Shown piece by piece: positions 1 through 64,000 of a stretch of 64,000 nucleotides of DNA. The number at the start of each line of letters is the position of its first letter. Positions within the stretch are counted from its first letter, which is position 1. The notes beneath the pieces are model-generated. The model was not told the DNA's origin, ran no database searches, and was given only the letters and a program-made list of their open reading frames with translations. The stretch comes from Vibrio lentus (lineage in GTDB: Bacteria > Pseudomonadota > Gammaproteobacteria > Enterobacterales > Vibrionaceae), in the NCBI RefSeq assembly GCF_002875945.1, contig NZ_MCZK01000160.1:1-64000 (forward strand), given 5' to 3'. The position numbers were made by a program, and so were the translations under genes.

Positions 1-55
1 AGCGCCGATGGTAGTGTGGGGCTTCCCCATGTGAGAGTAGGACATCGCCAGGCTT
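1..55 (+). rRNA. rrf: 5S ribosomal RNA, 3' end only (cut by window edge)
   Basis: The first ~55 bases match the 3' half of gammaproteobacterial 5S rRNA, including the GGTAGTGTGGGGCTTCCCC arm and the closing GCCAGGC helix strand. The rest of the rRNA operon lies left of the window. Confidence 0.93.
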
Positions 56-124
56 TAAATATCGTTACTTGCATTAGCAATTAACAACATCATTAGTGTA
101 CTAATCTATTGATGACAATTTGTT

Positions 125-215
125 GGAGGGATGGCTGAGTGGTCGAAAGCACCGGTCTTGAAAACCGGCAACCGTTAATAGCGGTTCTAGGGTTCAAATC
201 CCTATCCCTCCACCA
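125..215 (+). tRNA. tRNA-Ser (anticodon TGA)
   Basis: A 91-nt class II tRNA. Acceptor strands GGAGGGA and TCCCTCC pair, the anticodon loop reads CTTGAAA (anticodon TGA), there is a long variable arm, the T-arm is GGTTCAAATCC, and CCA is encoded. It lies about 70 nt after the 5S gene and is followed by a strong terminator, so it may be the last gene of the rRNA operon. Confidence 0.96.
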
Positions 216-221
216 CCATTG

Positions 222-252
222 AAAAGCCCGCTGAGAAATCAGCGGGCTTTTT
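222..252 (+). terminator. Rho-independent terminator after tRNA-Ser
   Basis: Inverted repeat AAAAGCCCGCTGA / TCAGCGGGCTTTTT with a short loop and a T-tract, starting just after the tRNA. Confidence 0.9.
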
Positions 253-332
253 CATATCTGTTATTTAGAAAACAAAAAAGAGCACTAACGTGCTCTCTCT
301 ATTATTCTCTTAACCAACATATCTAAGGTTAA

Positions 333-1223
333 CTAGCCAGGGAGATACTTTCCTTCGGCTACCTGCCAAAACGCTCTAATCAGTGGGTTCTCAAGTTGAG
401 ACCGTTTACAGCAGACACCTAGTTCGAACGGTTTTATCGGCTCTATTTTCAAACGATCGACTTTGTCTCTCACTGGACTGTTGTTAATGACGACATCAGG
501 AGCTATACCCACTCCACAGCCCAGCGCTACCATACTTACAATCGCCTCATGTCCAGATACCTGTGCGTAAATACTGGGCTTTATCTTCATCTTTTTGAAC
601 CAAGCATTCGCACGTTCACGAGCAGTACCTGCTTCGGGAATGATAAAAGGAACCTCATTCCAATTTGGCTTTTCGGATTGCAGTTGCTGACTAAAGCTAC
701 TTACACCGGATGGGATGATCACTGACAGTGGTATATCGCTGATGGTTTCGAATTCTAATCTTGAAGGCAAAATGTCAGGTTTAGCTGAAATAGCAATATC
801 AGCCTCATCATTCAGTATCTTGTCGATGGATTGTGCTGGATCACCGGTAGAGAGCTTAAACTCAATATACGGATGAATAGCCCTGAATTCGGTAATGAGT
901 TCAGGAAGGTGACTATAGCTTGCTGTTACGGAACAGAAAATACGGATCTCACCCTTGAGCTCCTGTTCTCCCCCTTTTAGGTGAAGATTATATTGCTGCC
1001 ACTCGCCAACGATGCTCAATGCCACAGGCAAGAGATGTTTCCCTGCTGGTGTGAGGTCAACACTTCGGTTATCCCTGATAAGCAGTTCTTGCCCTGTTTC
1101 TTCTTCTAGTTTTTGTATCTGACGACTAAGGGCTGAAGGACTAACGTGCATAGCAGCAGCTGTTTTACTGAAACTCTTGCTATCACATAAATGTATAAAT
1201 AATTGTAGAGATTTTATGTTCAT
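333..1223 (-). CDS. ilvY: IlvY, LysR-type activator of ilvC
   Basis: A 296-residue LysR-type regulator, close to the length of E. coli IlvY. Residues 1-60 are the winged helix-turn-helix (FIHLCDSKSFSKTAAAMHVS, then SALSRQIQKLEEE); the rest is the LysR substrate-binding fold. In enterics IlvY binds acetolactate or acetohydroxybutyrate and activates ilvC. It is divergent from ilvC, the classical arrangement. The reading frame is open upstream to 1289, but the ATG at 1223 starts the typical LysR N-terminus (MNIKSLQLF), so I use that start. A LysR-box-like inverted repeat lies just upstream. The assignment rests on context as well as sequence. Confidence 0.93.
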   Translation of the reverse strand: MNIKSLQLFIHLCDSKSFSKTAAAMHVSPSALSRQIQKLEEETGQELLIRDNRSVDLTPAGKHLLPVALSIVGEWQQYNLHLKGGEQELKGEIRIFCSVTASYSHLPELITEFRAIHPYIEFKLSTGDPAQSIDKILNDEADIAISAKPDILPSRLEFETISDIPLSVIIPSGVSSFSQQLQSEKPNWNEVPFIIPEAGTARERANAWFKKMKIKPSIYAQVSGHEAIVSMVALGCGVGIAPDVVINNSPVRDKVDRLKIEPIKPFELGVCCKRSQLENPLIRAFWQVAEGKYLPG

Positions 1224-1243
1224 GTTCTGTGATCGTTTCCATG

Positions 1244-1258
1244 TTGCATTTATTGCAA
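1244..1258. promoter_or_regulatory. Candidate IlvY operator (LysR box) between ilvY and ilvC
   Basis: Perfect interrupted palindrome TTGCA-N5-TGCAA in the divergent ilvY-ilvC intergenic region. This has the T-N11-A form of LysR sites. It lies 21 nt upstream of the ilvY start and about 110 nt upstream of ilvC. Function is inferred from position and form only. Confidence 0.55.
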
Positions 1259-1369
1259 TAACTAATTGTGAATATATCACTTTCAGCAACGGGGTGTCTG
1301 TTTTAGTATGAAGTCATTCGATAGAGAGATATCGACCTTACGGACTTATTTTTAAAGGAGTACCCTACA

Positions 1370-2854
1370 ATGGCTAACTATTTCAATACATTAAACCTTC
1401 GTGAGCAACTAGACCAATTAGGTCGCTGCCGTTTCATGGATCGTGAAGAATTTACGACTGAAGCTGAATACCTTGAAGGTAAGAAGATCGTCATTGTTGG
1501 CTGTGGTGCTCAAGGCCTAAACCAAGGTCTAAACATGCGTGATTCTGGTCTAGACGTATCTTACGCTCTACGCCAAGCTGCAATTGATGAGAAGCGTCAA
1601 TCATTCAAGAATGCTGACGAAAATGGCTTTGTAGTTGGTAGCTACGAAACGCTAATCCCGCAAGCAGACCTAGTTATTAACCTTACTCCTGATAAGCAAC
1701 ACACTAATGTTGTTGAGACAGTAATGCCTCTAATGAAAGAAGGCGCTGCTCTTGGTTACTCTCATGGCTTTAACGTTGTTGAAGAAGGCATGCAATTACG
1801 TGCTGACCTTACTGTTGTAATGGTTGCACCTAAGTGTCCAGGTTCTGAAGTACGTGAAGAGTACAAGCGTGGCTTCGGTGTTCCAACATTGATCGCTGTT
1901 CACCCAGAAAATGACCCTAAAGGCGAAGGCTGGGATATCGCTAAAGCTTGGGCTGCTGGTACTGGTGGTCACCGTGCAGGTTGCCTAGAGTCTTCATTCG
2001 TAGCTGAAGTTAAATCTGACCTTATGGGTGAGCAAACAATTCTATGTGGCATGCTACAAGCAGGTTCTATCGTATCTTACGAGAAGATGATTGCTGATGG
2101 CATCGAACCAGGCTACGCAGGTAAACTTCTACAATACGGTTGGGAAACGATTACTGAAGCACTTAAGTTCGGTGGCGTAACTCACATGATGGACCGTCTA
2201 TCTAACCCAGCTAAAGTTAAAGCGTTTGAGCTTTCTGAAGAGCTAAAAGATCTAATGCGTCCGCTTTACAACAAGCACATGGATGACATTATTTCTGGTC
2301 ACTTCTCTAGCACTATGATGGCTGACTGGGCGAACGATGACGTGAACCTACTAGGCTGGCGTGAAGAGACAGGCGAAACTGCATTCGAAAACTACCCAAC
2401 TTCTGACGTAGAAATCTCAGAGCAAGAGTACTTCGATAACGGTATCCTTATGGTTGCTATGGTTCGTGCGGGGGTTGAGCTAGCATTCGAAGCAATGACA
2501 GCATCTGGCATCATCGATGAGTCTGCTTACTACGAGTCTCTACATGAGCTTCCACTAATCGCAAACACAGTTGCTCGTAAGCGTCTTTATGAAATGAACG
2601 TAGTAATTTCTGATACAGCTGAATACGGTAACTACCTATTCGCTAACGTAGCAACACCGCTACTACGCGAGCAGTTCATGCCTTCAGTTGCAACTGACGT
2701 AATCGGTCGCGGTCTAGGTGAAACATCTAACCAAGTAGATAACGCTAAGTTGATTGAAGTAAACGAAGCTATCCGTAACCACCCTGTAGAGTACATTGGT
2801 GAAGAGCTACGTAGCTACATGAGCGACATGAAGCGTATCGCTGTAGGCGGTTAG
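1370..2854 (+). CDS. ilvC: Ketol-acid reductoisomerase IlvC (long, class II form)
   Basis: A 494-residue enzyme that converts acetolactate or acetohydroxybutyrate, with NADPH and Mg2+, to the dihydroxy acids of valine and isoleucine synthesis in the cytosol. The length fits the long gammaproteobacterial class. The Rossmann motif [20 protein letters not shown] is near residue 45, and two C-terminal knotted helical domains follow. A strong AAGGAG Shine-Dalgarno precedes the ATG, and a terminator follows at 2952. Transcription is probably activated by the divergent IlvY in response to substrate. Confidence 0.98.
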
Positions 2855-2951
2855 TTAGTCGCTTAGATACTGATAAATTTGTAGAAAAAGCAAAGCAGTA
2901 TCACTAGCTCCTTACAGGTTGGAGCTTTAATTAAGCAACACAACATCTAAT

Positions 2952-2985
2952 AAAAAGGCTTGGTCGCCGTTGACCAAGCCTTTTT
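2952..2985 (+). terminator. Terminator after ilvC
   Basis: A 14-bp stem (AAAAAGGCTTGGTC / GACCAAGCCTTTTT) with a 6-nt loop and T-run, about 100 nt past the ilvC stop. Symmetrical A/T flanks could also serve the minus strand. Confidence 0.9.
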
Positions 2986-3082
2986 GCTTTTAGGCGCAAA
3001 GTATTACAAACCAATCAAATGAACATGGCTTGATAGGTCTTAGACGTCGAATTTCAGTTCTTGATTGAGCCTTATAAATACA

Positions 3083-3112
3083 AAAGGGTTGGTGTTTTCA
3101 CACCAACCCTTT
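3083..3112 (-). terminator. Terminator after ubiK
   Basis: A 12-bp stem AAAGGGTTGGTG / CACCAACCCTTT with a 6-nt loop, just beyond the ubiK stop on the minus strand. Confidence 0.8.
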
Positions 3113-3132
3113 CAGTTTTATTGCTTTGCGGC

Positions 3133-3384
3133 TTACTTGTCAGCAATCTTTGCTTCTAAATCCGCTAGCTTCTGTTCCATCTCTGTCAGCTTTTGACGAG
3201 TGCGTAGAAGTACTTGTGTTTGAACATCAAACTCTTCACGGCTCACAACGTCTAGCTTGTTTAGTTGGCCTTGGATAACTTGGCGAACTTTTTGATCTAC
3301 ATCTGAACCTAGCTCTTTTACTGGTTGAGGCATCGAGTCGTGGATCTGCTTAGCAATCTGTTCTAGTTTTTTTGGATCAAACAT
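3133..3384 (-). CDS. ubiK: Ubiquinone biosynthesis accessory factor UbiK (YqiC, BMFP family)
   Basis: An 83-residue small protein of the membrane-fusogenic BMFP/YqiC family. It has an amphipathic N-terminal helix ([16 protein letters not shown]) and a C-terminal coiled coil ([19 protein letters not shown]) that mediates oligomerisation. In E. coli UbiK binds UbiJ and assists the aerobic ubiquinone biosynthesis complex; ubiJ, ubiE and ubiB are in this same window at 38.5-41.7 kb. It is a single-gene unit with its own terminator. Confidence 0.93.
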
Positions 3385-3456
3385 ATCAATTAAAACTCCT
3401 GAATATTTCCTACCATTCTATTTAATCACACCGAAGAAGTCGCCTCTAGCGTATAA

Positions 3457-3483
3457 AAAAAAGGCCACCGAAGTAGCCTTTTT
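3457..3483 (-). terminator. Terminator after vexB
   Basis: Stem AAAAAGGC / GCCTTTTT with an internal mismatch extension. It lies 23 nt beyond the vexB stop on the minus strand and ends in a T-run on that strand. Confidence 0.75.
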
Positions 3484-3505
3484 AATTGTTATTACGACTT
3501 AGAGA

Positions 3506-6500
3506 TTACTTATTATCAGCTAATTCTCTGTGAGCCGCTTTTGCTTCATCGACGCGAGCTAGTTTTTCTAGGTCTTTGTCTTCAACAAATATAGGTAGAG
3601 GTTTGTGCTTCTCTGCTAGGTAGCTGTAGATTACTGGCAGTACAAACAAGGTAAACAATGTACCGATCGCTAGACCAGCAACGATTACAATACCGATACT
3701 GAAACGTTGAGCCGCACCTGCACCCGTTGCATACATCAATGGGATTAGACCCGCAATCATCGCAGCAGTAGTCATTAGGATTGGACGAAGACGAACCTTC
3801 GCAGCTTCCATAACGGCTTCAATACGCGTCTTGCCATTGTGCAGTTGCTCTTCTTTTGCTACTTCACAGATCAAGATACCGTGCTTGGTAATCAAGCCGA
3901 CCAAGGTTATGAGACCTACTTGTGAGTAGATGTTCATGGTCGCCGCGCCCCAAGCCAAGGCAATAAGTGCCCCACAGATAGCAAGTGGTACAGATACCAT
4001 GATAACCAATGGATCTTTTAGAGATTCAAATTGAATCGCTAGAACCAAGAAGATAATAGCCAGAGCCAAACCAAAGGTTGCGTATAGTGCGCTCCCTTCT
4101 GTTACGTACTGACGAGCCTCACCCATGTAGTCATGGTTGTAACCGCTTGGTAGCTTGGTTGCTGCAATGTCTTCAAACCAATTGATCGCATCACCCATGG
4201 CTGCGCCAGGAGCTGGTACTGCACCAATCGTTGCTGAGTTTAATTGGTTGAAGTGAGGAAGAGAACGAGGCTCTGCCACAACATCAATCGTAATTAAACT
4301 GCCTAGAGGAATTGCTTTACCATCTGCGCCACGAACATAGTAGTTGTTCATTGATTCAGGGTTTAGACGGAATTTACGTTCAACTTGAGGGATGACCTCG
4401 TAAGAACGACCATTCAAGTCGATACGGTTTACGTAACCATCAGACATCATAGTACCTAGAGTGATACCAATGTCTTGCATCGTCACGCCGTAAGCGCCCG
4501 CTTTGTCTTTGTCGATATGGATCTTCATCGTTGCTGAGTCGTAGTTCAAATCAAGATCTGAATAAACGAACAGCGGGTTAGTAGATACTTCGGCTAAGAT
4601 CTCTGTTGTGATTTGGAATAGGCTCTCGAAGCTGTTCGGTGTTGTAATAACAAACTGAACAGGAAGGCCTGAACCTGCACCTGGAAGTTCTGGCATTTGG
4701 AAGGCTGTTACGGCCATACCAGGAACATCTTTCACCAAGTTACCAACACGGTTCGCTACATCAGACTGGCTTGCTTCACGCTCACTCCACGGAACCATTG
4801 ATGCGATACCAAAGGCTTGGTTTGCATTAGGAACACCAGTAAACACCTGCGCATACGCTACTTCTGGCTGATCAGACAGAAGGCTGTTTACGTCATTCAT
4901 GGTGTTTTGCATGTAGTCCAAGTTCGCATTCGAAGGTGCTGTACCCATCAGCATGATTACACCTTTATCTTCTGAAGGCGCTAACTCACTAGGGATGAAC
5001 TTGAATAACAGTGGCAAACTTGCAAATACGATGATAGCGAAGCCAATGAATACTGGACGATGCTGCATTACCGCGCCAAGCATACGCTCGTAGCGATTGG
5101 TCATGCCGTCTAGTACGCTATGTACCTTCTGCTCAAACTTGCTTGGCTCGGCGTGAGCTTTGAGCATTTTTGAACACATCATTGGCGATAACGTTAACGC
5201 CACAATACCCGATACAAAAACAGCACCAGCAAGGGTTAGTGCAAACTCTTTAAACAACGAGCCTGTGATACCACCCATCATTGCGATAGGAGCATATACC
5301 GCACCTAGCGTTAGTGTCATTGCGATAACGGGTACTGCAATTTCACGAGTACCGATGATGGCTGCTCGGAAAGGGGATTCCCCTAATTTTATATGCCGGT
5401 CGACGTTTTCCAATACCACGATGGCATCATCAACTACTAAGCCGATAGCCAGTACCATTGCCAGTAGCGTCATTAGGTTCCAAGAGAAGCCCATCGCCTG
5501 CATTACCATAGCCACACCAATTAGAGATAGTGGGATAGTAACGATTGGGATAAGAACCGCACGGAATGAACCTAAGAACAACGTAATTACGACCAGTACA
5601 ATTAATGCCGCTTCAAGAATGGTTTTAATAACCTCTTGAATTGATTCATTAATCGCAATGGTCGAGTCATACATGATATTCATCGAGATGTTACTTGGAA
5701 GGTTCTTCTCTAATTGAGGAAGAAGCTCAAGAACATCAGCGGCAATGTTGATAGGGTTCGCACTTGGTGCCGCGTTAATTGCTGCAACAACCGCTTCCTT
5801 ACCGTTTGCACTCGCTCGGTAAATATCGTGGCTTTTCTCTAAAGAAACCTTAGCGATGTCAGACAGGCGAATAATTTCACCCTCACCACTTTTAACGACC
5901 AAGTTCTCTAGCTCTTCAGTGTTCGATACTTGCGTATCGGCACTGCCGTTATAAAGAACGAATTCGCCAGTAGCTTGACCTGTCGCTGATTGGTAGTTGT
6001 TGGCATCCAATACCGACATAACATCAGTCGCGGTGAGGTTAACAGCTGCCATTTTTGACGGATCTAGCCATACGCGCAGTGCGTATTTCATACCACCATA
6101 AAGGTCGACTTTAGATACACCATTTACCGTAAATAGCTGTGGGTTGATTACACGCTCTAGATAATCGGTAATTTGGCTTGATACGAGCTCATCACTGGTA
6201 AAGCCAATATAAAGTACCGCGGTCGTTGAACCAGTCGACATGGTTACGGTTGGATCTTCGGCTTCTTTTGGAAGCTGAGAACGTACCGAGTTTGTCTTGG
6301 CCAGTATGTCAGACAGCGCTGCATTCGGGTCGGTGTTTAACTTCATGTTAACTGTGATAGTTGAACTACCCAGTACAGAAGATGAAGTCATATAGTCGAT
6401 GTTATCCGCTTGAGCCACAGCCTGTTCGAGGGGCTGGGTTATAAAGCCTTGGATAAGATCGGCACTTGCACCGTAGTAACTCGTTGTTACGGTTACCACG

Positions 6501-6628
6501 GTATTCGTCATTTCAGGGTATTCACGCACCTGCATTTTGAAGATTGCTTGTAGACCAAGCAGCGCAATCAAAAAGCTGATGGATACCGCTAGAACTGGAC
6601 GTTTAATAAAAACATCAGTAAAGCGCAT
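3506..6628 (-). CDS. vexB: RND efflux inner-membrane pump, VexB-like (HAE1 family)
   Basis: A 1040-residue proton-driven RND transporter of the AcrB type that exports hydrophobic toxic compounds together with a periplasmic adaptor and a TolC-like outer channel. It has the family layout: TM1 at residues 10-30, a large periplasmic porter loop, a TM cluster at about 330-480 with the proton-relay pair in GLVVDDAIVVLENVDRH, a second loop, and a C-terminal TM cluster. It lies 11 nt after the adaptor gene in a regulator-adaptor-pump order. The symbol is by synteny with V. cholerae vexRAB beside ilvC; among RND pumps, sequence alone would leave some doubt. Confidence 0.9.
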   Translation of the reverse strand: MRFTDVFIKRPVLAVSISFLIALLGLQAIFKMQVREYPEMTNTVVTVTTSYYGASADLIQGFITQPLEQAVAQADNIDYMTSSSVLGSSTITVNMKLNTDPNAALSDILAKTNSVRSQLPKEAEDPTVTMSTGSTTAVLYIGFTSDELVSSQITDYLERVINPQLFTVNGVSKVDLYGGMKYALRVWLDPSKMAAVNLTATDVMSVLDANNYQSATGQATGEFVLYNGSADTQVSNTEELENLVVKSGEGEIIRLSDIAKVSLEKSHDIYRASANGKEAVVAAINAAPSANPINIAADVLELLPQLEKNLPSNISMNIMYDSTIAINESIQEVIKTILEAALIVLVVITLFLGSFRAVLIPIVTIPLSLIGVAMVMQAMGFSWNLMTLLAMVLAIGLVVDDAIVVLENVDRHIKLGESPFRAAIIGTREIAVPVIAMTLTLGAVYAPIAMMGGITGSLFKEFALTLAGAVFVSGIVALTLSPMMCSKMLKAHAEPSKFEQKVHSVLDGMTNRYERMLGAVMQHRPVFIGFAIIVFASLPLLFKFIPSELAPSEDKGVIMLMGTAPSNANLDYMQNTMNDVNSLLSDQPEVAYAQVFTGVPNANQAFGIASMVPWSEREASQSDVANRVGNLVKDVPGMAVTAFQMPELPGAGSGLPVQFVITTPNSFESLFQITTEILAEVSTNPLFVYSDLDLNYDSATMKIHIDKDKAGAYGVTMQDIGITLGTMMSDGYVNRIDLNGRSYEVIPQVERKFRLNPESMNNYYVRGADGKAIPLGSLITIDVVAEPRSLPHFNQLNSATIGAVPAPGAAMGDAINWFEDIAATKLPSGYNHDYMGEARQYVTEGSALYATFGLALAIIFLVLAIQFESLKDPLVIMVSVPLAICGALIALAWGAATMNIYSQVGLITLVGLITKHGILICEVAKEEQLHNGKTRIEAVMEAAKVRLRPILMTTAAMIAGLIPLMYATGAGAAQRFSIGIVIVAGLAIGTLFTLFVLPVIYSYLAEKHKPLPIFVEDKDLEKLARVDEAKAAHRELADNK

Positions 6629-6639
6629 TATGCCTCCAG

Positions 6640-7746
6640 TTACAGCTTAGGTGTTTCAGATGGTGGCGTGATCGCATCACTTTCCACAACCTTAACTTTG
6701 GCACCGTTACTTAGACGAACTTGGCCAGAAGTTACAACTGTATCGCCCGCTTTAACACCATCAAGGATGTGAGCAATATCAGCGGTACGTTCACCTACTT
6801 TTACAACATGTTGAGCAACACGTTGAACACCGTCTTCTTCCGTTAGGATGTAAACATTGTCACCGTATAGTGTGAAGGTGATTGCTGTTTGAGGTAGTGT
6901 TACTTGGTTCTCTAGCTTAGGCAGAATGATGTTGGCACGCGCGAACATACCGCTACGAAGCTTGCCATCATTGTTTGGAATGTCTGCTTGAACTTGGATC
7001 AAACCACTTTGGATACTTACTGCAGGTTCGATTGCGCTGATAGAACCTTCGAAAGGCGTCTCAGGGTAAGCGTCAACGAAGATATCGATAGCTTGACCTA
7101 CATTAATGCGTGAGATGTCTGTTTGAGAAACCGTAAAGCGCAGGCGCATAACACTGGTGTCTTCTAAACGAACGATATCAGTACCCGACTGCAGGTATTG
7201 ACCTAGATACACATTACGGATGCCGACTTTACCGTCGAATGGTGCACGGATTTCACGACGTTCGATCGACGCTTTCAGGCTTTCAATATCAGCCGATAGA
7301 GAGAAGTAGTTCGCTTCTGCTTCATCGTATGCTTCTTTAGAGATAGAGCCTTTCTTGAATAGACCTTGGTAACGCTTGTACTTTGCTTTTGCAGCAGGTA
7401 AACGCGCTTCCGAACTTTTCAGGTTCGCTTTCTCAACATCTGAATCTAAACGAACAAGTTGCTGGCCGTTTTTAACGTCAGTACCTGATTCGAAAGAGAT
7501 TTGATCAATGACACCGCTGGTTTCGTTAGCCAGTGTTACACCTTGGTTTGGTTCGATGAAACCAATCGCTTCAATCACTGGAATCCAGTCGATCGGCTGA
7601 ACTTCAGTCACCGTTACCGGAAACTCTGGCTCAGGACGGTTTGCCATGTACTCAGCAATTTTTTGTTGTTTGAACATGTTGAACCCGATAACGCTGCCGA
7701 AAAGCAGTACAGCGATGAGTAACATGAAGAAAGTCCACTTTTTCAT
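6640..7746 (-). CDS. vexA: RND efflux periplasmic adaptor, VexA-like
   Basis: A 368-residue membrane fusion protein linking the VexB pump to the outer-membrane channel. It has an N-terminal hydrophobic segment (FFMLLIAVLLFGSVIGF), lipoyl half-motifs around residues 70-110 and 165-200, a helical hairpin between them (about 105-165), then beta-barrel and membrane-proximal domains. Start choice: a TTG at 7755 is only 2 nt from the GGAG, while the ATG at 7746 is 11 nt away and gives a normal N-terminus; I prefer the ATG. It is co-transcribed with vexR (18 nt upstream) and vexB (11 nt downstream). Confidence 0.9.
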   Translation of the reverse strand: MKKWTFFMLLIAVLLFGSVIGFNMFKQQKIAEYMANRPEPEFPVTVTEVQPIDWIPVIEAIGFIEPNQGVTLANETSGVIDQISFESGTDVKNGQQLVRLDSDVEKANLKSSEARLPAAKAKYKRYQGLFKKGSISKEAYDEAEANYFSLSADIESLKASIERREIRAPFDGKVGIRNVYLGQYLQSGTDIVRLEDTSVMRLRFTVSQTDISRINVGQAIDIFVDAYPETPFEGSISAIEPAVSIQSGLIQVQADIPNNDGKLRSGMFARANIILPKLENQVTLPQTAITFTLYGDNVYILTEEDGVQRVAQHVVKVGERTADIAHILDGVKAGDTVVTSGQVRLSNGAKVKVVESDAITPPSETPKL

Positions 7747-7764
7747 TATGGTCAAAACTCCGAT

Positions 7765-8346
7765 CTAGTGTGTAATTATTGCGTCCCAACTGGCTTCAAT
7801 GGCTGCTTCTAATGCGGCCTCATCCATTTGGTAAAAACCTAAAGAGTGCTTGCGTGCAAGTGACACGCTAGCGGCTAAACTTAAACCACTTAAAATTTCA
7901 TTATTGAGTGGTTTAAAAATTCCTTGCTCTTTACCCTCGTTAAACAGTAGCTCAACTTGGGCAAACATTTTTCTTTCAAGTTCCCTAAATGCCATGCTAT
8001 TTATTGCAGGTAGAGAATCGTACTGAACCCTGTTTTTGATTGCTGCAGGGTTCGTGCCCGCCAGGTTCCATATGTTTAACCACATAGTTCTATAACGTAG
8101 CTTTATTGAATCTGAATCATTAACACCATTTTGAACAGCGTCCGCGACTCTTTGAGTTACCTGAATGCGAACATCTTCAATTAAATGGTCTTTATCATCG
8201 AAATATCGATAAATAGTACCGGCAGCCACACCTGCTTCTTTGGCCAGTTTTTGCATTGATAAGCCTTGAAAACCTACCTCGGCAATTAACTTTTCCGCAG
8301 CAGAGAGTATCTGTAAGCGTTTATCTTGAGATGTATTATTGGTCAT
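7765..8346 (-). CDS. vexR: TetR-family regulator VexR of the efflux operon
   Basis: A 193-residue TetR/AcrR-type regulator. Its N-terminal helix-turn-helix (KLAKEAGVAAGTIYRYFDDK, residues 33-52) is canonical, and the C-terminal part would bind ligand. It is the first gene of vexR-vexA-vexB. A perfect 18-bp palindrome begins 15 nt upstream of its start, which is typical of an autoregulated efflux operon. In V. cholerae VexR regulates vexAB; the same role is inferred from gene order and the operator-like site. Confidence 0.9.
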   Translation of the reverse strand: MTNNTSQDKRLQILSAAEKLIAEVGFQGLSMQKLAKEAGVAAGTIYRYFDDKDHLIEDVRIQVTQRVADAVQNGVNDSDSIKLRYRTMWLNIWNLAGTNPAAIKNRVQYDSLPAINSMAFRELERKMFAQVELLFNEGKEQGIFKPLNNEILSGLSLAASVSLARKHSLGFYQMDEAALEAAIEASWDAIITH

Positions 8347-8360
8347 AGACTAATCACTAG

Positions 8361-8378
8361 TGAATGAACGTTCATTCA
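8361..8378. promoter_or_regulatory. Candidate VexR operator, perfect 18-bp palindrome
   Basis: TGAATGAACGTTCATTCA is its own reverse complement over all 18 bases. It lies between vexR and the divergent rep gene, 15 nt before the vexR start, so it probably overlaps the vexRAB promoter or leader. TetR-family operators commonly have this form. Binding is inferred. Confidence 0.75.
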
Positions 8379-8526
8379 TTATAGCCTGAATTACGTACAT
8401 TTGTGCAACAGAGTTTTGCATAAATAGAGTAAAATTCTTGTGTAAGAGAGCATAGCATTCGTACCGTTGCACCATTATTATAGGCGCGCGTGAACAAATA
8501 GACCTTTTAACCATGTTGAGAAAGTA

Positions 8527-10545
8527 ATGAAACTGAACCCAAGACAAGATGAAGCTGTGAAATACGTCTCTGGTCCTTGCCTCGTTTTAGCGGGCGCAGG
8601 CTCAGGTAAAACACGTGTAATCACCAATAAAATCGCTTATTTGGTTCAGGAATGTGGTTATAAAGCTCGTAACATTGCTGCGGTAACTTTTACTAATAAA
8701 GCGGCACGTGAAATGAAAGAGCGTGTTGGACAAACTTTAGGGAAAGGCGAGTCGAAAGGACTTATTGTTTCGACCTTCCATACCATGGGTCTTACGATCA
8801 TCCGTCGTGAGTACAAAGCGCTTGGCTTAAAAGCGGGTTTTTCTCTATTTGATGATCAAGACCAGTTAGCTTTATTAAAAGAGCTAACCGAGAAACAAAT
8901 CGATGGTGATAAGGATTTGTTACGTGCATTGATGAGCACTATTTCAAATTGGAAAAATGACATGCTCACGCCAGATCAGGCGAAAGCACGTGCTCAAGGT
9001 GAACAAGAGCAGTTATTTGCATTCTGTTTTGAGATGTATCAAAAACAAATGAAGGCTTATAACGCATTAGACTTCGATGATTTGATCGCAATGCCTGTTT
9101 TGCTATTGAAAACCAATCAAGAAGTTCGTGAGCGTTGGCAGTCACGCATTCGTTACCTGTTGGTCGATGAGTATCAAGATACCAACACCAGTCAATATGA
9201 ATTGGTTCGCTTGCTTGTCGGTGAACGCGGTCGTTTGACCGTTGTTGGCGATGATGACCAATCTATCTATTCATGGCGTGGTGCGAAACCACAAAACTTG
9301 GTTTTACTTGGCGAAGATTACCCAAATTTACGCCTGATTAAGCTTGAGCAAAACTACCGCTCAACCAGTCGTATCTTGCGTGCGGCGAACATCTTGATCG
9401 CCAATAACCCGCACGTGTATGAGAAGTCACTGTTCTCTGAGATCCCTGATGGCGAAAAGCTCAAAGTACTTAACGCCAAGAATGAAGAGCACGAAGCCGA
9501 GCGTATTACTGGCGAAATCATTGCGCATAAATTTTTGAATCGCACTGAATACAAAGATTATGCGGTGCTTTATCGAGGCAACCACCAATCTCGATTGATT
9601 GAAAAAGCGCTGATGCAGAACCGAGTGCCTTACAAAATCTCTGGCGGTACCTCTTTCTTCGCCAGAGCTGAGATAAAAGACATCATGGCTTACCTGCGAG
9701 TATTGGTGAATCCGGATGATGACAATGCCTTCCTACGTATTGTGAATACGCCGCGTCGCGAGATTGGCCCTGTTACGCTAGAGAAGCTGGGCAGTTACGC
9801 CAATATGCGAGGCAAAAGCCTATTTGAAGCCAGCTTCGAAATGGGGTTAGAACAGACATTGACTGGTCGTGGTTTAGAAAACCTGCGTCGTTTTTCTGAT
9901 TGGATTGTTCGTATCTCCGATAATGCTGAACGTGGAAACACCGTTGAAGCGGTGCGATCCTTGGTTCGTGATATCAATTATGAAGATTGGCTCTACGAAA
10001 CCTCTCCAAGCCCGAAAGCGGCAGAGATGCGAATGAAGAACGTGTCTGATCTCTATAGTTGGATTGTTGCCGATCTAGAAGGTGATAATTACGATAAAGA
10101 AGAGAAGACACTTCGCGAAGTGGTTCAACGTTTAACCCTACGTGACATGATGGAACGTGGTGAAGATAACGACGATGCAGACCAGGTTCAATTGATGACG
10201 CTGCATGCTTCGAAAGGCCTAGAGTTTCCGTATGTATTCCTGATGGGGGCAGAAGAGGGCATTCTTCCACACCAAACCAGTGTTGATGAAGGTAATGTAG
10301 AAGAAGAACGTCGTCTTATGTATGTAGGCATTACTCGAGCGCAGAAAGAGCTGACTTTCACTAAGTGTCGTGAGCGTAGACAGTACGGTGAGTTGATCAA
10401 GCCAACACAAAGCCGTTTCCTAGATGAGTTGCCTCATGAGGATGTGGAGTGGGAATCGGTGAAAAAGCCGCAGTCGGCTGAAGAGAGAATGGAAAAAGGT
10501 CAGGCACACATTGCGAATATTCGTGCGATGTTTAATAAGAAGTAA
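8527..10545 (+). CDS. rep: ATP-dependent DNA helicase Rep
   Basis: A 672-residue UvrD/Rep superfamily 1A 3'-5' helicase that helps replication forks pass DNA-bound proteins. The length equals that of Rep rather than the longer UvrD. Motifs in order: Walker [11 protein letters not shown] (about residue 22), [14 protein letters not shown], Walker [51 protein letters not shown] and MYVGITRAQ. It stands alone: divergent from vexR and convergent with the cytochrome c5 gene across a shared terminator. Confidence 0.97.
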
Positions 10546-10565
10546 TAGACAGAGTTTCAGGTAAC

Positions 10566-10595
10566 AAAAAAGGTGACCTTATGGTCACCTTTTTT
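10566..10595. terminator. Bidirectional terminator between rep and cytochrome c5 gene
   Basis: A 13-bp perfect stem AAAAAAGGTGACC / GGTCACCTTTTTT with loop TTAT, between two convergent genes. A- and T-tracts flank it symmetrically. Confidence 0.93.
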
Positions 10596-10613
10596 ATATC
10601 AATCTGTTTTGGC

Positions 10614-11027
10614 TTACAGGCCAGCAATCATGTGCTCTATAGCATCTTTGATTTCATCGTCAGAACAGTCCATACATGAACCTTTAGCAGGCATTGCATT
10701 GAAACCGTTGATTGCGTGATCTGCTAGGATGTCTCGGCCTTGTGCAATTCGTGGAGCCCAATCACCAGCATTACCAGTTTTTGGTGCACCGCTCACACCT
10801 GATGCGTGACAAGCAATACAGAAGGTTCCGTAAACTGCTGCGCCATCACGAGGGCCTGTTGGTTCAGCAACGACTGGCTCACTACCGACTAGGTATACTT
10901 GACCAACTGGTTTGATGCGCTCAGCAATAAGATCTTGCTCCGCTTCACTTAGGCCTGAAGCCATAACGCCAGTAGAAAAGGTTAAAGCTGCGATAACAAC
11001 AGTTAAAATTCGACGAGACATATCCAT
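10614..11027 (-). CDS. Cytochrome c5 family protein
   Basis: A periplasmic mono-heme c-type cytochrome of about 137 residues, an electron carrier between the bc1 complex and terminal acceptors. An N-terminal signal peptide (RRILTVVIAALTFSTGVMA) precedes the heme site FCIACHASG. The axial methionine is in NAMPAKGSCMDCSDDE, whose extra CxxC pair is characteristic of cytochrome c5. Two nearby ATGs (11027 and 11021) are possible; GTGAG lies 4 nt before the first and 10 nt before the second. The frame extends further upstream but without a signal-peptide-like start. Confidence 0.93.
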   Translation of the reverse strand: MDMSRRILTVVIAALTFSTGVMASGLSEAEQDLIAERIKPVGQVYLVGSEPVVAEPTGPRDGAAVYGTFCIACHASGVSGAPKTGNAGDWAPRIAQGRDILADHAINGFNAMPAKGSCMDCSDDEIKDAIEHMIAGL

Positions 11028-11324
11028 TAAACTCACTTTACATTCCCAAGGTAAGTACGTGCTTACCAATTTATAGTGTTAGAGGGGTGTGTTGATTTAA
11101 GTTGCAAAAAGCGACTGTTAAATCAATGTAAATAATGGGTGATTATATCCTGATAAGTTGTTGCAATAAACAACAACTTATAAGCTCCAGAGGGTTGTAG
11201 TACTCAAATAAGGGGTTTATCACATATTAACTGTCGAAAAAGAGACCAAACAGAAAAAAAAGTTAAAAAAGTACTAGACGACCTTAGGTGATATACGTAT
11301 TATTCCACTCCGCCGACAGGGCAT

Positions 11325-11401
<77 letters not shown>

Positions 11402-11449
11402 TCCGGTCTCTTACTTCGGTAAGTGAGAATTGGCAAAAAAGAAACAATG

Positions 11450-11525
11450 GTGGCTATAGCTCAGTTGGTAGAGCCCTGGATTGTGATTCCGGTGGTCGCG
11501 AGTTCGAATCTCGTTAGCCACCCCA
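11450..11525 (+). tRNA. tRNA-His (anticodon GTG), copy 1
   Basis: Acceptor GTGGCTA / TAGCCAC, anticodon loop ATTGTGATT region, T-arm GAGTTCGAATCTC, encoded CCA. A G at 11449 can supply the extra G-1 opposite discriminator C, as required for tRNA-His. Confidence 0.96.
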
Positions 11526-11602
11526 TTCTTTCTTTACAAAATAACGGTAGCTTCAGCTTCCAGTGTTGACTCATTATTCCCAAGAGTCGAGACAAAATTA
11601 GT

Positions 11603-11679
<77 letters not shown>

Positions 11680-11723
11680 CTATTTCAATAATCGCTTTTA
11701 AGCGGTTATATAAAAAATTAGTG

Positions 11724-11799
11724 GTGGCTATAGCTCAGTTGGTAGAGCCCTGGATTGTGATTCCGGTGGTCGCGAGTTCGAATCTCGTTAGCCACCCCA
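11724..11799 (+). tRNA. tRNA-His (anticodon GTG), copy 2
   Basis: Identical over its whole length to the copy at 11450. G at 11723 provides G-1. With the next gene it forms a second His-Pro unit, while the intergenic spacers differ. Confidence 0.96.
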
Positions 11800-11854
11800 T
11801 TAATTTTGGTAATTTCTTTGAAGTTCCCTGTTTGAGAAATCAAACGAAACGTCT

Positions 11855-11931
<77 letters not shown>

Positions 11932-11940
11932 CCTTTAAGA

Positions 11941-11970
11941 AAGCTCATCAGAAATGATGAGCTTTTTTTT
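11941..11970 (+). terminator. Terminator of the tRNA Arg-His-Pro-His-Pro operon
   Basis: Stem AAGCTCATCA / TGATGAGCTT with loop GAAA, then eight T. Confidence 0.92.
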
Positions 11971-11999
11971 CATCTGTAGATCACTAGATTGGAACCCAA

Positions 12000-12092
12000 G
12001 TGGGGTTCGTCCGATGTTCAAAGAATGTCTCTTCACCGATCACTTAAGAAGCCTCAACTAACCGTCGCATCAGAAATGACGGGGCTTTTTTA
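12000..12092 (+). pseudogene. Decayed tRNA-Pro 3' end plus degenerate terminator
   Basis: TCTCTTCACCGATCACTTAAG at about 12027-12047 resembles the 3' end and tail of the intact tRNA-Pro at 11916-11937, and GGGGTTCG precedes it as a broken T-arm. After it comes CATCAGAAATGA, the same core as the intact operon terminator, followed by GGGGCTTTTTT. This looks like the 3' end of a lost third His-Pro unit. No complete cloverleaf can be folded. The 88-codon reading frame across it (11989-12255) looks fortuitous. Confidence 0.55.
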
Positions 12093-12259
12093 CACTTATC
12101 GTCTCGGAAATTCTTCAACTTTTGATTTTGAGTGCAGGGAACTCGCTCATTCCGATATCTCGCGTGGCACCACTTCACTCCAGCGCTCTCTATATAAAAC
12201 ACCCACCATCGATTTTCTAGATTTTCACGCCGTAATTGAGATCAATGCTTTATGAAATG

Positions 12260-12903
12260 TGCAGATCTATATCTAATTTTATATAAATAAATCACTCAAT
12301 TATTCGACAGGTTAATAAGTTTGGTCTAAAGATTTTTATGAAAAGTGAAAACTGACCCCAAATTTGCTCACTAAGGCCTGTATTTAACAACTTTCTTTGC
12401 ACCCAGTCGCTCAAAGTCTTCTCTAATTTATTAAACCTTTCGTTTTTCTTGTTTGTATTCGTTGAAGTAATGGGAGGGGTGGAATGTATGGCTAAATGAG
12501 ATCTATCTGGTTGTTTTATTTGCCTAAATTAATAAAGTTAGCGTTTGTTTCTATAGTGTTAATTGTTTTTTGGAATAATTATTTGTTTTTAGTGACTGGC
12601 AGTGAGATCTGCTTTGAACCATAGGTTTAACTCTACAAGTAAGTAGTAGTAAGGGATTTGTGAGTGTTTATTACCAACAATATGATGTTGTTTTTTCTTA
12701 CTATATGCTCTCTACGTGAATACTTATGTGGTGCTTTTGCTTGCTAAGCGTTTAATGTCGACTTTTTATCCTATTTTTGTTGCTTTTCTGTGAATTATTT
12801 GCCAAATTGTCAACCGTATAAAATATCAGAACAATATTCTGGTAAGAATGGATTCAATTTTGCAGACAGGGCAGAGAGCTGCCAAAGCAGTAGAGGTCTG
12901 GTA
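12260..12903. other. AT-rich non-coding region upstream of the peptide ABC operon
   Basis: About 640 bp with no convincing gene. It is strongly AT-rich with many short T-runs. GTG at 12790 is in frame with the ABC ATPase but would add 38 residues unlike the family. The operon promoter must lie here, but I cannot place it. No tandem repeat, tRNA or recognisable RNA family was seen. Confidence 0.5.
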
Positions 12904-14631
12904 ATGTCACTTTTAGAAGTAAAAAATCTTCGTATCGAATACCCATCACGTCATGGTGTACACGCTGCAGTAAAATCACTGTCGTTTAGCATTGAACGCG
13001 GCGAGATTGTCGGTGTTGTTGGTGAATCTGGCGCTGGTAAATCAACAGTAGGTAATGCTGTGATCGATTTGCTAAGCCCTCCTGGTCGTATTGCGAGCGG
13101 TGAAGTGTTCCTTGATGGCGAAAAAGTATCGGGTTTATCTCCGGAAGAGATGCGTAAAGTTCGCGGCTCTAAGATTGGATTTATCTTTCAAGATCCAATG
13201 ACTTCTCTTAATCCTCTATTTACCGTAGAACAGCAATTAAAAGAAACCATCCATGCCAATATGAAGGTAACGGATGCAGAAGCTTATCAGCGTTCATTAG
13301 ACTTAATGAACCAAGTGGGTATCCCACAACCTGAAAACCGCCTTAAACAGTATCCGCACCAATTCTCTGGTGGTATGCGTCAGCGTGTGGTTATCGCGAT
13401 TGCATTGGCAGGCGAACCTGACCTGATCATCGCCGATGAACCAACCACCGCTCTAGACGTATCTATCCAAGATCAAATCTTAGGTCTGATTCGCGATCTA
13501 TGTATTAAGAAAAACGTAGGTTGTATGTTGGTAACCCACGATATGGGTGTTGTGTCTAACGTGACTGACCGTGTTGCGGTTATGTACCGTGGTGATCTGG
13601 TTGAATTCGGCCCAACGAAACAAGTATTGGGTACACCTGAACACCCATACACGCACAGCTTGATTTCAGCCGTTCCTCGCTCAGACCGTAAACTCGACCG
13701 CTTCCCTCTTGTTAGCTACATCGAAGAAGCACACGAGATGGAAGCCTTAGATGTAAAAAATCACTGGTTAGGTCAAAGCCAAGATCATCGTGAATACACA
13801 GGTCCGCTACTGAACGTAGAAAACGTTAACCTACGATTCACGACAAAAGATTCTTTCTTCGAAAGCCGTCGCGAGTATGTGCAAGCTTCAAACAACGTAA
13901 GCTTTGAAGTGCATGAAGGTGAAACCTTTGGTCTAGTGGGTGAGTCTGGTTCTGGTAAATCAACGATTGCACGTGTTATCGCAGGCCTATACGCACCAAA
14001 CTCAGGCAAAGTAACCTTTGAAGGTGTCGATCTTACTGGGCTTAAATCTGAAAAAGAACGTCGCCCAATGCGTCGTCAAATGCAGATGGTTTTCCAAAAC
14101 CCGTATACGTCAATGAACCCGCGTATGAAGATTTTTGACATCATCGCAGAGCCTATTCGTTTCCATAAACTGACTCGCAACGAGAACGAAACTCGTCAGA
14201 TTGTTCATGACTTATTGGATCATGTTGGCCTTGGACAAATGGCAGGGGTTAAATACCCGCATGAATTCTCAGGTGGTCAGCGTCAGCGTATTTCTATCGC
14301 TCGTGCTTTGGCAACGCGACCTCGCCTATTGATTTGTGATGAACCAACATCGGCGTTAGATGTATCGGTACAAGCGCAGATCCTAAACCTATTAAAAGAT
14401 CTACAAGACGAACTCAACCTAACGATGCTGTTCATCAGTCATGATTTACCGGTTATTCGTCAGATGTGTGATCGTGTTGGTGTGATGCAGATGGGTACGC
14501 TACTGGAAGTGGCGCCTACTGAGCAGTTATTTAACTCTCCACAGCATGAATATAGCCAACACCTAATTTCTTTAATGCCTGAATTTACGGGCTTACGAGA
14601 AGAAAAAGCAGTGGCACAAGCCGCAATATAA
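12904..14631 (+). CDS. Peptide ABC transporter, fused double ATPase (DppD-DppF-like)
   Basis: A 575-residue cytoplasmic protein with two complete ABC ATPase domains that energise a peptide importer. Domain 1 (about 1-265) has Walker A GESGAGKST, signature FSGGMRQRV and Walker B LIIADEPTTALD. Domain 2 (about 300-570) has GESGSGKST, FSGGQRQRI and LLICDEPTSALD. Each is followed by an oligopeptide-transporter C-terminal extension (EHPYTHSLI and QHEYSQHLI). Start: the ATG at 12904 has AGAGG about 8 nt upstream and begins with a normal ABC N-terminus. First gene of a four-gene operon with its binding protein and two permeases. Confidence 0.92.
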   Translation: MSLLEVKNLRIEYPSRHGVHAAVKSLSFSIERGEIVGVVGESGAGKSTVGNAVIDLLSPPGRIASGEVFLDGEKVSGLSPEEMRKVRGSKIGFIFQDPMTSLNPLFTVEQQLKETIHANMKVTDAEAYQRSLDLMNQVGIPQPENRLKQYPHQFSGGMRQRVVIAIALAGEPDLIIADEPTTALDVSIQDQILGLIRDLCIKKNVGCMLVTHDMGVVSNVTDRVAVMYRGDLVEFGPTKQVLGTPEHPYTHSLISAVPRSDRKLDRFPLVSYIEEAHEMEALDVKNHWLGQSQDHREYTGPLLNVENVNLRFTTKDSFFESRREYVQASNNVSFEVHEGETFGLVGESGSGKSTIARVIAGLYAPNSGKVTFEGVDLTGLKSEKERRPMRRQMQMVFQNPYTSMNPRMKIFDIIAEPIRFHKLTRNENETRQIVHDLLDHVGLGQMAGVKYPHEFSGGQRQRISIARALATRPRLLICDEPTSALDVSVQAQILNLLKDLQDELNLTMLFISHDLPVIRQMCDRVGVMQMGTLLEVAPTEQLFNSPQHEYSQHLISLMPEFTGLREEKAVAQAAI

Positions 14632-14637
14632 ATTTCA

Positions 14638-14659
14638 GCAGGTTAGAGGCTTAGCCTGC
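14638..14659 (+). promoter_or_regulatory. Small hairpin between ATPase and binding-protein genes
   Basis: Stem GCAGGTTA / TAGCCTGC (one G-T pair) with a 6-nt loop just after the ATPase stop. There is no T-run, so it is more likely an RNA-processing or stabilising stem than a terminator. Confidence 0.45.
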
Positions 14660-14727
14660 CTGAAATACAATAACAGACGCAAATACAACAACTAGGGATC
14701 TGGATTCCCGCATGAAGGAGTTATGCA

Positions 14728-16281
14728 ATGAAAACCATGAAAAGCAAATTAGCAGTAGCTTTGATGGCAGCTGGCCTAAGCTTTAGTGCAGCAGCAGCAG
14801 ATATTACTGTTGGCTACGCAGCTGACCCAGTGTCACTTGACCCGCACGAGCAGCTATCTGGCGGCACACTGCAAATGTCTCACATGGTGTTTGACCCTCT
14901 AGTACGTTTCACTCAAGAGATGGATTTTGAAGGCCGCCTAGCGACAAGCTGGGAACGTGTCAATGAAACGACTTTCCGCTTTAATCTACGTCAGGGTGTT
15001 AAATTCCACTCAGGCAATGAACTAACAGCTGACGATGTTGTGTGGACATTCGAACGTCTACAAGCATCTCCAGACTTTAAGTCTATCTTCACGCCTTACG
15101 AGAAGATGGTAAAAGTGGATGACTACACAGTTGAACTAGTCTCTAAAGCGGCTTACCCACTAGTACTACAAACAGCAACTTACATCTTCCCAATGGACAG
15201 CAAGTTTTACTCAGGCCAAACAGCCGAAGGTAATGACAAGTCTGAGCTAGTTAAGCACGGTAACTCGTTCGCTTCTACAAACGTTTCAGGTACAGGTCCA
15301 TTCATCGTAACTCAACGTGAGCAAGGCGTTAAAGTAACGTTTGAGCGTTTCAACGATTACTGGGATACAGAAACGAAAGGTAACGTAGACAAGCTAACAT
15401 TGGTTCCAATCAAAGAAGATGCAACACGTGTTGCGGCCCTTCTTTCTGGCGATGTAGACATGATTCACCCAGTAGCACCTAACGATCACAAGCGTGTTAA
15501 AAACGCTAAAAACATCGATCTAGTGACGCTGCCTGGTACTCGTATCATTACGTTCCAAATGAACCAAAACAGCAACGAAGCGCTTAAAGATGTTCGCGTT
15601 CGTCAAGCAATCGTTCATGCGATTAACAATGAAGGTATTGTTAAGAAAATCATGAAAGGTTTCGCTACTGCAGCTGGTCAGCAAAGCCCAACAGGCTACG
15701 CGGGTCACGATGATGCACTAGTACCTCGTTACGACCTGAAAAAAGCAAAAGAGCTAATGAAGGAAGCGGGCTACGAAGATGGCTTTACGCTAACGATGAT
15801 GGCACCAAACAACCGTTACGTGAACGATGCAAAAGTGGCTCAAGCGTCAGCGGCAATGCTATCTAAGATTGGTATCAAAGTTGATCTTAAAACGATGCCT
15901 AAAGCGCAATACTGGCCTGAGTTTGACCTATGTTCAGCAGACATGATGATGATCGGTTGGCACTCAGATACAGAAGATTCAGCTAACTTCAGTGAGTTCC
16001 TAACAATGACTCGTAACGAAGAAACGGGTCGTGGCCAATACAACTGTTCTGGTTACTCAAACCCAGAGATGGATGCAATTGTAGAAGCTTCTAACACTGA
16101 AACTGACCCAGTTAAGCGTTCTGAAATGCTGAAAGGCGTTGAAGCAACACTTTACAACGACGCAGCGTTTGTTCCTCTTCACTGGCAAAGTGAAGCGTGG
16201 GGCGCGAAGTCTAACGTAGGTGCAGCAGACGTAGTAAACCCAATGGTTATGCCTTACTTCGGCGACCTAGTTGTAAAATAA
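14728..16281 (+). CDS. Peptide ABC transporter, periplasmic substrate-binding protein
   Basis: A 517-residue family 5 extracellular solute-binding protein (DppA/OppA type). An N-terminal signal peptide (MKSKLAVALMAAGLSFSAAA) is followed by DITVGYAADPVSLDPHEQ. The family motif SNELTADDVVWTFERL-like segment (HSGNELTADDVVWTFERL) is near residue 95. It captures peptides, or possibly another small solute, and delivers them to the permease pair encoded downstream. The gene is separated from the permeases by 178 bp containing a strong stem-loop, consistent with binding protein being made in excess. The exact substrate cannot be read from sequence. Confidence 0.92.
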   Translation: MKTMKSKLAVALMAAGLSFSAAAADITVGYAADPVSLDPHEQLSGGTLQMSHMVFDPLVRFTQEMDFEGRLATSWERVNETTFRFNLRQGVKFHSGNELTADDVVWTFERLQASPDFKSIFTPYEKMVKVDDYTVELVSKAAYPLVLQTATYIFPMDSKFYSGQTAEGNDKSELVKHGNSFASTNVSGTGPFIVTQREQGVKVTFERFNDYWDTETKGNVDKLTLVPIKEDATRVAALLSGDVDMIHPVAPNDHKRVKNAKNIDLVTLPGTRIITFQMNQNSNEALKDVRVRQAIVHAINNEGIVKKIMKGFATAAGQQSPTGYAGHDDALVPRYDLKKAKELMKEAGYEDGFTLTMMAPNNRYVNDAKVAQASAAMLSKIGIKVDLKTMPKAQYWPEFDLCSADMMMIGWHSDTEDSANFSEFLTMTRNEETGRGQYNCSGYSNPEMDAIVEASNTETDPVKRSEMLKGVEATLYNDAAFVPLHWQSEAWGAKSNVGAADVVNPMVMPYFGDLVVK

Positions 16282-16297
16282 TCTAGCTTGCTAGAAT

Positions 16298-16325
16298 CGA
16301 GAGCCTGAAGCTTTTCAGGCTCTCG
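16298..16325 (+). promoter_or_regulatory. Strong stem-loop after the binding-protein gene
   Basis: A 12-bp perfect stem CGAGAGCCTGAA / TTCAGGCTCTCG with loop GCTT, 16 nt after the stop codon. It is followed by AATTATTAAG rather than a T-run, so it is best read as a 3' stabilising or partial-termination structure that raises binding-protein mRNA relative to permease mRNA. Confidence 0.7.
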
Positions 16326-16352
16326 AATTATTAAGAAATAGATTTAAGTTTC

Positions 16353-16408
16353 GGTATTTGGTCTTCCTTCAGTCTGGCTAAATACCTTTTTTAAGACTGA
16401 AATTTTTT
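16353..16408 (+). promoter_or_regulatory. Overlapping, mutually exclusive terminator-like hairpins before the permease genes
   Basis: Stem A pairs GGTATTT (16353-16359) with AAATACC (16380-16386) and is followed by TTTTTT. Stem B pairs TTCAGTCT (16368-16375) with AGACTGAA (16394-16401) and is followed by ATTTTTT. Each stem encloses one strand of the other, so they cannot form together. Attenuation of the permease genes is inferred. Confidence 0.5.
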
Positions 16409-16459
16409 ATCTAGTCGCGGATTTTGATTAGATAGTCATGGATAGATAAGGGGCAAGGA

Positions 16460-17437
16460 ATGGTTACGTTTCTGGTCAAGCGCCTGTTTCAGGCACTGAT
16501 AGTGATGTTTGTGATCAGTTTGGTGGCGTTTGCCATACAGGATAACCTGGGCGACCCGTTGCGTGAGTTAGTCGGTCAATCTGTTTCAGAATCGGAGCGT
16601 CAAGCGCTACGTGATGAACTCGGCTTAAATGATCCCTTCATTACAAAATACACTCGCTTTGTAGGCGCTGCTCTACAGGGTGATCTTGGTACTTCGTACT
16701 TCTTTAAGCGTCCGGCTGTGGACGTAATTCTCGATAAGCTAGTAGCCACACTAGAGTTAGTGTTTGGCGCTTCTATTATTATTGTTTGTCTGTCGATTCC
16801 ACTAGGCGTTTACTCCGCTATTCACCCTAAGAGCTTTTTTACCAAGCTGATTATGGCGGGTAGTAGTGTCGGTATCTCGGTTCCTGTGTTCTTGACGGCC
16901 ATTATGTTGATGTATGTCTTCTCTATCGAGTTAGGCTGGCTACCGTCCTTTGGTCGTGGTGATACGGCAAACTGGTTTGGTTGGGAATCTGGTTTCCTAA
17001 CACTTGATGGCTTGGCGCACCTTGTGCTTCCAAGTATTGCTTTGGCTTCAATCATGCTACCGCTGTTCATTCGTCTCGTACGTTCTGAAATGCTGGAAGT
17101 ATTGAGCTCGGAATACATCAAATTCGGTAAAGCGAAAGGCTTAGCGCTAAACAAAATCTATTACCAACATGCATTGAAAAACACCATGCTACCGGTACTT
17201 ACCGTTGGTGGTGTTCAGATTGGTACTATGGTGGCTTACACCATTCTTACTGAAACGGTTTTCCAGTGGCCAGGTACAGGCTTCTTATTCTTAGAAGCGA
17301 TCAACCGTGTAGATACACCACTGATTACCGCATACGTTATTTTTGTTGGTCTTATTTTCGTAGTGACTAACACGATTGTTGATTTGCTTTACGGTGTTAT
17401 CAACCCAACCGTTAACATCACAGGGAAAGGAGCATAA
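16460..17437 (+). CDS. Peptide ABC transporter permease 1 (DppB-like)
   Basis: A 325-residue inner-membrane permease with six or seven predicted TM segments, the first being LFQALIVMFVISLVAFAI. The binding-protein-dependent transport (EAA) loop is near LVRSEMLEVLSSEYIKFGKA followed by KGLALNKIYYQHALKN, where the ATPase docks. The N-terminal TM and the LRDELGLNDPF region are typical of the DppB/OppB subfamily. AAGG lies upstream of the ATG. It is 2 nt from the next permease gene, so the two are translationally coupled. Confidence 0.92.
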   Translation: MVTFLVKRLFQALIVMFVISLVAFAIQDNLGDPLRELVGQSVSESERQALRDELGLNDPFITKYTRFVGAALQGDLGTSYFFKRPAVDVILDKLVATLELVFGASIIIVCLSIPLGVYSAIHPKSFFTKLIMAGSSVGISVPVFLTAIMLMYVFSIELGWLPSFGRGDTANWFGWESGFLTLDGLAHLVLPSIALASIMLPLFIRLVRSEMLEVLSSEYIKFGKAKGLALNKIYYQHALKNTMLPVLTVGGVQIGTMVAYTILTETVFQWPGTGFLFLEAINRVDTPLITAYVIFVGLIFVVTNTIVDLLYGVINPTVNITGKGA

Positions 17438-17439
17438 TC

Positions 17440-18378
17440 ATGGAACAGACATCGACAGTGCCGTCTCGCTGGGAACGTTTTAAGCAATCTGACATTGTGT
17501 ATTACTTCTTACGCGACAAAGTGGCAATGGTGAGTTTCGCCATTTTCTCAATCTTCTTAGTGATGGCTCTAGCAGCACCTATTCTAGCGCCAACAGACCC
17601 GTACGACGTGACATCGATTGATATCATGGACTCAGAACTTCCACCATCATGGATGGAAGACGGCGAAGATCGCTTCTTGCTAGGAACGGATGAGCAAGGC
17701 CGTGATATTTTATCGACCATGCTTTACGGTTCGCGTTTATCACTGACCATTGGTTTCTTAGCGGTGGGTCTACAACTGACGCTTGGTATCATCATTGGCT
17801 TGTCAGCGGGTTACTTCGGTGGCCGTATTGATAGCTTCTTGATGCGTTTTGCGGATGTTCAGCTCTCTTTCTCGACCATGATGGTTGCGATCATTGTGTC
17901 TGCCATCTTTAAGGCAAGCTTTGGTAGTGACTTCTATGCGCAATACGCCGTTGTCATGCTGGTGGTCATCATTGGTATTGCAGAATGGCCTCAGTATGCG
18001 CGTACCATTCGTGCATCAGTATTGGCAGAGAAGAAGAAAGAATATGTAGAAGCTGCTCGCGTGATGGGCTTTAAAGCGCCACGTATTATGTTCCGCCATA
18101 TTCTACCGAACTGTTTATCGCCAATTTTGGTTATCTCTACGGTACAGGTGGCAAATGCCATCATGTCGGAAGCGGCACTTTCTTTCCTAGGTTTAGGTTT
18201 GCCAGTCGACCAACCGTCACTGGGTGCCCTGATCAGTACCGGCTTTAACTACATTTTCTCTGGAGCATGGTGGATCACAGCATTCCCAGGTGTGCTTTTG
18301 GTAACACTCGTTCTAGTGATCAACCTATTAGGTGACTGGTTACGTGACGTATTTAACCCTAAAATTTATAAAGGGTGA
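17440..18378 (+). CDS. Peptide ABC transporter permease 2 (DppC-like)
   Basis: A 312-residue permease partner. An N-terminal TM (MVSFAIFSIFLVMALAAPIL) is followed by the DppC/OppC hallmark LLGTDEQGRDILSTMLYGSR. The EAA loop is KKKEYVEAARVMGFKAPRI. It starts 2 nt after permease 1 with AAAGGAG upstream and closes the operon before a terminator at 18419. Confidence 0.92.
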   Translation: MEQTSTVPSRWERFKQSDIVYYFLRDKVAMVSFAIFSIFLVMALAAPILAPTDPYDVTSIDIMDSELPPSWMEDGEDRFLLGTDEQGRDILSTMLYGSRLSLTIGFLAVGLQLTLGIIIGLSAGYFGGRIDSFLMRFADVQLSFSTMMVAIIVSAIFKASFGSDFYAQYAVVMLVVIIGIAEWPQYARTIRASVLAEKKKEYVEAARVMGFKAPRIMFRHILPNCLSPILVISTVQVANAIMSEAALSFLGLGLPVDQPSLGALISTGFNYIFSGAWWITAFPGVLLVTLVLVINLLGDWLRDVFNPKIYKG

Positions 18379-18418
18379 TAGCGCGGTTTGATTTTTAGTA
18401 AAAAAAATCACTAAACTA

Positions 18419-18449
18419 AGAGCCGTAAGCAATTACGGCTCTTTTTTTG
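18419..18449 (+). terminator. Terminator of the peptide ABC operon
   Basis: Stem AGAGCCGTAA / TTACGGCTCT with loop GCAA, then a seven-T run. Confidence 0.93.
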
Positions 18450-18556
18450 CTTAATGGATCTGGAACTTAGTATTATTGACATGGTCAATAATACTTAAAA
18501 TGGAATTCATGTTTTATCGACATAGAATCGGTAACAATTAGCCCGAGAGGGTTTAA

Positions 18557-19534
18557 GTGGTGGTTATGAAATTGACAATGAATGCTGTATGTCGTGCTGT
18601 GAGTAAAAATTATCGTATGGGGCTTATTGCTGCATCCCTATTGGCATCGAGCCAGGTTAACGCAGAATCGGTTCTATGTGATGCTACTCAAGCAAGCACT
18701 AATCAATTACCACAGCTAGAACAATCATGTCCGATTGGTAAGGGTGTTTGGGGCAGCAAGGCGCCTAAACGTCATTCAACTAATGAACTGTTTTGGGTTC
18801 AGTGTGGTCTGCTTAATAAGCCTTTGTCATTGAGCCGAGCTAAGCCTCTTTATGAAAAGATCTCGACCAACGTATGGATGAAGCCTGAAGGTGGTGATTA
18901 TCGCTGTCTGATTGGTCCTTATTCGACATTCTCTGATGCGAGAAAAGACCTCGCTCAGGTACGTAAAGTGTCTGGATACAGCGAAGCCTTCATTCGTATG
19001 GTTGATAAGTCTCAGACCTCATCACAGCCTATCGTTGCAAAATCGGTAGAGCCAAAAATGGTCAAGCCTAAAGCTCCTGTAAAACCCAAACCAGCAGCAA
19101 AGCCTGCACCTAAACCTGTGGTCGCGACTTCAGCGGTAGCCGCAACGAGTGCAGCCGCAATCCAAGCGATTCCTAGCAATGGTTCAAGTTCGGGTAATGA
19201 TCTCGATATTGAAGTCCGTGTGACCGCTAATGTTGCGGGCAACAAATATGCAGTGCCGTATTTGTCGGACCATAAACAGCAGTTCTATATGGAGCAAGGA
19301 AAGCCTTGGAGTCGTCTAGATTTTGGTAGTGCCGAACTTGTGTGTAATCAGATCGGCATGAAGTTGATGAATGAGCAGCAGTGGCAGAGCATTCTTGGCT
19401 CAAAAGTCATGGAAAAGCAGAACTGGCCAATGCACCTACCTTATTGGGGAGCGGATAAAAAAGGCCTGTTCACTAACGGCAACGTAAACCAGCTCAAAGG
19501 CTCTTCATTACTCAACGTGATGTGCGTTAAGTAA
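18557..19534 (+). CDS. Secreted SPOR-domain protein with a lectin-like C-terminal region
   Basis: A 325-residue exported protein. A signal peptide (about residues 15-36, GLIAASLLASSQVNA) is followed by a SPOR-like region (about 75-155: LFWVQCGLL, WRCLIGPYSTFSDARKDL-like). A Pro/Lys/Ala linker of about 50 residues follows, then a C-terminal domain of about 100 residues (FGSAELVCNQIGMKLMNEQQ, LPYWGADKKG, NVMCVK) that resembles formylglycine-enzyme or C-type-lectin-like folds. SPOR domains bind denuded septal peptidoglycan; the C-terminal role is a guess. GTG at 18557 has GAGAGGG 5 nt upstream; ATG at 18566 is an alternative start. Confidence 0.75.
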   Translation: MVVMKLTMNAVCRAVSKNYRMGLIAASLLASSQVNAESVLCDATQASTNQLPQLEQSCPIGKGVWGSKAPKRHSTNELFWVQCGLLNKPLSLSRAKPLYEKISTNVWMKPEGGDYRCLIGPYSTFSDARKDLAQVRKVSGYSEAFIRMVDKSQTSSQPIVAKSVEPKMVKPKAPVKPKPAAKPAPKPVVATSAVAATSAAAIQAIPSNGSSSGNDLDIEVRVTANVAGNKYAVPYLSDHKQQFYMEQGKPWSRLDFGSAELVCNQIGMKLMNEQQWQSILGSKVMEKQNWPMHLPYWGADKKGLFTNGNVNQLKGSSLLNVMCVK

Positions 19535-19560
19535 CAACGACCCGCTATAAGACTAAACAA

Positions 19561-19587
19561 GCCTCAGCCATTGCTGGGGCTTTGTTG
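19561..19587 (+). terminator. Terminator after the SPOR-domain gene
   Basis: Stem GCCTCAGC / GCTGGGGC (one G-T pair) with loop CATT, then a T-rich run. Confidence 0.8.
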
Positions 19588-19738
19588 TTTATGCGTCTAA
19601 TTTTCTTAACGTCGGTTTTACTGTTGAATGCTGGCCCGTTTCTTCAATACAAATTTGATTAAAAATCGCTAAAAATTGTTCAAATAGCGCAGTTGGTGCG
19701 TAGAAAACCATAACTCAAGCAATAAGGTGATTGAGATT

Positions 19739-20980
19739 ATGAGTTTGAAGAAACGATTAGAAGATGTAGCCCCGCGTTTTGAAGCCGGGGGTAAGTACGA
19801 AAAGCTTTACCCAGTCTATGAGGCGTTTGCCACCATCTTTTATACGCCCGGCAACGTAAACCGAGGCTTGACCCACGTTCGAGATAGTATCGACCTCAAG
19901 CGTATTATGATTTTGGTGTGGCTGGCGACTTTTCCTGCCATGTTCTGGGGGATGTATAACGTCGGACACCAGAGTGTCTCGGCACTAACATCCAGTTATC
20001 AACTCAATGAGCTGACCTTGGTTATCGAGAGCAGCTGGCGCTTGTCGTGGGCATTTGGTGATGCCCAATCCTTAATGGCAAGCGGTTGGGGGAGTCAGAT
20101 GTTGCTTGGCGCCCTCTACTTCTTACCCGTTTATGCGACGGTTTTCGTTGTCGGTGGTTTCTGGGAGGTGTTGTTCGCCGTAGTGCGTAAACATGAAGTC
20201 AACGAAGGCTTTTTTGTTAGCTCGGTTTTGTTTGCCTTAATTCTTCCGCCGACCATCCCGTTATGGCAAGCAGCGCTAGGTATCACCTTTGGTATCGTTG
20301 TCGCGAAGGAGCTGTTCGGTGGTACAGGACGCAACTTCCTAAACCCAGCACTGGCTGGTCGAGCTTTTCTCTACTTCGCCTATCCTGCCAACATGTCGGG
20401 TGGCTTGGTATGGGTAGCGGCCGATGGTTATTCAGGCGCAACGCCTCTAAGCCAATGGTATGAAGGTGGCAGCACTTCGCTTATGAATAACATGACTGGC
20501 GAGACGATAACGTGGATGGACGCGTTTATCGGCAACATACCGGGCTCAATGGGTGAGGTTTCTTCATTGCTTATCATGTTGACGGGTCTGATTCTGATTG
20601 TCATGAAGATCGCCTCTTGGCGCATTGTCGCCGGTGTGATTGTTGGTCTCGTCGTGACTTCGAGTCTGATGAACTGGATTGGCTCTGATACCAACTCGAT
20701 GTTCTCGATGCCGTTTTACTGGCACTTTGTGTTGGGTGGTGTTGCCTTTGGTACCTTCTTCATGGCGACCGACCCAGTTTCTGCGGCGTTTACCAATCAG
20801 AGTAAGTGGGCTTACGGGATTCTTATCGGTGTAATGACGGTCGGTATTCGAGTGCTCAACCCCGCTTATCCAGAGGGCATCATGTTGGCCATCCTATTCG
20901 CCAACCTGTTTGCTCCATTGTTCGACTTTGTTGTGAAAGAGCAAAACATCAAACGTAGACAAAAACGTACAGCACGATAA
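19739..20980 (+). CDS. Solitary NqrB paralogue (Na+-translocating NADH:quinone reductase subunit B)
   Basis: A 413-residue polytopic membrane protein of full NqrB length. It shares the NqrB N-terminus ([19 protein letters not shown]), [50 protein letters not shown], the covalent-FMN site [10 protein letters not shown], the segment [15 protein letters not shown], and the C-terminus [19 protein letters not shown]. In the Nqr complex subunit B carries FMN and riboflavin and forms part of the sodium path. No nqrA, C, D, E or F lies nearby, so this is an extra copy outside an nqr operon. The ATG at 19739 matches the NqrB start and has AAGGTGA 8 nt upstream. It is a single-gene unit with its own terminator. 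Whether it joins the canonical complex is unknown. Confidence 0.9.
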
Positions 20981-20996
20981 GAAATCAACCCCCAAC

Positions 20997-21034
20997 GGAA
21001 AAGGCTTGCAGATGTGCAAGCCTTTCCATTTTTA
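20997..21034 (+). terminator. Terminator after the nqrB paralogue
   Basis: Near-perfect stem GGAAAAGGCTTGCA / TGCAAGCCTTTCC (one bulged A), then ATTTTTAT. Confidence 0.88.
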
Positions 21035-21056
21035 TCACGATTGATTTGAAGTTAAT

Positions 21057-21308
21057 TTAACTCCACTTCAAATCAATCTCGAACGGTTGTGTACTACCAC
21101 AGTGCTCACCACACATCTCGTCGTAGGCACTGTTATGAATGAGGGTTGCCGAGGCTACACCTTGATCACTAAAGTGGTCGCGCGCTTGGTTAACACTCAA
21201 AAACTTCATTGGGTGCTGGTGGTCGTCTTTGATTAACTGTTTTTGCTCGCCAATGATTTGGTAAGCCAAGTAAATCCCGCCTTCAAATGATTCAATTAGT
21301 AGATTCAT
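21057..21308 (-). CDS. Small DUF6482-like protein
   Basis: An 83-residue soluble protein of unknown function, resembling the small Vibrio DUF6482 family by recall (MNLLIESFEGGIYLAYQIIG, KFLSVNQARDHF, DEMCGEH). The open frame begins at 21401, but the ATG at 21308 has GGAG 6 nt upstream and is the likely start. It lies downstream of gor on the same strand, separated by a terminator at 21389. Confidence 0.75.
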   Translation of the reverse strand: MNLLIESFEGGIYLAYQIIGEQKQLIKDDHQHPMKFLSVNQARDHFSDQGVASATLIHNSAYDEMCGEHCGSTQPFEIDLKWS

Positions 21309-21388
21309 CACAAACTCCATTGCTGTTCTAGATAGGTCAGTATCTGTGTTACGTGGAGTTGAGAGGGAAGGTTCAAGAGTGAGCATAA

Positions 21389-21415
21389 AAAAAGCAGGCA
21401 CAAGGCCTGCTTTTT
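21389..21415 (-). terminator. Terminator after gor
   Basis: An 11-bp stem AAAAAGCAGGC / GCCTGCTTTTT with a 5-nt loop, 25 nt beyond the gor stop. Confidence 0.9.
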
Positions 21416-21440
21416 AAGAGTTATCAACAAAAGGCGTCGA

Positions 21441-22796
21441 TTATCTCATCGTTACAAACTCTTCTGAGCCCGTTGGGTGGATAGCCACAACAGAGTCGAA
21501 GTCTGCTTTGGTTGCGCCCATCTTCATTGCAACGCCGAAGCCTTGAATCATTTCATCAACAGTGAAACCGATGCCGTGTAGGCCAACTACTGTCTCTTCT
21601 TCGCCAGCGCATACCAGCTTCATCTTACAAGGTTGACGGTGTTGAGTGACTGCGGTGTACATTGCAGTAAAGCCAGACGTGTAGACCTTGATGTTGTCTT
21701 TGCCGTATTGCTCTTCAGCTTCTTGAGTCGTTAGACCAATGGTGCCGATAGGTGGGTGGCTGAATACAACAGTAGGAACGAGCGCGTAGTCCATCTTCGC
21801 GTTTGTTTGGCCGTTGAATAGGCGCTCAGAAAGTTGACGACTTGCTTTAACAGCAACAGGTGTTAGCTCGATGCCGCCTTCCATGATGTCGCCAACACAG
21901 TAGATGCCAGGAACGTTTGTTGCTTGGAACTCGTCTACTTTGATGTAGCCACGGTCGTTGGTTGCAACGCCAGTTGATGCTAGGTTGATAGCGTCAGTGG
22001 CTGGGTGACGGCCGATAGCCCAGATTAGGTGGTCAACGTTTTGAGTGTTGCCGTTCTCAAGGTGCAGAGTCAGTGTGCCGTCTGCTTCTTTCACAACTTC
22101 TTTAGGAACAGAATACGTGTGAAGTGTTGGGCCTTCCGCTTCCATTACTTCAACCAATGTCTCAACGATCATTGGGTCGAAGCTACGTAGTGGTGACTCT
22201 TTACGGCAGAACAGGTGTGTTTCTGTGCCAAGTGCACTTAGTACACCTGCGATTTCTACTGCGATGTAGCCTGCGCCGATGACAGCAACACGTTTAGGTT
22301 GCTCCATCAGGTCGAAGAAACCGTTTGAGTCGATACCGTGCTCTGCGCCTGGGATATTTGGAATGGTTGGACGACCACCTACCGCGATCAGGATGTGATC
22401 CGCAGTGTAGTGCTCACCGTTAACTTCAACGGTTTTCTCGTCAACAAACTTAGCAAAGCCTTTGATTACGTTTATTTTGTTGTTACCAAGAACGCGATCG
22501 TAAGATTGGTGAATACGACCAATGTACGCTTGACGGTTTTCAACCAGTTTGCCCCAGTTGAAGCCTTTTACGTCAACGTCGAAGCCGTAGTCTTTTGAAT
22601 ATAGGTTGATCGCTTCAGCGACTTGAGCACCGTGCCACATAACCTTTTTAGGAACACAACCAACGTTTACACAAGTACCACCAAGGTCTTGAGCTTCGAT
22701 AAGTGCAACTTTTGCACCGTGCATTGCTGCGCGGTTAGCTGATGCGATGCCGCCTGAACCGCCGCCGATACAGATGTAATCAAAATGAGTCGCCAT
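21441..22796 (-). CDS. gor: Glutathione reductase Gor
   Basis: A 451-residue FAD-dependent disulfide reductase that regenerates reduced glutathione with NADPH in the cytosol. It has the FAD dinucleotide fold [19 protein letters not shown] at the N-terminus, redox-active CVNVGC near residues 42-47, the NADPH fold [17 protein letters not shown], the second FAD motif GVYCVGDI-type ([12 protein letters not shown]), and the C-terminal catalytic HPTGSEE. The ATG at 22796 has GGAG 6 nt upstream and gives the E. coli length; four extra upstream codons are not needed. Confidence 0.97.
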
Positions 22797-22984
22797 TACT
22801 TTCTCCATTTATTGAGGGTTGTGGGCACAGTGAGAGCACTGGATACCTACGTCCTATAGATTCTTAAATTATCTAATTATTATATTGAGGGCAGATCGGT
22901 TGAACTCAATCTCCCTGTTTAAAATTTATTCGTATACGTCACAATCTGTTGAAGATTCTGCAAACTATGACGTTAAGTTCGAGA

Positions 22985-23824
22985 TTACTCGGGTACGATC
23001 CACTCTACTTTGAAGTGACCGGTTGCCGGCGCAATTGCTTCCTTCAAGAATGGAAGAATTTCGTTCATTTGGCTTTCTAGTTTCCAAGGCGGGTTGATAA
23101 CAATCATGCCTGATGCTGTCATGCCACGCTCGTTGGTGTCTGGTGATACGCCAAGTTCTATTTGTAGAATCTTGTTGATGCCTAAGCCTTCAAGGCCTTC
23201 GATCATGTCTTCGATATCACAACGGTTTACCACTGGGTACCAAATTGCGTAGATACCGGTTGCCCAGCGCTTATGGCTTTGAGCAATCGCAGTCACAACA
23301 TCGCGGTACTCTTTTGCCAGCTCATAAGGTGGGTCGATAAGCACTAAACCACGACGCTCTTTTGGTGGCAGACTGCCTTTTAAGCGTTGGAAGCCATCTT
23401 CTTTGTAGATAGACACCTGACGATCGCGGTGGAACTCTTGCTCAAGCAGAGGGTGGTCTGCAGGGTGAAGTTCAGTCAGTACCATGCGGTCTTGGTCGCG
23501 CAGGTGTGCACGTGCAACACGTGGAGAGCCCGGGTAGAAACGCAGTTTTTCGCCATTGTTGAGTGCTGAGATAGACTCAAGGTAGCTTTGAATGTCTTCA
23601 GGAAGTTCTGTTTGTGCCCAAACGCGTGCAATACCTTGTTTGTATTCGCCTGTTTTTTCAGACCATTCATGCGTTAAGTCGTAACGACCTACACCAGAGT
23701 GAGTGTCATGATAAACAAAAGGCTTATCCTTTTGTTTCAAAGAATTAAGAATAAGGCTCTGTACGATATGCTTTACTACGTCGGCATGGTTACCTGCGTG
23801 GAAGCTGTGGCGATAACTTAACAA
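22985..23824 (-). CDS. rlmJ: 23S rRNA (adenine-2030-N6)-methyltransferase RlmJ
   Basis: A methyltransferase of about 279 residues that modifies A2030 of 23S rRNA. The N-terminus SYRHSFHAGNHADVVKH is a family signature, the catalytic N6-adenine motif is LVLIDPPYE, and a helical insertion lies between. Start: a GTG at 23842 would add six residues, but TTG at 23824 has GAGAG about 7 nt upstream and matches the E. coli start, so TTG initiation is likely. It is divergent from prlC. Confidence 0.93.
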   Translation of the reverse strand: MLSYRHSFHAGNHADVVKHIVQSLILNSLKQKDKPFVYHDTHSGVGRYDLTHEWSEKTGEYKQGIARVWAQTELPEDIQSYLESISALNNGEKLRFYPGSPRVARAHLRDQDRMVLTELHPADHPLLEQEFHRDRQVSIYKEDGFQRLKGSLPPKERRGLVLIDPPYELAKEYRDVVTAIAQSHKRWATGIYAIWYPVVNRCDIEDMIEGLEGLGINKILQIELGVSPDTNERGMTASGMIVINPPWKLESQMNEILPFLKEAIAPATGHFKVEWIVPE

Positions 23825-24102
23825 ATTAAACTCTCGTAACACTCTCGAATTAGAGTGTGGTTAGTGTAGGTGGGGTTAATCAGACTATTATAACCCTCAA
23901 TGGACCATAAATTCTCGATCAATTCAGGAACAGTCGTTCGCAATATGCAGTTAGTTATTGGTTCTGCTATTGAAATTTGCCTTCATGGGCACTATTTAAT
24001 AACTATTCGCAGGTGATTTTTTAGGGCGCCCCTAGCCTGATGACTGTAAGACGACCTCATTACAAAAAAGACGAAAGTCTCTAAAGCCAAAGGAATGTTT
24101 AT

Positions 24103-26145
24103 ATGTCTAATCCGCTATTAACCTTCACGGACTTACCTCCGTTTTCACAAATCAAACCTGAGCACGTTAAGCCAGCGGTTGAGCAAGTGATTGAAGAGTG
24201 TCGCAACAAGATAGAACAAGTACTTGAAGGTAATACTTCACCAAGCTGGGACAACCTTGTTGCTCCGATTGAAGAAGTGGATGATCGTTTAGGCCGTATT
24301 TGGTCACCAGTAAGCCATATGAATTCTGTGATGAACAGCGATGAGCTGCGTGACGCTTATGAGAGCTGTCTGCCTGTGCTTTCTGAGTACGGCACTTGGG
24401 TTGGTCAGCACAAAGGTTTGTTTGAAGCGTATAAAGCGATCAAGGCGAGTGAAGCATTCTCGGCATTAGACCAAGCTCAACAGAAAACCATTACTGACGC
24501 ACTGCGTGATTTCGAGTTGTCGGGTATTGGCTTGCCAGCAGACGAGCAGCATCGTTACGGCGAGATCAGCAAGCGCCAATCTGAGCTGGGCTCTCAATTC
24601 TCAAACAACGTGCTTGATGCAACCATGGGTTGGAGCAAGCAGGTGACAGACGTGGCTGAACTGGCCGGTATGCCTGAATCGGCATTGGCAGCAGCACAAG
24701 CCGCGGCGGAAGCTAAAGAGCAGGAAGGTTACCTACTGACTCTAGATATCCCATCATACCTACCAGTGATGACGTACTGTGATAACCAAGCGCTACGTAA
24801 AGAGCTGTACGAAGCTTACGTAACTCGCGCTTCAGATCGCGGTCCAAATGCAGGTAAGTGGGACAACACTGAGATCATCACTGAACAACTTAAGCTGCGT
24901 CATGAGATCGCTCGCATGCTAGGTTTCAGCACCTACAGCGAGAAATCACTGTCGACTAAGATGGCAGAAACGCCAGACCAAGTACTGGGTTTCCTTAACG
25001 ACCTAGCAGTAAAAGCCAAACCACAAGGTGAGCGCGAAGTAGAAGAGCTACGTCAGTTTGCTGAGAAAGAGTTTGGTGTCTCTGAGCTAAACCTGTGGGA
25101 CATCGCTTACTACAGCGAGAAACAAAAACAGAACCTGTTCGAGATCTCTGATGAAGAGCTTCGTCCATACTTCCCTGAGTCGAACGCAGTTTCTGGTCTG
25201 TTCGAAGTACTCAACCGTGTGTTTGGTATGTCGGTGACTGAGCGTGAAGGCGTGGATACATGGCACGATTCAGTGCGCTTCTTTGATATCTTTGATGCTA
25301 CAGGTGCACTGCGCGGTAGCTTCTACCTAGATTTATACGCACGTGAACATAAACGTGGTGGTGCTTGGATGGATGACTGTCGTGGTCGTCGTATTACTCA
25401 ATCTGGCGAGCTACAAACGCCTGTTGCTTACCTAACGTGTAACTTCAACAAGCCTGTTGGTGATAAACCAGCACTGTTTACTCACGACGAAGTGGTTACG
25501 TTATTCCATGAATTTGGTCACGGCATCCACCACATGCTAACGCAAGTTGAAGCGGGTGCTGTGGCAGGTATCAACGGTGTGCCTTGGGATGCCGTTGAGC
25601 TACCAAGTCAGTTCCTAGAAAACTGGTGTTGGGAAGAAGAGGCGCTGTCGTTTATCTCAGGTCACTTCGAAACCGGTGAAGCCTTACCTAAAGAGATGCT
25701 AGAGAAGATGCTAGCGGCGAAGAACTTCCAGTCAGCGATGTTTATCCTGCGTCAGCTAGAGCTTGGCCTGTTCGATTTCACGCTACACACTGAATACGAT
25801 CCAGAAGTCGGTGCTCGTGTACTAGAAACGTTAGCCGACGTGAAGTCTAAGGTTTCAGTACTGCCAAGCCTTGACTGGAACCGCTTCTCACACAGCTTTG
25901 GCCACATCTTTGCTGGTGGCTACAGCGCAGGTTACTACAGCTACCTATGGGCAGAAGTATTGTCTGCAGATGCGTTCTCGGCATTTGAAGAAGAGGGTAT
26001 CTTCAACACTGAAACCGGTAATCGCTTCCTGAACAACATTCTTGAGATGGGTGGCAGTGAAGAACCAATGGAGCTGTTCAAACGCTTCCGTGGTCGTGAG
26101 CCTCAAATTGATGCAATGCTTCGTCACGCGGGCATTCAAGCTTAA
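24103..26145 (+). CDS. prlC: Oligopeptidase A (PrlC), M3 zinc metallopeptidase
   Basis: A 680-residue cytosolic peptidase that degrades short peptides, including cleaved signal peptides. The zinc motif is LFHEFGHGIHHML (HEFGH, about residue 466), followed downstream by the third ligand in ENWCWEEEAL. The N-terminus NPLLTFTDLPPFSQIKPEHV is typical of OpdA. In E. coli prlC sits next to rsmJ; here rsmJ is 4 kb away, with asnC and a signalling gene between them. Confidence 0.97.
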   Translation: MSNPLLTFTDLPPFSQIKPEHVKPAVEQVIEECRNKIEQVLEGNTSPSWDNLVAPIEEVDDRLGRIWSPVSHMNSVMNSDELRDAYESCLPVLSEYGTWVGQHKGLFEAYKAIKASEAFSALDQAQQKTITDALRDFELSGIGLPADEQHRYGEISKRQSELGSQFSNNVLDATMGWSKQVTDVAELAGMPESALAAAQAAAEAKEQEGYLLTLDIPSYLPVMTYCDNQALRKELYEAYVTRASDRGPNAGKWDNTEIITEQLKLRHEIARMLGFSTYSEKSLSTKMAETPDQVLGFLNDLAVKAKPQGEREVEELRQFAEKEFGVSELNLWDIAYYSEKQKQNLFEISDEELRPYFPESNAVSGLFEVLNRVFGMSVTEREGVDTWHDSVRFFDIFDATGALRGSFYLDLYAREHKRGGAWMDDCRGRRITQSGELQTPVAYLTCNFNKPVGDKPALFTHDEVVTLFHEFGHGIHHMLTQVEAGAVAGINGVPWDAVELPSQFLENWCWEEEALSFISGHFETGEALPKEMLEKMLAAKNFQSAMFILRQLELGLFDFTLHTEYDPEVGARVLETLADVKSKVSVLPSLDWNRFSHSFGHIFAGGYSAGYYSYLWAEVLSADAFSAFEEEGIFNTETGNRFLNNILEMGGSEEPMELFKRFRGREPQIDAMLRHAGIQA

Positions 26146-26194
26146 GTTTTCGTTTATATAGCTTAGATTCGAGACGACATAAGTTAGATAGATT

Positions 26195-26227
26195 AAAGGC
26201 TGAACATTGCATTCAGCCTTTTCTTTT
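26195..26227 (+). terminator. Terminator after prlC
   Basis: A 10-bp stem AAAGGCTGAA / TTCAGCCTTT with loop CATTGCA and a following T-rich tract. Confidence 0.88.
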
Positions 26228-26262
26228 TGGGTCACCTAAACATAATCTAGTGCGTGTATAGA

Positions 26263-26727
26263 TTATGGATTCACATTGCGATTGATTGGGTTTTGCAGCG
26301 AGATAAGAGTTTCAGTCGATTGAACCTCGTCGATCGCCTGCAATTTATCAATCAGCACGAACTGTAACTCTTCTATCGATTTACACATCAGCTTAACGAA
26401 AATGTTGTAGGCGCCGGTGGTGTAGTAAGCCTCAACCACTTCGTCTAATGCGTTTAGTTTAGCAATGGCTGAATGGTAATCACGGGCTGCATTGAGGTTG
26501 ATACCAATAAAACAACACACGTCGTAACCCAGTTTTTTTGTGTTTACCACAACCTCGGTTCGCTCAATAATGTCGGCCGATCTCATCTTTTCTATACGAA
26601 CGTGAATCGTCGCGGGGCTGACATCGAATTTCTTTGCCATTTCAGCATAAGGCGTGCGCGCATCTTCCATCAAAGTTTTGAGAATGGCACGGTCTAGGTC
26701 ATCCAGACGAGCAGTAGTTGTGGACAT
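26263..26727 (-). CDS. asnC: Transcriptional regulator AsnC
   Basis: A 154-residue Lrp/AsnC-family regulator. The N-terminal helix-turn-helix (RTPYAEMAKKFDVSPATIHV) is followed by the RAM ligand domain with the AsnC-specific sequences LGYDVCCFIGI, DEVVEAYYTTGAYNIFVKLM and IDEVQSTETLISLQNPI. This is closer to AsnC than to Lrp. In E. coli AsnC senses asparagine and controls asnA, which is not in this window. The ATG at 26727 has AAGGGG 6 nt upstream; the frame extends 15 codons further without support. Confidence 0.93.
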   Translation of the reverse strand: MSTTTARLDDLDRAILKTLMEDARTPYAEMAKKFDVSPATIHVRIEKMRSADIIERTEVVVNTKKLGYDVCCFIGINLNAARDYHSAIAKLNALDEVVEAYYTTGAYNIFVKLMCKSIEELQFVLIDKLQAIDEVQSTETLISLQNPINRNVNP

Positions 26728-26826
26728 GCGTAACCCCTTATATCGAATGAAAATAGCCCGGCTAGAGTACATATCATAGCCAAGGGTGATAATATTAGCA
26801 GCAACGATGATGTTAAGGTGAATTCA

Positions 26827-29800
26827 GTGCGATTTTGGTTGTTATTTCTTGTGGTGTGTTGGAGTACTTTTGCTTCAGCGCAGACAAAAGATGTGTTGGT
26901 GATCCACTCTTACCATCAAGGTTTTTTCTGGACAGACGATTTCCACAAAGGGTTAGCGGCAGAACTTGACCGAGATGGTCTGTCTTATCGTGTCGTTTAC
27001 CTCGATAGCAAGCGCTCTCAAAATCCGGAATATCTTGAGCGTGTTTATCAGCTTTATCACACCAAACTACTGCATGAAGAGTTTGCTGCCGTTGTCGTCA
27101 GTGACAATAACGCACTCAACTTAATGAAGCGCCTCGCGCCCGACCTAAAAAGCACTCCAGTTATCTTTGGCGGTATCAACAACTTCTCTCCTGAAATGAT
27201 TGAAGGCTTGAACGCGACAGGTATTAGTGAAGATATTGATTTGGCGGGTAATATTGAACTGATCAAGCGTCTTCAATCGACAGTCAAAAAAATCTATATT
27301 GTCACCGATCACTCAGTAACGGGCGAAGCCATTCGTGCCCAAATCGACCTGTTTGTTAGAAAACACCCAGATTTTTCCGATCTCGTTGAACACTATGTTC
27401 CTGATTCTTATCAAGAGCTCGTGACATTTTCTCAACGTGCCGATCTCGGAAAAAGCTTGCTGTTTTGGGCGTATTACCGCGATGCCGATGGTCGAGTCAG
27501 CAGCGATGAAGATTGGCGAGATCTCAATACACAGACTCAAATGCCACTGTATATGGTGCATGACTTGGGGCTTGGGTTCGGCGCTATCGGAGGAGTAATT
27601 CAGAGTGGTGAGACGCAAGGTCGAGATACTGGGCGTGTCCTATTGAACGTGTTGGCTAACCCAACAAAGCCACTTCCCGCTGTGGTGGCTGGCGCTCCGG
27701 AAATAAAGATCGATTATCAGCAGATCTCTCGTTGGGATCTGGGCGCAGAGAATGAAGCCTCGGTGACTTTCCTAAATAAGCCTAAGTCATTCCTCGCGCG
27801 CTATCGCGATGAGATTCGTACGATTGGTTTGCTATTTTTAGCCATGGCGTGCGTGATTGCCACCTTGGTGTATTACCTCAACCGACTGAAGAAAAGTGAA
27901 CGGGCAAGCCGAAAAAGCCAAATGTTGCTTGAGTCGATATTCGATCAAAGTCTGCAATTTATGGGCATTATCGACAAAAATGGGGTGCTGTTGTCGAGTA
28001 ACAGTAAGCTGCATGAGCTTCTCTACAACCAAGGCTACAAGCTTGGTACCCCGCTGCAAAATCATCAGCATTGGGAAGAGTCTGCACGTGAAATCTTGAA
28101 GGAGTATTTTACGAGTAAAGAAACGCCGCCTGCGTTGCGCTTTGAAGCTGAAGTGTGGTGTCGTGATCGCGGTGTGATGGTATTGGAGATTTCACTGAAA
28201 TCGATGCCGGGCAATGAAGAGGACGACACCCAGTTCTTATTTGAAGCGCGTGATGTGACTTCTCGTAAACTCGCTGAAAATAAACTGTTCCAACGTGAAG
28301 CGAACCTTAAGCTGTATTACGACAAGCAACCCGTGATGATGATTACGCTGGATGGCAACAACCGTATTCAGCAAGTAAACCAGTTCGCTGAAGAGGTGTT
28401 AGGTTATCCGTTGGAGCAATTGCTAGGCCATCGTCCAAGAGAGTTCTACGTCGATGAAAATGCGATGATCCCGCGTCATATCTTGCTGCAACCCCAGCAC
28501 AAGGTTCGCGGCGTTTGGCGTCGTGATATTGAATATCGTCATGCAGATGGCAGCACAATCTGGATTCGTGAAAACATTCGTCCATTGGTTGAGTCTGATC
28601 AGTTGCTGATTGTCGGCGAAGACATCACCGAGACTCATGAGCTTTCAGAAAAGCTAGAGTATCAGGCTCGCTATGACTTGCTGACTGATACCTTCAACCG
28701 CAATCATTTTGAACAAGAACTGCAAAAGGCACTCAAAGAAGTCGAGAGCCACATGCGTACTCACGCGATGTTGTTCTTGGATTTAGACCAACTCAAGGTT
28801 CTCAATGATACTGCAGGCCATGAAGCGGGCGATGCGGCGATCCTGTTTAGCGCCAAACTATTGGAAGAGGTACTGCCGTACAACACGGTATTGGCTCGAA
28901 TGGGCGGTGATGAGTTCGCGGTTTTACTGAAAGATTGCACCGAGCGAGATGCGATTAATGTATGTCGCAGTATCATCTCGATGATGAGCGAGAATCCATT
29001 CTTGTGGGGTGATATTCGCCTCAACCTGACCAGCTCTATCGGTATCCGATTGATTGATCATACTGCGGCTTCACCACAAATGGTGCACGCTCAGGCTGAT
29101 GCCGCTTGTCATGCAGCGAAAGAAGAAGGGCGCAATCGCTATAACCTTTATCATCAGGATGATGAAGATATTCGTCGTCGTCACTTAGAAATGGAGTGCG
29201 TCAATCTCGTCCATGAGGCCTTGGCGAATGATCGTTTAGAGTTGTTTGCACAGCGTATCCTTGGTTTAGACAAAGACAGTGAGAAAATGCACTTCGAGAT
29301 CTTGGTCAGAATCAAGAACATCAAGGGTGAGTACATCTCTCCTGGGATCTTCATGCCCGCCTCAGAGCGCTATAACATTGCGCACTTGATTGACCGCCGA
29401 GTCGTGAGTCAAACACTGGCTTGGTTAGAGCATCGACCTGAGGTGATTGATGAACTTGGAATGTGCTCTATCAATCTGTCTGGTCATTCGATGGGTAACC
29501 GAGAGTTTGTTGAATTCTTGATTGAAAGCTTGGCGAATTCGTCAGTGCCTTGCCATAAAATTTGTCTAGAAATCACCGAAACGGCAGCGATGAGCAACAT
29601 GAAACAAGCGATCAAGTTCTTCACTCGCATCAAAGAGCTTGGCTGCATGATTGCGCTCGATGACTTCGGTTCAGGCTTATCTTCGTTTGGCTACCTGAAG
29701 AAATTGCCGGTCGATATCGTGAAGATTGATGGTCTGTTTGTGCGTGATATTGATGTCAACGAAATGGATCATGTGATGGTTCGCTCTATCAATGACTTGG

Positions 29801-29976
29801 CCAAGCAGATGGGTAAACACACGGTGGCAGAGTTTGTTGAAAACACTCAGATCATAGACAAGCTGATCGAGCTCGGCGTTAACTATGCGCAAGGCTACAT
29901 TATTGGTCGACCTAAGCCACTTGCAGAACTCGTTGAAGAGTTACAGCAAGAGCGAGCGCTAGAGCATTTAGATTAA
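26827..29976 (+). CDS. c-di-GMP signalling protein: ABC-type periplasmic sensor, PAS-PAS-GGDEF-EAL
   Basis: A membrane-anchored protein of about 1049 residues. Order: signal peptide (WLLFLVVCWSTFASA), a periplasmic ABC substrate-binding-like sensor (about 22-305, VLVIHSYHQGFFWTDDF), a TM at about 335-355, two PAS domains (about 370-610), GGDEF with intact RMGGDEFAVLL, then EAL. The EAL motif reads EIL (FEILVRIK), but the other catalytic residues are present (INLSGHS, LEITETAA, LDDFGSG, VKIDG, VAEFVEN, YAQGY). Both activities are possible. GTG at 26827 has AAGGTGA 5 nt upstream; GTG at 26818 is an alternative. Divergent from asnC. Confidence 0.92.
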   Translation: MRFWLLFLVVCWSTFASAQTKDVLVIHSYHQGFFWTDDFHKGLAAELDRDGLSYRVVYLDSKRSQNPEYLERVYQLYHTKLLHEEFAAVVVSDNNALNLMKRLAPDLKSTPVIFGGINNFSPEMIEGLNATGISEDIDLAGNIELIKRLQSTVKKIYIVTDHSVTGEAIRAQIDLFVRKHPDFSDLVEHYVPDSYQELVTFSQRADLGKSLLFWAYYRDADGRVSSDEDWRDLNTQTQMPLYMVHDLGLGFGAIGGVIQSGETQGRDTGRVLLNVLANPTKPLPAVVAGAPEIKIDYQQISRWDLGAENEASVTFLNKPKSFLARYRDEIRTIGLLFLAMACVIATLVYYLNRLKKSERASRKSQMLLESIFDQSLQFMGIIDKNGVLLSSNSKLHELLYNQGYKLGTPLQNHQHWEESAREILKEYFTSKETPPALRFEAEVWCRDRGVMVLEISLKSMPGNEEDDTQFLFEARDVTSRKLAENKLFQREANLKLYYDKQPVMMITLDGNNRIQQVNQFAEEVLGYPLEQLLGHRPREFYVDENAMIPRHILLQPQHKVRGVWRRDIEYRHADGSTIWIRENIRPLVESDQLLIVGEDITETHELSEKLEYQARYDLLTDTFNRNHFEQELQKALKEVESHMRTHAMLFLDLDQLKVLNDTAGHEAGDAAILFSAKLLEEVLPYNTVLARMGGDEFAVLLKDCTERDAINVCRSIISMMSENPFLWGDIRLNLTSSIGIRLIDHTAASPQMVHAQADAACHAAKEEGRNRYNLYHQDDEDIRRRHLEMECVNLVHEALANDRLELFAQRILGLDKDSEKMHFEILVRIKNIKGEYISPGIFMPASERYNIAHLIDRRVVSQTLAWLEHRPEVIDELGMCSINLSGHSMGNREFVEFLIESLANSSVPCHKICLEITETAAMSNMKQAIKFFTRIKELGCMIALDDFGSGLSSFGYLKKLPVDIVKIDGLFVRDIDVNEMDHVMVRSINDLAKQMGKHTVAEFVENTQIIDKLIELGVNYAQGYIIGRPKPLAELVEELQQERALEHLD

Positions 29977-30041
29977 GTGAACCAAGCGACACGATGACCA
30001 TTCTTCAGCTTTAGCCTTATGTATTAGCTTTAGCACTTACA

Positions 30042-30131
30042 GCGCTAATAGCTTGCTGCGTTAATGGTTTTCAGAACTAATGGCTTTCAGGGCTAATGGC
30101 TTGCAGAGTTAATAGTTTGCACCGCTAATAT
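30042..30131. repeat. Imperfect 16-bp tandem repeat, five copies plus a partial
   Basis: Units start at 30042, 30058, 30074, 30090 and 30106, with a partial at 30122. Examples are GCGCTAATAGCTTGCT, GAACTAATGGCTTTCA and GGGCTAATGGCTTGCA. The core TAATGGCTT is conserved. It fills most of the gap before rsmJ. The copies abut with no spacers. Confidence 0.85.
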
Positions 30132-30202
30132 GTATTGTTGAGGCAATCAGGTAAACTGGTTGCCTCTTTTGTTTTGAATACTACTGTCTGTTGGAGACGA
30201 CC

Positions 30203-30982
30203 TTGCAACTACAACTGATTTGCGAAGATGCCACCCAAATCGATCATCTAAATGACTTAGCGACCCGTTGGAATTTATCTCATGATGAAAACAGCGATTT
30301 CGCTTTGGTACTGACTAGCGAACGACTTGAGTTACGTAAAGTCGATGAACCTAAGCTTGGTGCTATCTTTGTTGATTTGGTCGGAGGCGCAGTCGGTCAC
30401 AGACGTAAGTTTGGTGGTGGTAAAGGTCAGGCAATTGCTAAGGCAGCAGGTCTAAACAAAGGCGCAACGCCAACTATTCTTGATGGTACTGCAGGCTTAG
30501 GGCGTGACGCGTTTGTGTTGGCTTCGTTGGGCTGTAAAGTACAGATGGTAGAGCGACATCCAGTTGTGGCTGCATTATTGGATGACGGCCTGCAGAGAGC
30601 ACAAAAAGACCCAGACATTGGCGGTTGGGTGAGCGAACGTATGAAGTTGATTCACGCATCCAGTCATGACGCGTTGGATAAGCTCAGCAACGATCCTGAC
30701 TTCGAACAGCCAGATGTAGTGTATCTCGACCCTATGTACCCGCACCCTGAGAACAAAAAGAAATCGGCTTTGGTTAAGAAAGAGATGCGCGTGTTCCAAT
30801 CTTTGGTTGGTGCAGATCTGGATGCCGATGGCTTGTTTGAGCCTGCGATGAAGCTGGCATCAAAGCGCGTTGTGGTCAAAAGACCGGATTACGCAGCGTG
30901 GTTAGATGAGCAAAAACCAAGCATGGCGATCGAAACCAAAAAGAACCGTTTTGATGTCTATGTGAAAGCATCAATGACTTAA
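30203..30982 (+). CDS. rsmJ: 16S rRNA (guanine-1516-N2)-methyltransferase RsmJ
   Basis: A methyltransferase of about 259 residues acting on G1516 of 16S rRNA. Signatures: [41 protein letters not shown]-binding [19 protein letters not shown], catalytic [10 protein letters not shown], and [16 protein letters not shown] at 30191 would add four residues, but TTG at 30203 has GGAG 6 nt upstream and aligns with the E. coli start, so TTG is probably the initiator, as in rlmJ. Confidence 0.94.
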
Positions 30983-31087
30983 GTAAAGCATCAATAACTT
31001 AGCAACACGCTAAGAAAGTTTCCCGTCATAAATACGATAAATTGCCATTTAACACTTGCGATAGTCGCGTTACGGATGTATATCTAA

Positions 31088-31110
31088 CTAAGAATCATTA
31101 TTATTCTTAG
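31088..31110. promoter_or_regulatory. Inverted repeat with Fur-box resemblance upstream of the 31.1-kb hypothetical
   Basis: CTAAGAAT and ATTCTTAG flank CATTATT. The centre AATCATTATTATT is shared with the better Fur box at 46201 in this window. It lies 14 nt before the start codon. It could equally be a leader hairpin. Confidence 0.4.
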
Positions 31111-31123
31111 CTGGAGTTGTAGC

Positions 31124-31699
31124 ATGGCTAAACGCTTTTGTAAGTTAAACCGTCGAGATATCACCGAACACTTGGGAGAAATCCACAGTTTGGTGACTGA
31201 ACCAAAGTTCGTGTGCCGCTCTTGTGCGCGCTCATCGTCGGATCAAGCGAATCTATGCAAACCGACAGCCATCCCACCGATTGATTGCCAGAATAAACCC
31301 GCTGAAGAAAAAGTCGCGTGTGGTCTACTTGCTGAAACATTGCCAACGCCAGAAGTTTCTCTTATCGAGGTAATGGACAGCGTTGAGCCAACGGTACAAA
31401 TCTTTGATCCTGCTGCCGTAGAAAAAGCGGATAAAGTCGCGTTGAAAAAAGCCAAGCTGAAAAAACTGATGGCGAAGGCGAGCGGTGATGAAAAAGCTGA
31501 ACTCAAGCAAGCGAAGAAAGCGGCGAAGAAACAAGAGAAGTACAACAAAAAGCTAGCGAAGATGATTAAGAAGCAGCAAAAGCTGTTTAAGAAAAGCCAA
31601 AAACTGGAAAGTGACCTTGAACGTATCAACCTACAACTTGATGACGTTGTCTTCACTGAAACCAAGACTCAGGTCGTGAGCCATAATCACATTCACTGA
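31124..31699 (+). CDS. Conserved hypothetical protein with Cys-rich N-terminus and lysine-rich coiled coil
   Basis: A 191-residue protein of unknown function; no family recognised. The N-terminal third has six cysteines, including CRSCARSS, suggesting a metal site. Residues about 95-180 form a very Lys/Ala-rich charged helix (KKAKLKKLMAKA, KKAAKKQEKYNKKLAKMIKK), and the tail ends HNHIH. The start is well supported by CTGGAG upstream. A palindromic Fur-like site lies in the leader and a terminator follows at 31737. Nucleic-acid or metal binding is only a guess from composition. Confidence 0.75.
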   Translation: MAKRFCKLNRRDITEHLGEIHSLVTEPKFVCRSCARSSSDQANLCKPTAIPPIDCQNKPAEEKVACGLLAETLPTPEVSLIEVMDSVEPTVQIFDPAAVEKADKVALKKAKLKKLMAKASGDEKAELKQAKKAAKKQEKYNKKLAKMIKKQQKLFKKSQKLESDLERINLQLDDVVFTETKTQVVSHNHIH

Positions 31700-31736
31700 A
31701 GTTGATTCGAAGAGCTTATTGCTACACCGATGATTT

Positions 31737-31764
31737 AAAAAGAGCGACCTACGGTCGCTCTTTT
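31737..31764 (+). terminator. Terminator after the lysine-rich hypothetical gene
   Basis: Stem AAAAGAGCGACC / GGTCGCTCTTTT with loop TAC. Confidence 0.92.
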
Positions 31765-31799
31765 GCTTTCTGGGTATTATTTTAAATAAGAATCTTGCT

Positions 31800-31879
31800 A
31801 GTCAAACAAAGCCTGTTAGCTAAATGCAGCTTTTTAGTTAACTAAAGCTTGTCAGCTAAATACAGATTGTTAGTTCAAC
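31800..31879. repeat. Imperfect 18-bp tandem repeat, four copies plus a partial
   Basis: Units start at 31800, 31818, 31836 and 31854, with a partial at 31872. They read AGTCAAACAAAGCCTGTT, AGCTAAATGCAGCTTTTT, AGTTAACTAAAGCTTGTC and AGCTAAATACAGATTGTT. The array lies between a terminator and the 3' end of the EamA gene. Confidence 0.7.
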
Positions 31880-31931
31880 GCGCTAGGCATTGCTAGCATC
31901 TTTCGCAACACGCTTCTTAACCCAAGTTTCG

Positions 31932-32753
31932 TTAACCCATAAAGATAACCCCACCCCCGATGGAAAGTCGTACTAGGTCGACATCTCTATTCCAAATAAG
32001 GATGTTCACCACAAGGCCAGCTGGAACTAATACATTGTTCATCACGGCAAGTGCGCCAGCGTTTACCATGCACGCGCCTTTGTTCCACATAAAGTAACCC
32101 AGCCCTGAAGCAATTAAACCGAGGTAGAGCAGGATTCCCCATTGAAGGGTAGTCGTAGGCAGTTTTTCAGGATTGCCCAGTAGCATGAAAGCAACCGAAG
32201 CCACACACAGAGCGCCTAAATAGAAATAGCCAAACACCGTGTGTTGAGGCAATTCAGTCGCTTCTTTCTCCATCACCACCTTGTAGCCAACCTGACCGAT
32301 AGCAAAGCATAGGTTCGCGCCTTGCACGACAAGGAAGCCGATTAAAAAGTTTTCGTTGATGCCCGCGAATTTAATAAACACCGCGCCTAATACCGCAATA
32401 GCAGCGGTCACTAGGTACCAAGGTGAGAATTGCCCTTTGAGAAAGTCATAAATAAGCGTGACATAAATTGGGGTAAAGACGGTAAACAGAAGGACTTCAG
32501 GCACCGACAGTAGCAAGAATGACTGATAATAGAAGCAATACATCAGCCCAAGCTGAATACCACCAATAGCCATCAATTTAGCGATCAGCTTACGTGAGAC
32601 ACCACGAAACTTAAGAAAAGGAAGGAATACGAGACCCGCAAGGGCAACACGCATCAAAACAGAGAACCAAGCATCAACCTGACCAGCAAGGTAGACGCCG
32701 ATCAGGCTAAAGGAGAAGGCCCATAGGAGGGTAACACCAGCTAAATAGCTCAT
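31932..32753 (-). CDS. EamA/DMT-family transporter, probable C-terminal frameshift
   Basis: A 273-residue inner-membrane drug/metabolite transporter with about nine or ten hydrophobic segments (LLWAFSFSLIGVYLAG, then the second EamA half from about residue 135). It ends abruptly after RLSIGGGVIFMG, inside the last TM. One frame over, the sequence continues without a stop as GLSLWVNETWVKKRVAKDASNA to a TAG at 31883. The switch point coincides with C-runs at 31949-31958 (G-runs on the coding strand); removing one base restores about 289 residues, the usual length. Either a real +1 change or a sequencing error. Substrate unknown. Confidence 0.8.
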   Translation of the reverse strand: MSYLAGVTLLWAFSFSLIGVYLAGQVDAWFSVLMRVALAGLVFLPFLKFRGVSRKLIAKLMAIGGIQLGLMYCFYYQSFLLLSVPEVLLFTVFTPIYVTLIYDFLKGQFSPWYLVTAAIAVLGAVFIKFAGINENFLIGFLVVQGANLCFAIGQVGYKVVMEKEATELPQHTVFGYFYLGALCVASVAFMLLGNPEKLPTTTLQWGILLYLGLIASGLGYFMWNKGACMVNAGALAVMNNVLVPAGLVVNILIWNRDVDLVRLSIGGGVIFMG

Positions 32754-32805
32754 AGTAAAACTTCGTTAATAAGATATGAGCTGTATGTTACCTAACCTTA
32801 AATCA

Positions 32806-33240
32806 TTAGTCTTCTGAATCTCTTAGAGGCACGACCAGCATATCAACCGGAGAGGCGTTGATCAGTTGTCGTGTTGATGAAAGTAGCTTGCTCCAGAAAT
32901 CTTGATGGTGACCACAAACCACTAAATCAACATTGAACTCATTGATGGTGTCACACAGCTCATGGCTCAGGTCGCCACTGCCCACTAAGGTGTGGGTGAT
33001 AGGGTATTGAGCATGTTCAGCAAAATTTTGCAGCTGAACTCGAGACGCTTCCATCGCGTTATGCTGAGTTTCTGCCATGTTGATGTCGATAAGGCCGGTA
33101 TACAGCTCGGCATAGTTAATATCAATATGGATAAAAGAGACTTTTGCCTCCAATGGCTTAGCCAGTGCTACCGCTTTATCGACAATCAATTTACTGTCAT
33201 CAGATAAATCGACCGCAACCAAAATATGTTTGTAACTCAT
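32806..33240 (-). CDS. uspA: Universal stress protein A
   Basis: A 144-residue cytoplasmic stress protein nearly colinear with E. coli UspA: MSYKHILVAVDLSDDSKLIV, VSFIHIDINYAELYTGLIDI, YPITHTLVGSGDLSHELCDT, VVCGHHQDFWSKLLSSTRQL and VDMLVVPLRD. It supports survival under growth arrest and other stresses. It is divergent from ftnA, with uspB just beyond; in E. coli uspA and uspB are directly divergent, so ftnA is inserted between them here. Confidence 0.96.
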   Translation of the reverse strand: MSYKHILVAVDLSDDSKLIVDKAVALAKPLEAKVSFIHIDINYAELYTGLIDINMAETQHNAMEASRVQLQNFAEHAQYPITHTLVGSGDLSHELCDTINEFNVDLVVCGHHQDFWSKLLSSTRQLINASPVDMLVVPLRDSED

Positions 33241-33427
33241 ATTGCTACCTCCCTATTCATTGTCTAATTAAAGATTAGCACTATGCGATGGCTTTTTTTG
33301 CTGAAGTGATCTCATATCCATCGTCTTGCGTACTGGTTCTGTAAATTGTTGGTTAAGTAATGGTCAGCGAGATATTAATTAAATAGTGATATAGTAGAGA
33401 AAACTAAGGTGTAATCAGGAGACTTAA

Positions 33428-33955
33428 ATGCTGTCTAAAACAATGGTTGATCAACTCAACGATCAAATTAATCTAGAATTTTTCTCATCCAACCTATACT
33501 TACAAATGAGTGCTTGGTGTGAAGACAAAGGATTTGAAGGTGCAGCAGAGTTTCTGCGTGTTCATGCAGTAGAAGAAATGGAACACATGCAGCGTCTTTT
33601 CACTTACGTTAGTGAAACAGGTGCAATGCCAATTCTAGGTGCGATTGAAGCGCCAAAACATGAATTCGACAGCCTTGGTGCCGTGTTCCGTGAAACATAC
33701 GAACATGAGCAAATGATCACTGAAAAAATCAACAAACTGGCTCACGTTGCTTTCACATCACAAGATTACTCAACCTTTAACTTCCTGCAATGGTACGTTG
33801 CAGAGCAACACGAAGAAGAGAAGTTGTTTAAAGGTGTATTGGATAAGCTAGAGCTCGTTGGTGAAGACGGTAAAGCACTGTTCTTTATTGATAAAGACCT
33901 AGCGCAATTGGCAAAAGATGGTTCATCTTCAATTATGGAAGCTCCTGCAGTTTAG
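33428..33955 (+). CDS. ftnA: Non-heme ferritin FtnA
   Basis: A 175-residue iron-storage protein that forms a 24-subunit shell. Ferroxidase residues are visible in [13 protein letters not shown] (E17), VEEMEHMQ (E50, H53) and the later [11 protein letters not shown] helix. The start has AGGAG 7 nt upstream. It lies close upstream of uspB (68 nt) on the same strand. Iron regulation is likely given family behaviour, but no clear Fur box was seen in the leader. Confidence 0.96.
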
Positions 33956-34023
33956 GCTGTAAGAAAAAGACACTGATTATCTTTTTCTTTTGAGTCTTCC
34001 CTTGAAGATGTAGGGAGGAAAGG

Positions 34024-34347
34024 ATGATCAGCGGCGACACTATTCTATTTGCACTAATGGTTGTGACATGTTTGAACTGGGCGCGTTATTTTACGGCGCT
34101 AAGAACACTCATTTATATTATGCGAGAAGCACATCCTCTACTTTATCAACAAGTAGACGGAGGCGGATTCTTCACAACTCATGGCAATATGACCAAGCAG
34201 GTTCGCCTGTTTAGTTACATCAAAAGCAAAGAGTACCACCATCATCACGACGAAGTTTTTACGTCGAAGTGCGATCGTGTAAGACAGTTATTTATACTCT
34301 CTTCTGCTCTGTTGGGTGTAACGTTGCTGTCTTCATTCATCGTTTAA
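34024..34347 (+). CDS. uspB: Universal stress protein B
   Basis: A 107-residue inner-membrane protein with two TM segments ([20 protein letters not shown] at the N-terminus, [19 protein letters not shown] at the C-terminus) and a cytoplasmic or periplasmic loop containing a [11 protein letters not shown] histidine run. It matches UspB, a sigma-S-dependent stationary-phase protein in E. coli. It follows ftnA closely and may be co-transcribed. AGGGAGGAAAGG lies directly upstream of the ATG. Confidence 0.93.
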
Positions 34348-34490
34348 ATTCCAGATGAATTGATTGATTAACTAGATCTCAATTCGTTGAATCAGCCATC
34401 CACTTTAGGTTGTGGGGGCTGACAGGAATTTGCACGAATGAACATCAATTGCAAAGTTGAAAATTGCCGTTAGAATAGCGAGCAATTAGT

Positions 34491-34520
34491 AAGGATGTGC
34501 TGTTATGCACATCCTTTTTT
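34491..34520 (+). terminator. Terminator between uspB and yhiN
   Basis: A perfect 10-bp stem AAGGATGTGC / GCACATCCTT with loop TGTTAT, then a T-run. It separates yhiN from the ftnA-uspB unit. Confidence 0.92.
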
Positions 34521-34583
34521 ATTGGTGGCGTTATGGGCACAAGGCGTGCTTCGTGATGCAAAAGTGAAGAAAGCAGAACCGCA

Positions 34584-35777
34584 ATGAGTGAAAAATTTGA
34601 CGTAATCGTAATTGGCGCAGGTGCAGCTGGCTTGATGTGTGCAGCAGAAGCAGGCAAGCGCGGACGACGAGTGCTCGTCGTAGATCATGCAAAAAAACCG
34701 GGCAGAAAAATCCTTATTGCTGGTGGCGGTCGCTGTAACTTTACTAACTATGATGTTAGTGCCAATAACTTTCTTTGTAATAACAGTCACTTTGTAAAAT
34801 CAGCACTTTCTCAATACACCAACTGGGATTTTATCTCGATGGTGAGCAAGCACGGTATTGAATTTGAAGAACGCGATCACGGACAACTGTTCTGTGTGAA
34901 TGACCACAACTCAAAAGATATCGTTACCATGCTGCTAGCAGAGTGCAAGCAAGCAAAGGTTGAAGAGCGTTACCGTTGTGATGTTCATTCGATTGAGAAA
35001 ACAGACGCTGGTTTCAAAATGCATATCAATACCGATGAAGTTGAGTGTGATTCATTGGTGATTGCAACCGGTGGCCTTTCAATGCCAAAACTGGGCGCGA
35101 CGCCATTTGGTTATAAAGTGGCAGAGCAGTTTGGTTTATCTGTGGTGCCAACAACCGCAGGTTTGGTGCCATTTACTCTGCATAAAGAAGACAAAGAAGC
35201 CTTTGCTGAGCTTTCTGGAATCGCGATCCCTGCGGAGATCACTGCGCAAGACGGCACTTTATTCAAAGAAGCGTTGCTGTTTACTCACCGCGGCCTATCT
35301 GGTCCTTCGGTACTGCAAATCTCTTCATTCTGGAAAGCGGGTCAATCGGTTTCTATTAATCTAGTGCCAGAAGTAGACGTTGCCGAGCTACTTGAAAATT
35401 CTCGCGAGAAACACCCAAATCAAAGTCTGAAAAATACCTTAGCGAAAGCATTACCAAAGCGTTTCGTTGAGGTGTTGATTGACCGTAAAGAGCTTGAAGA
35501 CAAGCCACTCAAACAGTTCAACGAAAAGCAGCTAAATGCAATTGTAGAGCATCTAGAGAACTGGAAAATCGCACCCAACGGTACTGAAGGCTATCGAACT
35601 GCCGAAGTGACTCTGGGCGGTGTGGACACCAATCACCTATCTTCAAAAACCATGGAATGTAAGACGGTCGCTGGCCTCTACTTCATCGGTGAAGTCATGG
35701 ACGTAACAGGTTGGTTAGGTGGCTATAATTTCCAATGGTGCTGGAGCTCAGGCTTCGCAGCAGGTCAGTGGGTTTAA
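34584..35777 (+). CDS. yhiN: HI0933/YhiN-family flavoprotein (predicted FAD-dependent oxidoreductase)
   Basis: A 397-residue flavoprotein. The FAD-binding fold is at the N-terminus (VIVIGAGAAGLMCAAEAGKR), followed by the family motif RKILIAGGGRCNFTN, the central LVIATGGLSMPKLGATPFGY, and the C-terminal VAGLYFIGEVMDVTGWLGGYN with the WCWSSGFAAGQ ending. The substrate of this family is not established. In E. coli yhiN also lies near uspA and uspB, so the neighbourhood is conserved. Confidence 0.93.
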   Translation: MSEKFDVIVIGAGAAGLMCAAEAGKRGRRVLVVDHAKKPGRKILIAGGGRCNFTNYDVSANNFLCNNSHFVKSALSQYTNWDFISMVSKHGIEFEERDHGQLFCVNDHNSKDIVTMLLAECKQAKVEERYRCDVHSIEKTDAGFKMHINTDEVECDSLVIATGGLSMPKLGATPFGYKVAEQFGLSVVPTTAGLVPFTLHKEDKEAFAELSGIAIPAEITAQDGTLFKEALLFTHRGLSGPSVLQISSFWKAGQSVSINLVPEVDVAELLENSREKHPNQSLKNTLAKALPKRFVEVLIDRKELEDKPLKQFNEKQLNAIVEHLENWKIAPNGTEGYRTAEVTLGGVDTNHLSSKTMECKTVAGLYFIGEVMDVTGWLGGYNFQWCWSSGFAAGQWV

Positions 35778-35811
35778 GCTTTTTGCTTACCGATTAGGTT
35801 TCAATTTATAT

Positions 35812-35843
35812 AAAAATGGCGAGTCATATGACTCGCCATTTTT
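35812..35843. terminator. Bidirectional terminator between yhiN and the convergent EamA gene
   Basis: A perfect stem AAAAATGGCGAGTCAT / ATGACTCGCCATTTTT with essentially no loop beyond the central bases; A/T tracts lie on both sides. Confidence 0.92.
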
Positions 35844-35913
35844 GTCTTTAAAGCTTGTTATCGTTGATAATATTGGAAGTCGCGTAGTGCGATAATCCTA
35901 ATCTTTCTGGGTA

Positions 35914-36822
35914 TTAACTTTCTGGGCTAAGGTTGTTTTTCTTCTTGCCCCATTTGATCTGCTGGATAACAAGGCCAGCAATAATCAGCATCAAGCCAAA
36001 CAGTGTTGCCGGGTGAATCTCTTCGCCAATAATGGTTGAAAGTAGCATTAGCGAGATAAACGGTGAGGCGAAAATTAGGTTGCTGATGCGTGCCGTATTG
36101 TTGGTTAACTTGAGTGCTGATAGCCACAAGACAAAGGTAATGCCCATCTCGAACAGGCCGACATAAGTCACGGCCATCCAACCTTTCGCTGTGATTTGGC
36201 TAAAACTCTCGCCTTCGTAAATGGTTAAACCAATCGCGAATGGCAGTGCCACTAAGAACCCAAGTAATACACCCACCACAGGGTCTGCTTTATTTTTGGT
36301 ATTGAGAATCCAGTAGCCCGCCCACAGTAGCGTTGAAAGCAGAGCCAAGGCCACACCGAGTGGGCTATCGAACTGCATGCCTAACACATCACCTTTGGTG
36401 GCAATAACTACCACACCTGCATAGCTGAAGGTACACGCCACCCAATCTTGTTTACGAATCTTTTGTCCTAGAAACACCGCCGCCATAAGAGTCAGCGTGA
36501 TCGCCCAGCTGTAGTTGATGGCTTGTGCTTGAGAAGCGGGCAGTAGGTCGTAGGCTTTGAATAGAATCAGGTAATAGGCTAGAGGATTCACCAAACCAAG
36601 CAGTAAGTAATACCAAGGGTTTGAAAGAAACGTGGTACTCAGTTGAGAGAGCTTACCTTGAAACGCGCAAACGGCGATCAGCGCAATCGACGACACAATG
36701 CTGGCGATGGTCAGCATTTGAATCGGTGAAAACTCAGCAAGGGTCAGCTTAAAAGCAGTAGCGACTGTTGACCACAGCAATACCGCAGCAAGGCCAAAGC
36801 CCAAGGCACGACGTTCGTTCAT
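35914..36822 (-). CDS. EamA/DMT-family transporter
   Basis: A 302-residue inner-membrane transporter with two EamA repeats of five TM segments each (LGFGLAAVLLWSTVATAFKL at the start; second repeat from about residue 150, GVALALLSTLLWAGYWIL) and a basic tail IQQIKWGKKKNN. Unlike the EamA gene at 31.9 kb it is full length. It is a single gene, convergent with yhiN and divergent from rmuC. Substrate unknown. Confidence 0.9.
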   Translation of the reverse strand: MNERRALGFGLAAVLLWSTVATAFKLTLAEFSPIQMLTIASIVSSIALIAVCAFQGKLSQLSTTFLSNPWYYLLLGLVNPLAYYLILFKAYDLLPASQAQAINYSWAITLTLMAAVFLGQKIRKQDWVACTFSYAGVVVIATKGDVLGMQFDSPLGVALALLSTLLWAGYWILNTKNKADPVVGVLLGFLVALPFAIGLTIYEGESFSQITAKGWMAVTYVGLFEMGITFVLWLSALKLTNNTARISNLIFASPFISLMLLSTIIGEEIHPATLFGLMLIIAGLVIQQIKWGKKKNNLSPES

Positions 36823-36960
36823 AGCAACTCATTCTAATTTGATGGGACAGAATACGGAGCGCCTAGTCTATCTGTCGAATTTTAATACGGCAAACTGGAC
36901 ATTTATCCAGTATCAAAATACCATTTAATGAGTTATCTCCAATTAGGCTAAATCATTATC

Positions 36961-38493
36961 ATGCAATGGATTATCGAACATCAGGCAACGCTTATTGCTG
37001 CTATTTCCGGCGCGCTCGTCAGCGGCGGAGTGGTGGGCTGGTGGATCAAACAGAAGTTCTCTTTTCAGCAGCGACTTCTTGAACAGCAACTAGAGTCCGA
37101 CCGTTTGCTGCATGAGTCACAACAATCTCAGCTCAAATCTTCACTTGCAGAGGCGCAACAAGAGCTCAATGAGTTGGATGATGATCGAGACAAAGCGGCA
37201 TTTGAACTTAAGCAGGCACATGGCAAGGTGATGGCTGCGATGGAGAAGCTGCGTTATTTTGAAGCCGTGAAGCAAGAGCGTCAGCAGTATGCCGATGATA
37301 TTAATGTTCTTAAGGAGCATAAGTCTGAGTTAGAAGCCGAGCTGCGCGAGCAAGAAGCTAGGCACGACCAAGAAAATCTCGCCAACAGTGAGAAACTGCA
37401 GCTGTTAGAGCAGGCTGAGTCCCGATTGAAGCAGCAGTTTGAACTGTTAGCGAATCAACTGTTTGAGAGCAAAACCGCCAAGGTTGATCAGCAGAACAAA
37501 CAGAGTCTCGAAGGTTTGTTGTCGCCGCTGCGAGAACAGTTAGAGGGCTTTAAGAAGCAGGTCAATGACAGCTTCAGTCAAGAAGCCAAAGAGCGTCACA
37601 CCTTAGTTCATGAGCTTAAAAACCTGCAGCGTCTCAATGAGAGCATGACGCGTGAAGCGGTTAACCTGACTCAGGCGTTAAAGGGTGACAACAAACAACA
37701 AGGCAATTGGGGCGAAGTGGTGCTAGCTCGTGTATTGGCGGACTCTGGCTTACGAGAAGGCCATGAATATCAAACTCAGGTGAACCTGCAAAACGATGCC
37801 GGCAAGCGTTACCAACCAGATGTGATAGTCCATTTACCACAAGATAAGCAGGTAGTGGTCGATTCGAAAATGGCTTTGGTGGCATTTGAGCGCTATTTCA
37901 ACGCTGAAACCGATCAACAACGCGACGCAGCACTGCGTGATCATTTGGCTTCACTGCGCGCGCATATTAAAGGCTTGAGTCAGAAGGATTATCATCAGCT
38001 CAAAGGTATACAGAGCCTTGATTATGTATTGATGTTTATTCCGGTAGAACCCGCGTTTCAAGTCGCGATTCAAGCTGACCCTAGCTTGGTCAAAGACGCG
38101 ATGGAACAAAACATTATCTTGGTCAGCCCTACGACCTTGCTGGTGGCACTGCGTACCATTGATAACCTGTGGCGTAACGAAAGACAGAACCAGAATGCAC
38201 AAATCATTGCAGAGCGCGCGAGCAAACTTTACGACAAGCTGCGCTTGTTTGTTGATGATATGGAAGGTCTGGGTAGCTCATTAGACAGAGCCAACCAAAG
38301 CTACCAAGGTGCCATGAATAAGCTGGTGACTGGGCGTGGTAACGTGATTCGTCAGGCAGAAAGCTTCAAGCAATTGGGTGTTGAGGTGAAGAAACCTATC
38401 TCGGTTGGCTTGGCGGAAATCGCTCAAAATGAGGCTTTTTCAGAAAATGCCTCCTTAGTAGAAAGACAACCCGCTGAGGATAAAGTAAACTAA
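36961..38493 (+). CDS. rmuC: DNA recombination protein RmuC
   Basis: A 510-residue protein with an N-terminal membrane anchor (ISGALVSGGVVGWWI), a long coiled coil (about 30-180), and the RmuC nuclease-like domain (about 220-470) with GDNKQQGNWGEVVLARVLA, DVIVHLPQDKQVVVDSKMAL and VLMFIPVEPAFQVAI. RmuC limits inversions and rearrangements between short repeats. It lies immediately upstream of ubiE, 50 nt before the ubiE start, and the two may be co-transcribed. Confidence 0.94.
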   Translation: MQWIIEHQATLIAAISGALVSGGVVGWWIKQKFSFQQRLLEQQLESDRLLHESQQSQLKSSLAEAQQELNELDDDRDKAAFELKQAHGKVMAAMEKLRYFEAVKQERQQYADDINVLKEHKSELEAELREQEARHDQENLANSEKLQLLEQAESRLKQQFELLANQLFESKTAKVDQQNKQSLEGLLSPLREQLEGFKKQVNDSFSQEAKERHTLVHELKNLQRLNESMTREAVNLTQALKGDNKQQGNWGEVVLARVLADSGLREGHEYQTQVNLQNDAGKRYQPDVIVHLPQDKQVVVDSKMALVAFERYFNAETDQQRDAALRDHLASLRAHIKGLSQKDYHQLKGIQSLDYVLMFIPVEPAFQVAIQADPSLVKDAMEQNIILVSPTTLLVALRTIDNLWRNERQNQNAQIIAERASKLYDKLRLFVDDMEGLGSSLDRANQSYQGAMNKLVTGRGNVIRQAESFKQLGVEVKKPISVGLAEIAQNEAFSENASLVERQPAEDKVN

Positions 38494-38543
38494 TCGGCCG
38501 CAGCGCCTCTAAATAGAGAGTGTACTGTCGACGAGAACTTACC

Positions 38544-39338
38544 ATGGTAGATAACAGCATTATGGACACAAGCGTGCAGACAAATTCAGCAGTAGAGTCA
38601 GAAACCACACACTTTGGTTTCGAAACAGTCGCGAAAGACCAGAAAGTCGCGAAAGTAGCAGAGGTATTTCACTCTGTAGCCGCTAAATACGACATCATGA
38701 ATGACTTAATGTCGGGTGGTGTTCACCGCTTGTGGAAGCGATTTACGATTGATTGCAGTGGCGTTCGCCCGGGTCAACGTATCCTAGATCTTGGTGGTGG
38801 TACTGGTGACCTGACTGCGAAATTCTCGCGCATCGTTGGTGAAAAAGGCCACGTGGTTCTTGCTGATATCAACAACTCAATGCTTAATGTTGGCCGCGAT
38901 AAACTGCGTGATAGCGGTATTGTTGGCAATGTACATTACGTGCAAGCTAATGCTGAAGAGCTGCCATTCCCAGACAACTACTTTGATTGCATTACCATCA
39001 GCTTCTGTCTGCGTAACGTAACCGATAAAGACCAAGCGCTGCGTTCAATGTACCGCGTGCTTAAGCCGGGTGGTCGTCTGTTGGTTCTTGAGTTTTCTAA
39101 GCCAGTGCTTGAGCCACTATCAAAGGTTTACGATGCATACTCTTTCCACCTATTGCCAAAAATGGGTGAGCTGATTGCTAACGATGCAGACAGCTATCGT
39201 TACCTTGCAGAATCAATCCGTATGCACCCTAACCAAGAAACCTTGGAAGGCATGATGCAAGAAGCGGGTTTTGAAAATACTAAATACTTCAACCTAACGG
39301 GCGGCATTGTTGCGCTGCACCGCGGTTACAAGTTCTAG
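38544..39338 (+). CDS. ubiE: UbiE C-methyltransferase for ubiquinone and menaquinone
   Basis: A 264-residue SAM-dependent enzyme that methylates demethylmenaquinone and the ubiquinone precursor. Signatures: [15 protein letters not shown]-like N-terminus, [23 protein letters not shown] motif [20 protein letters not shown], and [20 protein letters not shown]. The ATG at 38544 has GAG about 9 nt upstream; it is longer at the N-terminus than E. coli UbiE by a Ser/Thr-rich stretch, so the ATG at 38562 remains possible. First of ubiE-ubiJ-ubiB. Confidence 0.96.
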
Positions 39339-39436
39339 TCGAACTTGGTAGCAGGCTCGTAGAGTGTGCTAAAAAATAAGAATAAAGATAGAACGGATAG
39401 GTTAACGCTTATCCGTTTTCAAAGGTAAGGACAGTC

Positions 39437-40042
39437 ATGCCATTTGATCCATTGGTCACCGCAGTTATTGAAACCTCTTTAAATACTTTCGTGAACGATG
39501 ATCCAGCTTTGGTTCGTCGTTTGTCTCGTTTAAAGGGGCAGATCATTCAAGTTAATTTGAAAGAGCTGAATAAAACTCTCACTTTCGTTTTTAGCCAACA
39601 AATCGATGTGTTGTCTGACTACGAAGGGCAGCCTGATTGCTACCTATCTTTGAATTTATCGGTACTGCCAGAATTGCGTGAGCAATCGAACATCACCAAA
39701 CTGATCAAGCAAGATAAGCTGATCTTAGAAGGTGATATTCAGCTGGCTCAGAAATTTGCTCAGCTAATGACAGACTGCAAGCCTGACTTGGAAGAGTGGC
39801 TATCGCGTGTGACTGGTGATGTAGTTGCGCATACCTTGGTACAAGGCGTTAAGAATGTCGGCGGCCTTGTGGCTAAGCAAGCGACTAAGCATCAAAACCA
39901 CCTCGCTCAGGTATTAACTGAAGAGTGGAAGGTTGCACCTGCGCCATTAGAAGTGGCACATTTTTGCGATCAGGTTGATGACGTGAAAAGCTCAGCTGCA
40001 CGTCTTGAAGCTAAATTGAACGCTCTGTTGGAGAAAGCATGA
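39437..40042 (+). CDS. ubiJ: Ubiquinone biosynthesis accessory factor UbiJ (SCP2 domain)
   Basis: A 201-residue protein with an N-terminal SCP2 lipid-binding domain (about 10-115) and a helical C-terminus ([11 protein letters not shown]). In E. coli UbiJ binds hydrophobic quinone precursors and scaffolds the Ubi complex with UbiK, whose gene is at 3.1 kb here. Its stop overlaps the ubiB start by 4 nt (ATGA), so translation of the two is coupled. Confidence 0.93.
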
Positions 40043-41673
40043 CCCCAACAGAACTGAAACGTCTTTATCATATTATCAAGGTACAGTTGGAATACGGCCT
40101 TGATGAATTGATGCCTGAGCACCAGTTGACCAAAGCCCCTTTGTTGGCGCGAAAGTCTCTGTTTTGGCTCAAGAATAAGCATCAAGATAAAGAATTAGGC
40201 CACCGCTTGCGTTTAGCGTTGCAAGAATTAGGGCCTGTTTGGATTAAGTTTGGTCAGATGATGTCAACGCGTCGCGACCTATTTCCTCCTCATATCGCTG
40301 ATCAGCTGGCGCTACTGCAAGACCAAGTGGCGCCATTTGATGGTCAATTGGCTAAGCGAGATATGGAAAAAGCCCTCGGTGGCAGCCTAGATAACTGGTT
40401 TACCGACTTTGATATCGAACCACTGGCTTCAGCTTCTATCGCTCAGGTGCATACTGCGAAACTCAAAGAGAGTGGTCGTGAGATTGTTCTGAAGGTAATT
40501 CGCCCTGATATTCGCCCGGTGATTGATGCAGATCTAAAACTGATGCACCGAATGGCGCGTATAGTCGCTAAGTCGCTTCCTGAAGCACGTCGTTTGAAAC
40601 CTGTTGAGGTGGTTCACGAGTACGAGAAAACGTTACTTGATGAACTAGACCTGCGCCGCGAGGCAGCGAATGCGATTCAACTACGACGTAATTTTGAAGG
40701 CAGCGAAGAACTGTATGTGCCAGAGGTTATCCCTGATTTAAGCAGTGAAACCTTAATGGTGTCAGAGCGAATTTATGGTATTCAAGTTTCAGATATTGAA
40801 ACGCTGAACGCCAACGGCACTAACATGAAATTGCTGGCTGAACGTGGTGTGACGGTATTCTTCACCCAAGTGTTCCGCGACAGCTTTTTCCATGCAGACA
40901 TGCACCCAGGCAACGTATTCGTTAACCCAGAAAATCCAGATAACCCGCAGTGGATTGGTTTGGATTGTGGCATTGTCGGCACGCTTAACAGCGAAGATAA
41001 GCGTTATTTAGCCGAAAACCTGCTGGCTTTCTTTAATCGAGATTACCGTAAGGTCGCCGAGCTTCACGTGGATTCGGGTTGGGTTCCACATGACACCAAC
41101 GTCAACGATTTCGAATTCGCGATTCGTATGGTGTGTGAGCCGATTTTTGCAAAACCACTTGGCGAGATCTCATTTGGCCATGTGTTGCTAAACTTATTTA
41201 ATACAGCAAGACGTTTCAACATGGAGGTTCAACCTCAGTTGGTGCTTCTGCAGAAGACCTTGTTGTATGTGGAAGGCCTAGGCCGCCAGTTGTATCCGCA
41301 ACTTGATTTGTGGGCAACGGCTAAACCTTTCCTTGAAACCTGGATGATGAATCAGGTGGGGCCGCAAGCTGTGATTAACGCAGTAAAAGAGCGTGCGCCA
41401 TTCTGGGCAGAGAAACTGCCAGAGCTGCCAGAGTTACTTTATGACAGCTTGCGCCAAGGTAAAGCGATGAACCACAGAATGGATCAGCTTTATCAAGGCT
41501 ATAGAGATAGTAAGCGTCAGCAAGCAACTGGAAAGTTTTTGTTTGGCGTTGGAGCAACTTTAGTCGTATGCTCCGCAATATTAGTTTCAAGCCCTTATGA
41601 GCAGCTATCTATGGGCTGTGGCATCGCAGGTGTCACATTTTGGCTGCTAAGTTGGCGAGCTTACCGTCGTTAG
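40039..41673 (+). CDS. ubiB: UbiB, atypical kinase-like ATPase for ubiquinone biosynthesis
   Basis: A 544-residue ABC1/COQ8-family protein. The family-specific KxGQ motif is in [20 protein letters not shown], the Ala-rich loop is [10 protein letters not shown], and the kinase-like catalytic stretch is [14 protein letters not shown] with LDCGIVGTL. Two C-terminal TM helices ([19 protein letters not shown] and [14 protein letters not shown]) anchor it in the inner membrane. It overlaps ubiJ by 4 nt and is followed by tatA after about 50 nt. Confidence 0.96.
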
Positions 41674-41727
41674 ACAGTAGACTTCCTTAATATTTTTTAT
41701 GTGTAGACAGACCCGAGGACAATGACA

Positions 41728-41982
41728 ATGGGTGGTATCAGTATTTGGCAACTTCTAATCATTGCTGTAATTGTAATTTTGCTATTCGGAACGAAGAAGC
41801 TGCGCGGCATGGGCGGTGACTTAGGTTCAGCGGTTAAAGGCTTCAAAAAAGCAATGAGCGATGAAGATAAGCCTGCAGATAAGAAAGATGCAGACTTTGA
41901 ACCAAAGAATATTGAACAGCAGAAGAAAGAAGCTAGCGCTGAAACAACTGCTGAAACAAAGAAAGACAAAGAGCAGGCGTAA
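41728..41982 (+). CDS. tatA: Sec-independent translocase subunit TatA
   Basis: An 84-residue subunit that polymerises to form the Tat pore. A single N-terminal TM ([20 protein letters not shown]) is followed by the amphipathic helix [16 protein letters not shown] and a charged tail. The ATG at 41728 gives the E. coli start MGGISIWQ and has GAGG 9 nt upstream; the ATG at 41722 is only 3 nt from it. It starts tatABC. Confidence 0.96.
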
Positions 41983-41985
41983 ATC

Positions 41986-42393
41986 GTGTTTGATATCGGT
42001 TTTTGGGAACTGGTATTAATATCTGTCGTTGGGTTAGTGGTTTTAGGGCCTGAGCGTTTGCCCGTTGCAATTCGCAGTATCTCCAAGTTTGTTGGGCAAG
42101 CGAAAAGCATGGCAAATAGTGTGAAAGATGAACTTTCTCATGAGCTTAAGGTGCAAGAACTGCAAGAAAACCTACGCAAGGCGGAAAAAATGGGTATGGA
42201 AGATTTATCTCCAGACCTAAAAGCGTCAGTCGATGAACTCAAGCAGGCCGCTGCTGAAGTTCAACGTCCGTATGCTAAGCCTGAGTCTGATAAGCCAAGT
42301 GAGACTAAACCTAGTGTCACGGAAACTGTTGAATCTGAAACCATTCAGGTTAACAGCGAAGCTTCAGCACCGTCAGATAAGAAAGCCGAATAG
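41986..42393 (+). CDS. tatB: Twin-arginine translocase subunit TatB
   Basis: A 135-residue TatB with an N-terminal TM ([20 protein letters not shown]), the [17 protein letters not shown] amphipathic helix and a long acidic tail. It forms the substrate receptor with TatC. It begins with GTG, 3 nt after the tatA stop. It is separated from tatC by an unusual 148-nt gap with tandem repeats. Confidence 0.94.
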
Positions 42394-42407
42394 TCTCGCA
42401 AGGAGGA

Positions 42408-42499
42408 GTCGCCGGATACTTGAGTCGTTCGATGTTTAAGTCGATAGCTATTCAAGTCGATATCTATTCAAGTGGATACCAATTCAACTGGATAGATAG
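42408..42499. repeat. Imperfect 16-bp tandem repeat between tatB and tatC, about five copies
   Basis: Units begin at 42408, 42424, 42440, 42456 and 42472, with a partial at 42488. The clearest are GTCGATAGCTATTCAA, GTCGATATCTATTCAA and GTGGATACCAATTCAA; the first two (GTCGCCGGATACTTGA, GTCGTTCGATGTTTAA) are more diverged. The array follows a perfect AAGGAGGAG Shine-Dalgarno (42400-42408) that has no ATG near it. Confidence 0.85.
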
Positions 42500-42541
42500 G
42501 TGCGCGGCTCCTTTTCGATCTTCCTGTTTAAGAGGTTTGAC

Positions 42542-43297
42542 ATGTCTTCGACTGAGCAGACACAGCCTTTAATTAGCCATCTTCTAGAACTGCGTAATCG
42601 CTTACTACGTGCGATTGTTGCGGTTCTGGTGGTGTTTGTTGGGCTAATTTATTTCGCTAATGATATTTATGAGTTCGTTTCTGCACCTTTGGTAGATCGC
42701 TTACCTGAAGGCGCGACGATGATCGCAACCGATGTTGCTTCGCCATTTTTCACACCTTTAAAACTGACCTTGATCGCGTCTATATTCCTCGCGGTTCCGT
42801 TCATTTTGTATCAGGTGTGGGCTTTTGTCGCTCCGGGTTTATACAAGCATGAGAAGCGCTTGATCATGCCGTTATTGGCTTCAAGTTCATTGCTGTTTTA
42901 CTGTGGTGTGGCGTTCGCTTACTTCATTGTATTCCCGTTGGTATTTGGCTTTTTTACCGCCATATCATTAGGAGGAGTAGAGTTCGCGACCGACATATCG
43001 AGTTACCTTGATTTTGTACTCGCGCTGTTCTTTGCCTTTGGTATTGCCTTTGAAGTGCCAGTTGCGATTATCTTGCTATGTTGGACGGGTGCAACGACAC
43101 CCAAAGAACTGGCAGAGAAACGTCCTTACATTGTTGTGGGTGCGTTTATTGTCGGCATGATGCTAACGCCGCCAGATATGATCTCGCAGACACTGTTGGC
43201 GATTCCAATGTGTATTCTGTTTGAGATTGGCCTGTTCTTCGCGCGTTTCTATGTGCGCAAACCAGATGCCGATGAAGAGGAAGAAACTGAATCTTAA
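42542..43297 (+). CDS. tatC: Twin-arginine translocase subunit TatC
   Basis: A 251-residue polytopic protein with six TM helices that binds twin-arginine signal peptides. Motifs: [17 protein letters not shown] at the N-terminus, [12 protein letters not shown], and [18 protein letters not shown]. The ATG at 42542 has AGAGG 6 nt upstream and gives the family start; the frame extends to 42500 without support. The gene ends before a very strong palindromic terminator. Confidence 0.96.
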
Positions 43298-43347
43298 TTC
43301 GCAAAGTGCTGTCAGAGCACAAGCGTTAGAGTCTTTCAGCAAAAATC

Positions 43348-43388
43348 ACATAATAAAAAAGCGGCCTTGGGCCGCTTTTTTATTATGT
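43348..43388. terminator. Bidirectional terminator between tatC and a convergent small gene
   Basis: A perfect 19-bp inverted repeat with loop TTG. The core is AAAAAAGCGGCC / GGCCGCTTTTTT, extended by matching ACATAAT / ATTATGT. It lies 5 nt past the stop of the small minus-strand gene. Confidence 0.95.
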
Positions 43389-43392
43389 CTGT

Positions 43393-43509
43393 TTATCGAA
43401 TCTTTAACTGATAGCCACAGTTCTGACATATATAGAGCTCTTTAATCCCTAATATTTTATGCCATAGGGTTCGATGTTGACGTTGTAAGTGTTGTGAGTG
43501 GTCACACAT
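43393..43509 (-). CDS. 38-residue small protein with a CxxC pair
   Basis: A short gene encoding a very basic peptide: MCDHSQHLQRQHRTLWHK at the start, then ILGIKELYICQNCGYQLKIR. Cys2, Cys28 and Cys31 with His residues suggest a tiny zinc-ribbon-like site. A perfect GGAGG lies 9 nt before the ATG, and the 19-bp palindromic terminator begins 5 nt after the stop, so this is a compact single-gene unit. I do not recognise the family. It lies between tatC and tatD but faces the same way as tatD. Confidence 0.78.
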   Translation of the reverse strand: MCDHSQHLQRQHRTLWHKILGIKELYICQNCGYQLKIR

Positions 43510-43612
43510 AATCAACTACCTCCATATGCAGGTGGTTGATAGTATACACATCACTTTGTTTTAACAAATAAATAGGCTATAAATTCATAAAATCAAGTTA
43601 TTAATAGTTTTA

Positions 43613-44374
43613 TCATAAATTAAACAATGACTTAGCATTGGTGGTGGTTATGGTTTCGACTTCTTCAAGGGTAATTCCACGCAGCTCAGCGATGCGTTTT
43701 GCGACCAATTCTGTGTACGCGGGCTCATTACGTTTACCTCGATTTGGCGCTGGCGCTAAATAAGGGCAGTCTGTTTCGAGAATGACGTAATTCATATCCA
43801 GATGTGGAATCACCTTATCCATCCCTGAATTCTTAAAGGTCGATACGCCACCTAAACCTAAGTGAAAGCCGAGCGCGTTGATCGCTTGAGCTTCCTCTAA
43901 GCTGCTGCCAAAACAATGGAACACACCACGTAAGCTGCCATCTTGTTCTTGGCGAAGCAGGGCAAGTGTCTCTTCAATAGAATCACGCGTGTGGATCACG
44001 ACAGGTAGGTCTAGATCTTTTGCCCACTGCAGTTGAGTCACAAACGCCATCTCTTGTTCGGCCTTAAAGGTTTTGTCCCAGTACAGGTCGATACCTATCT
44101 CACCCACGGCGATAAAATCATGCTTATCAAACCAAGCTTGAATGGTTTTCAGGGTCTGCTCGATATTCGCATCGACATAGCAAGGGTGTAAGCCCATCAT
44201 TGAACGACACACCTCAGGGAATTGTGCTTCCGTCGCTAACATGGGTTCGATAGATTCTAAATCGATGTTAGGTAATAGAATCGTATCAATACCTTGGGCA
44301 AGTGCGCGCTGCACCACCTGTTCGCGGTCTTCGTCGAATTCACTCGCGTAAATATGGGCATGGGTGTCGATCAT
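43613..44374 (-). CDS. tatD: TatD-family metal-dependent DNase
   Basis: A 253-residue TIM-barrel hydrolase. Metal ligands and motifs: DTHAHIYASEFDEDRE, GLHPCYVD, AVGEIGIDLYWD, VIHTRDSIEETL, GVFHCFGSSLEEA and LETDCPYLAPAPNRGKRNEP. E. coli TatD is a 3'-5' DNase linked to DNA repair and not required for Tat export despite the name. Here it is transcribed opposite to tatABC. Confidence 0.95.
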   Translation of the reverse strand: MIDTHAHIYASEFDEDREQVVQRALAQGIDTILLPNIDLESIEPMLATEAQFPEVCRSMMGLHPCYVDANIEQTLKTIQAWFDKHDFIAVGEIGIDLYWDKTFKAEQEMAFVTQLQWAKDLDLPVVIHTRDSIEETLALLRQEQDGSLRGVFHCFGSSLEEAQAINALGFHLGLGGVSTFKNSGMDKVIPHLDMNYVILETDCPYLAPAPNRGKRNEPAYTELVAKRIAELRGITLEEVETITTTNAKSLFNL

Positions 44375-44531
44375 TATTTTGTCCTGAAAGCGGTCTGTAC
44401 TGAGTTGTCATGAGTATACGGCAGTGTGAGGAGAAGGTCATTTTTTGCCATTTCTCCCTTTTTTTGAATGGGTTTTTCGCTTTACTGCTAGCGTCCTGAG
44501 CCATCAGTGATATGCTTTTGCCAGTATTTAG

Positions 44532-45626
<1,095 letters not shown>

Positions 45627-45654
45627 GTACGAACAAGCAAACCATATGATCACC

Positions 45655-45684
45655 AAAGGGTTGGCCGTTGTGCCAGCCCTTTTG
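45655..45684 (+). terminator. Terminator after hemB
   Basis: Stem AAAGGGTTGGC / GCCAGCCCTTT (one wobble) followed by TTGTTTT; it ends 21 nt before the GNAT start. Confidence 0.85.
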
Positions 45685-45704
45685 TTTTATGAGGATGAAA
45701 CAAT

Positions 45705-46139
45705 ATGTCTGTCATTGTGCGTGAAGGCTCATTAGAAGAGGTGGTTTCTGTTGTTGAACAGATTCCCGAGTTTGCCAAAAAAGAGAGTGTAGCGTCTTTA
45801 TCGGAGCGATTAGCGGGTAAAACAAGCCTGATCCTCGTTTCTGAAGAAGCCGGTGTGTTACTGGGCTTTAAGATCGGTTATGAATTGGATGAAAACACAT
45901 TTTATAGCTGGTTTGGCGGTGTTTCATCATTGGCAAGAAACAAGGGTGTGGCGCAAGCGCAACTTGATGTTCAAGAACTGTGGGCGAAGCAACAGGGCTA
46001 TCAACAGCTGAAAGTTAAATCTCGTAATCAGTTTCCAGCCATGCTGCGTTTGTTATTGAGAAACGGTTACCTAATTGAAAAATTAGAAGAAAAAGAAGAC
46101 ATTAATGCCCATAGAATTCATTTTTTGAAGCAAATTTGA
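45705..46139 (+). CDS. GNAT-family N-acetyltransferase
   Basis: A 144-residue acetyltransferase-like protein. The acetyl-CoA region is visible as YSWFGGVSSLARNKGVAQAQ (a variant of the R/Q-x-x-G-x-G/A loop), followed by LKVKSRNQFPAMLRLLLRNGY. The substrate is unknown. GAGGATG lies upstream of the ATG. The hemB-GNAT-ryhB-polA order agrees with my recollection of V. cholerae. Confidence 0.88.
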   Translation: MSVIVREGSLEEVVSVVEQIPEFAKKESVASLSERLAGKTSLILVSEEAGVLLGFKIGYELDENTFYSWFGGVSSLARNKGVAQAQLDVQELWAKQQGYQQLKVKSRNQFPAMLRLLLRNGYLIEKLEEKEDINAHRIHFLKQI

Positions 46140-46165
46140 GCACTGTTGTTAACGGTTTATAAATT

Positions 46166-46186
46166 AAATGAGATTTATTATCATTT
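46166..46186. promoter_or_regulatory. Candidate Fur box 1 upstream of ryhB
   Basis: AAATGA and TCATTT flank an AT-rich core (GATTTATTA), a palindrome of the Fur-box type. It lies just upstream of the predicted ryhB -35 element. Confidence 0.65.
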
Positions 46187-46191
46187 AAGTG

Positions 46192-46220
46192 TTGACTATT
46201 AAATGAGAATCATTATTATT
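46192..46220 (+). promoter_or_regulatory. ryhB promoter overlapped by Fur box 2
   Basis: -35 TTGACT (46192-46197), a 16-nt spacer and -10 TATTAT (46214-46219) predict a start near 46227. AAATGAGAATCATTATTATT (46201-46220) closely follows the Fur consensus and covers the spacer and -10, so Fur-Fe would block RNA polymerase. Confidence 0.8.
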
Positions 46221-46226
46221 AACTTC

Positions 46227-46447
46227 GTCTTAGGGAATGAGGAAATGTTCACAAGGATGTTAAGTACTCAAGTATCTACTTGGCTACCCAACAGAATTCT
46301 CGCGAACTTGTACTAAGTTCTTTTTGACACGACATTGCTCACATTGCTTCCAGTGTAATTTATAGCTTTTAGGTAAAGCTGTGATATTCAATTTGAATAG
46401 CTTTACCGGTTTTTGCTAGGCGACATCTTCGGGTGTCGCTTTTTTTA
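46227..46447 (+). ncRNA. ryhB: RyhB, Fur-repressed small RNA
   Basis: A small RNA of about 221 nt made in iron limitation; it pairs with and silences mRNAs of iron-using proteins through Hfq. The enterobacterial RyhB pairing core is present as GACATTGCTCACATTGCTTC at 46331-46350. It ends at a terminator, GCGACATC-TTCG-GGTGTCGC plus TTTTTTT (46420-46447). The length fits the long Vibrio form rather than the ~90-nt E. coli form. It lies between a GNAT gene and polA. The start is predicted from the promoter; the end is seen directly. Confidence 0.93.
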
Positions 46448-46515
46448 TATCTCAATTTCAACAAGATGCATATTTAGTGGCACGTATTTTTATGAATAAA
46501 ACGCCATCAGCATTC

Positions 46516-46742
46516 TTTTCCACAATCCAAGATCGAGAAAAGATCGTTGATCATATGTTCGATCTGTAAATTAGTTCTTTATTTTCATGTATTTATATCT
46601 GTTTTTTGCTTGGCTTAGTCGAGTTCTCAACAGGGTGGATAAATAATATAAACAGAGTTATCCACAGATGGGCCTTGTCGCGGAACAAAAAATAACAATA
46701 AATTGATTACAACGAACACAATCGAGTCAACGGATAAGGATC
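46516..46742. other. DnaA-box and GATC cluster upstream of polA
   Basis: A perfect DnaA box TTATCCACA at 46658-46666 sits within ACAGAGTTATCCACAG, the same 16 bases that surround box R4 of E. coli oriC as I recall it. One-mismatch boxes are at 46634-46642 (TTATCCACC, reverse strand) and 46516-46524 (TTTTCCACA). Four GATC sites lie within 34 bp (46531, 46542, 46549, 46561), and a fifth at 46739. GATCTGTAAATTA followed by an AT-rich stretch resembles an oriC 13-mer region. The chromosome origin is not expected here, so a DnaA-titrating or DnaA-regulated site, perhaps for polA, is more likely. Confidence 0.55.
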
Positions 46743-46817
46743 GACAACGTAGAATCCAATTAGCAGACGTGGCATCCTTAACAGATTATTTCTGTACTTA
46801 CTGGATACACAAACATT

Positions 46818-49616
46818 ATGGCTCGTATTCCTGATAATCCATTGATCCTGATCGATGGCTCTTCTTACCTATATCGCGCGTTCCATGCTTACCCTGGCAC
46901 CATGAGTAATGGTGATATCCCAACCAATGCTGTTTATGGCGTGGTTAACATGCTGCGCAGCATGATGCGTCAATTTGCTTCTGATCGTATTGCGGTTATT
47001 TTTGATGCGAAAGGGAAAACGTTCCGTGATGATATGTACCCAGAGTACAAAGCAAACCGTCCACCAATGCCTGATGATCTTCGTTGTCAGATCGAGCCGC
47101 TGCACAACGTAATTCGTGCAATGGGTCTACCGCTTATCTCTATCCCTGGCGTAGAAGCCGATGACGTGATTGGTACGCTGGCTTCTCAAGCTTCCGCGAT
47201 GGGCATGCCTGTTCTTATCAGTACTGGCGATAAAGATATGGCCCAACTGGTTGATGAGAACGTTACTTTGATCAATACCATGACTAATGTCGTGATGGAT
47301 CGTGAAGGCGTCATCGAGAAGTTTGGTATCCCACCTGAGTTGATCATCGATTACCTTGCTCTAATGGGCGATAAAGTCGATAACATCCCAGGTGTTCCGG
47401 GTGTGGGTGATAAGACAGCAACGGCATTACTGCAAGGTATTGGTAGCATCGAAAAGCTGTATCAAAACCTTGATGATATTGCGGCGCTTGGTTTCCGTGG
47501 TTCGAAGACGATGGCTAAGAAGCTGGCTGATAATAAAGCCAATGCTGACATGTCTTACGAACTTGCGACGATTAAACTCGATGTTGAATTAGAAGACACG
47601 CCAGAGTCTCTTGTTAAAGCACAACCAAATACTGATGAACTCATTAAGCTATATGGCCAATTGGTCTTCAAATCTTGGCTGAACGAGCTACTTGAAGGTG
47701 GCAGTGGCGTAGTTGAAGCTGATGAGAAATCTGGCTCGGTACGCAGCAGCACGGCATCAACCACCTCTACCGTAGAAATGAATACCTCTGCAGTGACGAT
47801 TGACCGTAGCAACTACGAAACGATTCTAGATGAAGCGTCATTCAATGTTTGGCTAGAGAAGCTCAAAGCCGCAGACGTGTTTGCCTTTGATACCGAGACT
47901 GACAGCCTAGATTACATGGTCGCTAACCTTGTGGGTCTATCATTCGCAACGGAAGAAGGCGTAGCCGCTTACGTGCCTGTCGCTCATGATTACTTAGACG
48001 CACCACAACAGTTGGATCGTGATTGGGTGCTTGAGCAGCTGAAACCGATTCTAGAAGATGACGCACAAGCAAAAGTGGGTCAAAACCTGAAGTACGATAT
48101 GAGTGTGTTAGCGCGCTACGGTATCGAGATGAAAGGCATTAAGTTCGATACCATGTTGGCGTCATACGTTTTCAATAGCGTAGGTGGCAAGCATGACATG
48201 GACAGCCTAGCGCTGCGTTTCCTACAACACAGCTGCATCTCATTTGAGCAAATTGCAGGTAAAGGTAAGAAGCAACTGACTTTCAACCAGATTGAGCTAG
48301 GTGAAGCTTCTCCATATGCTGCGGAAGATGCTGACGTGACTTTACGTCTTCATAACCGCCTGATGGAAAACATCGAGAAAGATGAAAAGCTAAAATCGAT
48401 CTATGAAGAGATCGAGGTGCCGCTGATTCCTGTGATGTCTCGCATTGAGCGCACCGGTGTATTCATCGACGACATGTTGTTGGGAGCTCAATCGCAAGAG
48501 ATTGCGGTTCGTCTTGATGAGCTAGAACAAAAAGCTTACGAGATTGCAGAGCAAGAGTTCAACATGAACTCGCCAAAACAGCTGCAAGCGATCTTGTTCG
48601 AAAAGATGGGTCTGCCTGTTATCAAGAAAACGCCTTCTGGTGCCGCTTCGACCAACGAAGAAGTGTTGCAAGAGCTAGCGTTGGACTACCCATTGCCTAA
48701 GCTGATCATTGAGTATCGTGGCCTAGCGAAACTGAAGTCGACTTACACTGATAAGCTGCCGAAGATGATCAACGCTGAAACAGGTCGTGTTCATACGTCT
48801 TACCATCAAGCCGTGACCGCGACGGGCCGTTTGTCTTCGACCGATCCAAACCTACAGAACATCCCAATTCGTAATGAAGAAGGTCGTCGTATCCGCCAAG
48901 CATTCGTTGCACAACATGGTTGGAAGATCCTAGCGGTCGATTACTCTCAAATTGAATTGCGTATCATGGCGCACCTATCCGGTGATAAAGCATTACTGGA
49001 AGCATTCCAACAAGGCAAAGATATCCACGCGGCAACCGCTGCTGAGATCATTGGCGTTGATATTGAGAGTGTGACCACTGAACAACGTCGTCGTGCTAAG
49101 GCTGTTAACTTTGGTCTTATCTACGGCATGAGTGCCTTTGGTTTGGCTAAGCAGCTGGGTATTCCTCGTGGTGAAGCGCAGCACTACATGGATACTTACT
49201 TCGAACGCTACCCTGGCGTTATGCAGTACATGGAAGACACTCGCAGCGCTGCTTCAGAGCAAGGCTTCGTTGAAACCATTTACGGTCGTCGTTTGCATCT
49301 TCCTGAAATCCAATCTCGTAATGGCATGCGTCGTAAAGCCGCTGAGCGTGCGGCGATCAATGCGCCAATGCAAGGTACGGCGGCGGACATCATCAAGAAA
49401 GCGATGTTGTTAGTGGATGAGTGGATTCAAGCCGAAGGCGATGGTCGTGTGAAGCTATTGATGCAAGTACACGATGAATTGGTATTTGAAGTTCAAGAGT
49501 CAGCTTTAGCCGAAATTGAAAGTAAAGTACAACAATTGATGGAGTCAGCCGCTGATCTAGAAGTACCGTTAGTCGCGGAAGCAGGCCACGGTGACAACTG
49601 GGATCAAGCCCACTAA
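46818..49616 (+). CDS. polA: DNA polymerase I
   Basis: A 932-residue repair and Okazaki-fragment polymerase. The N-terminal 5' nuclease (about 1-295) has [27 protein letters not shown] and GVEADDVIG. The 3'-5' exonuclease (about 325-520) keeps the catalytic DxE in [12 protein letters not shown], so proofreading is intact. The polymerase domain has [16 protein letters not shown], the finger helix [19 protein letters not shown], and [10 protein letters not shown]. It lies downstream of RyhB and a DnaA-box cluster, with Spot 42 following, as in E. coli. Confidence 0.98.
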
Positions 49617-49650
49617 TCAGTTTTCGACCTTATTGACTAAATTAGTATGA

Positions 49651-49678
49651 GCCAGTGCACAAACACTGGCTTTTTTTT
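49651..49678 (+). terminator. Terminator after polA
   Basis: Stem GCCAGTG / CACTGGC with loop CACAAA... (short), then eight T. Confidence 0.88.
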
Positions 49679-49791
49679 GCCTCGAATAAAGTTGAGTTGT
49701 AGAAAGGGTTTAGGTGTTTTAATAAAACATTCATGAAAAAAAACTACAAAAAATGTTTTCATTTCTGAGCAATTGTTGTACATTAAATCTC

Positions 49792-49896
49792 GTAGGGTAC
49801 AGAGGTAAGATGTTCTATCTTTCAGACCTTTTGTTTCACGTTATTGGATTAGGCTGATTCAGCCGCCCCAGCCAGCATTTGGCTGGGGCGTTTTTT
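49792..49896 (+). ncRNA. spf: Spot 42 RNA
   Basis: A small RNA of about 105 nt that represses catabolic mRNAs in E. coli. The 5' end GTAGGGTACAGAGGTAAGAT and the following TTCTATCTTTCAGACCTTTT are nearly identical to E. coli spf, and it ends with the terminator GCCCCAGCCAG / TTGGCTGGGGC plus TTTTTT. Location just downstream of polA is also conserved. CRP control is known in enterics; I did not find a clear CRP site here. Confidence 0.96.
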
Positions 49897-50122
49897 CTTG
49901 TGCGAAAGAAAAATATTTCCAACCTATAATTCCCTCGTTAATCGGCTTCTTTTTAGTACCTTTTCTATTCTTCTCGAAACCTTCTCTCTATCACTGGATT
50001 TGTCTTAAATCTGGAATTTGATCAGCAATTGGTAATTTAAATCCGTCTCTAAGTGGATTGTTTTATTGTTGGAAATAACTTTTATTTTACAAGTTACTCA
50101 TAATGCATTGATCATTTACGTC
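49897..50122. other. AT-rich spacer between Spot 42 and the minus-strand hypothetical
   Basis: No gene or RNA family recognised. T-rich stretches with a small AATCCG/GGATT hairpin; probably only 3' flanks. Confidence 0.4.
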
Positions 50123-50728
50123 TTATTTATCAGTACATTGAGTGGGTGAATGCTCAATGTAATCCATGATTTCTTGTTGTTTTTCGGTACTGAATTTCAG
50201 TGCTTCGGCTGTGATCTGTATTGAGTGCGCCATGGAAGAGATGTTATGGGTCGCTTTCACCAAGGTTTGCTGCATGGGTTTAAGGATAAGTAGATAGATA
50301 GCGGTCAACGCGATAACAATGACCGCGATCACCGCCGCCAACGCAATAATGATTTTAGTTTGGATGTCATCTAGCAGTAATTGACTGGTTTTCTTAAAGG
50401 CGATTCGAGAATTGTCTAAGGCTTGCGGCAGTTGGTTGAGGGATGTTTTGGTTGAACTGGCGAGCTTATTAATGCTCTCAACGGTTTGATTCAATGCTTG
50501 CTGCTGGTCATCGCTGAGGTTGGGGTTGTTGACGATGGCTTGCAACGATTGCGATATCACCTCGAGAGATTCACTTGCCTCCTGAGCGTACTTCTCCATG
50601 CCGTCGAGATCTAAGGTCATATCAACATTGACCAGAGCGGCCTCGGTTTTGGGCTGTTCCGCTTCAGACGTTGCTCCGGAAAATGAGATTAATATAAGCG
50701 TGATGGTCGCCAAGGGCTTTTTCCACAT
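50123..50728 (-). CDS. Hypothetical exported or membrane-anchored helical protein
   Basis: A 201-residue protein of unrecognised family. An N-terminal signal sequence (LATITLILISFSGATSEA) is followed by a helical periplasmic part of about 95 residues (Gln/Ser/Leu-rich, LDLDGMEKYAQEASESLEVI), a strong TM at about 125-153 (IIIALAAVIAVIVIALTAIY), and a C-terminal helical tail (HNISSMAHSIQITAEALKFS). The arrangement resembles the sensor half of a chemoreceptor without a signalling domain. It sits between spf and engB, where E. coli has no gene. Confidence 0.75.
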   Translation of the reverse strand: MWKKPLATITLILISFSGATSEAEQPKTEAALVNVDMTLDLDGMEKYAQEASESLEVISQSLQAIVNNPNLSDDQQQALNQTVESINKLASSTKTSLNQLPQALDNSRIAFKKTSQLLLDDIQTKIIIALAAVIAVIVIALTAIYLLILKPMQQTLVKATHNISSMAHSIQITAEALKFSTEKQQEIMDYIEHSPTQCTDK

Positions 50729-50855
50729 GAGTATTCCTTTCTCACTGTTTTGTTTGTCAAAGGTTGTCTTTTAGTATGGTTCACTTCTCTCTCTTCTAAC
50801 TGATTAATATTGTCTTTAACGCCCAAGATCTAGGTTTAACTCACTAATTTGTGGG

Positions 50856-50890
50856 TAAAAAAATACCCCACCTATAAAAGGCAGGGTATT
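50856..50890 (-). terminator. Terminator after engB
   Basis: On the minus strand, AATACCC / GGGTATT with an internal mismatch and loop is followed by a seven-T run, about 70 nt past the engB stop. Confidence 0.75.
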
Positions 50891-50958
50891 GATAAGGCTA
50901 AATCACGGGTTGTCGGTGCTTTAACCTCTAATTATAGATAAAGCTCTATATAGAGGAA

Positions 50959-51618
50959 CTACTCTGAGTCGTTTTGCTCTTCGTCAGCTAACTCATCAAT
51001 GATGTGATCGGCAAATACCGGAGCAAACCACTCATCCATCTTGGCACGCAGTTGGTCAACGCCGATGCCCTTCATTGAAGAGAAGACATCAACCGCAACA
51101 TCACCACCGAAAGATTTCGCATCGTTACGGATTTTCAGTAGCTGTGCTTTACGCGCGCCACTCTTCAGTTTGTCTGCTTTTGTTAACAAAACCTGTACTG
51201 GGATGCGGCTATCGATAGCCCAGTAGATCATTTGTTGGTCAAGGTCCTTCATTGGGTGACGGATATCCATCAATACCACTAAACCTTTTAGGCTTTCGCG
51301 TCGTTGTAGGTATTCACCTAGCGACTTCTGCCATTTTTTCTTCATCTCAAGCGGTACTTGAGCGAAGCCATATCCAGGCAAATCAACAATATGACAGCCG
51401 TCGGTAACCTTAAATAGGTTAATTAGCTGAGTTCGACCTGGGGTTTTACTGGTTTTCGCCAAGCTTTTTTGGTTCGTAACGCGGTTTAGTGCGCTAGATT
51501 TACCAGCATTGGAGCGTCCTGCAAACGCAATTTCGATCCCTTCGTCTTCTGGTAAGTGACGAATATCAGGTGCACTGGTAATGAAATGCGTGTTTTGATA
51601 ATGAATTTTTACGCTCAC
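50959..51618 (-). CDS. engB: Ribosome biogenesis GTPase EngB (YihA/YsxC)
   Basis: A 219-residue essential GTPase for 50S subunit assembly. G motifs: G1 [16 protein letters not shown]2 region [14 protein letters not shown]3 [13 protein letters not shown]4 LLTKADKLK. Start: GTG at 51618 has GGAG 6 nt upstream and gives [13 protein letters not shown] at the N-terminus. A longer reading from 51768 would overlap the divergent cytochrome start and is unlikely. It is divergent from cytochrome c4. Confidence 0.95.
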
Positions 51619-51766
51619 TGTTAACTCCATCTCGACTTTGTGTAGTCGATTGATTACTTTTTTGTGAATTTGTGTAAAATAACCGTGCTCGGCATAAGGT
51701 CGCCTATTGTACCATGAGTGGCAACATAGAGTGGTACTGGAAGCTTGATAATTATAATGGAATGTC

Positions 51767-52384
51767 ATGAAGAAATTAGCGCTAATTTTGAGTCTTTTAG
51801 CCAGCTGCTCAGTATGGGCTCAAGGTAGTATTGAAGCTGGTAAAGCCAAATCACAAACATGTGTTGCCTGCCACGGTGCTGACGGCAACAGTCTGATCAC
51901 GCAGTACCCTAAACTGGCTGGTCAACATGAGAAGTATCTAGAGAAGCAACTTAAAGAGCTTAAGCTAGGTATGACGAGTGGTGGTAAGCAAGGTCGTTAT
52001 GAACCTGTAATGGGTGCAATGGCGATGCCTTTATCTGAAGAAGATATGGCTGACCTAGCGGCATACTACGCATCTCTACCTATCTCGAACAACTCTACAC
52101 CTGAAAATGTTGTAGATGAAGGTAAGGTTCTTTATACCGCGGGTAACGCAGAACGTGGCGTAACGGCATGTATTGCTTGTCACGGTCCACGTGGTAACGG
52201 TACCGAGCTTTCTGGTTTCCCTAAGATTTCAGGCCAACACGCAGATTACATCAAGGCTCAACTTGAGAAATTCCGCGATGGTAGCCGTAATAACGACATG
52301 AATGCGATGATGCGTGATGTAGCTAAAAAGTTAACAGACGCAGATATTGATACCTTATCGAAGTACGTTGGTGGTTTACACTAA
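51767..52384 (+). CDS. Di-heme cytochrome c4
   Basis: A 205-residue periplasmic electron carrier with two heme domains. The signal peptide [18 protein letters not shown] is followed by heme sites [12 protein letters not shown] (about residue 35) and [12 protein letters not shown] (about 135). The axial methionines are in [12 protein letters not shown] and [11 protein letters not shown]. It donates electrons to cbb3-type oxidase in related bacteria. It is divergent from engB. Confidence 0.95.
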
Positions 52385-52445
52385 TATGTCGGTTTCTTGT
52401 TCTTAGCCAGAACAACGAAATGTACGTTCGAGCAAAATTGAAGAG

Positions 52446-52478
52446 ACGCCCCAATCAGCAATGGTTGGGGCGTTTTCT
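52446..52478 (+). terminator. Terminator after the cytochrome c4 gene
   Basis: Stem ACGCCCCAA / TTGGGGCGT with a TCAGCAATGG loop, then TTTTCTTTT. Confidence 0.9.
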
Positions 52479-52601
52479 TTTGTATTGATTTTATTTATGC
52501 GTTTTTATCTCATGTCTAATTTATCAATGTGTGATCGATTTGTGTACGAAAGTGTGAAGTCGCACTCTTGTAGTCTTTTTGTAACACGGTAAAGTAACCG
52601 C

Positions 52602-52857
52602 CATCAGCTAGGAGCTGACTTAGATATGGATGGTCATCTAGTCTAACGGTATAGACAGAAACGGATCAGGCTAGGACAGCCCAGCAACAAGGTGTTAGAA
52701 AAGGATAGCCAAAACTCATCAGGACGATGAACAACAAATAAATTTGGCATGGAAAGCACCAATAACAAATGGAGATTTGTGTACCAAGTTGAGTATGCAA
52801 ATTTTGGCCGATATAGGCAGATTTAGAGAGCGATAGGTTTTCCTATCGCTTTTTTTA
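52602..52857 (+). ncRNA. csrC: CsrB/CsrC-family CsrA-sequestering RNA, CsrC by position
   Basis: A structured RNA of about 256 nt with at least eight GGA motifs in about 170 nt, several in hairpin loops: GGCT-AGGAC-AGCC (52670-52682), CATC-AGGAC-GATG (52717-52729) and ACAAAT-GGAG-ATTTGT (52765-52780). Others are CTAGGAGC, ATATGGATG, AACGGATC, AAAGGATAG and CATGGAAAG. This is the hallmark of RNAs that titrate CsrA. It ends in AGCGATAGG-TTTT-CCTATCGCT plus T-run (52829-52857). In E. coli csrC lies between engB and yihI; here yihI is just downstream. The 5' end is approximate (TTGTAG, 16-17 nt, TAAAGT upstream). Confidence 0.88.
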
Positions 52858-52941
52858 TTGATTTGATGAAAAAACACCCAATACCCCTCCACTATAAACG
52901 CAGTTTCTGGTATGTTTCGCATCCCTGTTTAAGGATGTGCT

Positions 52942-53580
52942 ATGTATACTTGTCCCTTATGCCATCACCAAGGCGTGAATCACTATTTTGAAGACAAACG
53001 TAGAGCGTATCTACAATGTCAGCAATGTGAACTGGTATTTGTTAAACCTGAACAAAGGTTAGAAGCAAAAGAAGAAAAAGCACACTATGATCTCCATGAG
53101 AACGATCCTAGTGATGCGGGCTACCGCCGCTTTTTATCTCGCATCGCGGATCCCTTAACAGACAAAATTTCATCTAACTCACAAGGGTTGGATTTTGGTT
53201 GTGGCCCAGGCCCTACGCTATCTATTATGTTAGAAGAAGCCGGACACACCATGGAGTTGTACGATATTTATTACCATCCAGAGACTTCTGTGTTGGAGAA
53301 AACGTATGACTTTATGACTGCTACCGAAGTGATAGAGCACCTTTATCACCCAGACAAAGTGTGGCAGCAATGGTTGAATTTAGTTAAACCCAAGGGCTGG
53401 ATTGGTCTTATGACTAAGCTAGTAATAGACGTAGATGCGTTTGCTGGTTGGCACTATAAGAATGACCCGACACATGTCGTCTTCTTTAGTCGTCAAACAT
53501 TCCAGTTTTTGGCCGAGCGGGATAAGCTCGAACTAGAATTTTTTGGAAGTGATGTAATTTTACTGAGGAAAGTGCAGTAA
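52942..53580 (+). CDS. Class I SAM-dependent methyltransferase with N-terminal zinc ribbon
   Basis: A 212-residue protein. The N-terminus has two CxxC pairs (YTCPLCHHQGVNHY and YLQCQQCELVFVK), a likely zinc ribbon. A SAM-binding domain follows, with LDFGCGPGPTLSIMLEEAGH and YDFMTATEVIEHLYHP. Substrate unknown. Its stop overlaps the yihI start (TAATG), so the two genes are coupled. It sits between csrC and yihI, where E. coli has no gene. Confidence 0.88.
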   Translation: MYTCPLCHHQGVNHYFEDKRRAYLQCQQCELVFVKPEQRLEAKEEKAHYDLHENDPSDAGYRRFLSRIADPLTDKISSNSQGLDFGCGPGPTLSIMLEEAGHTMELYDIYYHPETSVLEKTYDFMTATEVIEHLYHPDKVWQQWLNLVKPKGWIGLMTKLVIDVDAFAGWHYKNDPTHVVFFSRQTFQFLAERDKLELEFFGSDVILLRKVQ

Positions 53581-54140
53581 TGGGTCGTAGTAAGAAATCA
53601 AGAAAGCCGGGAGCACTTGGCGCTCCTGAACCTATGGTAACAAGAAACCGTAGTGAATCTGATGTTGAAGGTCGTGAACGCAAGCGTGTTAAAAAGCGCA
53701 AAGGTCTTAAATCTGGCAGCCGTCACTCAGATGGTAGCGAAGCGAGACAGCGTAAAGCTGCACAAGATCGTGACCCTCGTTTAGGCAGCAAGAAAAAAAT
53801 TCCGCTGATTGTTGAGCCTGCTAAGAAGCCGACGAAACAAGAGCGTAAGCTATCTAACGAACAAGAGTTAGAGATGCTTGAGAATGATGCTCAACTGAAC
53901 ACATTGTTAGATCGTATCGAAAATGGTGAAAACCTAGGTGCTGGTCTACAGAAGTTCGTTGATGAGAAACTTGATCGTATCGAACACCTAATGGGCCGTC
54001 TAGGTCTGCTAGAGCCAGAAGACGATGAAGAAGAGATCTTCGAAGAAGCTCCTGTTGTCGCTAAGAAGAAGAAAGCAAGCTCTGACGAAGACTTGTTGTC
54101 TCAATTCGAAGATATCGATTTAGACAGCTTTAAAGGTTAA
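53580..54140 (+). CDS. yihI: YihI, activator of Der GTPase
   Basis: A 186-residue highly charged protein. In E. coli YihI stimulates the GTPase Der and so tunes 50S ribosome assembly. The basic N-terminal tail (GRSKKSRKPGALG, RKRVKKRKGLKSG) and the conserved helical core EQELEMLENDAQLNTLLDRI with EKLDRIEHLMGRLG mark the family. The C-terminus is acidic. The start codon overlaps the preceding stop, and DUF2489 follows after 6 nt. Confidence 0.94.
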   Translation: MGRSKKSRKPGALGAPEPMVTRNRSESDVEGRERKRVKKRKGLKSGSRHSDGSEARQRKAAQDRDPRLGSKKKIPLIVEPAKKPTKQERKLSNEQELEMLENDAQLNTLLDRIENGENLGAGLQKFVDEKLDRIEHLMGRLGLLEPEDDEEEIFEEAPVVAKKKKASSDEDLLSQFEDIDLDSFKG

Positions 54141-54146
54141 GACGAA

Positions 54147-54635
54147 ATGAATGTAACCTTATTAGCAATTGCTGGTGGAATTATCATTCTCGGCTTGGGC
54201 TCTTATGCAGGTTACCTTCTACTTCAAGTGAAGAAGCAGACGGAGTTGCAAAAGCAGCATCAAGCACTTGCCATTGAAAAACGTAACGCAACGATTTACG
54301 ACAACGTAAATACCTTGTGTTTAGCGGGTATTCAAGGCCAGTGTGATTTACCTGAGATCAGTATCCGAGTGTGTATCATTATGGATAACGTTCAGGGTGA
54401 TGAGCGTGTCGATTTTGATTCTGAATATCCTGCTCTTTCTGAGCTGTACCATATCGTTAAAGATATGGCGCGCGGAGACGGAAGGCAGAAACTGACCAAG
54501 AAAGAACGCATGCAGCAGAATCTCACACGCCACAAGGCGGAGACTCGCTTGAATGATGCGGTTATCGAAGATTTGAAAAGGTTGCAGGAGAAGGTTAAGC
54601 CTCTCAACAATCAAATCAATATTCAGATGATCTAG
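54147..54635 (+). CDS. DUF2489-domain protein
   Basis: A 162-residue protein of unknown function with an N-terminal TM (LLAIAGGIIILGLGSYAGYL) and a helical cytoplasmic part (ISIRVCIIMDNVQG, YPALSELYHIVKDMARGDGR, KKERMQQNLTRHKAE). The match is to the DUF2489 family by recall. It is the third gene of a probable MTase-yihI-DUF2489 unit upstream of hemN. Confidence 0.85.
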   Translation: MNVTLLAIAGGIIILGLGSYAGYLLLQVKKQTELQKQHQALAIEKRNATIYDNVNTLCLAGIQGQCDLPEISIRVCIIMDNVQGDERVDFDSEYPALSELYHIVKDMARGDGRQKLTKKERMQQNLTRHKAETRLNDAVIEDLKRLQEKVKPLNNQINIQMI

Positions 54636-54933
54636 TCACTGAGACTTTTAATATAGAGGCTTGTTTAATACATGGTGTTTTTGAGACGCATTGTTCTTAA
54701 TACACCTTATCTTTATAGATAGTGTTAAATGGGCCTTCTTACCTTTTGCACCTTTTTATTTCGGTGCATTGTTAGTGATCAAGCTAGCAGTTCTGAGTTT
54801 TTATCTGAAAAAAAGATTTTGTCTTGAAACGTCCTTACAAGTCGTGTGGCAAAATAACCCGTCTATATTTTAATGTATGTAAAATGATTTGAGAGACCTT
54901 AGGTTCTCGCGGATCTAAATTGGAATTACCGCT

Positions 54934-56325
54934 ATGTCGAGCAAGCCAGTAACAACGAATCAGCAAATCGTTTGGGATCAAGAAATCTTAAACAAGTATA
55001 ACTATTCGGGACCTCGTTACACGTCATACCCAACTGCGTTGGAGTTTCATGAAGCGTTTACCGTCGCTGATTACGACATGGCGTGTACTCAGTACCCAGA
55101 GCGTCCTCTCTCTCTTTACGTACATATCCCATTCTGTCACAAGCTTTGTTACTACTGTGGTTGTAACAAGGTCATTACTCGTCACTCGCATAAAGCCGAT
55201 GAGTACTTGGATGTGATCGAACATGAGATTCGTCAGCGTGCTTCTTTACTGAATGGCCGCGAAGTGACTCAACTTCACTTCGGTGGTGGTACGCCAACAT
55301 TCTTAACTAAAGCTCAAATTACCCGTTTGATGCTGATCCTACGTGACGAGTTTAACTTTACGGCTGATGCTGAAATCAGTATCGAAGTTGACCCACGTGA
55401 AATTGAATTAGATGTCCTTGATCACCTGCGTAGCGAAGGTTTTAACCGCCTGAGTATTGGTGTTCAAGACTTCAACAAAGAAGTACAAAAGCTGGTTAAC
55501 CGTGAGCAAGATGAAGAGTTCATCATCGCGATGGTTCAGCGTGCCAAAGAGCTGGGTTTCCGTTCAACCAACCTAGACTTGATCTACGGTCTACCAAAGC
55601 AGACTCAAGCGTTATTTGCTGAAACATTGAAGCAAGTGCTAGAGATGAAACCGGGTCGTTTATCGGTGTTTAACTACGCGCACATGCCGCAACTGTTTGC
55701 TGCGCAGCGTAAGATTAAAGATGAAGACTTACCTGAGCCGAAAGAGAAGATGGCTATCCTACAAGATACCATTGAGACTTTAACGGGCGCGGGCTACCAG
55801 TTCATTGGTATGGATCACTTTGCTTTACCAGAAGACGAGCTAGCCGTTGCACAGCGTGAAGGTATTCTGCATCGTAACTTCCAAGGCTACACGACCCAAG
55901 GTGAAGCTGACTTAGTGGGCTTTGGTGTTTCAGCTATCTCAATGGTCGGTGATGCCTATGCACAGAACCAGAAAGAGCTGAAGAAGTATTACGCTCAAGT
56001 GAATGACCTTCGCCACGCGCTTTGGAAAGGTGTTGCTCTAGACAGTGACGACCTTCTACGTCGTGAAGTGATCAAGCAGCTTATCTGTAACTTCAAGCTT
56101 GATAAAACCATGATTGAATCTGAGTTCTCGGTTAACTTTAATCGTTACTTCAAAGAAGATTTAGGGCTACTGCAAACCTTCGTTAACGATGAGTTGGTTG
56201 AAGTCGACGACAAAGAAATCCGCGTGACTCTACGTGGTCGCTTGTTGATTCGTAATATCTGTATGTGTTTCGATAAATACCTACGTGCTAAGGCTCGCCA
56301 ACAGCAGTTCTCTCGCGTGATCTAA
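54934..56325 (+). CDS. hemN: Oxygen-independent coproporphyrinogen III dehydrogenase HemN
   Basis: A 463-residue radical-SAM enzyme that oxidatively decarboxylates coproporphyrinogen III in anaerobic heme synthesis. The [4Fe-4S] site is HIPFCHKLCYYCGCNKV (CxxxCxxC plus one C), with GGGTPTFLT, SIEVDPREIELDVLDHLR and FNRLSIGVQDF. The signature YNYAHMPQLFAAQRKI-like segment (FNYAHMPQLFAAQRKI) identifies true HemN rather than HemW. It is transcribed from its own region after the DUF2489 gene; no clear FNR site was seen. Confidence 0.97.
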   Translation: MSSKPVTTNQQIVWDQEILNKYNYSGPRYTSYPTALEFHEAFTVADYDMACTQYPERPLSLYVHIPFCHKLCYYCGCNKVITRHSHKADEYLDVIEHEIRQRASLLNGREVTQLHFGGGTPTFLTKAQITRLMLILRDEFNFTADAEISIEVDPREIELDVLDHLRSEGFNRLSIGVQDFNKEVQKLVNREQDEEFIIAMVQRAKELGFRSTNLDLIYGLPKQTQALFAETLKQVLEMKPGRLSVFNYAHMPQLFAAQRKIKDEDLPEPKEKMAILQDTIETLTGAGYQFIGMDHFALPEDELAVAQREGILHRNFQGYTTQGEADLVGFGVSAISMVGDAYAQNQKELKKYYAQVNDLRHALWKGVALDSDDLLRREVIKQLICNFKLDKTMIESEFSVNFNRYFKEDLGLLQTFVNDELVEVDDKEIRVTLRGRLLIRNICMCFDKYLRAKARQQQFSRVI

Positions 56326-56350
56326 TCGCTCGATTGAGAATAGAAACATA

Positions 56351-56379
56351 AAAAATGCCAGCATCGTGCTGGCATTTTT
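56351..56379. terminator. Bidirectional terminator between hemN and the convergent GGDEF-EAL gene
   Basis: A perfect 13-bp stem AAAAATGCCAGCA / TGCTGGCATTTTT with a TCG loop. Confidence 0.94.
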
Positions 56380-56440
56380 GTATCTGTGTCTTGCTACCCT
56401 TAGAAGGCCTACCTGACTAGGTGACCTTCTCTTTGGTGCT

Positions 56441-59017
56441 TTATTTGTCCTTGGTATCTTGTTTAGCCTCAGCATTCTTTTGAATATTGATGAGGTCGGT
56501 TGGCCACTGATCAAACGGGACCGGCCGGCTGTATAAGAAGCCTTGTGCGAGCGGGCATTGCAGCTGTTTGAGCAAGTCAGCCTGCTGCTGAGTTTCCACA
56601 CCTTCCGCAACCAAGTTCACCTTAAAACCTTTGGTTATGTTGACGATAGCCGCAACGATTGAGCTGTCTAAGCTTTCTTGTTCGAGCTTACACACGAAGC
56701 TTCGATCAATTTTAAGGCAATCAAATGGCAGCTTCTGCAGGTAGGCAAGCGATGAATAACCGGTGCCAAAGTCATCAATCGCAATCGAAATCCCCAGTAC
56801 TTTGAGTGTCAGCATGTTATCGATGATGGTCGGGTCGTTGTCGACGATTCGCGACTCCGTGATCTCCAACGTCAGGTTTTGGGCGGGTAACTTGGTATCA
56901 CGCAGCGTGTTTTTAACCAAGTCAATGAATCCGCTTTCACTCAGTTGGTCGACAGACAAGTTAACGTGAATAGAGAAGTCTTCGCTCCATTTCCCTGATT
57001 CGATCGCGATGGCAGTATCTCGACAAGACTTATGCAGAATTTGCTGACCAATGTCGTAGATGAGCCCTGTCTCTTCCGCGAGTGGAATGAATTCCAATGG
57101 TGAGATAATGCCTTCATCAGTGATCCAGCGGGCTAGGGCTTCAGCGCCAATTGTTGAACCTGACTCTAGGTCGATAATAGGTTGATAAAAGGGTTCGAAT
57201 TGTTGCAGTTCGATCGCTTTGTTGAGGCGGGCTAGCATCTTGGTTCGGTGCCTAGAGGCATTGCCCATTTCTGGACTGTAGATGCTGACACGCGCTTTAT
57301 CCTGCTTGGCATTGCTCAGTGCAATACTGCTGTTGCGAAGCCATAGAGTAATGTCTTGGTCATTTGAAACGTGAACGACACCAATGGAGACCTTAATCAC
57401 CACGCTTTCTGATTCCATGGAAAATGGCGAAGCAAAGGTTTGGAGTAGTCGGTTAGCAAGCAGCTGAACTTCATCGTCTTGAGTTACATTGGGTGCGTAA
57501 ATCGCGAATTCATCGCCACCAGTACGAGCCAGCAAGTACTCCGTTGGCAGGATGCCACGCAATCGAGCGGCTGCGATGATCAGCAGTTGGTCGCCATTGT
57601 AATGGCCTAGACTGTCATTGATGTCGCGGAAACGATCGATACCAACCAAATAAAGCGTTCCTTCCTTTGTTTCGGTGCTTTTTTGGGCGGCATCAATAAA
57701 GCCTTCTCGGCTATACAATTTGGTTAGTGAGTCATAGGTCAGTTGAGACTGTAATTGCTGGAAAGAGGCCTTTAAGTTGTTGGCCATCTCATTGAATGCT
57801 GCCACTAGCATGCTGGTTTCGTAGATATTCCCCGGTTTTGGCATGCTGCTATTCCAATCGCCATTGGCTAGGCGTTTTGCTGCGTCGGCGGTTGAGGTGA
57901 TCGGTCGAATTACGCGGTTAAAGGCAATCAGCCCAGCGATGATGCCAATACAGCTGAGCGCGAGTCCAAGTAGCCAGCTGTTTCTTTGGTTTTCTGGTAG
58001 TTCACCGAGCAGGTTGGACTCTGGGATCGACATGCCAATAAACCAAGTGATGCCATGCTCATCTTCAAAAGGTGTGAGCTGGTTGAAGTAGCGTTGTCCG
58101 TCGAGATTAAAGCTGAAACGTTGAACGCTCATGTTTTCAATCAAATGGAATTGGTCAACGTAGCTGGCACTCTCTCGTATGACGGGGTTAGCGCTTTCTG
58201 TTGCGAGGAGGCGTTGACCCTTGTGGGTCTTTCCAGTTCCCCAAGACACGACACTGCCACCTTCTGAGTGAGCAACTAAACGTTGTTGGTTGTCGATGAT
58301 GTAGACAGAGGCATCGGTATTATTTTTCAGATCTCTCAAGAACGCGTTGAAGGTATTGATCTTGATATCACTGACAATGACCGCTTTAAATTCGTTGTCA
58401 TCATAAATTGGCGCAAGGGCTGATAAGGTGATCTCTTGGCGTTCATCGGCATTGGCGTAAATGGGCGACCACGCGGCTTTTTTCTGGTTCACAACCGGCG
58501 TATACCAAGGACGTACTCTCGGATCATACCCTGAAATCACAGAACGAATGTCTTCACTTATCTTGCTGCCACGGTAGATAACCAACTGATCTTGAGTGCG
58601 GTCATCCTGCACCATCAGGGTATAGCCATCGTTTGCTTCTTTACGAAAACCCACATAATTACCGTCTTCAGAACCAAAACCAATCACATCAAGTTGCGGA
58701 ACTGCCGTGAAGTGATCGGAAAACTTATAAAGAATGTAATCTTGAACCTTGCTGAGATTGCCAGCTTGGTAAAGGTGGTGATAGCCAATGTTGTGGCTTA
58801 GTGAGAGGTTAGCGTGAAACGGCTTTTCTAAAAATTCGGATAGGCTTTTATGAACATTGTCAGTGAGTGATGCTAGCTGACGTGCACTAATATCACTCAC
58901 CATCTCTTTGTAGCTTTGTTTTTGAGTGAAAACCATTACGCCCATAGTGAACAGAAAAATCATCACGAATGGGAGAACCACCGCGGTTCTCAATGTAATT
59001 TGTGTTTTCAAAGACAT
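56441..59017 (-). CDS. c-di-GMP signalling protein: dCACHE-HAMP-GGDEF-EAL
   Basis: An 858-residue inner-membrane sensor. TM1 (VVLPFVMIFLFTMGVMVF) precedes a periplasmic double-CACHE domain (about 35-335, with the SGYDPRVRPWYTP motif). TM2 (SWLLGLALSCIGIIAGLIAF), HAMP, GGDEF (LARTGGDEFAIYA) and EAL follow. All usual EAL residues are present (EALARW, HVNLSVDQL, LEITESR, IDDFGTGYSS, LKIDRSF, VAEGVET, AQGFLYSRP), so both synthesis and breakdown of c-di-GMP are possible. It lies downstream of ntrC on the same strand, with about 107 nt between. Confidence 0.93.
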   Translation of the reverse strand: MSLKTQITLRTAVVLPFVMIFLFTMGVMVFTQKQSYKEMVSDISARQLASLTDNVHKSLSEFLEKPFHANLSLSHNIGYHHLYQAGNLSKVQDYILYKFSDHFTAVPQLDVIGFGSEDGNYVGFRKEANDGYTLMVQDDRTQDQLVIYRGSKISEDIRSVISGYDPRVRPWYTPVVNQKKAAWSPIYANADERQEITLSALAPIYDDNEFKAVIVSDIKINTFNAFLRDLKNNTDASVYIIDNQQRLVAHSEGGSVVSWGTGKTHKGQRLLATESANPVIRESASYVDQFHLIENMSVQRFSFNLDGQRYFNQLTPFEDEHGITWFIGMSIPESNLLGELPENQRNSWLLGLALSCIGIIAGLIAFNRVIRPITSTADAAKRLANGDWNSSMPKPGNIYETSMLVAAFNEMANNLKASFQQLQSQLTYDSLTKLYSREGFIDAAQKSTETKEGTLYLVGIDRFRDINDSLGHYNGDQLLIIAAARLRGILPTEYLLARTGGDEFAIYAPNVTQDDEVQLLANRLLQTFASPFSMESESVVIKVSIGVVHVSNDQDITLWLRNSSIALSNAKQDKARVSIYSPEMGNASRHRTKMLARLNKAIELQQFEPFYQPIIDLESGSTIGAEALARWITDEGIISPLEFIPLAEETGLIYDIGQQILHKSCRDTAIAIESGKWSEDFSIHVNLSVDQLSESGFIDLVKNTLRDTKLPAQNLTLEITESRIVDNDPTIIDNMLTLKVLGISIAIDDFGTGYSSLAYLQKLPFDCLKIDRSFVCKLEQESLDSSIVAAIVNITKGFKVNLVAEGVETQQQADLLKQLQCPLAQGFLYSRPVPFDQWPTDLINIQKNAEAKQDTKDK

Positions 59018-59124
59018 CTTTAGCTACAACTTTAGTGAATGGCATACCTTAATTGTACCGACACTATTCAAACCAAGCGACCCTTTTTGGGTTAAAAAGT
59101 AGCTGCATCGAAAGTCATATCAGG

Positions 59125-60528
59125 TCAGTACAGTTCTTTGAGTTTACGGGTTAGGGTGTTTCTTCCCCAGCCTAAAACCTTGGCAGCATCTTGTTTGTGA
59201 CCATTGGTATGGTTGAGTGCAGCCTCTAGCAGTATACGTTCAAACTCTGGCAGAGCATAAGTCAGCAGCTCCTTTTCTCCTGAATCAAGCGCACACTTTG
59301 CCCAATTAGCCAGCAGTTGCTGCCAGTTATCACCAGAGCCTGAAGTGGTCACTACTTTCTCCTCCAATAACTCAGGAGGTAGATCTGAAGGTAATATTTC
59401 GCTACCGCTGGCCATCACAGTGAGCCAACGACAAATATTTTCCAGTTGACGCACGTTACCTGGCCAATTCAGTTGATTGAGTTTTAGGATCGTCTCTGGG
59501 TGCAGTGTTTTTACTTCTACACCGAGCTCTTCGGCGGCAGAGGCTAAGAAGTGATGAGTCAGTTTCTCAATATCTTGCTTACGTTCACGCAGCGCAGGAA
59601 TATGGATTCGAATCACATTCAGTCGATGGAAAAGGTCTTCACGGAAACCCCCTTCATGCACCAGTCGCTCTAAATCTTGGTGGGTTGCCGCAACAATACG
59701 TACATCAACCTTCACCGCAGAGTGACCGCCCACTCGATAAAATTGGCCATCCGACAAGACACGTAGCAAGCGGGTTTGAATATCGAGTGGCATATCCCCG
59801 ATCTCATCCAAAAACAGGGTGCCGCCGTTGGCTTGTTCAAAGCGTCCTTGGCGAACACTGTTGGCTCCGGTAAAGGCGCCTTTCTCGTGGCCAAATAGCT
59901 CTGATTCGATCAAGTCTTTAGGGATAGCCGCCATGTTGAGGGCAATGAATGGCTTCTTTGCTCTTGGGCTGTGGCGATGTAAGGCGTGCGCGACTAACTC
60001 TTTACCCGTACCGGACTCACCATTAATGAGAACAGAAATAGACGAACGAGACAAACGACCAATGGCGCGGAAAACTTCTTGCATCGCGGGCGCTTCGCCG
60101 ATGATTTCGGGTGCGTTGGTCTCTTCGATCACTTCGCTGGCTTGTTCACGCTTCTGTTCTTGACTGTGTGCGATTGCTCGTTCTACCAAAGTCAGCGTCT
60201 CATCGATATCAAACGGCTTCGGCAAATACTCAAAAGCCCCTTTCTGATAAGCATTCACCGCAGCATCAAGATCAGAGTGCGCGGTCATGATGATCACTGG
60301 CAGGTCAGGAGAACGCTGGTGAACTTGATGCAACAGCTCAATCCCGTCAATGCCGGGCATGCGAATGTCCGACACCAAGACGTCTGGCGTTTCGCGTTCA
60401 AGCGCCAGCAGCACGCTCTCTGCGTCAGCAAATGTTTCACACTTAATATCCGCAGATGACAGCGTCTTTTCTACGACCCAGCGTATAGAACTGTCGTCAT
60501 CGACGACCCAAACGTATCCCTTACTCAT
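59125..60528 (-). CDS. ntrC: Nitrogen regulator NtrC (sigma-54 activator)
   Basis: A 467-residue response regulator. Receiver domain with phosphoacceptor in VLVSDIRMPGIDG (about D54); AAA+ domain with Walker A INGESGTGKELVA, the sigma-54 contact loop EKGAFTGANSVR, and NGGTLFLDEIGDMP; C-terminal Fis-type helix-turn-helix ending NTLTRKLKEL. Phosphorylated by NtrB under nitrogen limitation, it activates glnA and other sigma-54 promoters. It follows ntrB after about 110 nt. Confidence 0.97.
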   Translation of the reverse strand: MSKGYVWVVDDDSSIRWVVEKTLSSADIKCETFADAESVLLALERETPDVLVSDIRMPGIDGIELLHQVHQRSPDLPVIIMTAHSDLDAAVNAYQKGAFEYLPKPFDIDETLTLVERAIAHSQEQKREQASEVIEETNAPEIIGEAPAMQEVFRAIGRLSRSSISVLINGESGTGKELVAHALHRHSPRAKKPFIALNMAAIPKDLIESELFGHEKGAFTGANSVRQGRFEQANGGTLFLDEIGDMPLDIQTRLLRVLSDGQFYRVGGHSAVKVDVRIVAATHQDLERLVHEGGFREDLFHRLNVIRIHIPALRERKQDIEKLTHHFLASAAEELGVEVKTLHPETILKLNQLNWPGNVRQLENICRWLTVMASGSEILPSDLPPELLEEKVVTTSGSGDNWQQLLANWAKCALDSGEKELLTYALPEFERILLEAALNHTNGHKQDAAKVLGWGRNTLTRKLKELY

Positions 60529-60638
60529 AATTCAATTCCTTTGCAGCCAAATCTATTGTGATAATCATTGTTGTTTTTATTGTTCGGTATTCGTTGTTGC
60601 CGATGAAACGTTGTTTCCAGTGGGAATCAAGGCTTCGC

Positions 60639-61715
60639 TTATATCGGCAAATAAATCGTGAATGTGGTGTTACCTGGCCAGCTTTCAACGTCTATTTTTC
60701 CGTTGTGCTGATCGATCAGGTTTTGAGATATCGATAGCCCTAAACCAGTGCCACCTTCGCGCCCACTCACCATTGGGTAAAAGAGGGTATCTTTTAACTC
60801 ATCCGGGATACCCGGACCGTTATCGCTGATCTCAATGCGAGCAGCGAGTTTGTGTCGCTTGCCATGGATATTGGCCTGATGCACCGTTCTGGTGCGGATG
60901 GTGATTTTACCGGACTCTTGCGCCTTCAAAATCTGTGCAGCGTTACTCACGATATTGAGCATGGCTTGTTCAACTTGAGCAGAGTCCATCACTATCGCTG
61001 GCAGGCTAGGGTCGTAATCTCTTTCGATGGCGAGTGTTGAGCCCGCTTCAAGCTCAACTAGCTGTCGAACTTTTTCTAAAATTTGATGAAGGTTCTCTTC
61101 GGTTTTTTTGCCTGGTTTTTGTGGACCAAGAAGACGGTCTACCAAGGCTCTCAAGCGATCGGCTTGTTCAATAATGATCTGCGTGTATTCATTAAGAGAC
61201 TGATCTGGCAACATTTTTCCAAGCAGCTGCGCCGCTCCTCTTAAACCACCTAATGGGTTTTTGATTTCATGAGCTAACCCGCGCACCAGTAGCTTCGCCG
61301 CTTGTTGTTGTGCGTGTTGGTTAAGCTCTTGGCTGAGTCGTCTTTGTTGGTCTATCTTGCGCATCTCTACTAATAGCAAGGTTTCACGCTGCCATGAAAT
61401 AGGGCTTACGGTGACTTCTAACATCAGTGGACGGTTGTCGACGACAAAGGTAACGTCGCTGTCAGTAATGCTTTGGCCACTTTGTAGAGGCTGAGTGAGA
61501 AGCGCTAAGTCGAGGGAAGCATGTTGAATCAACTGGCTTAGTGGGTGATCGACGATGCGTCTCGCGCTTTGAGAGAAGAGTTGTTCAGCCGCAGGGTTGG
61601 CGTATCGCACGAACAATTGCTCATCGAGCATCAAGGTCGCGGTCACCATATTGTCGAGAATGGCGTTGGAAAGATGATGTGTATCTATGCTGTCGCTTTG
61701 GGCTGATCGATTCAC
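60639..61715 (-). CDS. ntrB: Nitrogen sensor histidine kinase/phosphatase NtrB
   Basis: A 358-residue cytosolic kinase. A PAS domain (about 15-125, LDEQLFVRYANPAAEQLFSQ) precedes the phosphorylated H-box VRGLAHEIKNPLGGLRGA. ATP-binding N, G1 and G2 boxes follow (MLNIVSNAAQIL, IEISDNGPGIPDEL, GREGGTGLGLSISQNLI). It responds to PII/GlnB status and controls NtrC phosphorylation. It is downstream of glnA, separated by the DUF4124 gene. Confidence 0.97.
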   Translation of the reverse strand: MNRSAQSDSIDTHHLSNAILDNMVTATLMLDEQLFVRYANPAAEQLFSQSARRIVDHPLSQLIQHASLDLALLTQPLQSGQSITDSDVTFVVDNRPLMLEVTVSPISWQRETLLLVEMRKIDQQRRLSQELNQHAQQQAAKLLVRGLAHEIKNPLGGLRGAAQLLGKMLPDQSLNEYTQIIIEQADRLRALVDRLLGPQKPGKKTEENLHQILEKVRQLVELEAGSTLAIERDYDPSLPAIVMDSAQVEQAMLNIVSNAAQILKAQESGKITIRTRTVHQANIHGKRHKLAARIEISDNGPGIPDELKDTLFYPMVSGREGGTGLGLSISQNLIDQHNGKIDVESWPGNTTFTIYLPI

Positions 61716-61883
61716 TATTTCGTCCTTGAACTGGTGTTTTTCTCACTGCACCAAATTGGTGCGTAGCTAAGTTCAAGTATGGCGCATATCAACCAGAAGC
61801 TAAAGATAATTCATTAGAGTCGCTGAAAGCTGCTTCGATTAGGTGAAAAGTAGAGGAAATTCAGTCTCTTTTAACACATTGGC

Positions 61884-62447
61884 CTACTTGAGCGTCGCTC
61901 GATGTAAATACACGGTGACTGGACTAGTAGATGCAATAAGCTTGCCGCTTCTATGTGCTTGAATTGCAATGGTGTGAGTGCCTCGATCGATGCCTTTCAA
62001 TTCCCAAGTTGGCTGGGTTTGCGGAGCACCATAACGACGACCATCGAGCATTAATTGCAACTGCTCACCAATACCTAATTTTCGGTTGAGTTCGATCTGA
62101 ATGGGGATTAAGCCACGGTTGTTGCGGATGGTTTGATCATGTATGGGAGTCAGCATAGTAAGTGTTAGCTGAGCTGGTGCCTCGCGTTCCGCAGTTTTTG
62201 TTTCTCGCTGATTTTGGGCTGGCGTTGCCGTTTTAGATGTAGCTGCAGTGTCAACAGGCGTTGAGGCCTCAAATTTAGGGGCTGGCGCTGATGCTTGTAC
62301 ATCAGGCAGGCGAAGTGATTTAGCGCCTTGATCTGTAGGGGTATCACTAAAGTGGAGTACGCCATCTTCATCCACCCAGGTATATACCGTTTGAGCAGAG
62401 CACGAGAATGCGGCTGTTAACCCGATTAGGAACAGTATGTTTTTCAT
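61884..62447 (-). CDS. DUF4124-domain periplasmic protein
   Basis: A 187-residue exported protein. The signal peptide (KNILFLIGLTAAFSCSA) precedes a DUF4124 segment (TVYTWVDEDGVLHFSDTP), a low-complexity Ala/Pro/Thr linker (about 50-95), and a beta-rich C-terminal domain (GEQLQLMLDGRRYG, TQPTWELKGIDRGTHTIAIQ) resembling an Ig-like fold. No function is established. Its position between glnA and ntrB seems to be a Vibrio feature rather than the enteric arrangement, by recall. Confidence 0.85.
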   Translation of the reverse strand: MKNILFLIGLTAAFSCSAQTVYTWVDEDGVLHFSDTPTDQGAKSLRLPDVQASAPAPKFEASTPVDTAATSKTATPAQNQRETKTAEREAPAQLTLTMLTPIHDQTIRNNRGLIPIQIELNRKLGIGEQLQLMLDGRRYGAPQTQPTWELKGIDRGTHTIAIQAHRSGKLIASTSPVTVYLHRATLK

Positions 62448-62584
62448 ATCGTTAGCCTCTTTCCACCGTAAGGTGTTTTCACGTTTGGCGTTGGTTTTGT
62501 TATTGATTTTATTGTGTTTATAGCAACAGCCTCTGAGGGCTTTTGTTTAAGATATGGTACGAGGAAGGGGAGGTAGGGAGAATA

Positions 62585-62613
62585 GAAAAAAGGCCCACCT
62601 GCGAGGCGAGCCT
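62585..62613 (-). terminator. Terminator or attenuator between glnA and the DUF4124 gene
   Basis: On the minus strand, AGGCTCGCCT pairs with AGGTGGGCCT (two mismatches) and a T-run follows. It would limit read-through from glnA into the ntrBC part. Confidence 0.75.
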
Positions 62614-62664
62614 AATATTTTTCTAGAGTTTCTTACTTATTGCAGTAAGAAGACCGACTAAAAA

Positions 62665-64000
62665 TTAAACTGAGTAGTACAGTTCAAACTCAAGTGGGTG
62701 TGTCGCCATGTTCACGCGTTGTACATCGTCAGATTTCAGTGTGATGTAAGAATCAATGAAATCGTCAGAGAATACGCCGCCAGCTGTTAGGAACTCACGA
62801 TCGGCGTCTAGAGCTTTAAGCGCTACTTCTAGAGATTCAGCAACTGTTGGGATTTCAGCCGCTTCTTCTGCTGGAAGGTCGTATAGATCTTTATCCATAG
62901 CTTCGCCTGGGTGGATCTTGTTCTTGATACCGTCAAGGCCAGCCATCAGCATTGCTGAGTAGCATAGATATGGGTTCGCTGCTGGGTCACCAAAACGTAG
63001 CTCGATACGACGTGCTTTCGGGCTTGGTACTACTGGGATACGGATAGAAGCAGAACGGTTACGTGCTGAGTAAGCAAGCATTACCGGAGCTTCAAAACCA
63101 GGTACAAGACGCTTGTACGAGTTTGTTGATGGGTTAGCAAATGCGTTGATTGCACGAGCGTGTTTGATTACACCACCGATGTAGTAAAGCGCCATTTCAG
63201 ATAGGCCGCCGTACTTATCACCAGCAAACAGGTTAACGCCGTCTTTTGCTAGAGATTGGTGAACGTGCATACCAGAACCGTTATCACCAACTAGTGGCTT
63301 AGGCATGAATGTCGCTGTTTTACCAAATGCGTGAGCAACGTTGTGTACAACGTACTTGTAGATTTGAGTCTCATCAGCTTTTGTTGTTAGCGTGTTGAAG
63401 CGAGTTGCGATTTCGTTTTGACCCGCAGTTGCTACTTCGTGGTGGTGAGCTTCAACAACTAGGCCCATCTCTTCCATTACTAGACACATTGCAGAACGGA
63501 TGTCTTGAGAAGAATCTACAGGAGCTACTGGGAAGTAACCGCCTTTAACGCCAGGACGGTGACCTTTGTTACCGCCTTCGATGTCAGAACCTGTGTTCCA
63601 AGCTGCTTCTACGTCATCAATCTTGAAGAAAGAACCAGACATGTCATTTGAGAATTTAACATCATCAAATAGGAAGAATTCTGGCTCAGGACCGACTAGA
63701 ACTGTATCTGCGATACCAGTAGAGCGTAGGTATTCTTCAGAGCGTTTAGCGATTGAGCGAGGGTCACGGTCGTAGCCTTGCATTGTTGCAGGCTCAAGAA
63801 TGTCACAACGGATGTTTAGCGTTGCGTCTTCTGTGAATGGGTCAAGAACTGCAGATGATGCGTCAGGCATCATTACCATGTCAGATTCGTTAATGCCTTT
63901 CCAACCTGCTACTGAAGAGCCGTCGAACATTTTACCTTCTTCAAAGAAGTCAGCGTCAACTTGGTGAGAAGGAATAGAGATATGCTGCTCTTTACCTTTT
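62665..64000 (-). CDS. glnA: Glutamine synthetase GlnA, 5' end beyond the window
   Basis: The last 445 codons of type I glutamine synthetase, which joins ammonia to glutamate using ATP. Missing are roughly the first 26 residues; the frame enters at 64000 with [20 protein letters not shown]. Present are [18 protein letters not shown], the [11 protein letters not shown] metal site, [28 protein letters not shown], and the adenylylation tyrosine in the [11 protein letters not shown] loop, so activity is probably tuned by adenylylation. Promoters lie outside the window. Confidence 0.97.

Follow-up and report, generated by a model that had tools for sequence, protein, structure and literature searches.

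The window, by which we mean the whole 64,000-nucleotide stretch of Vibrio lentus DNA analysed here, contains a segment (46516-46742) that lies between the ryhB small RNA and polA, which encodes DNA polymerase I. The polA gene was recognised as an open reading frame (ORF) that aligns with E. coli polA, and several V. splendidus and V. tasmaniensis records match the N-terminus of its product at 100% identity. On the other side, ryhB was assigned through Rfam (RF00057, 73.9 bits), and a terminator scan places a terminator-like stem between it and the DnaA element; a sigma-70-like promoter and a terminator accompany ryhB within 46192-46447. A 42-bp piece of the ryhB core matches three Vibrio conjugative plasmids, which suggests the existence of plasmid-borne ryhB-like RNAs; plasmid copies of the polA element were considered and rejected, since these three matches cover the ryhB core only. 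The Spot 42 RNA (Rfam RF00021) is found 3' of polA at 49782-49897, and is a neighbour of polA in E. coli too. Inside 46516-46742 there is no ORF of at least 60 aa in the ORF list and no Rfam family at gathering score, which bears out the preliminary description in that no gene explains the segment; a small RNA was likewise rejected as its explanation, as Rfam gives no match there. The features of the locus are given below, with negative positions counted from the perfect proximal DnaA box as coordinate zero, and with conservation counted over the 145 Vibrio loci that have this box.

46323-46388, forward strand: core of the ryhB small RNA, upstream of the element and outside it
46418-46441: terminator-like stem parting ryhB from the DnaA element
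46516-46524, forward strand: distal DnaA box TTTTCCACA, one mismatch, 142 bp upstream of the proximal box
46531-46534: GATC at -127, 15 bp from the distal box, kept in 134 of 145 loci
46542-46545: GATC at -116, 26 bp from the distal box and 11 bp past the first GATC, kept in 137 of 145 loci
46549-46552: GATC at -109, inside TTGATCAT, kept in only 42 of 145 loci
46561-46564: GATC at -97, kept in 103 of 145 loci
46583-46595, forward strand: IHF-like site TTTCATGTATTTA at forward -75, two mismatches to the consensus WATCARNNNNTTR
46634-46642, reverse strand: middle DnaA box TTATCCACC, one mismatch, in moderately conserved alignment columns
46646-46666, forward strand: proximal double DnaA box ATATAAACA-GAG-TTATCCACA, with a 3-bp spacer
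46770-46778, forward strand: extended -10-like motif TGGCATCCT, putative core of the polA promoter
46818-49616, forward strand: polA, DNA polymerase I, 932 aa, presumed target of the element

The perfect DnaA box TTATCCACA, at 46658-46666 on the forward strand, forms half of the proximal double box, which reads ATATAAACAgagTTATCCACA as one sequence. This box had been reported previously together with one-mismatch boxes at 46516 (forward) and 46634 (reverse), and all three were confirmed in the sequence, as were GATCTGTAAATTA, starting at 46561, and the four GATC sites within 34 bp (46531, 46542, 46549 and 46561); a fifth GATC of the segment lies at 46739. The 16-base identity to E. coli oriC given in the preliminary description also holds, as ACAGAGTTATCCACAG is the same as the oriC double box tabulated in PMC11317965 (Table 1). 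Concerning chance expectation, the window has one perfect DnaA box against 0.45 per 64 kb in simulation, and one-mismatch boxes are not enriched in it (20 against 15.7 expected, with 15 of 100 shuffles reaching 20), while four GATC sites in 34 bp, a grouping that the window has once, turned up in 2 of 200 simulated windows. Three further one-mismatch boxes at 33084-33184 were dropped, as they lie inside an ORF read as a universal stress protein. Judged by sequence statistics alone, the site cluster is no more than suggestive.

The case is carried by conservation and not by window statistics. A match was obtained in 147 of 148 genomes of the genus and all 147 polA upstream regions were taken; the perfect TTATCCACA is present in 145 of them, 95-189 bp before the polA start. 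Of these 145 loci, 143 have a TTNTCCACA box at exactly -142 and the other 2 have it at -141, and GATC sites recur at -127 and -116 at the frequencies given above, so that the check proposed in the preliminary description, conservation of boxes and GATC spacing across Vibrio genomes, yields strong conservation of both. GATC density is 79.9 per kb in -133..-90, whereas farther upstream, in -600..-160, it amounts to 1.8 per kb. The same holds for the best 80 of 492 relatives found, a set whose species overlap with those of the 147 genomes, where the 142-bp spacing and both GATC sites (-127, -116) appear in 80 of 80. In the Vibrio alignment columns, AACAGA followed by the proximal box is nearly invariant. 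Over -100..-25 the DNA between the boxes has a median pairwise identity of 45%, and among the 145 loci 33 different distances from the proximal box to the ATG occur. Given this fixed geometry across the genus, a chance cluster was rejected. The two loci without the perfect box (L146 and L147) come from genomes assigned to the genus whose sizes are 1.1 and 1.0 Mb; these have polA without DnaA boxes or GATC cluster.

The interval between the boxes was compared with the IHF consensus, which is confirmed in PMC4585315. Matches with at most one mismatch occur there in 114 of 145 Vibrio elements, against approximately 66 in shuffles, and the best ones pile up at forward -75, where 76 of the 145 loci have at most one mismatch and 27 have at least three; a reverse site at -87 is less frequent (15 of 145). 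Outside the genus, reverse sites at -87/-86 with at most one mismatch are found in 23 of 57 loci, compared to a mean of 0.24 per position and strand, and the best -86 site of the E. coli record has two mismatches. Hence IHF probably occupies the DNA between the boxes. The IHF literature examined makes, in the passages available, no mention of polA as an IHF target.

Beyond the genus, the analysis covers 73 distinct loci, namely 20 from other Vibrionaceae genera (taken from 50 genomes), 52 belonging to further families of the same order and a single E. coli record, after removal of five duplicate loci. The 52 were chosen from the 175 non-Vibrio genomes that gave a polA match, 12 as the best matches and 40 spread over families. 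Of the 73 loci, 46 have a partner box 141-147 bp away: 18 of 20 in other Vibrionaceae, and 28 of 53 farther away, these being from nine families (f2, f7, f10, f11, f13, f16, f19, f21 and f25) and from E. coli, where the partner lies 141 bp upstream of the proximal box. In f12 and f17 the boxes of the pair are 116-132 bp apart. The sampled polA loci show one box alone in f6 and f27, at most one in f8 and f9, and no DnaA box in f4, f5, f15, f18 and f26; the element is therefore widespread and not universal. GATC enrichment within it is strong in Vibrionaceae, f2, f11 and f19 and absent in f7, f10, f12, f16 and f17, though these keep the box pair. The element adjoins polA in every case examined, while the upstream neighbour of the gene differs, being ryhB here and yihG in E. 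coli.

Between the proximal box and the ATG, 144 of 147 Vibrio loci carry the pattern TGGCATN[CA]T; over all loci the count is 193 of 225, with the five duplicates still included. A consensus scan gives no sigma-70 promoter at this extended -10-like motif. The family-unique distances from box to TGGCAT group at 46-50, 59-62, 69-74, 79-86, 90-94, 100-103 and 112, with isolated values of 40, 56 and 65 outside the groups, and are periodic at 10.5-11 bp, which is about one DNA turn. Periodicity was assessed with a Rayleigh test against a jitter null that preserves the broad distance distribution. All family-unique values give R 0.45 at a period of 10.9 (n=63, jitter p 0.0002), those outside family f1 give p 0.001 (n=43), and all matches with zero exclusions give p 0.00025; the control, the distance from box to ATG, shows no periodicity (n=54, p 0.74). 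Weaker values are obtained for pooled unique distances (p 0.029), without f1 and f7 (p 0.02) and for f7 alone (p 0.03), and significance is not reached for the best 80 of 492 relatives alone (n=14 unique values, p 0.34) or for values above 112 bp alone (n=7, p 0.11). The test used 116 of 157 match rows, the other 41 repeating a family and distance already included; 16 rows were left out as not being at polA, partly by contig and partly by eye, and one row (G495, 128 bp, with a second upstream box) was left out of the n=63 and n=43 tests. It should be noted that the register was first seen in an exploratory look whose genomes are shared by the later pattern searches, which are not an independent replication, and that the p values are guides, as the genomes are related and the sets overlap. 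With this reading of the p values, the proximal box is in register with the polA promoter-like motif, at p 0.0002 to 0.001 in the main sets and without significance in some subsets.

In E. coli, DnaA has a preference for paired boxes separated by 2-3 bp, such as those at polA, datA, oriC, purH, nrdD and rpoH, and the polA double box is occupied by DnaA, with a ChIP coverage of 123 over control (PMC11317965, Table 1). DnaA is reported as an activator of E. coli polA in stationary phase (PMC8203912, citing Quinones 1997), so the link between DnaA and polA is itself already known, while the mechanism of transcription activation by DnaA is described as poorly understood (PMC11317965). The distal partner box is absent from Table 1 of that work, and the literature searched, in which Quinones 1997 was not covered, contains no description of the distal box, of the fixed spacing across families, of the IHF-like site or of the helical register.

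Taken together, this stretch of some 150 bases is likely to be a DnaA cis-regulatory element of the polA promoter, probably bent by IHF and possibly subject to Dam/SeqA timing in Vibrionaceae, through which the replication initiator would control a repair polymerase. DnaA would bind the proximal double box, as it does at the equivalent E. coli site, and would also contact the distal box, 142 bp upstream and in the same orientation. With the intervening DNA bent, most likely through IHF at the conserved site near -80, both contacts would join into a looped complex, and such a complex would explain why the length is kept despite the drifting sequence. Complete turns of the helix would separate the DnaA complex from a weak extended -10-like promoter (TGGCATNCT), a placement from which it could act on RNA polymerase. 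As to the sign of regulation, activation is reported for E. coli and would by analogy apply to Vibrio. The pair of GATC sites one turn apart by the distal box could, in Vibrionaceae, add a SeqA reset after fork passage, or could alternatively serve as weak ATP-DnaA contacts. Transcription is the first choice because polA is adjacent in every case and the box is in register with the promoter-like motif. Among the candidates put forward in the preliminary description, a DnaA-controlled polA promoter is thus favoured by the linkage to polA in distant families, the double box and the helical register, and a site for coordination of chromosomes I and II is disfavoured by the -109 GATC, which is poorly kept.

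The rival explanations assign other roles to the same parts. A locus of the datA or DARS kind would use a DnaA/IHF complex to switch the nucleotide of DnaA or to titrate DnaA, polA being a mere neighbour. The parts are those of E. coli datA, where DnaA boxes surround an IHF site and their spacing is important (PMC10380432, PMC4585315), 19 bases (TAAACAGAGTTATCCACAG) are identical to the datA double box, and polA is among the near-origin E. coli DnaA boxes discussed in relation to titration (PMC12371093). The box-IHF-like-box design is present at polA, but its box orientation and spacing are unlike those of datA, it is in helical register with a promoter-like motif of polA, whereas datA is not a promoter element beside that gene, and it accompanies polA across many families with varying upstream neighbours. 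In position, too, the element is at polA and not between the tRNA-Gly genes and queG, as datA is, and a different double box lies beside queG in this genome. In DARS, a core made up of three DnaA boxes brings about the release of ADP from DnaA; the location of DARS, upstream of uvrB or mutH, is not that of the polA element. A datA- or DARS-like locus therefore appears unlikely, and the likeness of design to datA means that a side role in DnaA control may be open to the polA element. One could accordingly imagine, as a rather improbable extension, an ancient device with two jobs, in which the IHF-bent DnaA complex, constant in length, would set polA transcription and would also act on DnaA by holding it or switching its nucleotide, with a SeqA reset in every cycle at the phased pair of GATC sites in Vibrionaceae; if so, the supply of Pol I would be coupled to the activity of the initiator at a single locus that replicates early.

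Timing by Dam and SeqA is a different matter, being compatible with the DnaA-controlled promoter and not opposed to it. Here hemimethylated GATC sites would recruit SeqA after the fork, block DnaA and shut polA for part of the cycle. This is consistent with the steep local rise in GATC density, with the two near-invariant positions 11 bp apart, with the presence of a SeqA gene in this genome and with the GATC-rich elements of f2, f11 and f19. However, f7, f10, f12, f16 and f17 keep the box pair without enrichment, and Dam/SeqA control is hence not general; the earlier suggestion of such control is plausible within Vibrionaceae and does not extend to all families. AGATCT is an ATP-DnaA hexamer, and contacts of this type would equally explain the conserved GATC sites; this role of AGATCT was not found in the literature passages searched. 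We regard Dam/SeqA timing as a tentative possibility. Far less probable is an RctB site for coordination of chromosomes I and II, similar to crtS. E. coli has one chromosome, and the box pair occurs there as well. One GATC does lie inside TGATCA, the fixed core of RctB iterons, but TGATCA alone is insufficient, a single RctB site is reported on chromosome I (PMC3937223), and the TGATCA-like GATC at -109 is kept in the small fraction of Vibrio loci listed above; lacking a conserved RctB recognition sequence, this explanation was rejected. A cryptic or secondary replication origin would account for the co-occurrence of DnaA boxes, GATC sites and AT-rich DNA, and is equally improbable to the point of rejection, given that the Vibrio alignment shows no conserved columns of AT-rich unwinding repeats beside the boxes, that the tandem boxes are in register with a promoter-like motif and that conservation is tied to polA. 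The "oriC-like" label used at the outset was thus right about the parts and wrong about the function.

A fixed-length DnaA/IHF-like module present in Vibrio, E. coli and other families makes the activation of polA by DnaA testable. If action is helical, a 5-bp insertion would break regulation and one of 10 or 11 bp would not, and both the distal box and the bend would matter. The distribution of the module also speaks for a link between the initiator and the supply of Pol I that predates the enteric bacteria.

The double-box pattern ACAGASTTATCCACA occurs five times in this genome, and a reversed-pattern control has no match. One is the site at polA, one falls between rpoH and glpE, one precedes nrdD, and the remaining two are next to queG and cysH, respectively, these names other than polA being read from translations alone. 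E. coli datA adjoins queG, and if the queG site is datA, four of the five correspond to E. coli ChIP loci (polA, rpoH, nrdD, datA). The site beside the putative queG (L152, G000:C122:51264-51278) has a double box, TATAAACAGACTTATCCACA, followed 19 bp further by a perfect box in reverse orientation, and is a candidate Vibrio datA. The one near the putative cysH (L151, G000:C122:420-434) has no counterpart in the available part of the E. coli ChIP table. Between the ORFs read as rpoH and glpE (L149, G000:C15:14456-14592) there are two perfect boxes, TTATCCACC and several GATC sites; a similar pair with 131-bp spacing was seen by eye in at least 15 of 41 Vibrio genomes, and may be another DnaA control locus.

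Among known systems, the V. cholerae crtS site resembles the polA element in being a conserved intergenic site of chromosome I, there with a role in replication control (PMC3937223), and differs from it in that the polA element has no conserved RctB motif and is also found in E. coli. The region of oriC box R4 shares the 16 bases round the perfect box, with GATC and an IHF-like site nearby, whereas the polA element has no conserved unwinding repeats, carries a tandem instead of the full box set and is tied to a gene promoter. The 3-bp double-box form of the Vibrio proximal site is that of E. coli polA, datA, oriC and purH (PMC11317965, Table 1). Compared with E. coli polA, the Vibrio element has a weak upstream half-box (ATATAAACA), TTTTCCACA as its distal box, GATC sites flanking that box and an IHF-like site mostly in the opposite orientation; the two have in common the gene itself, the 3-bp double box, which reads TTATGCACAaagTTATCCACA in E. 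coli, a distal partner, placed 141 bp upstream there, and TGTGGCATCC before the ATG.
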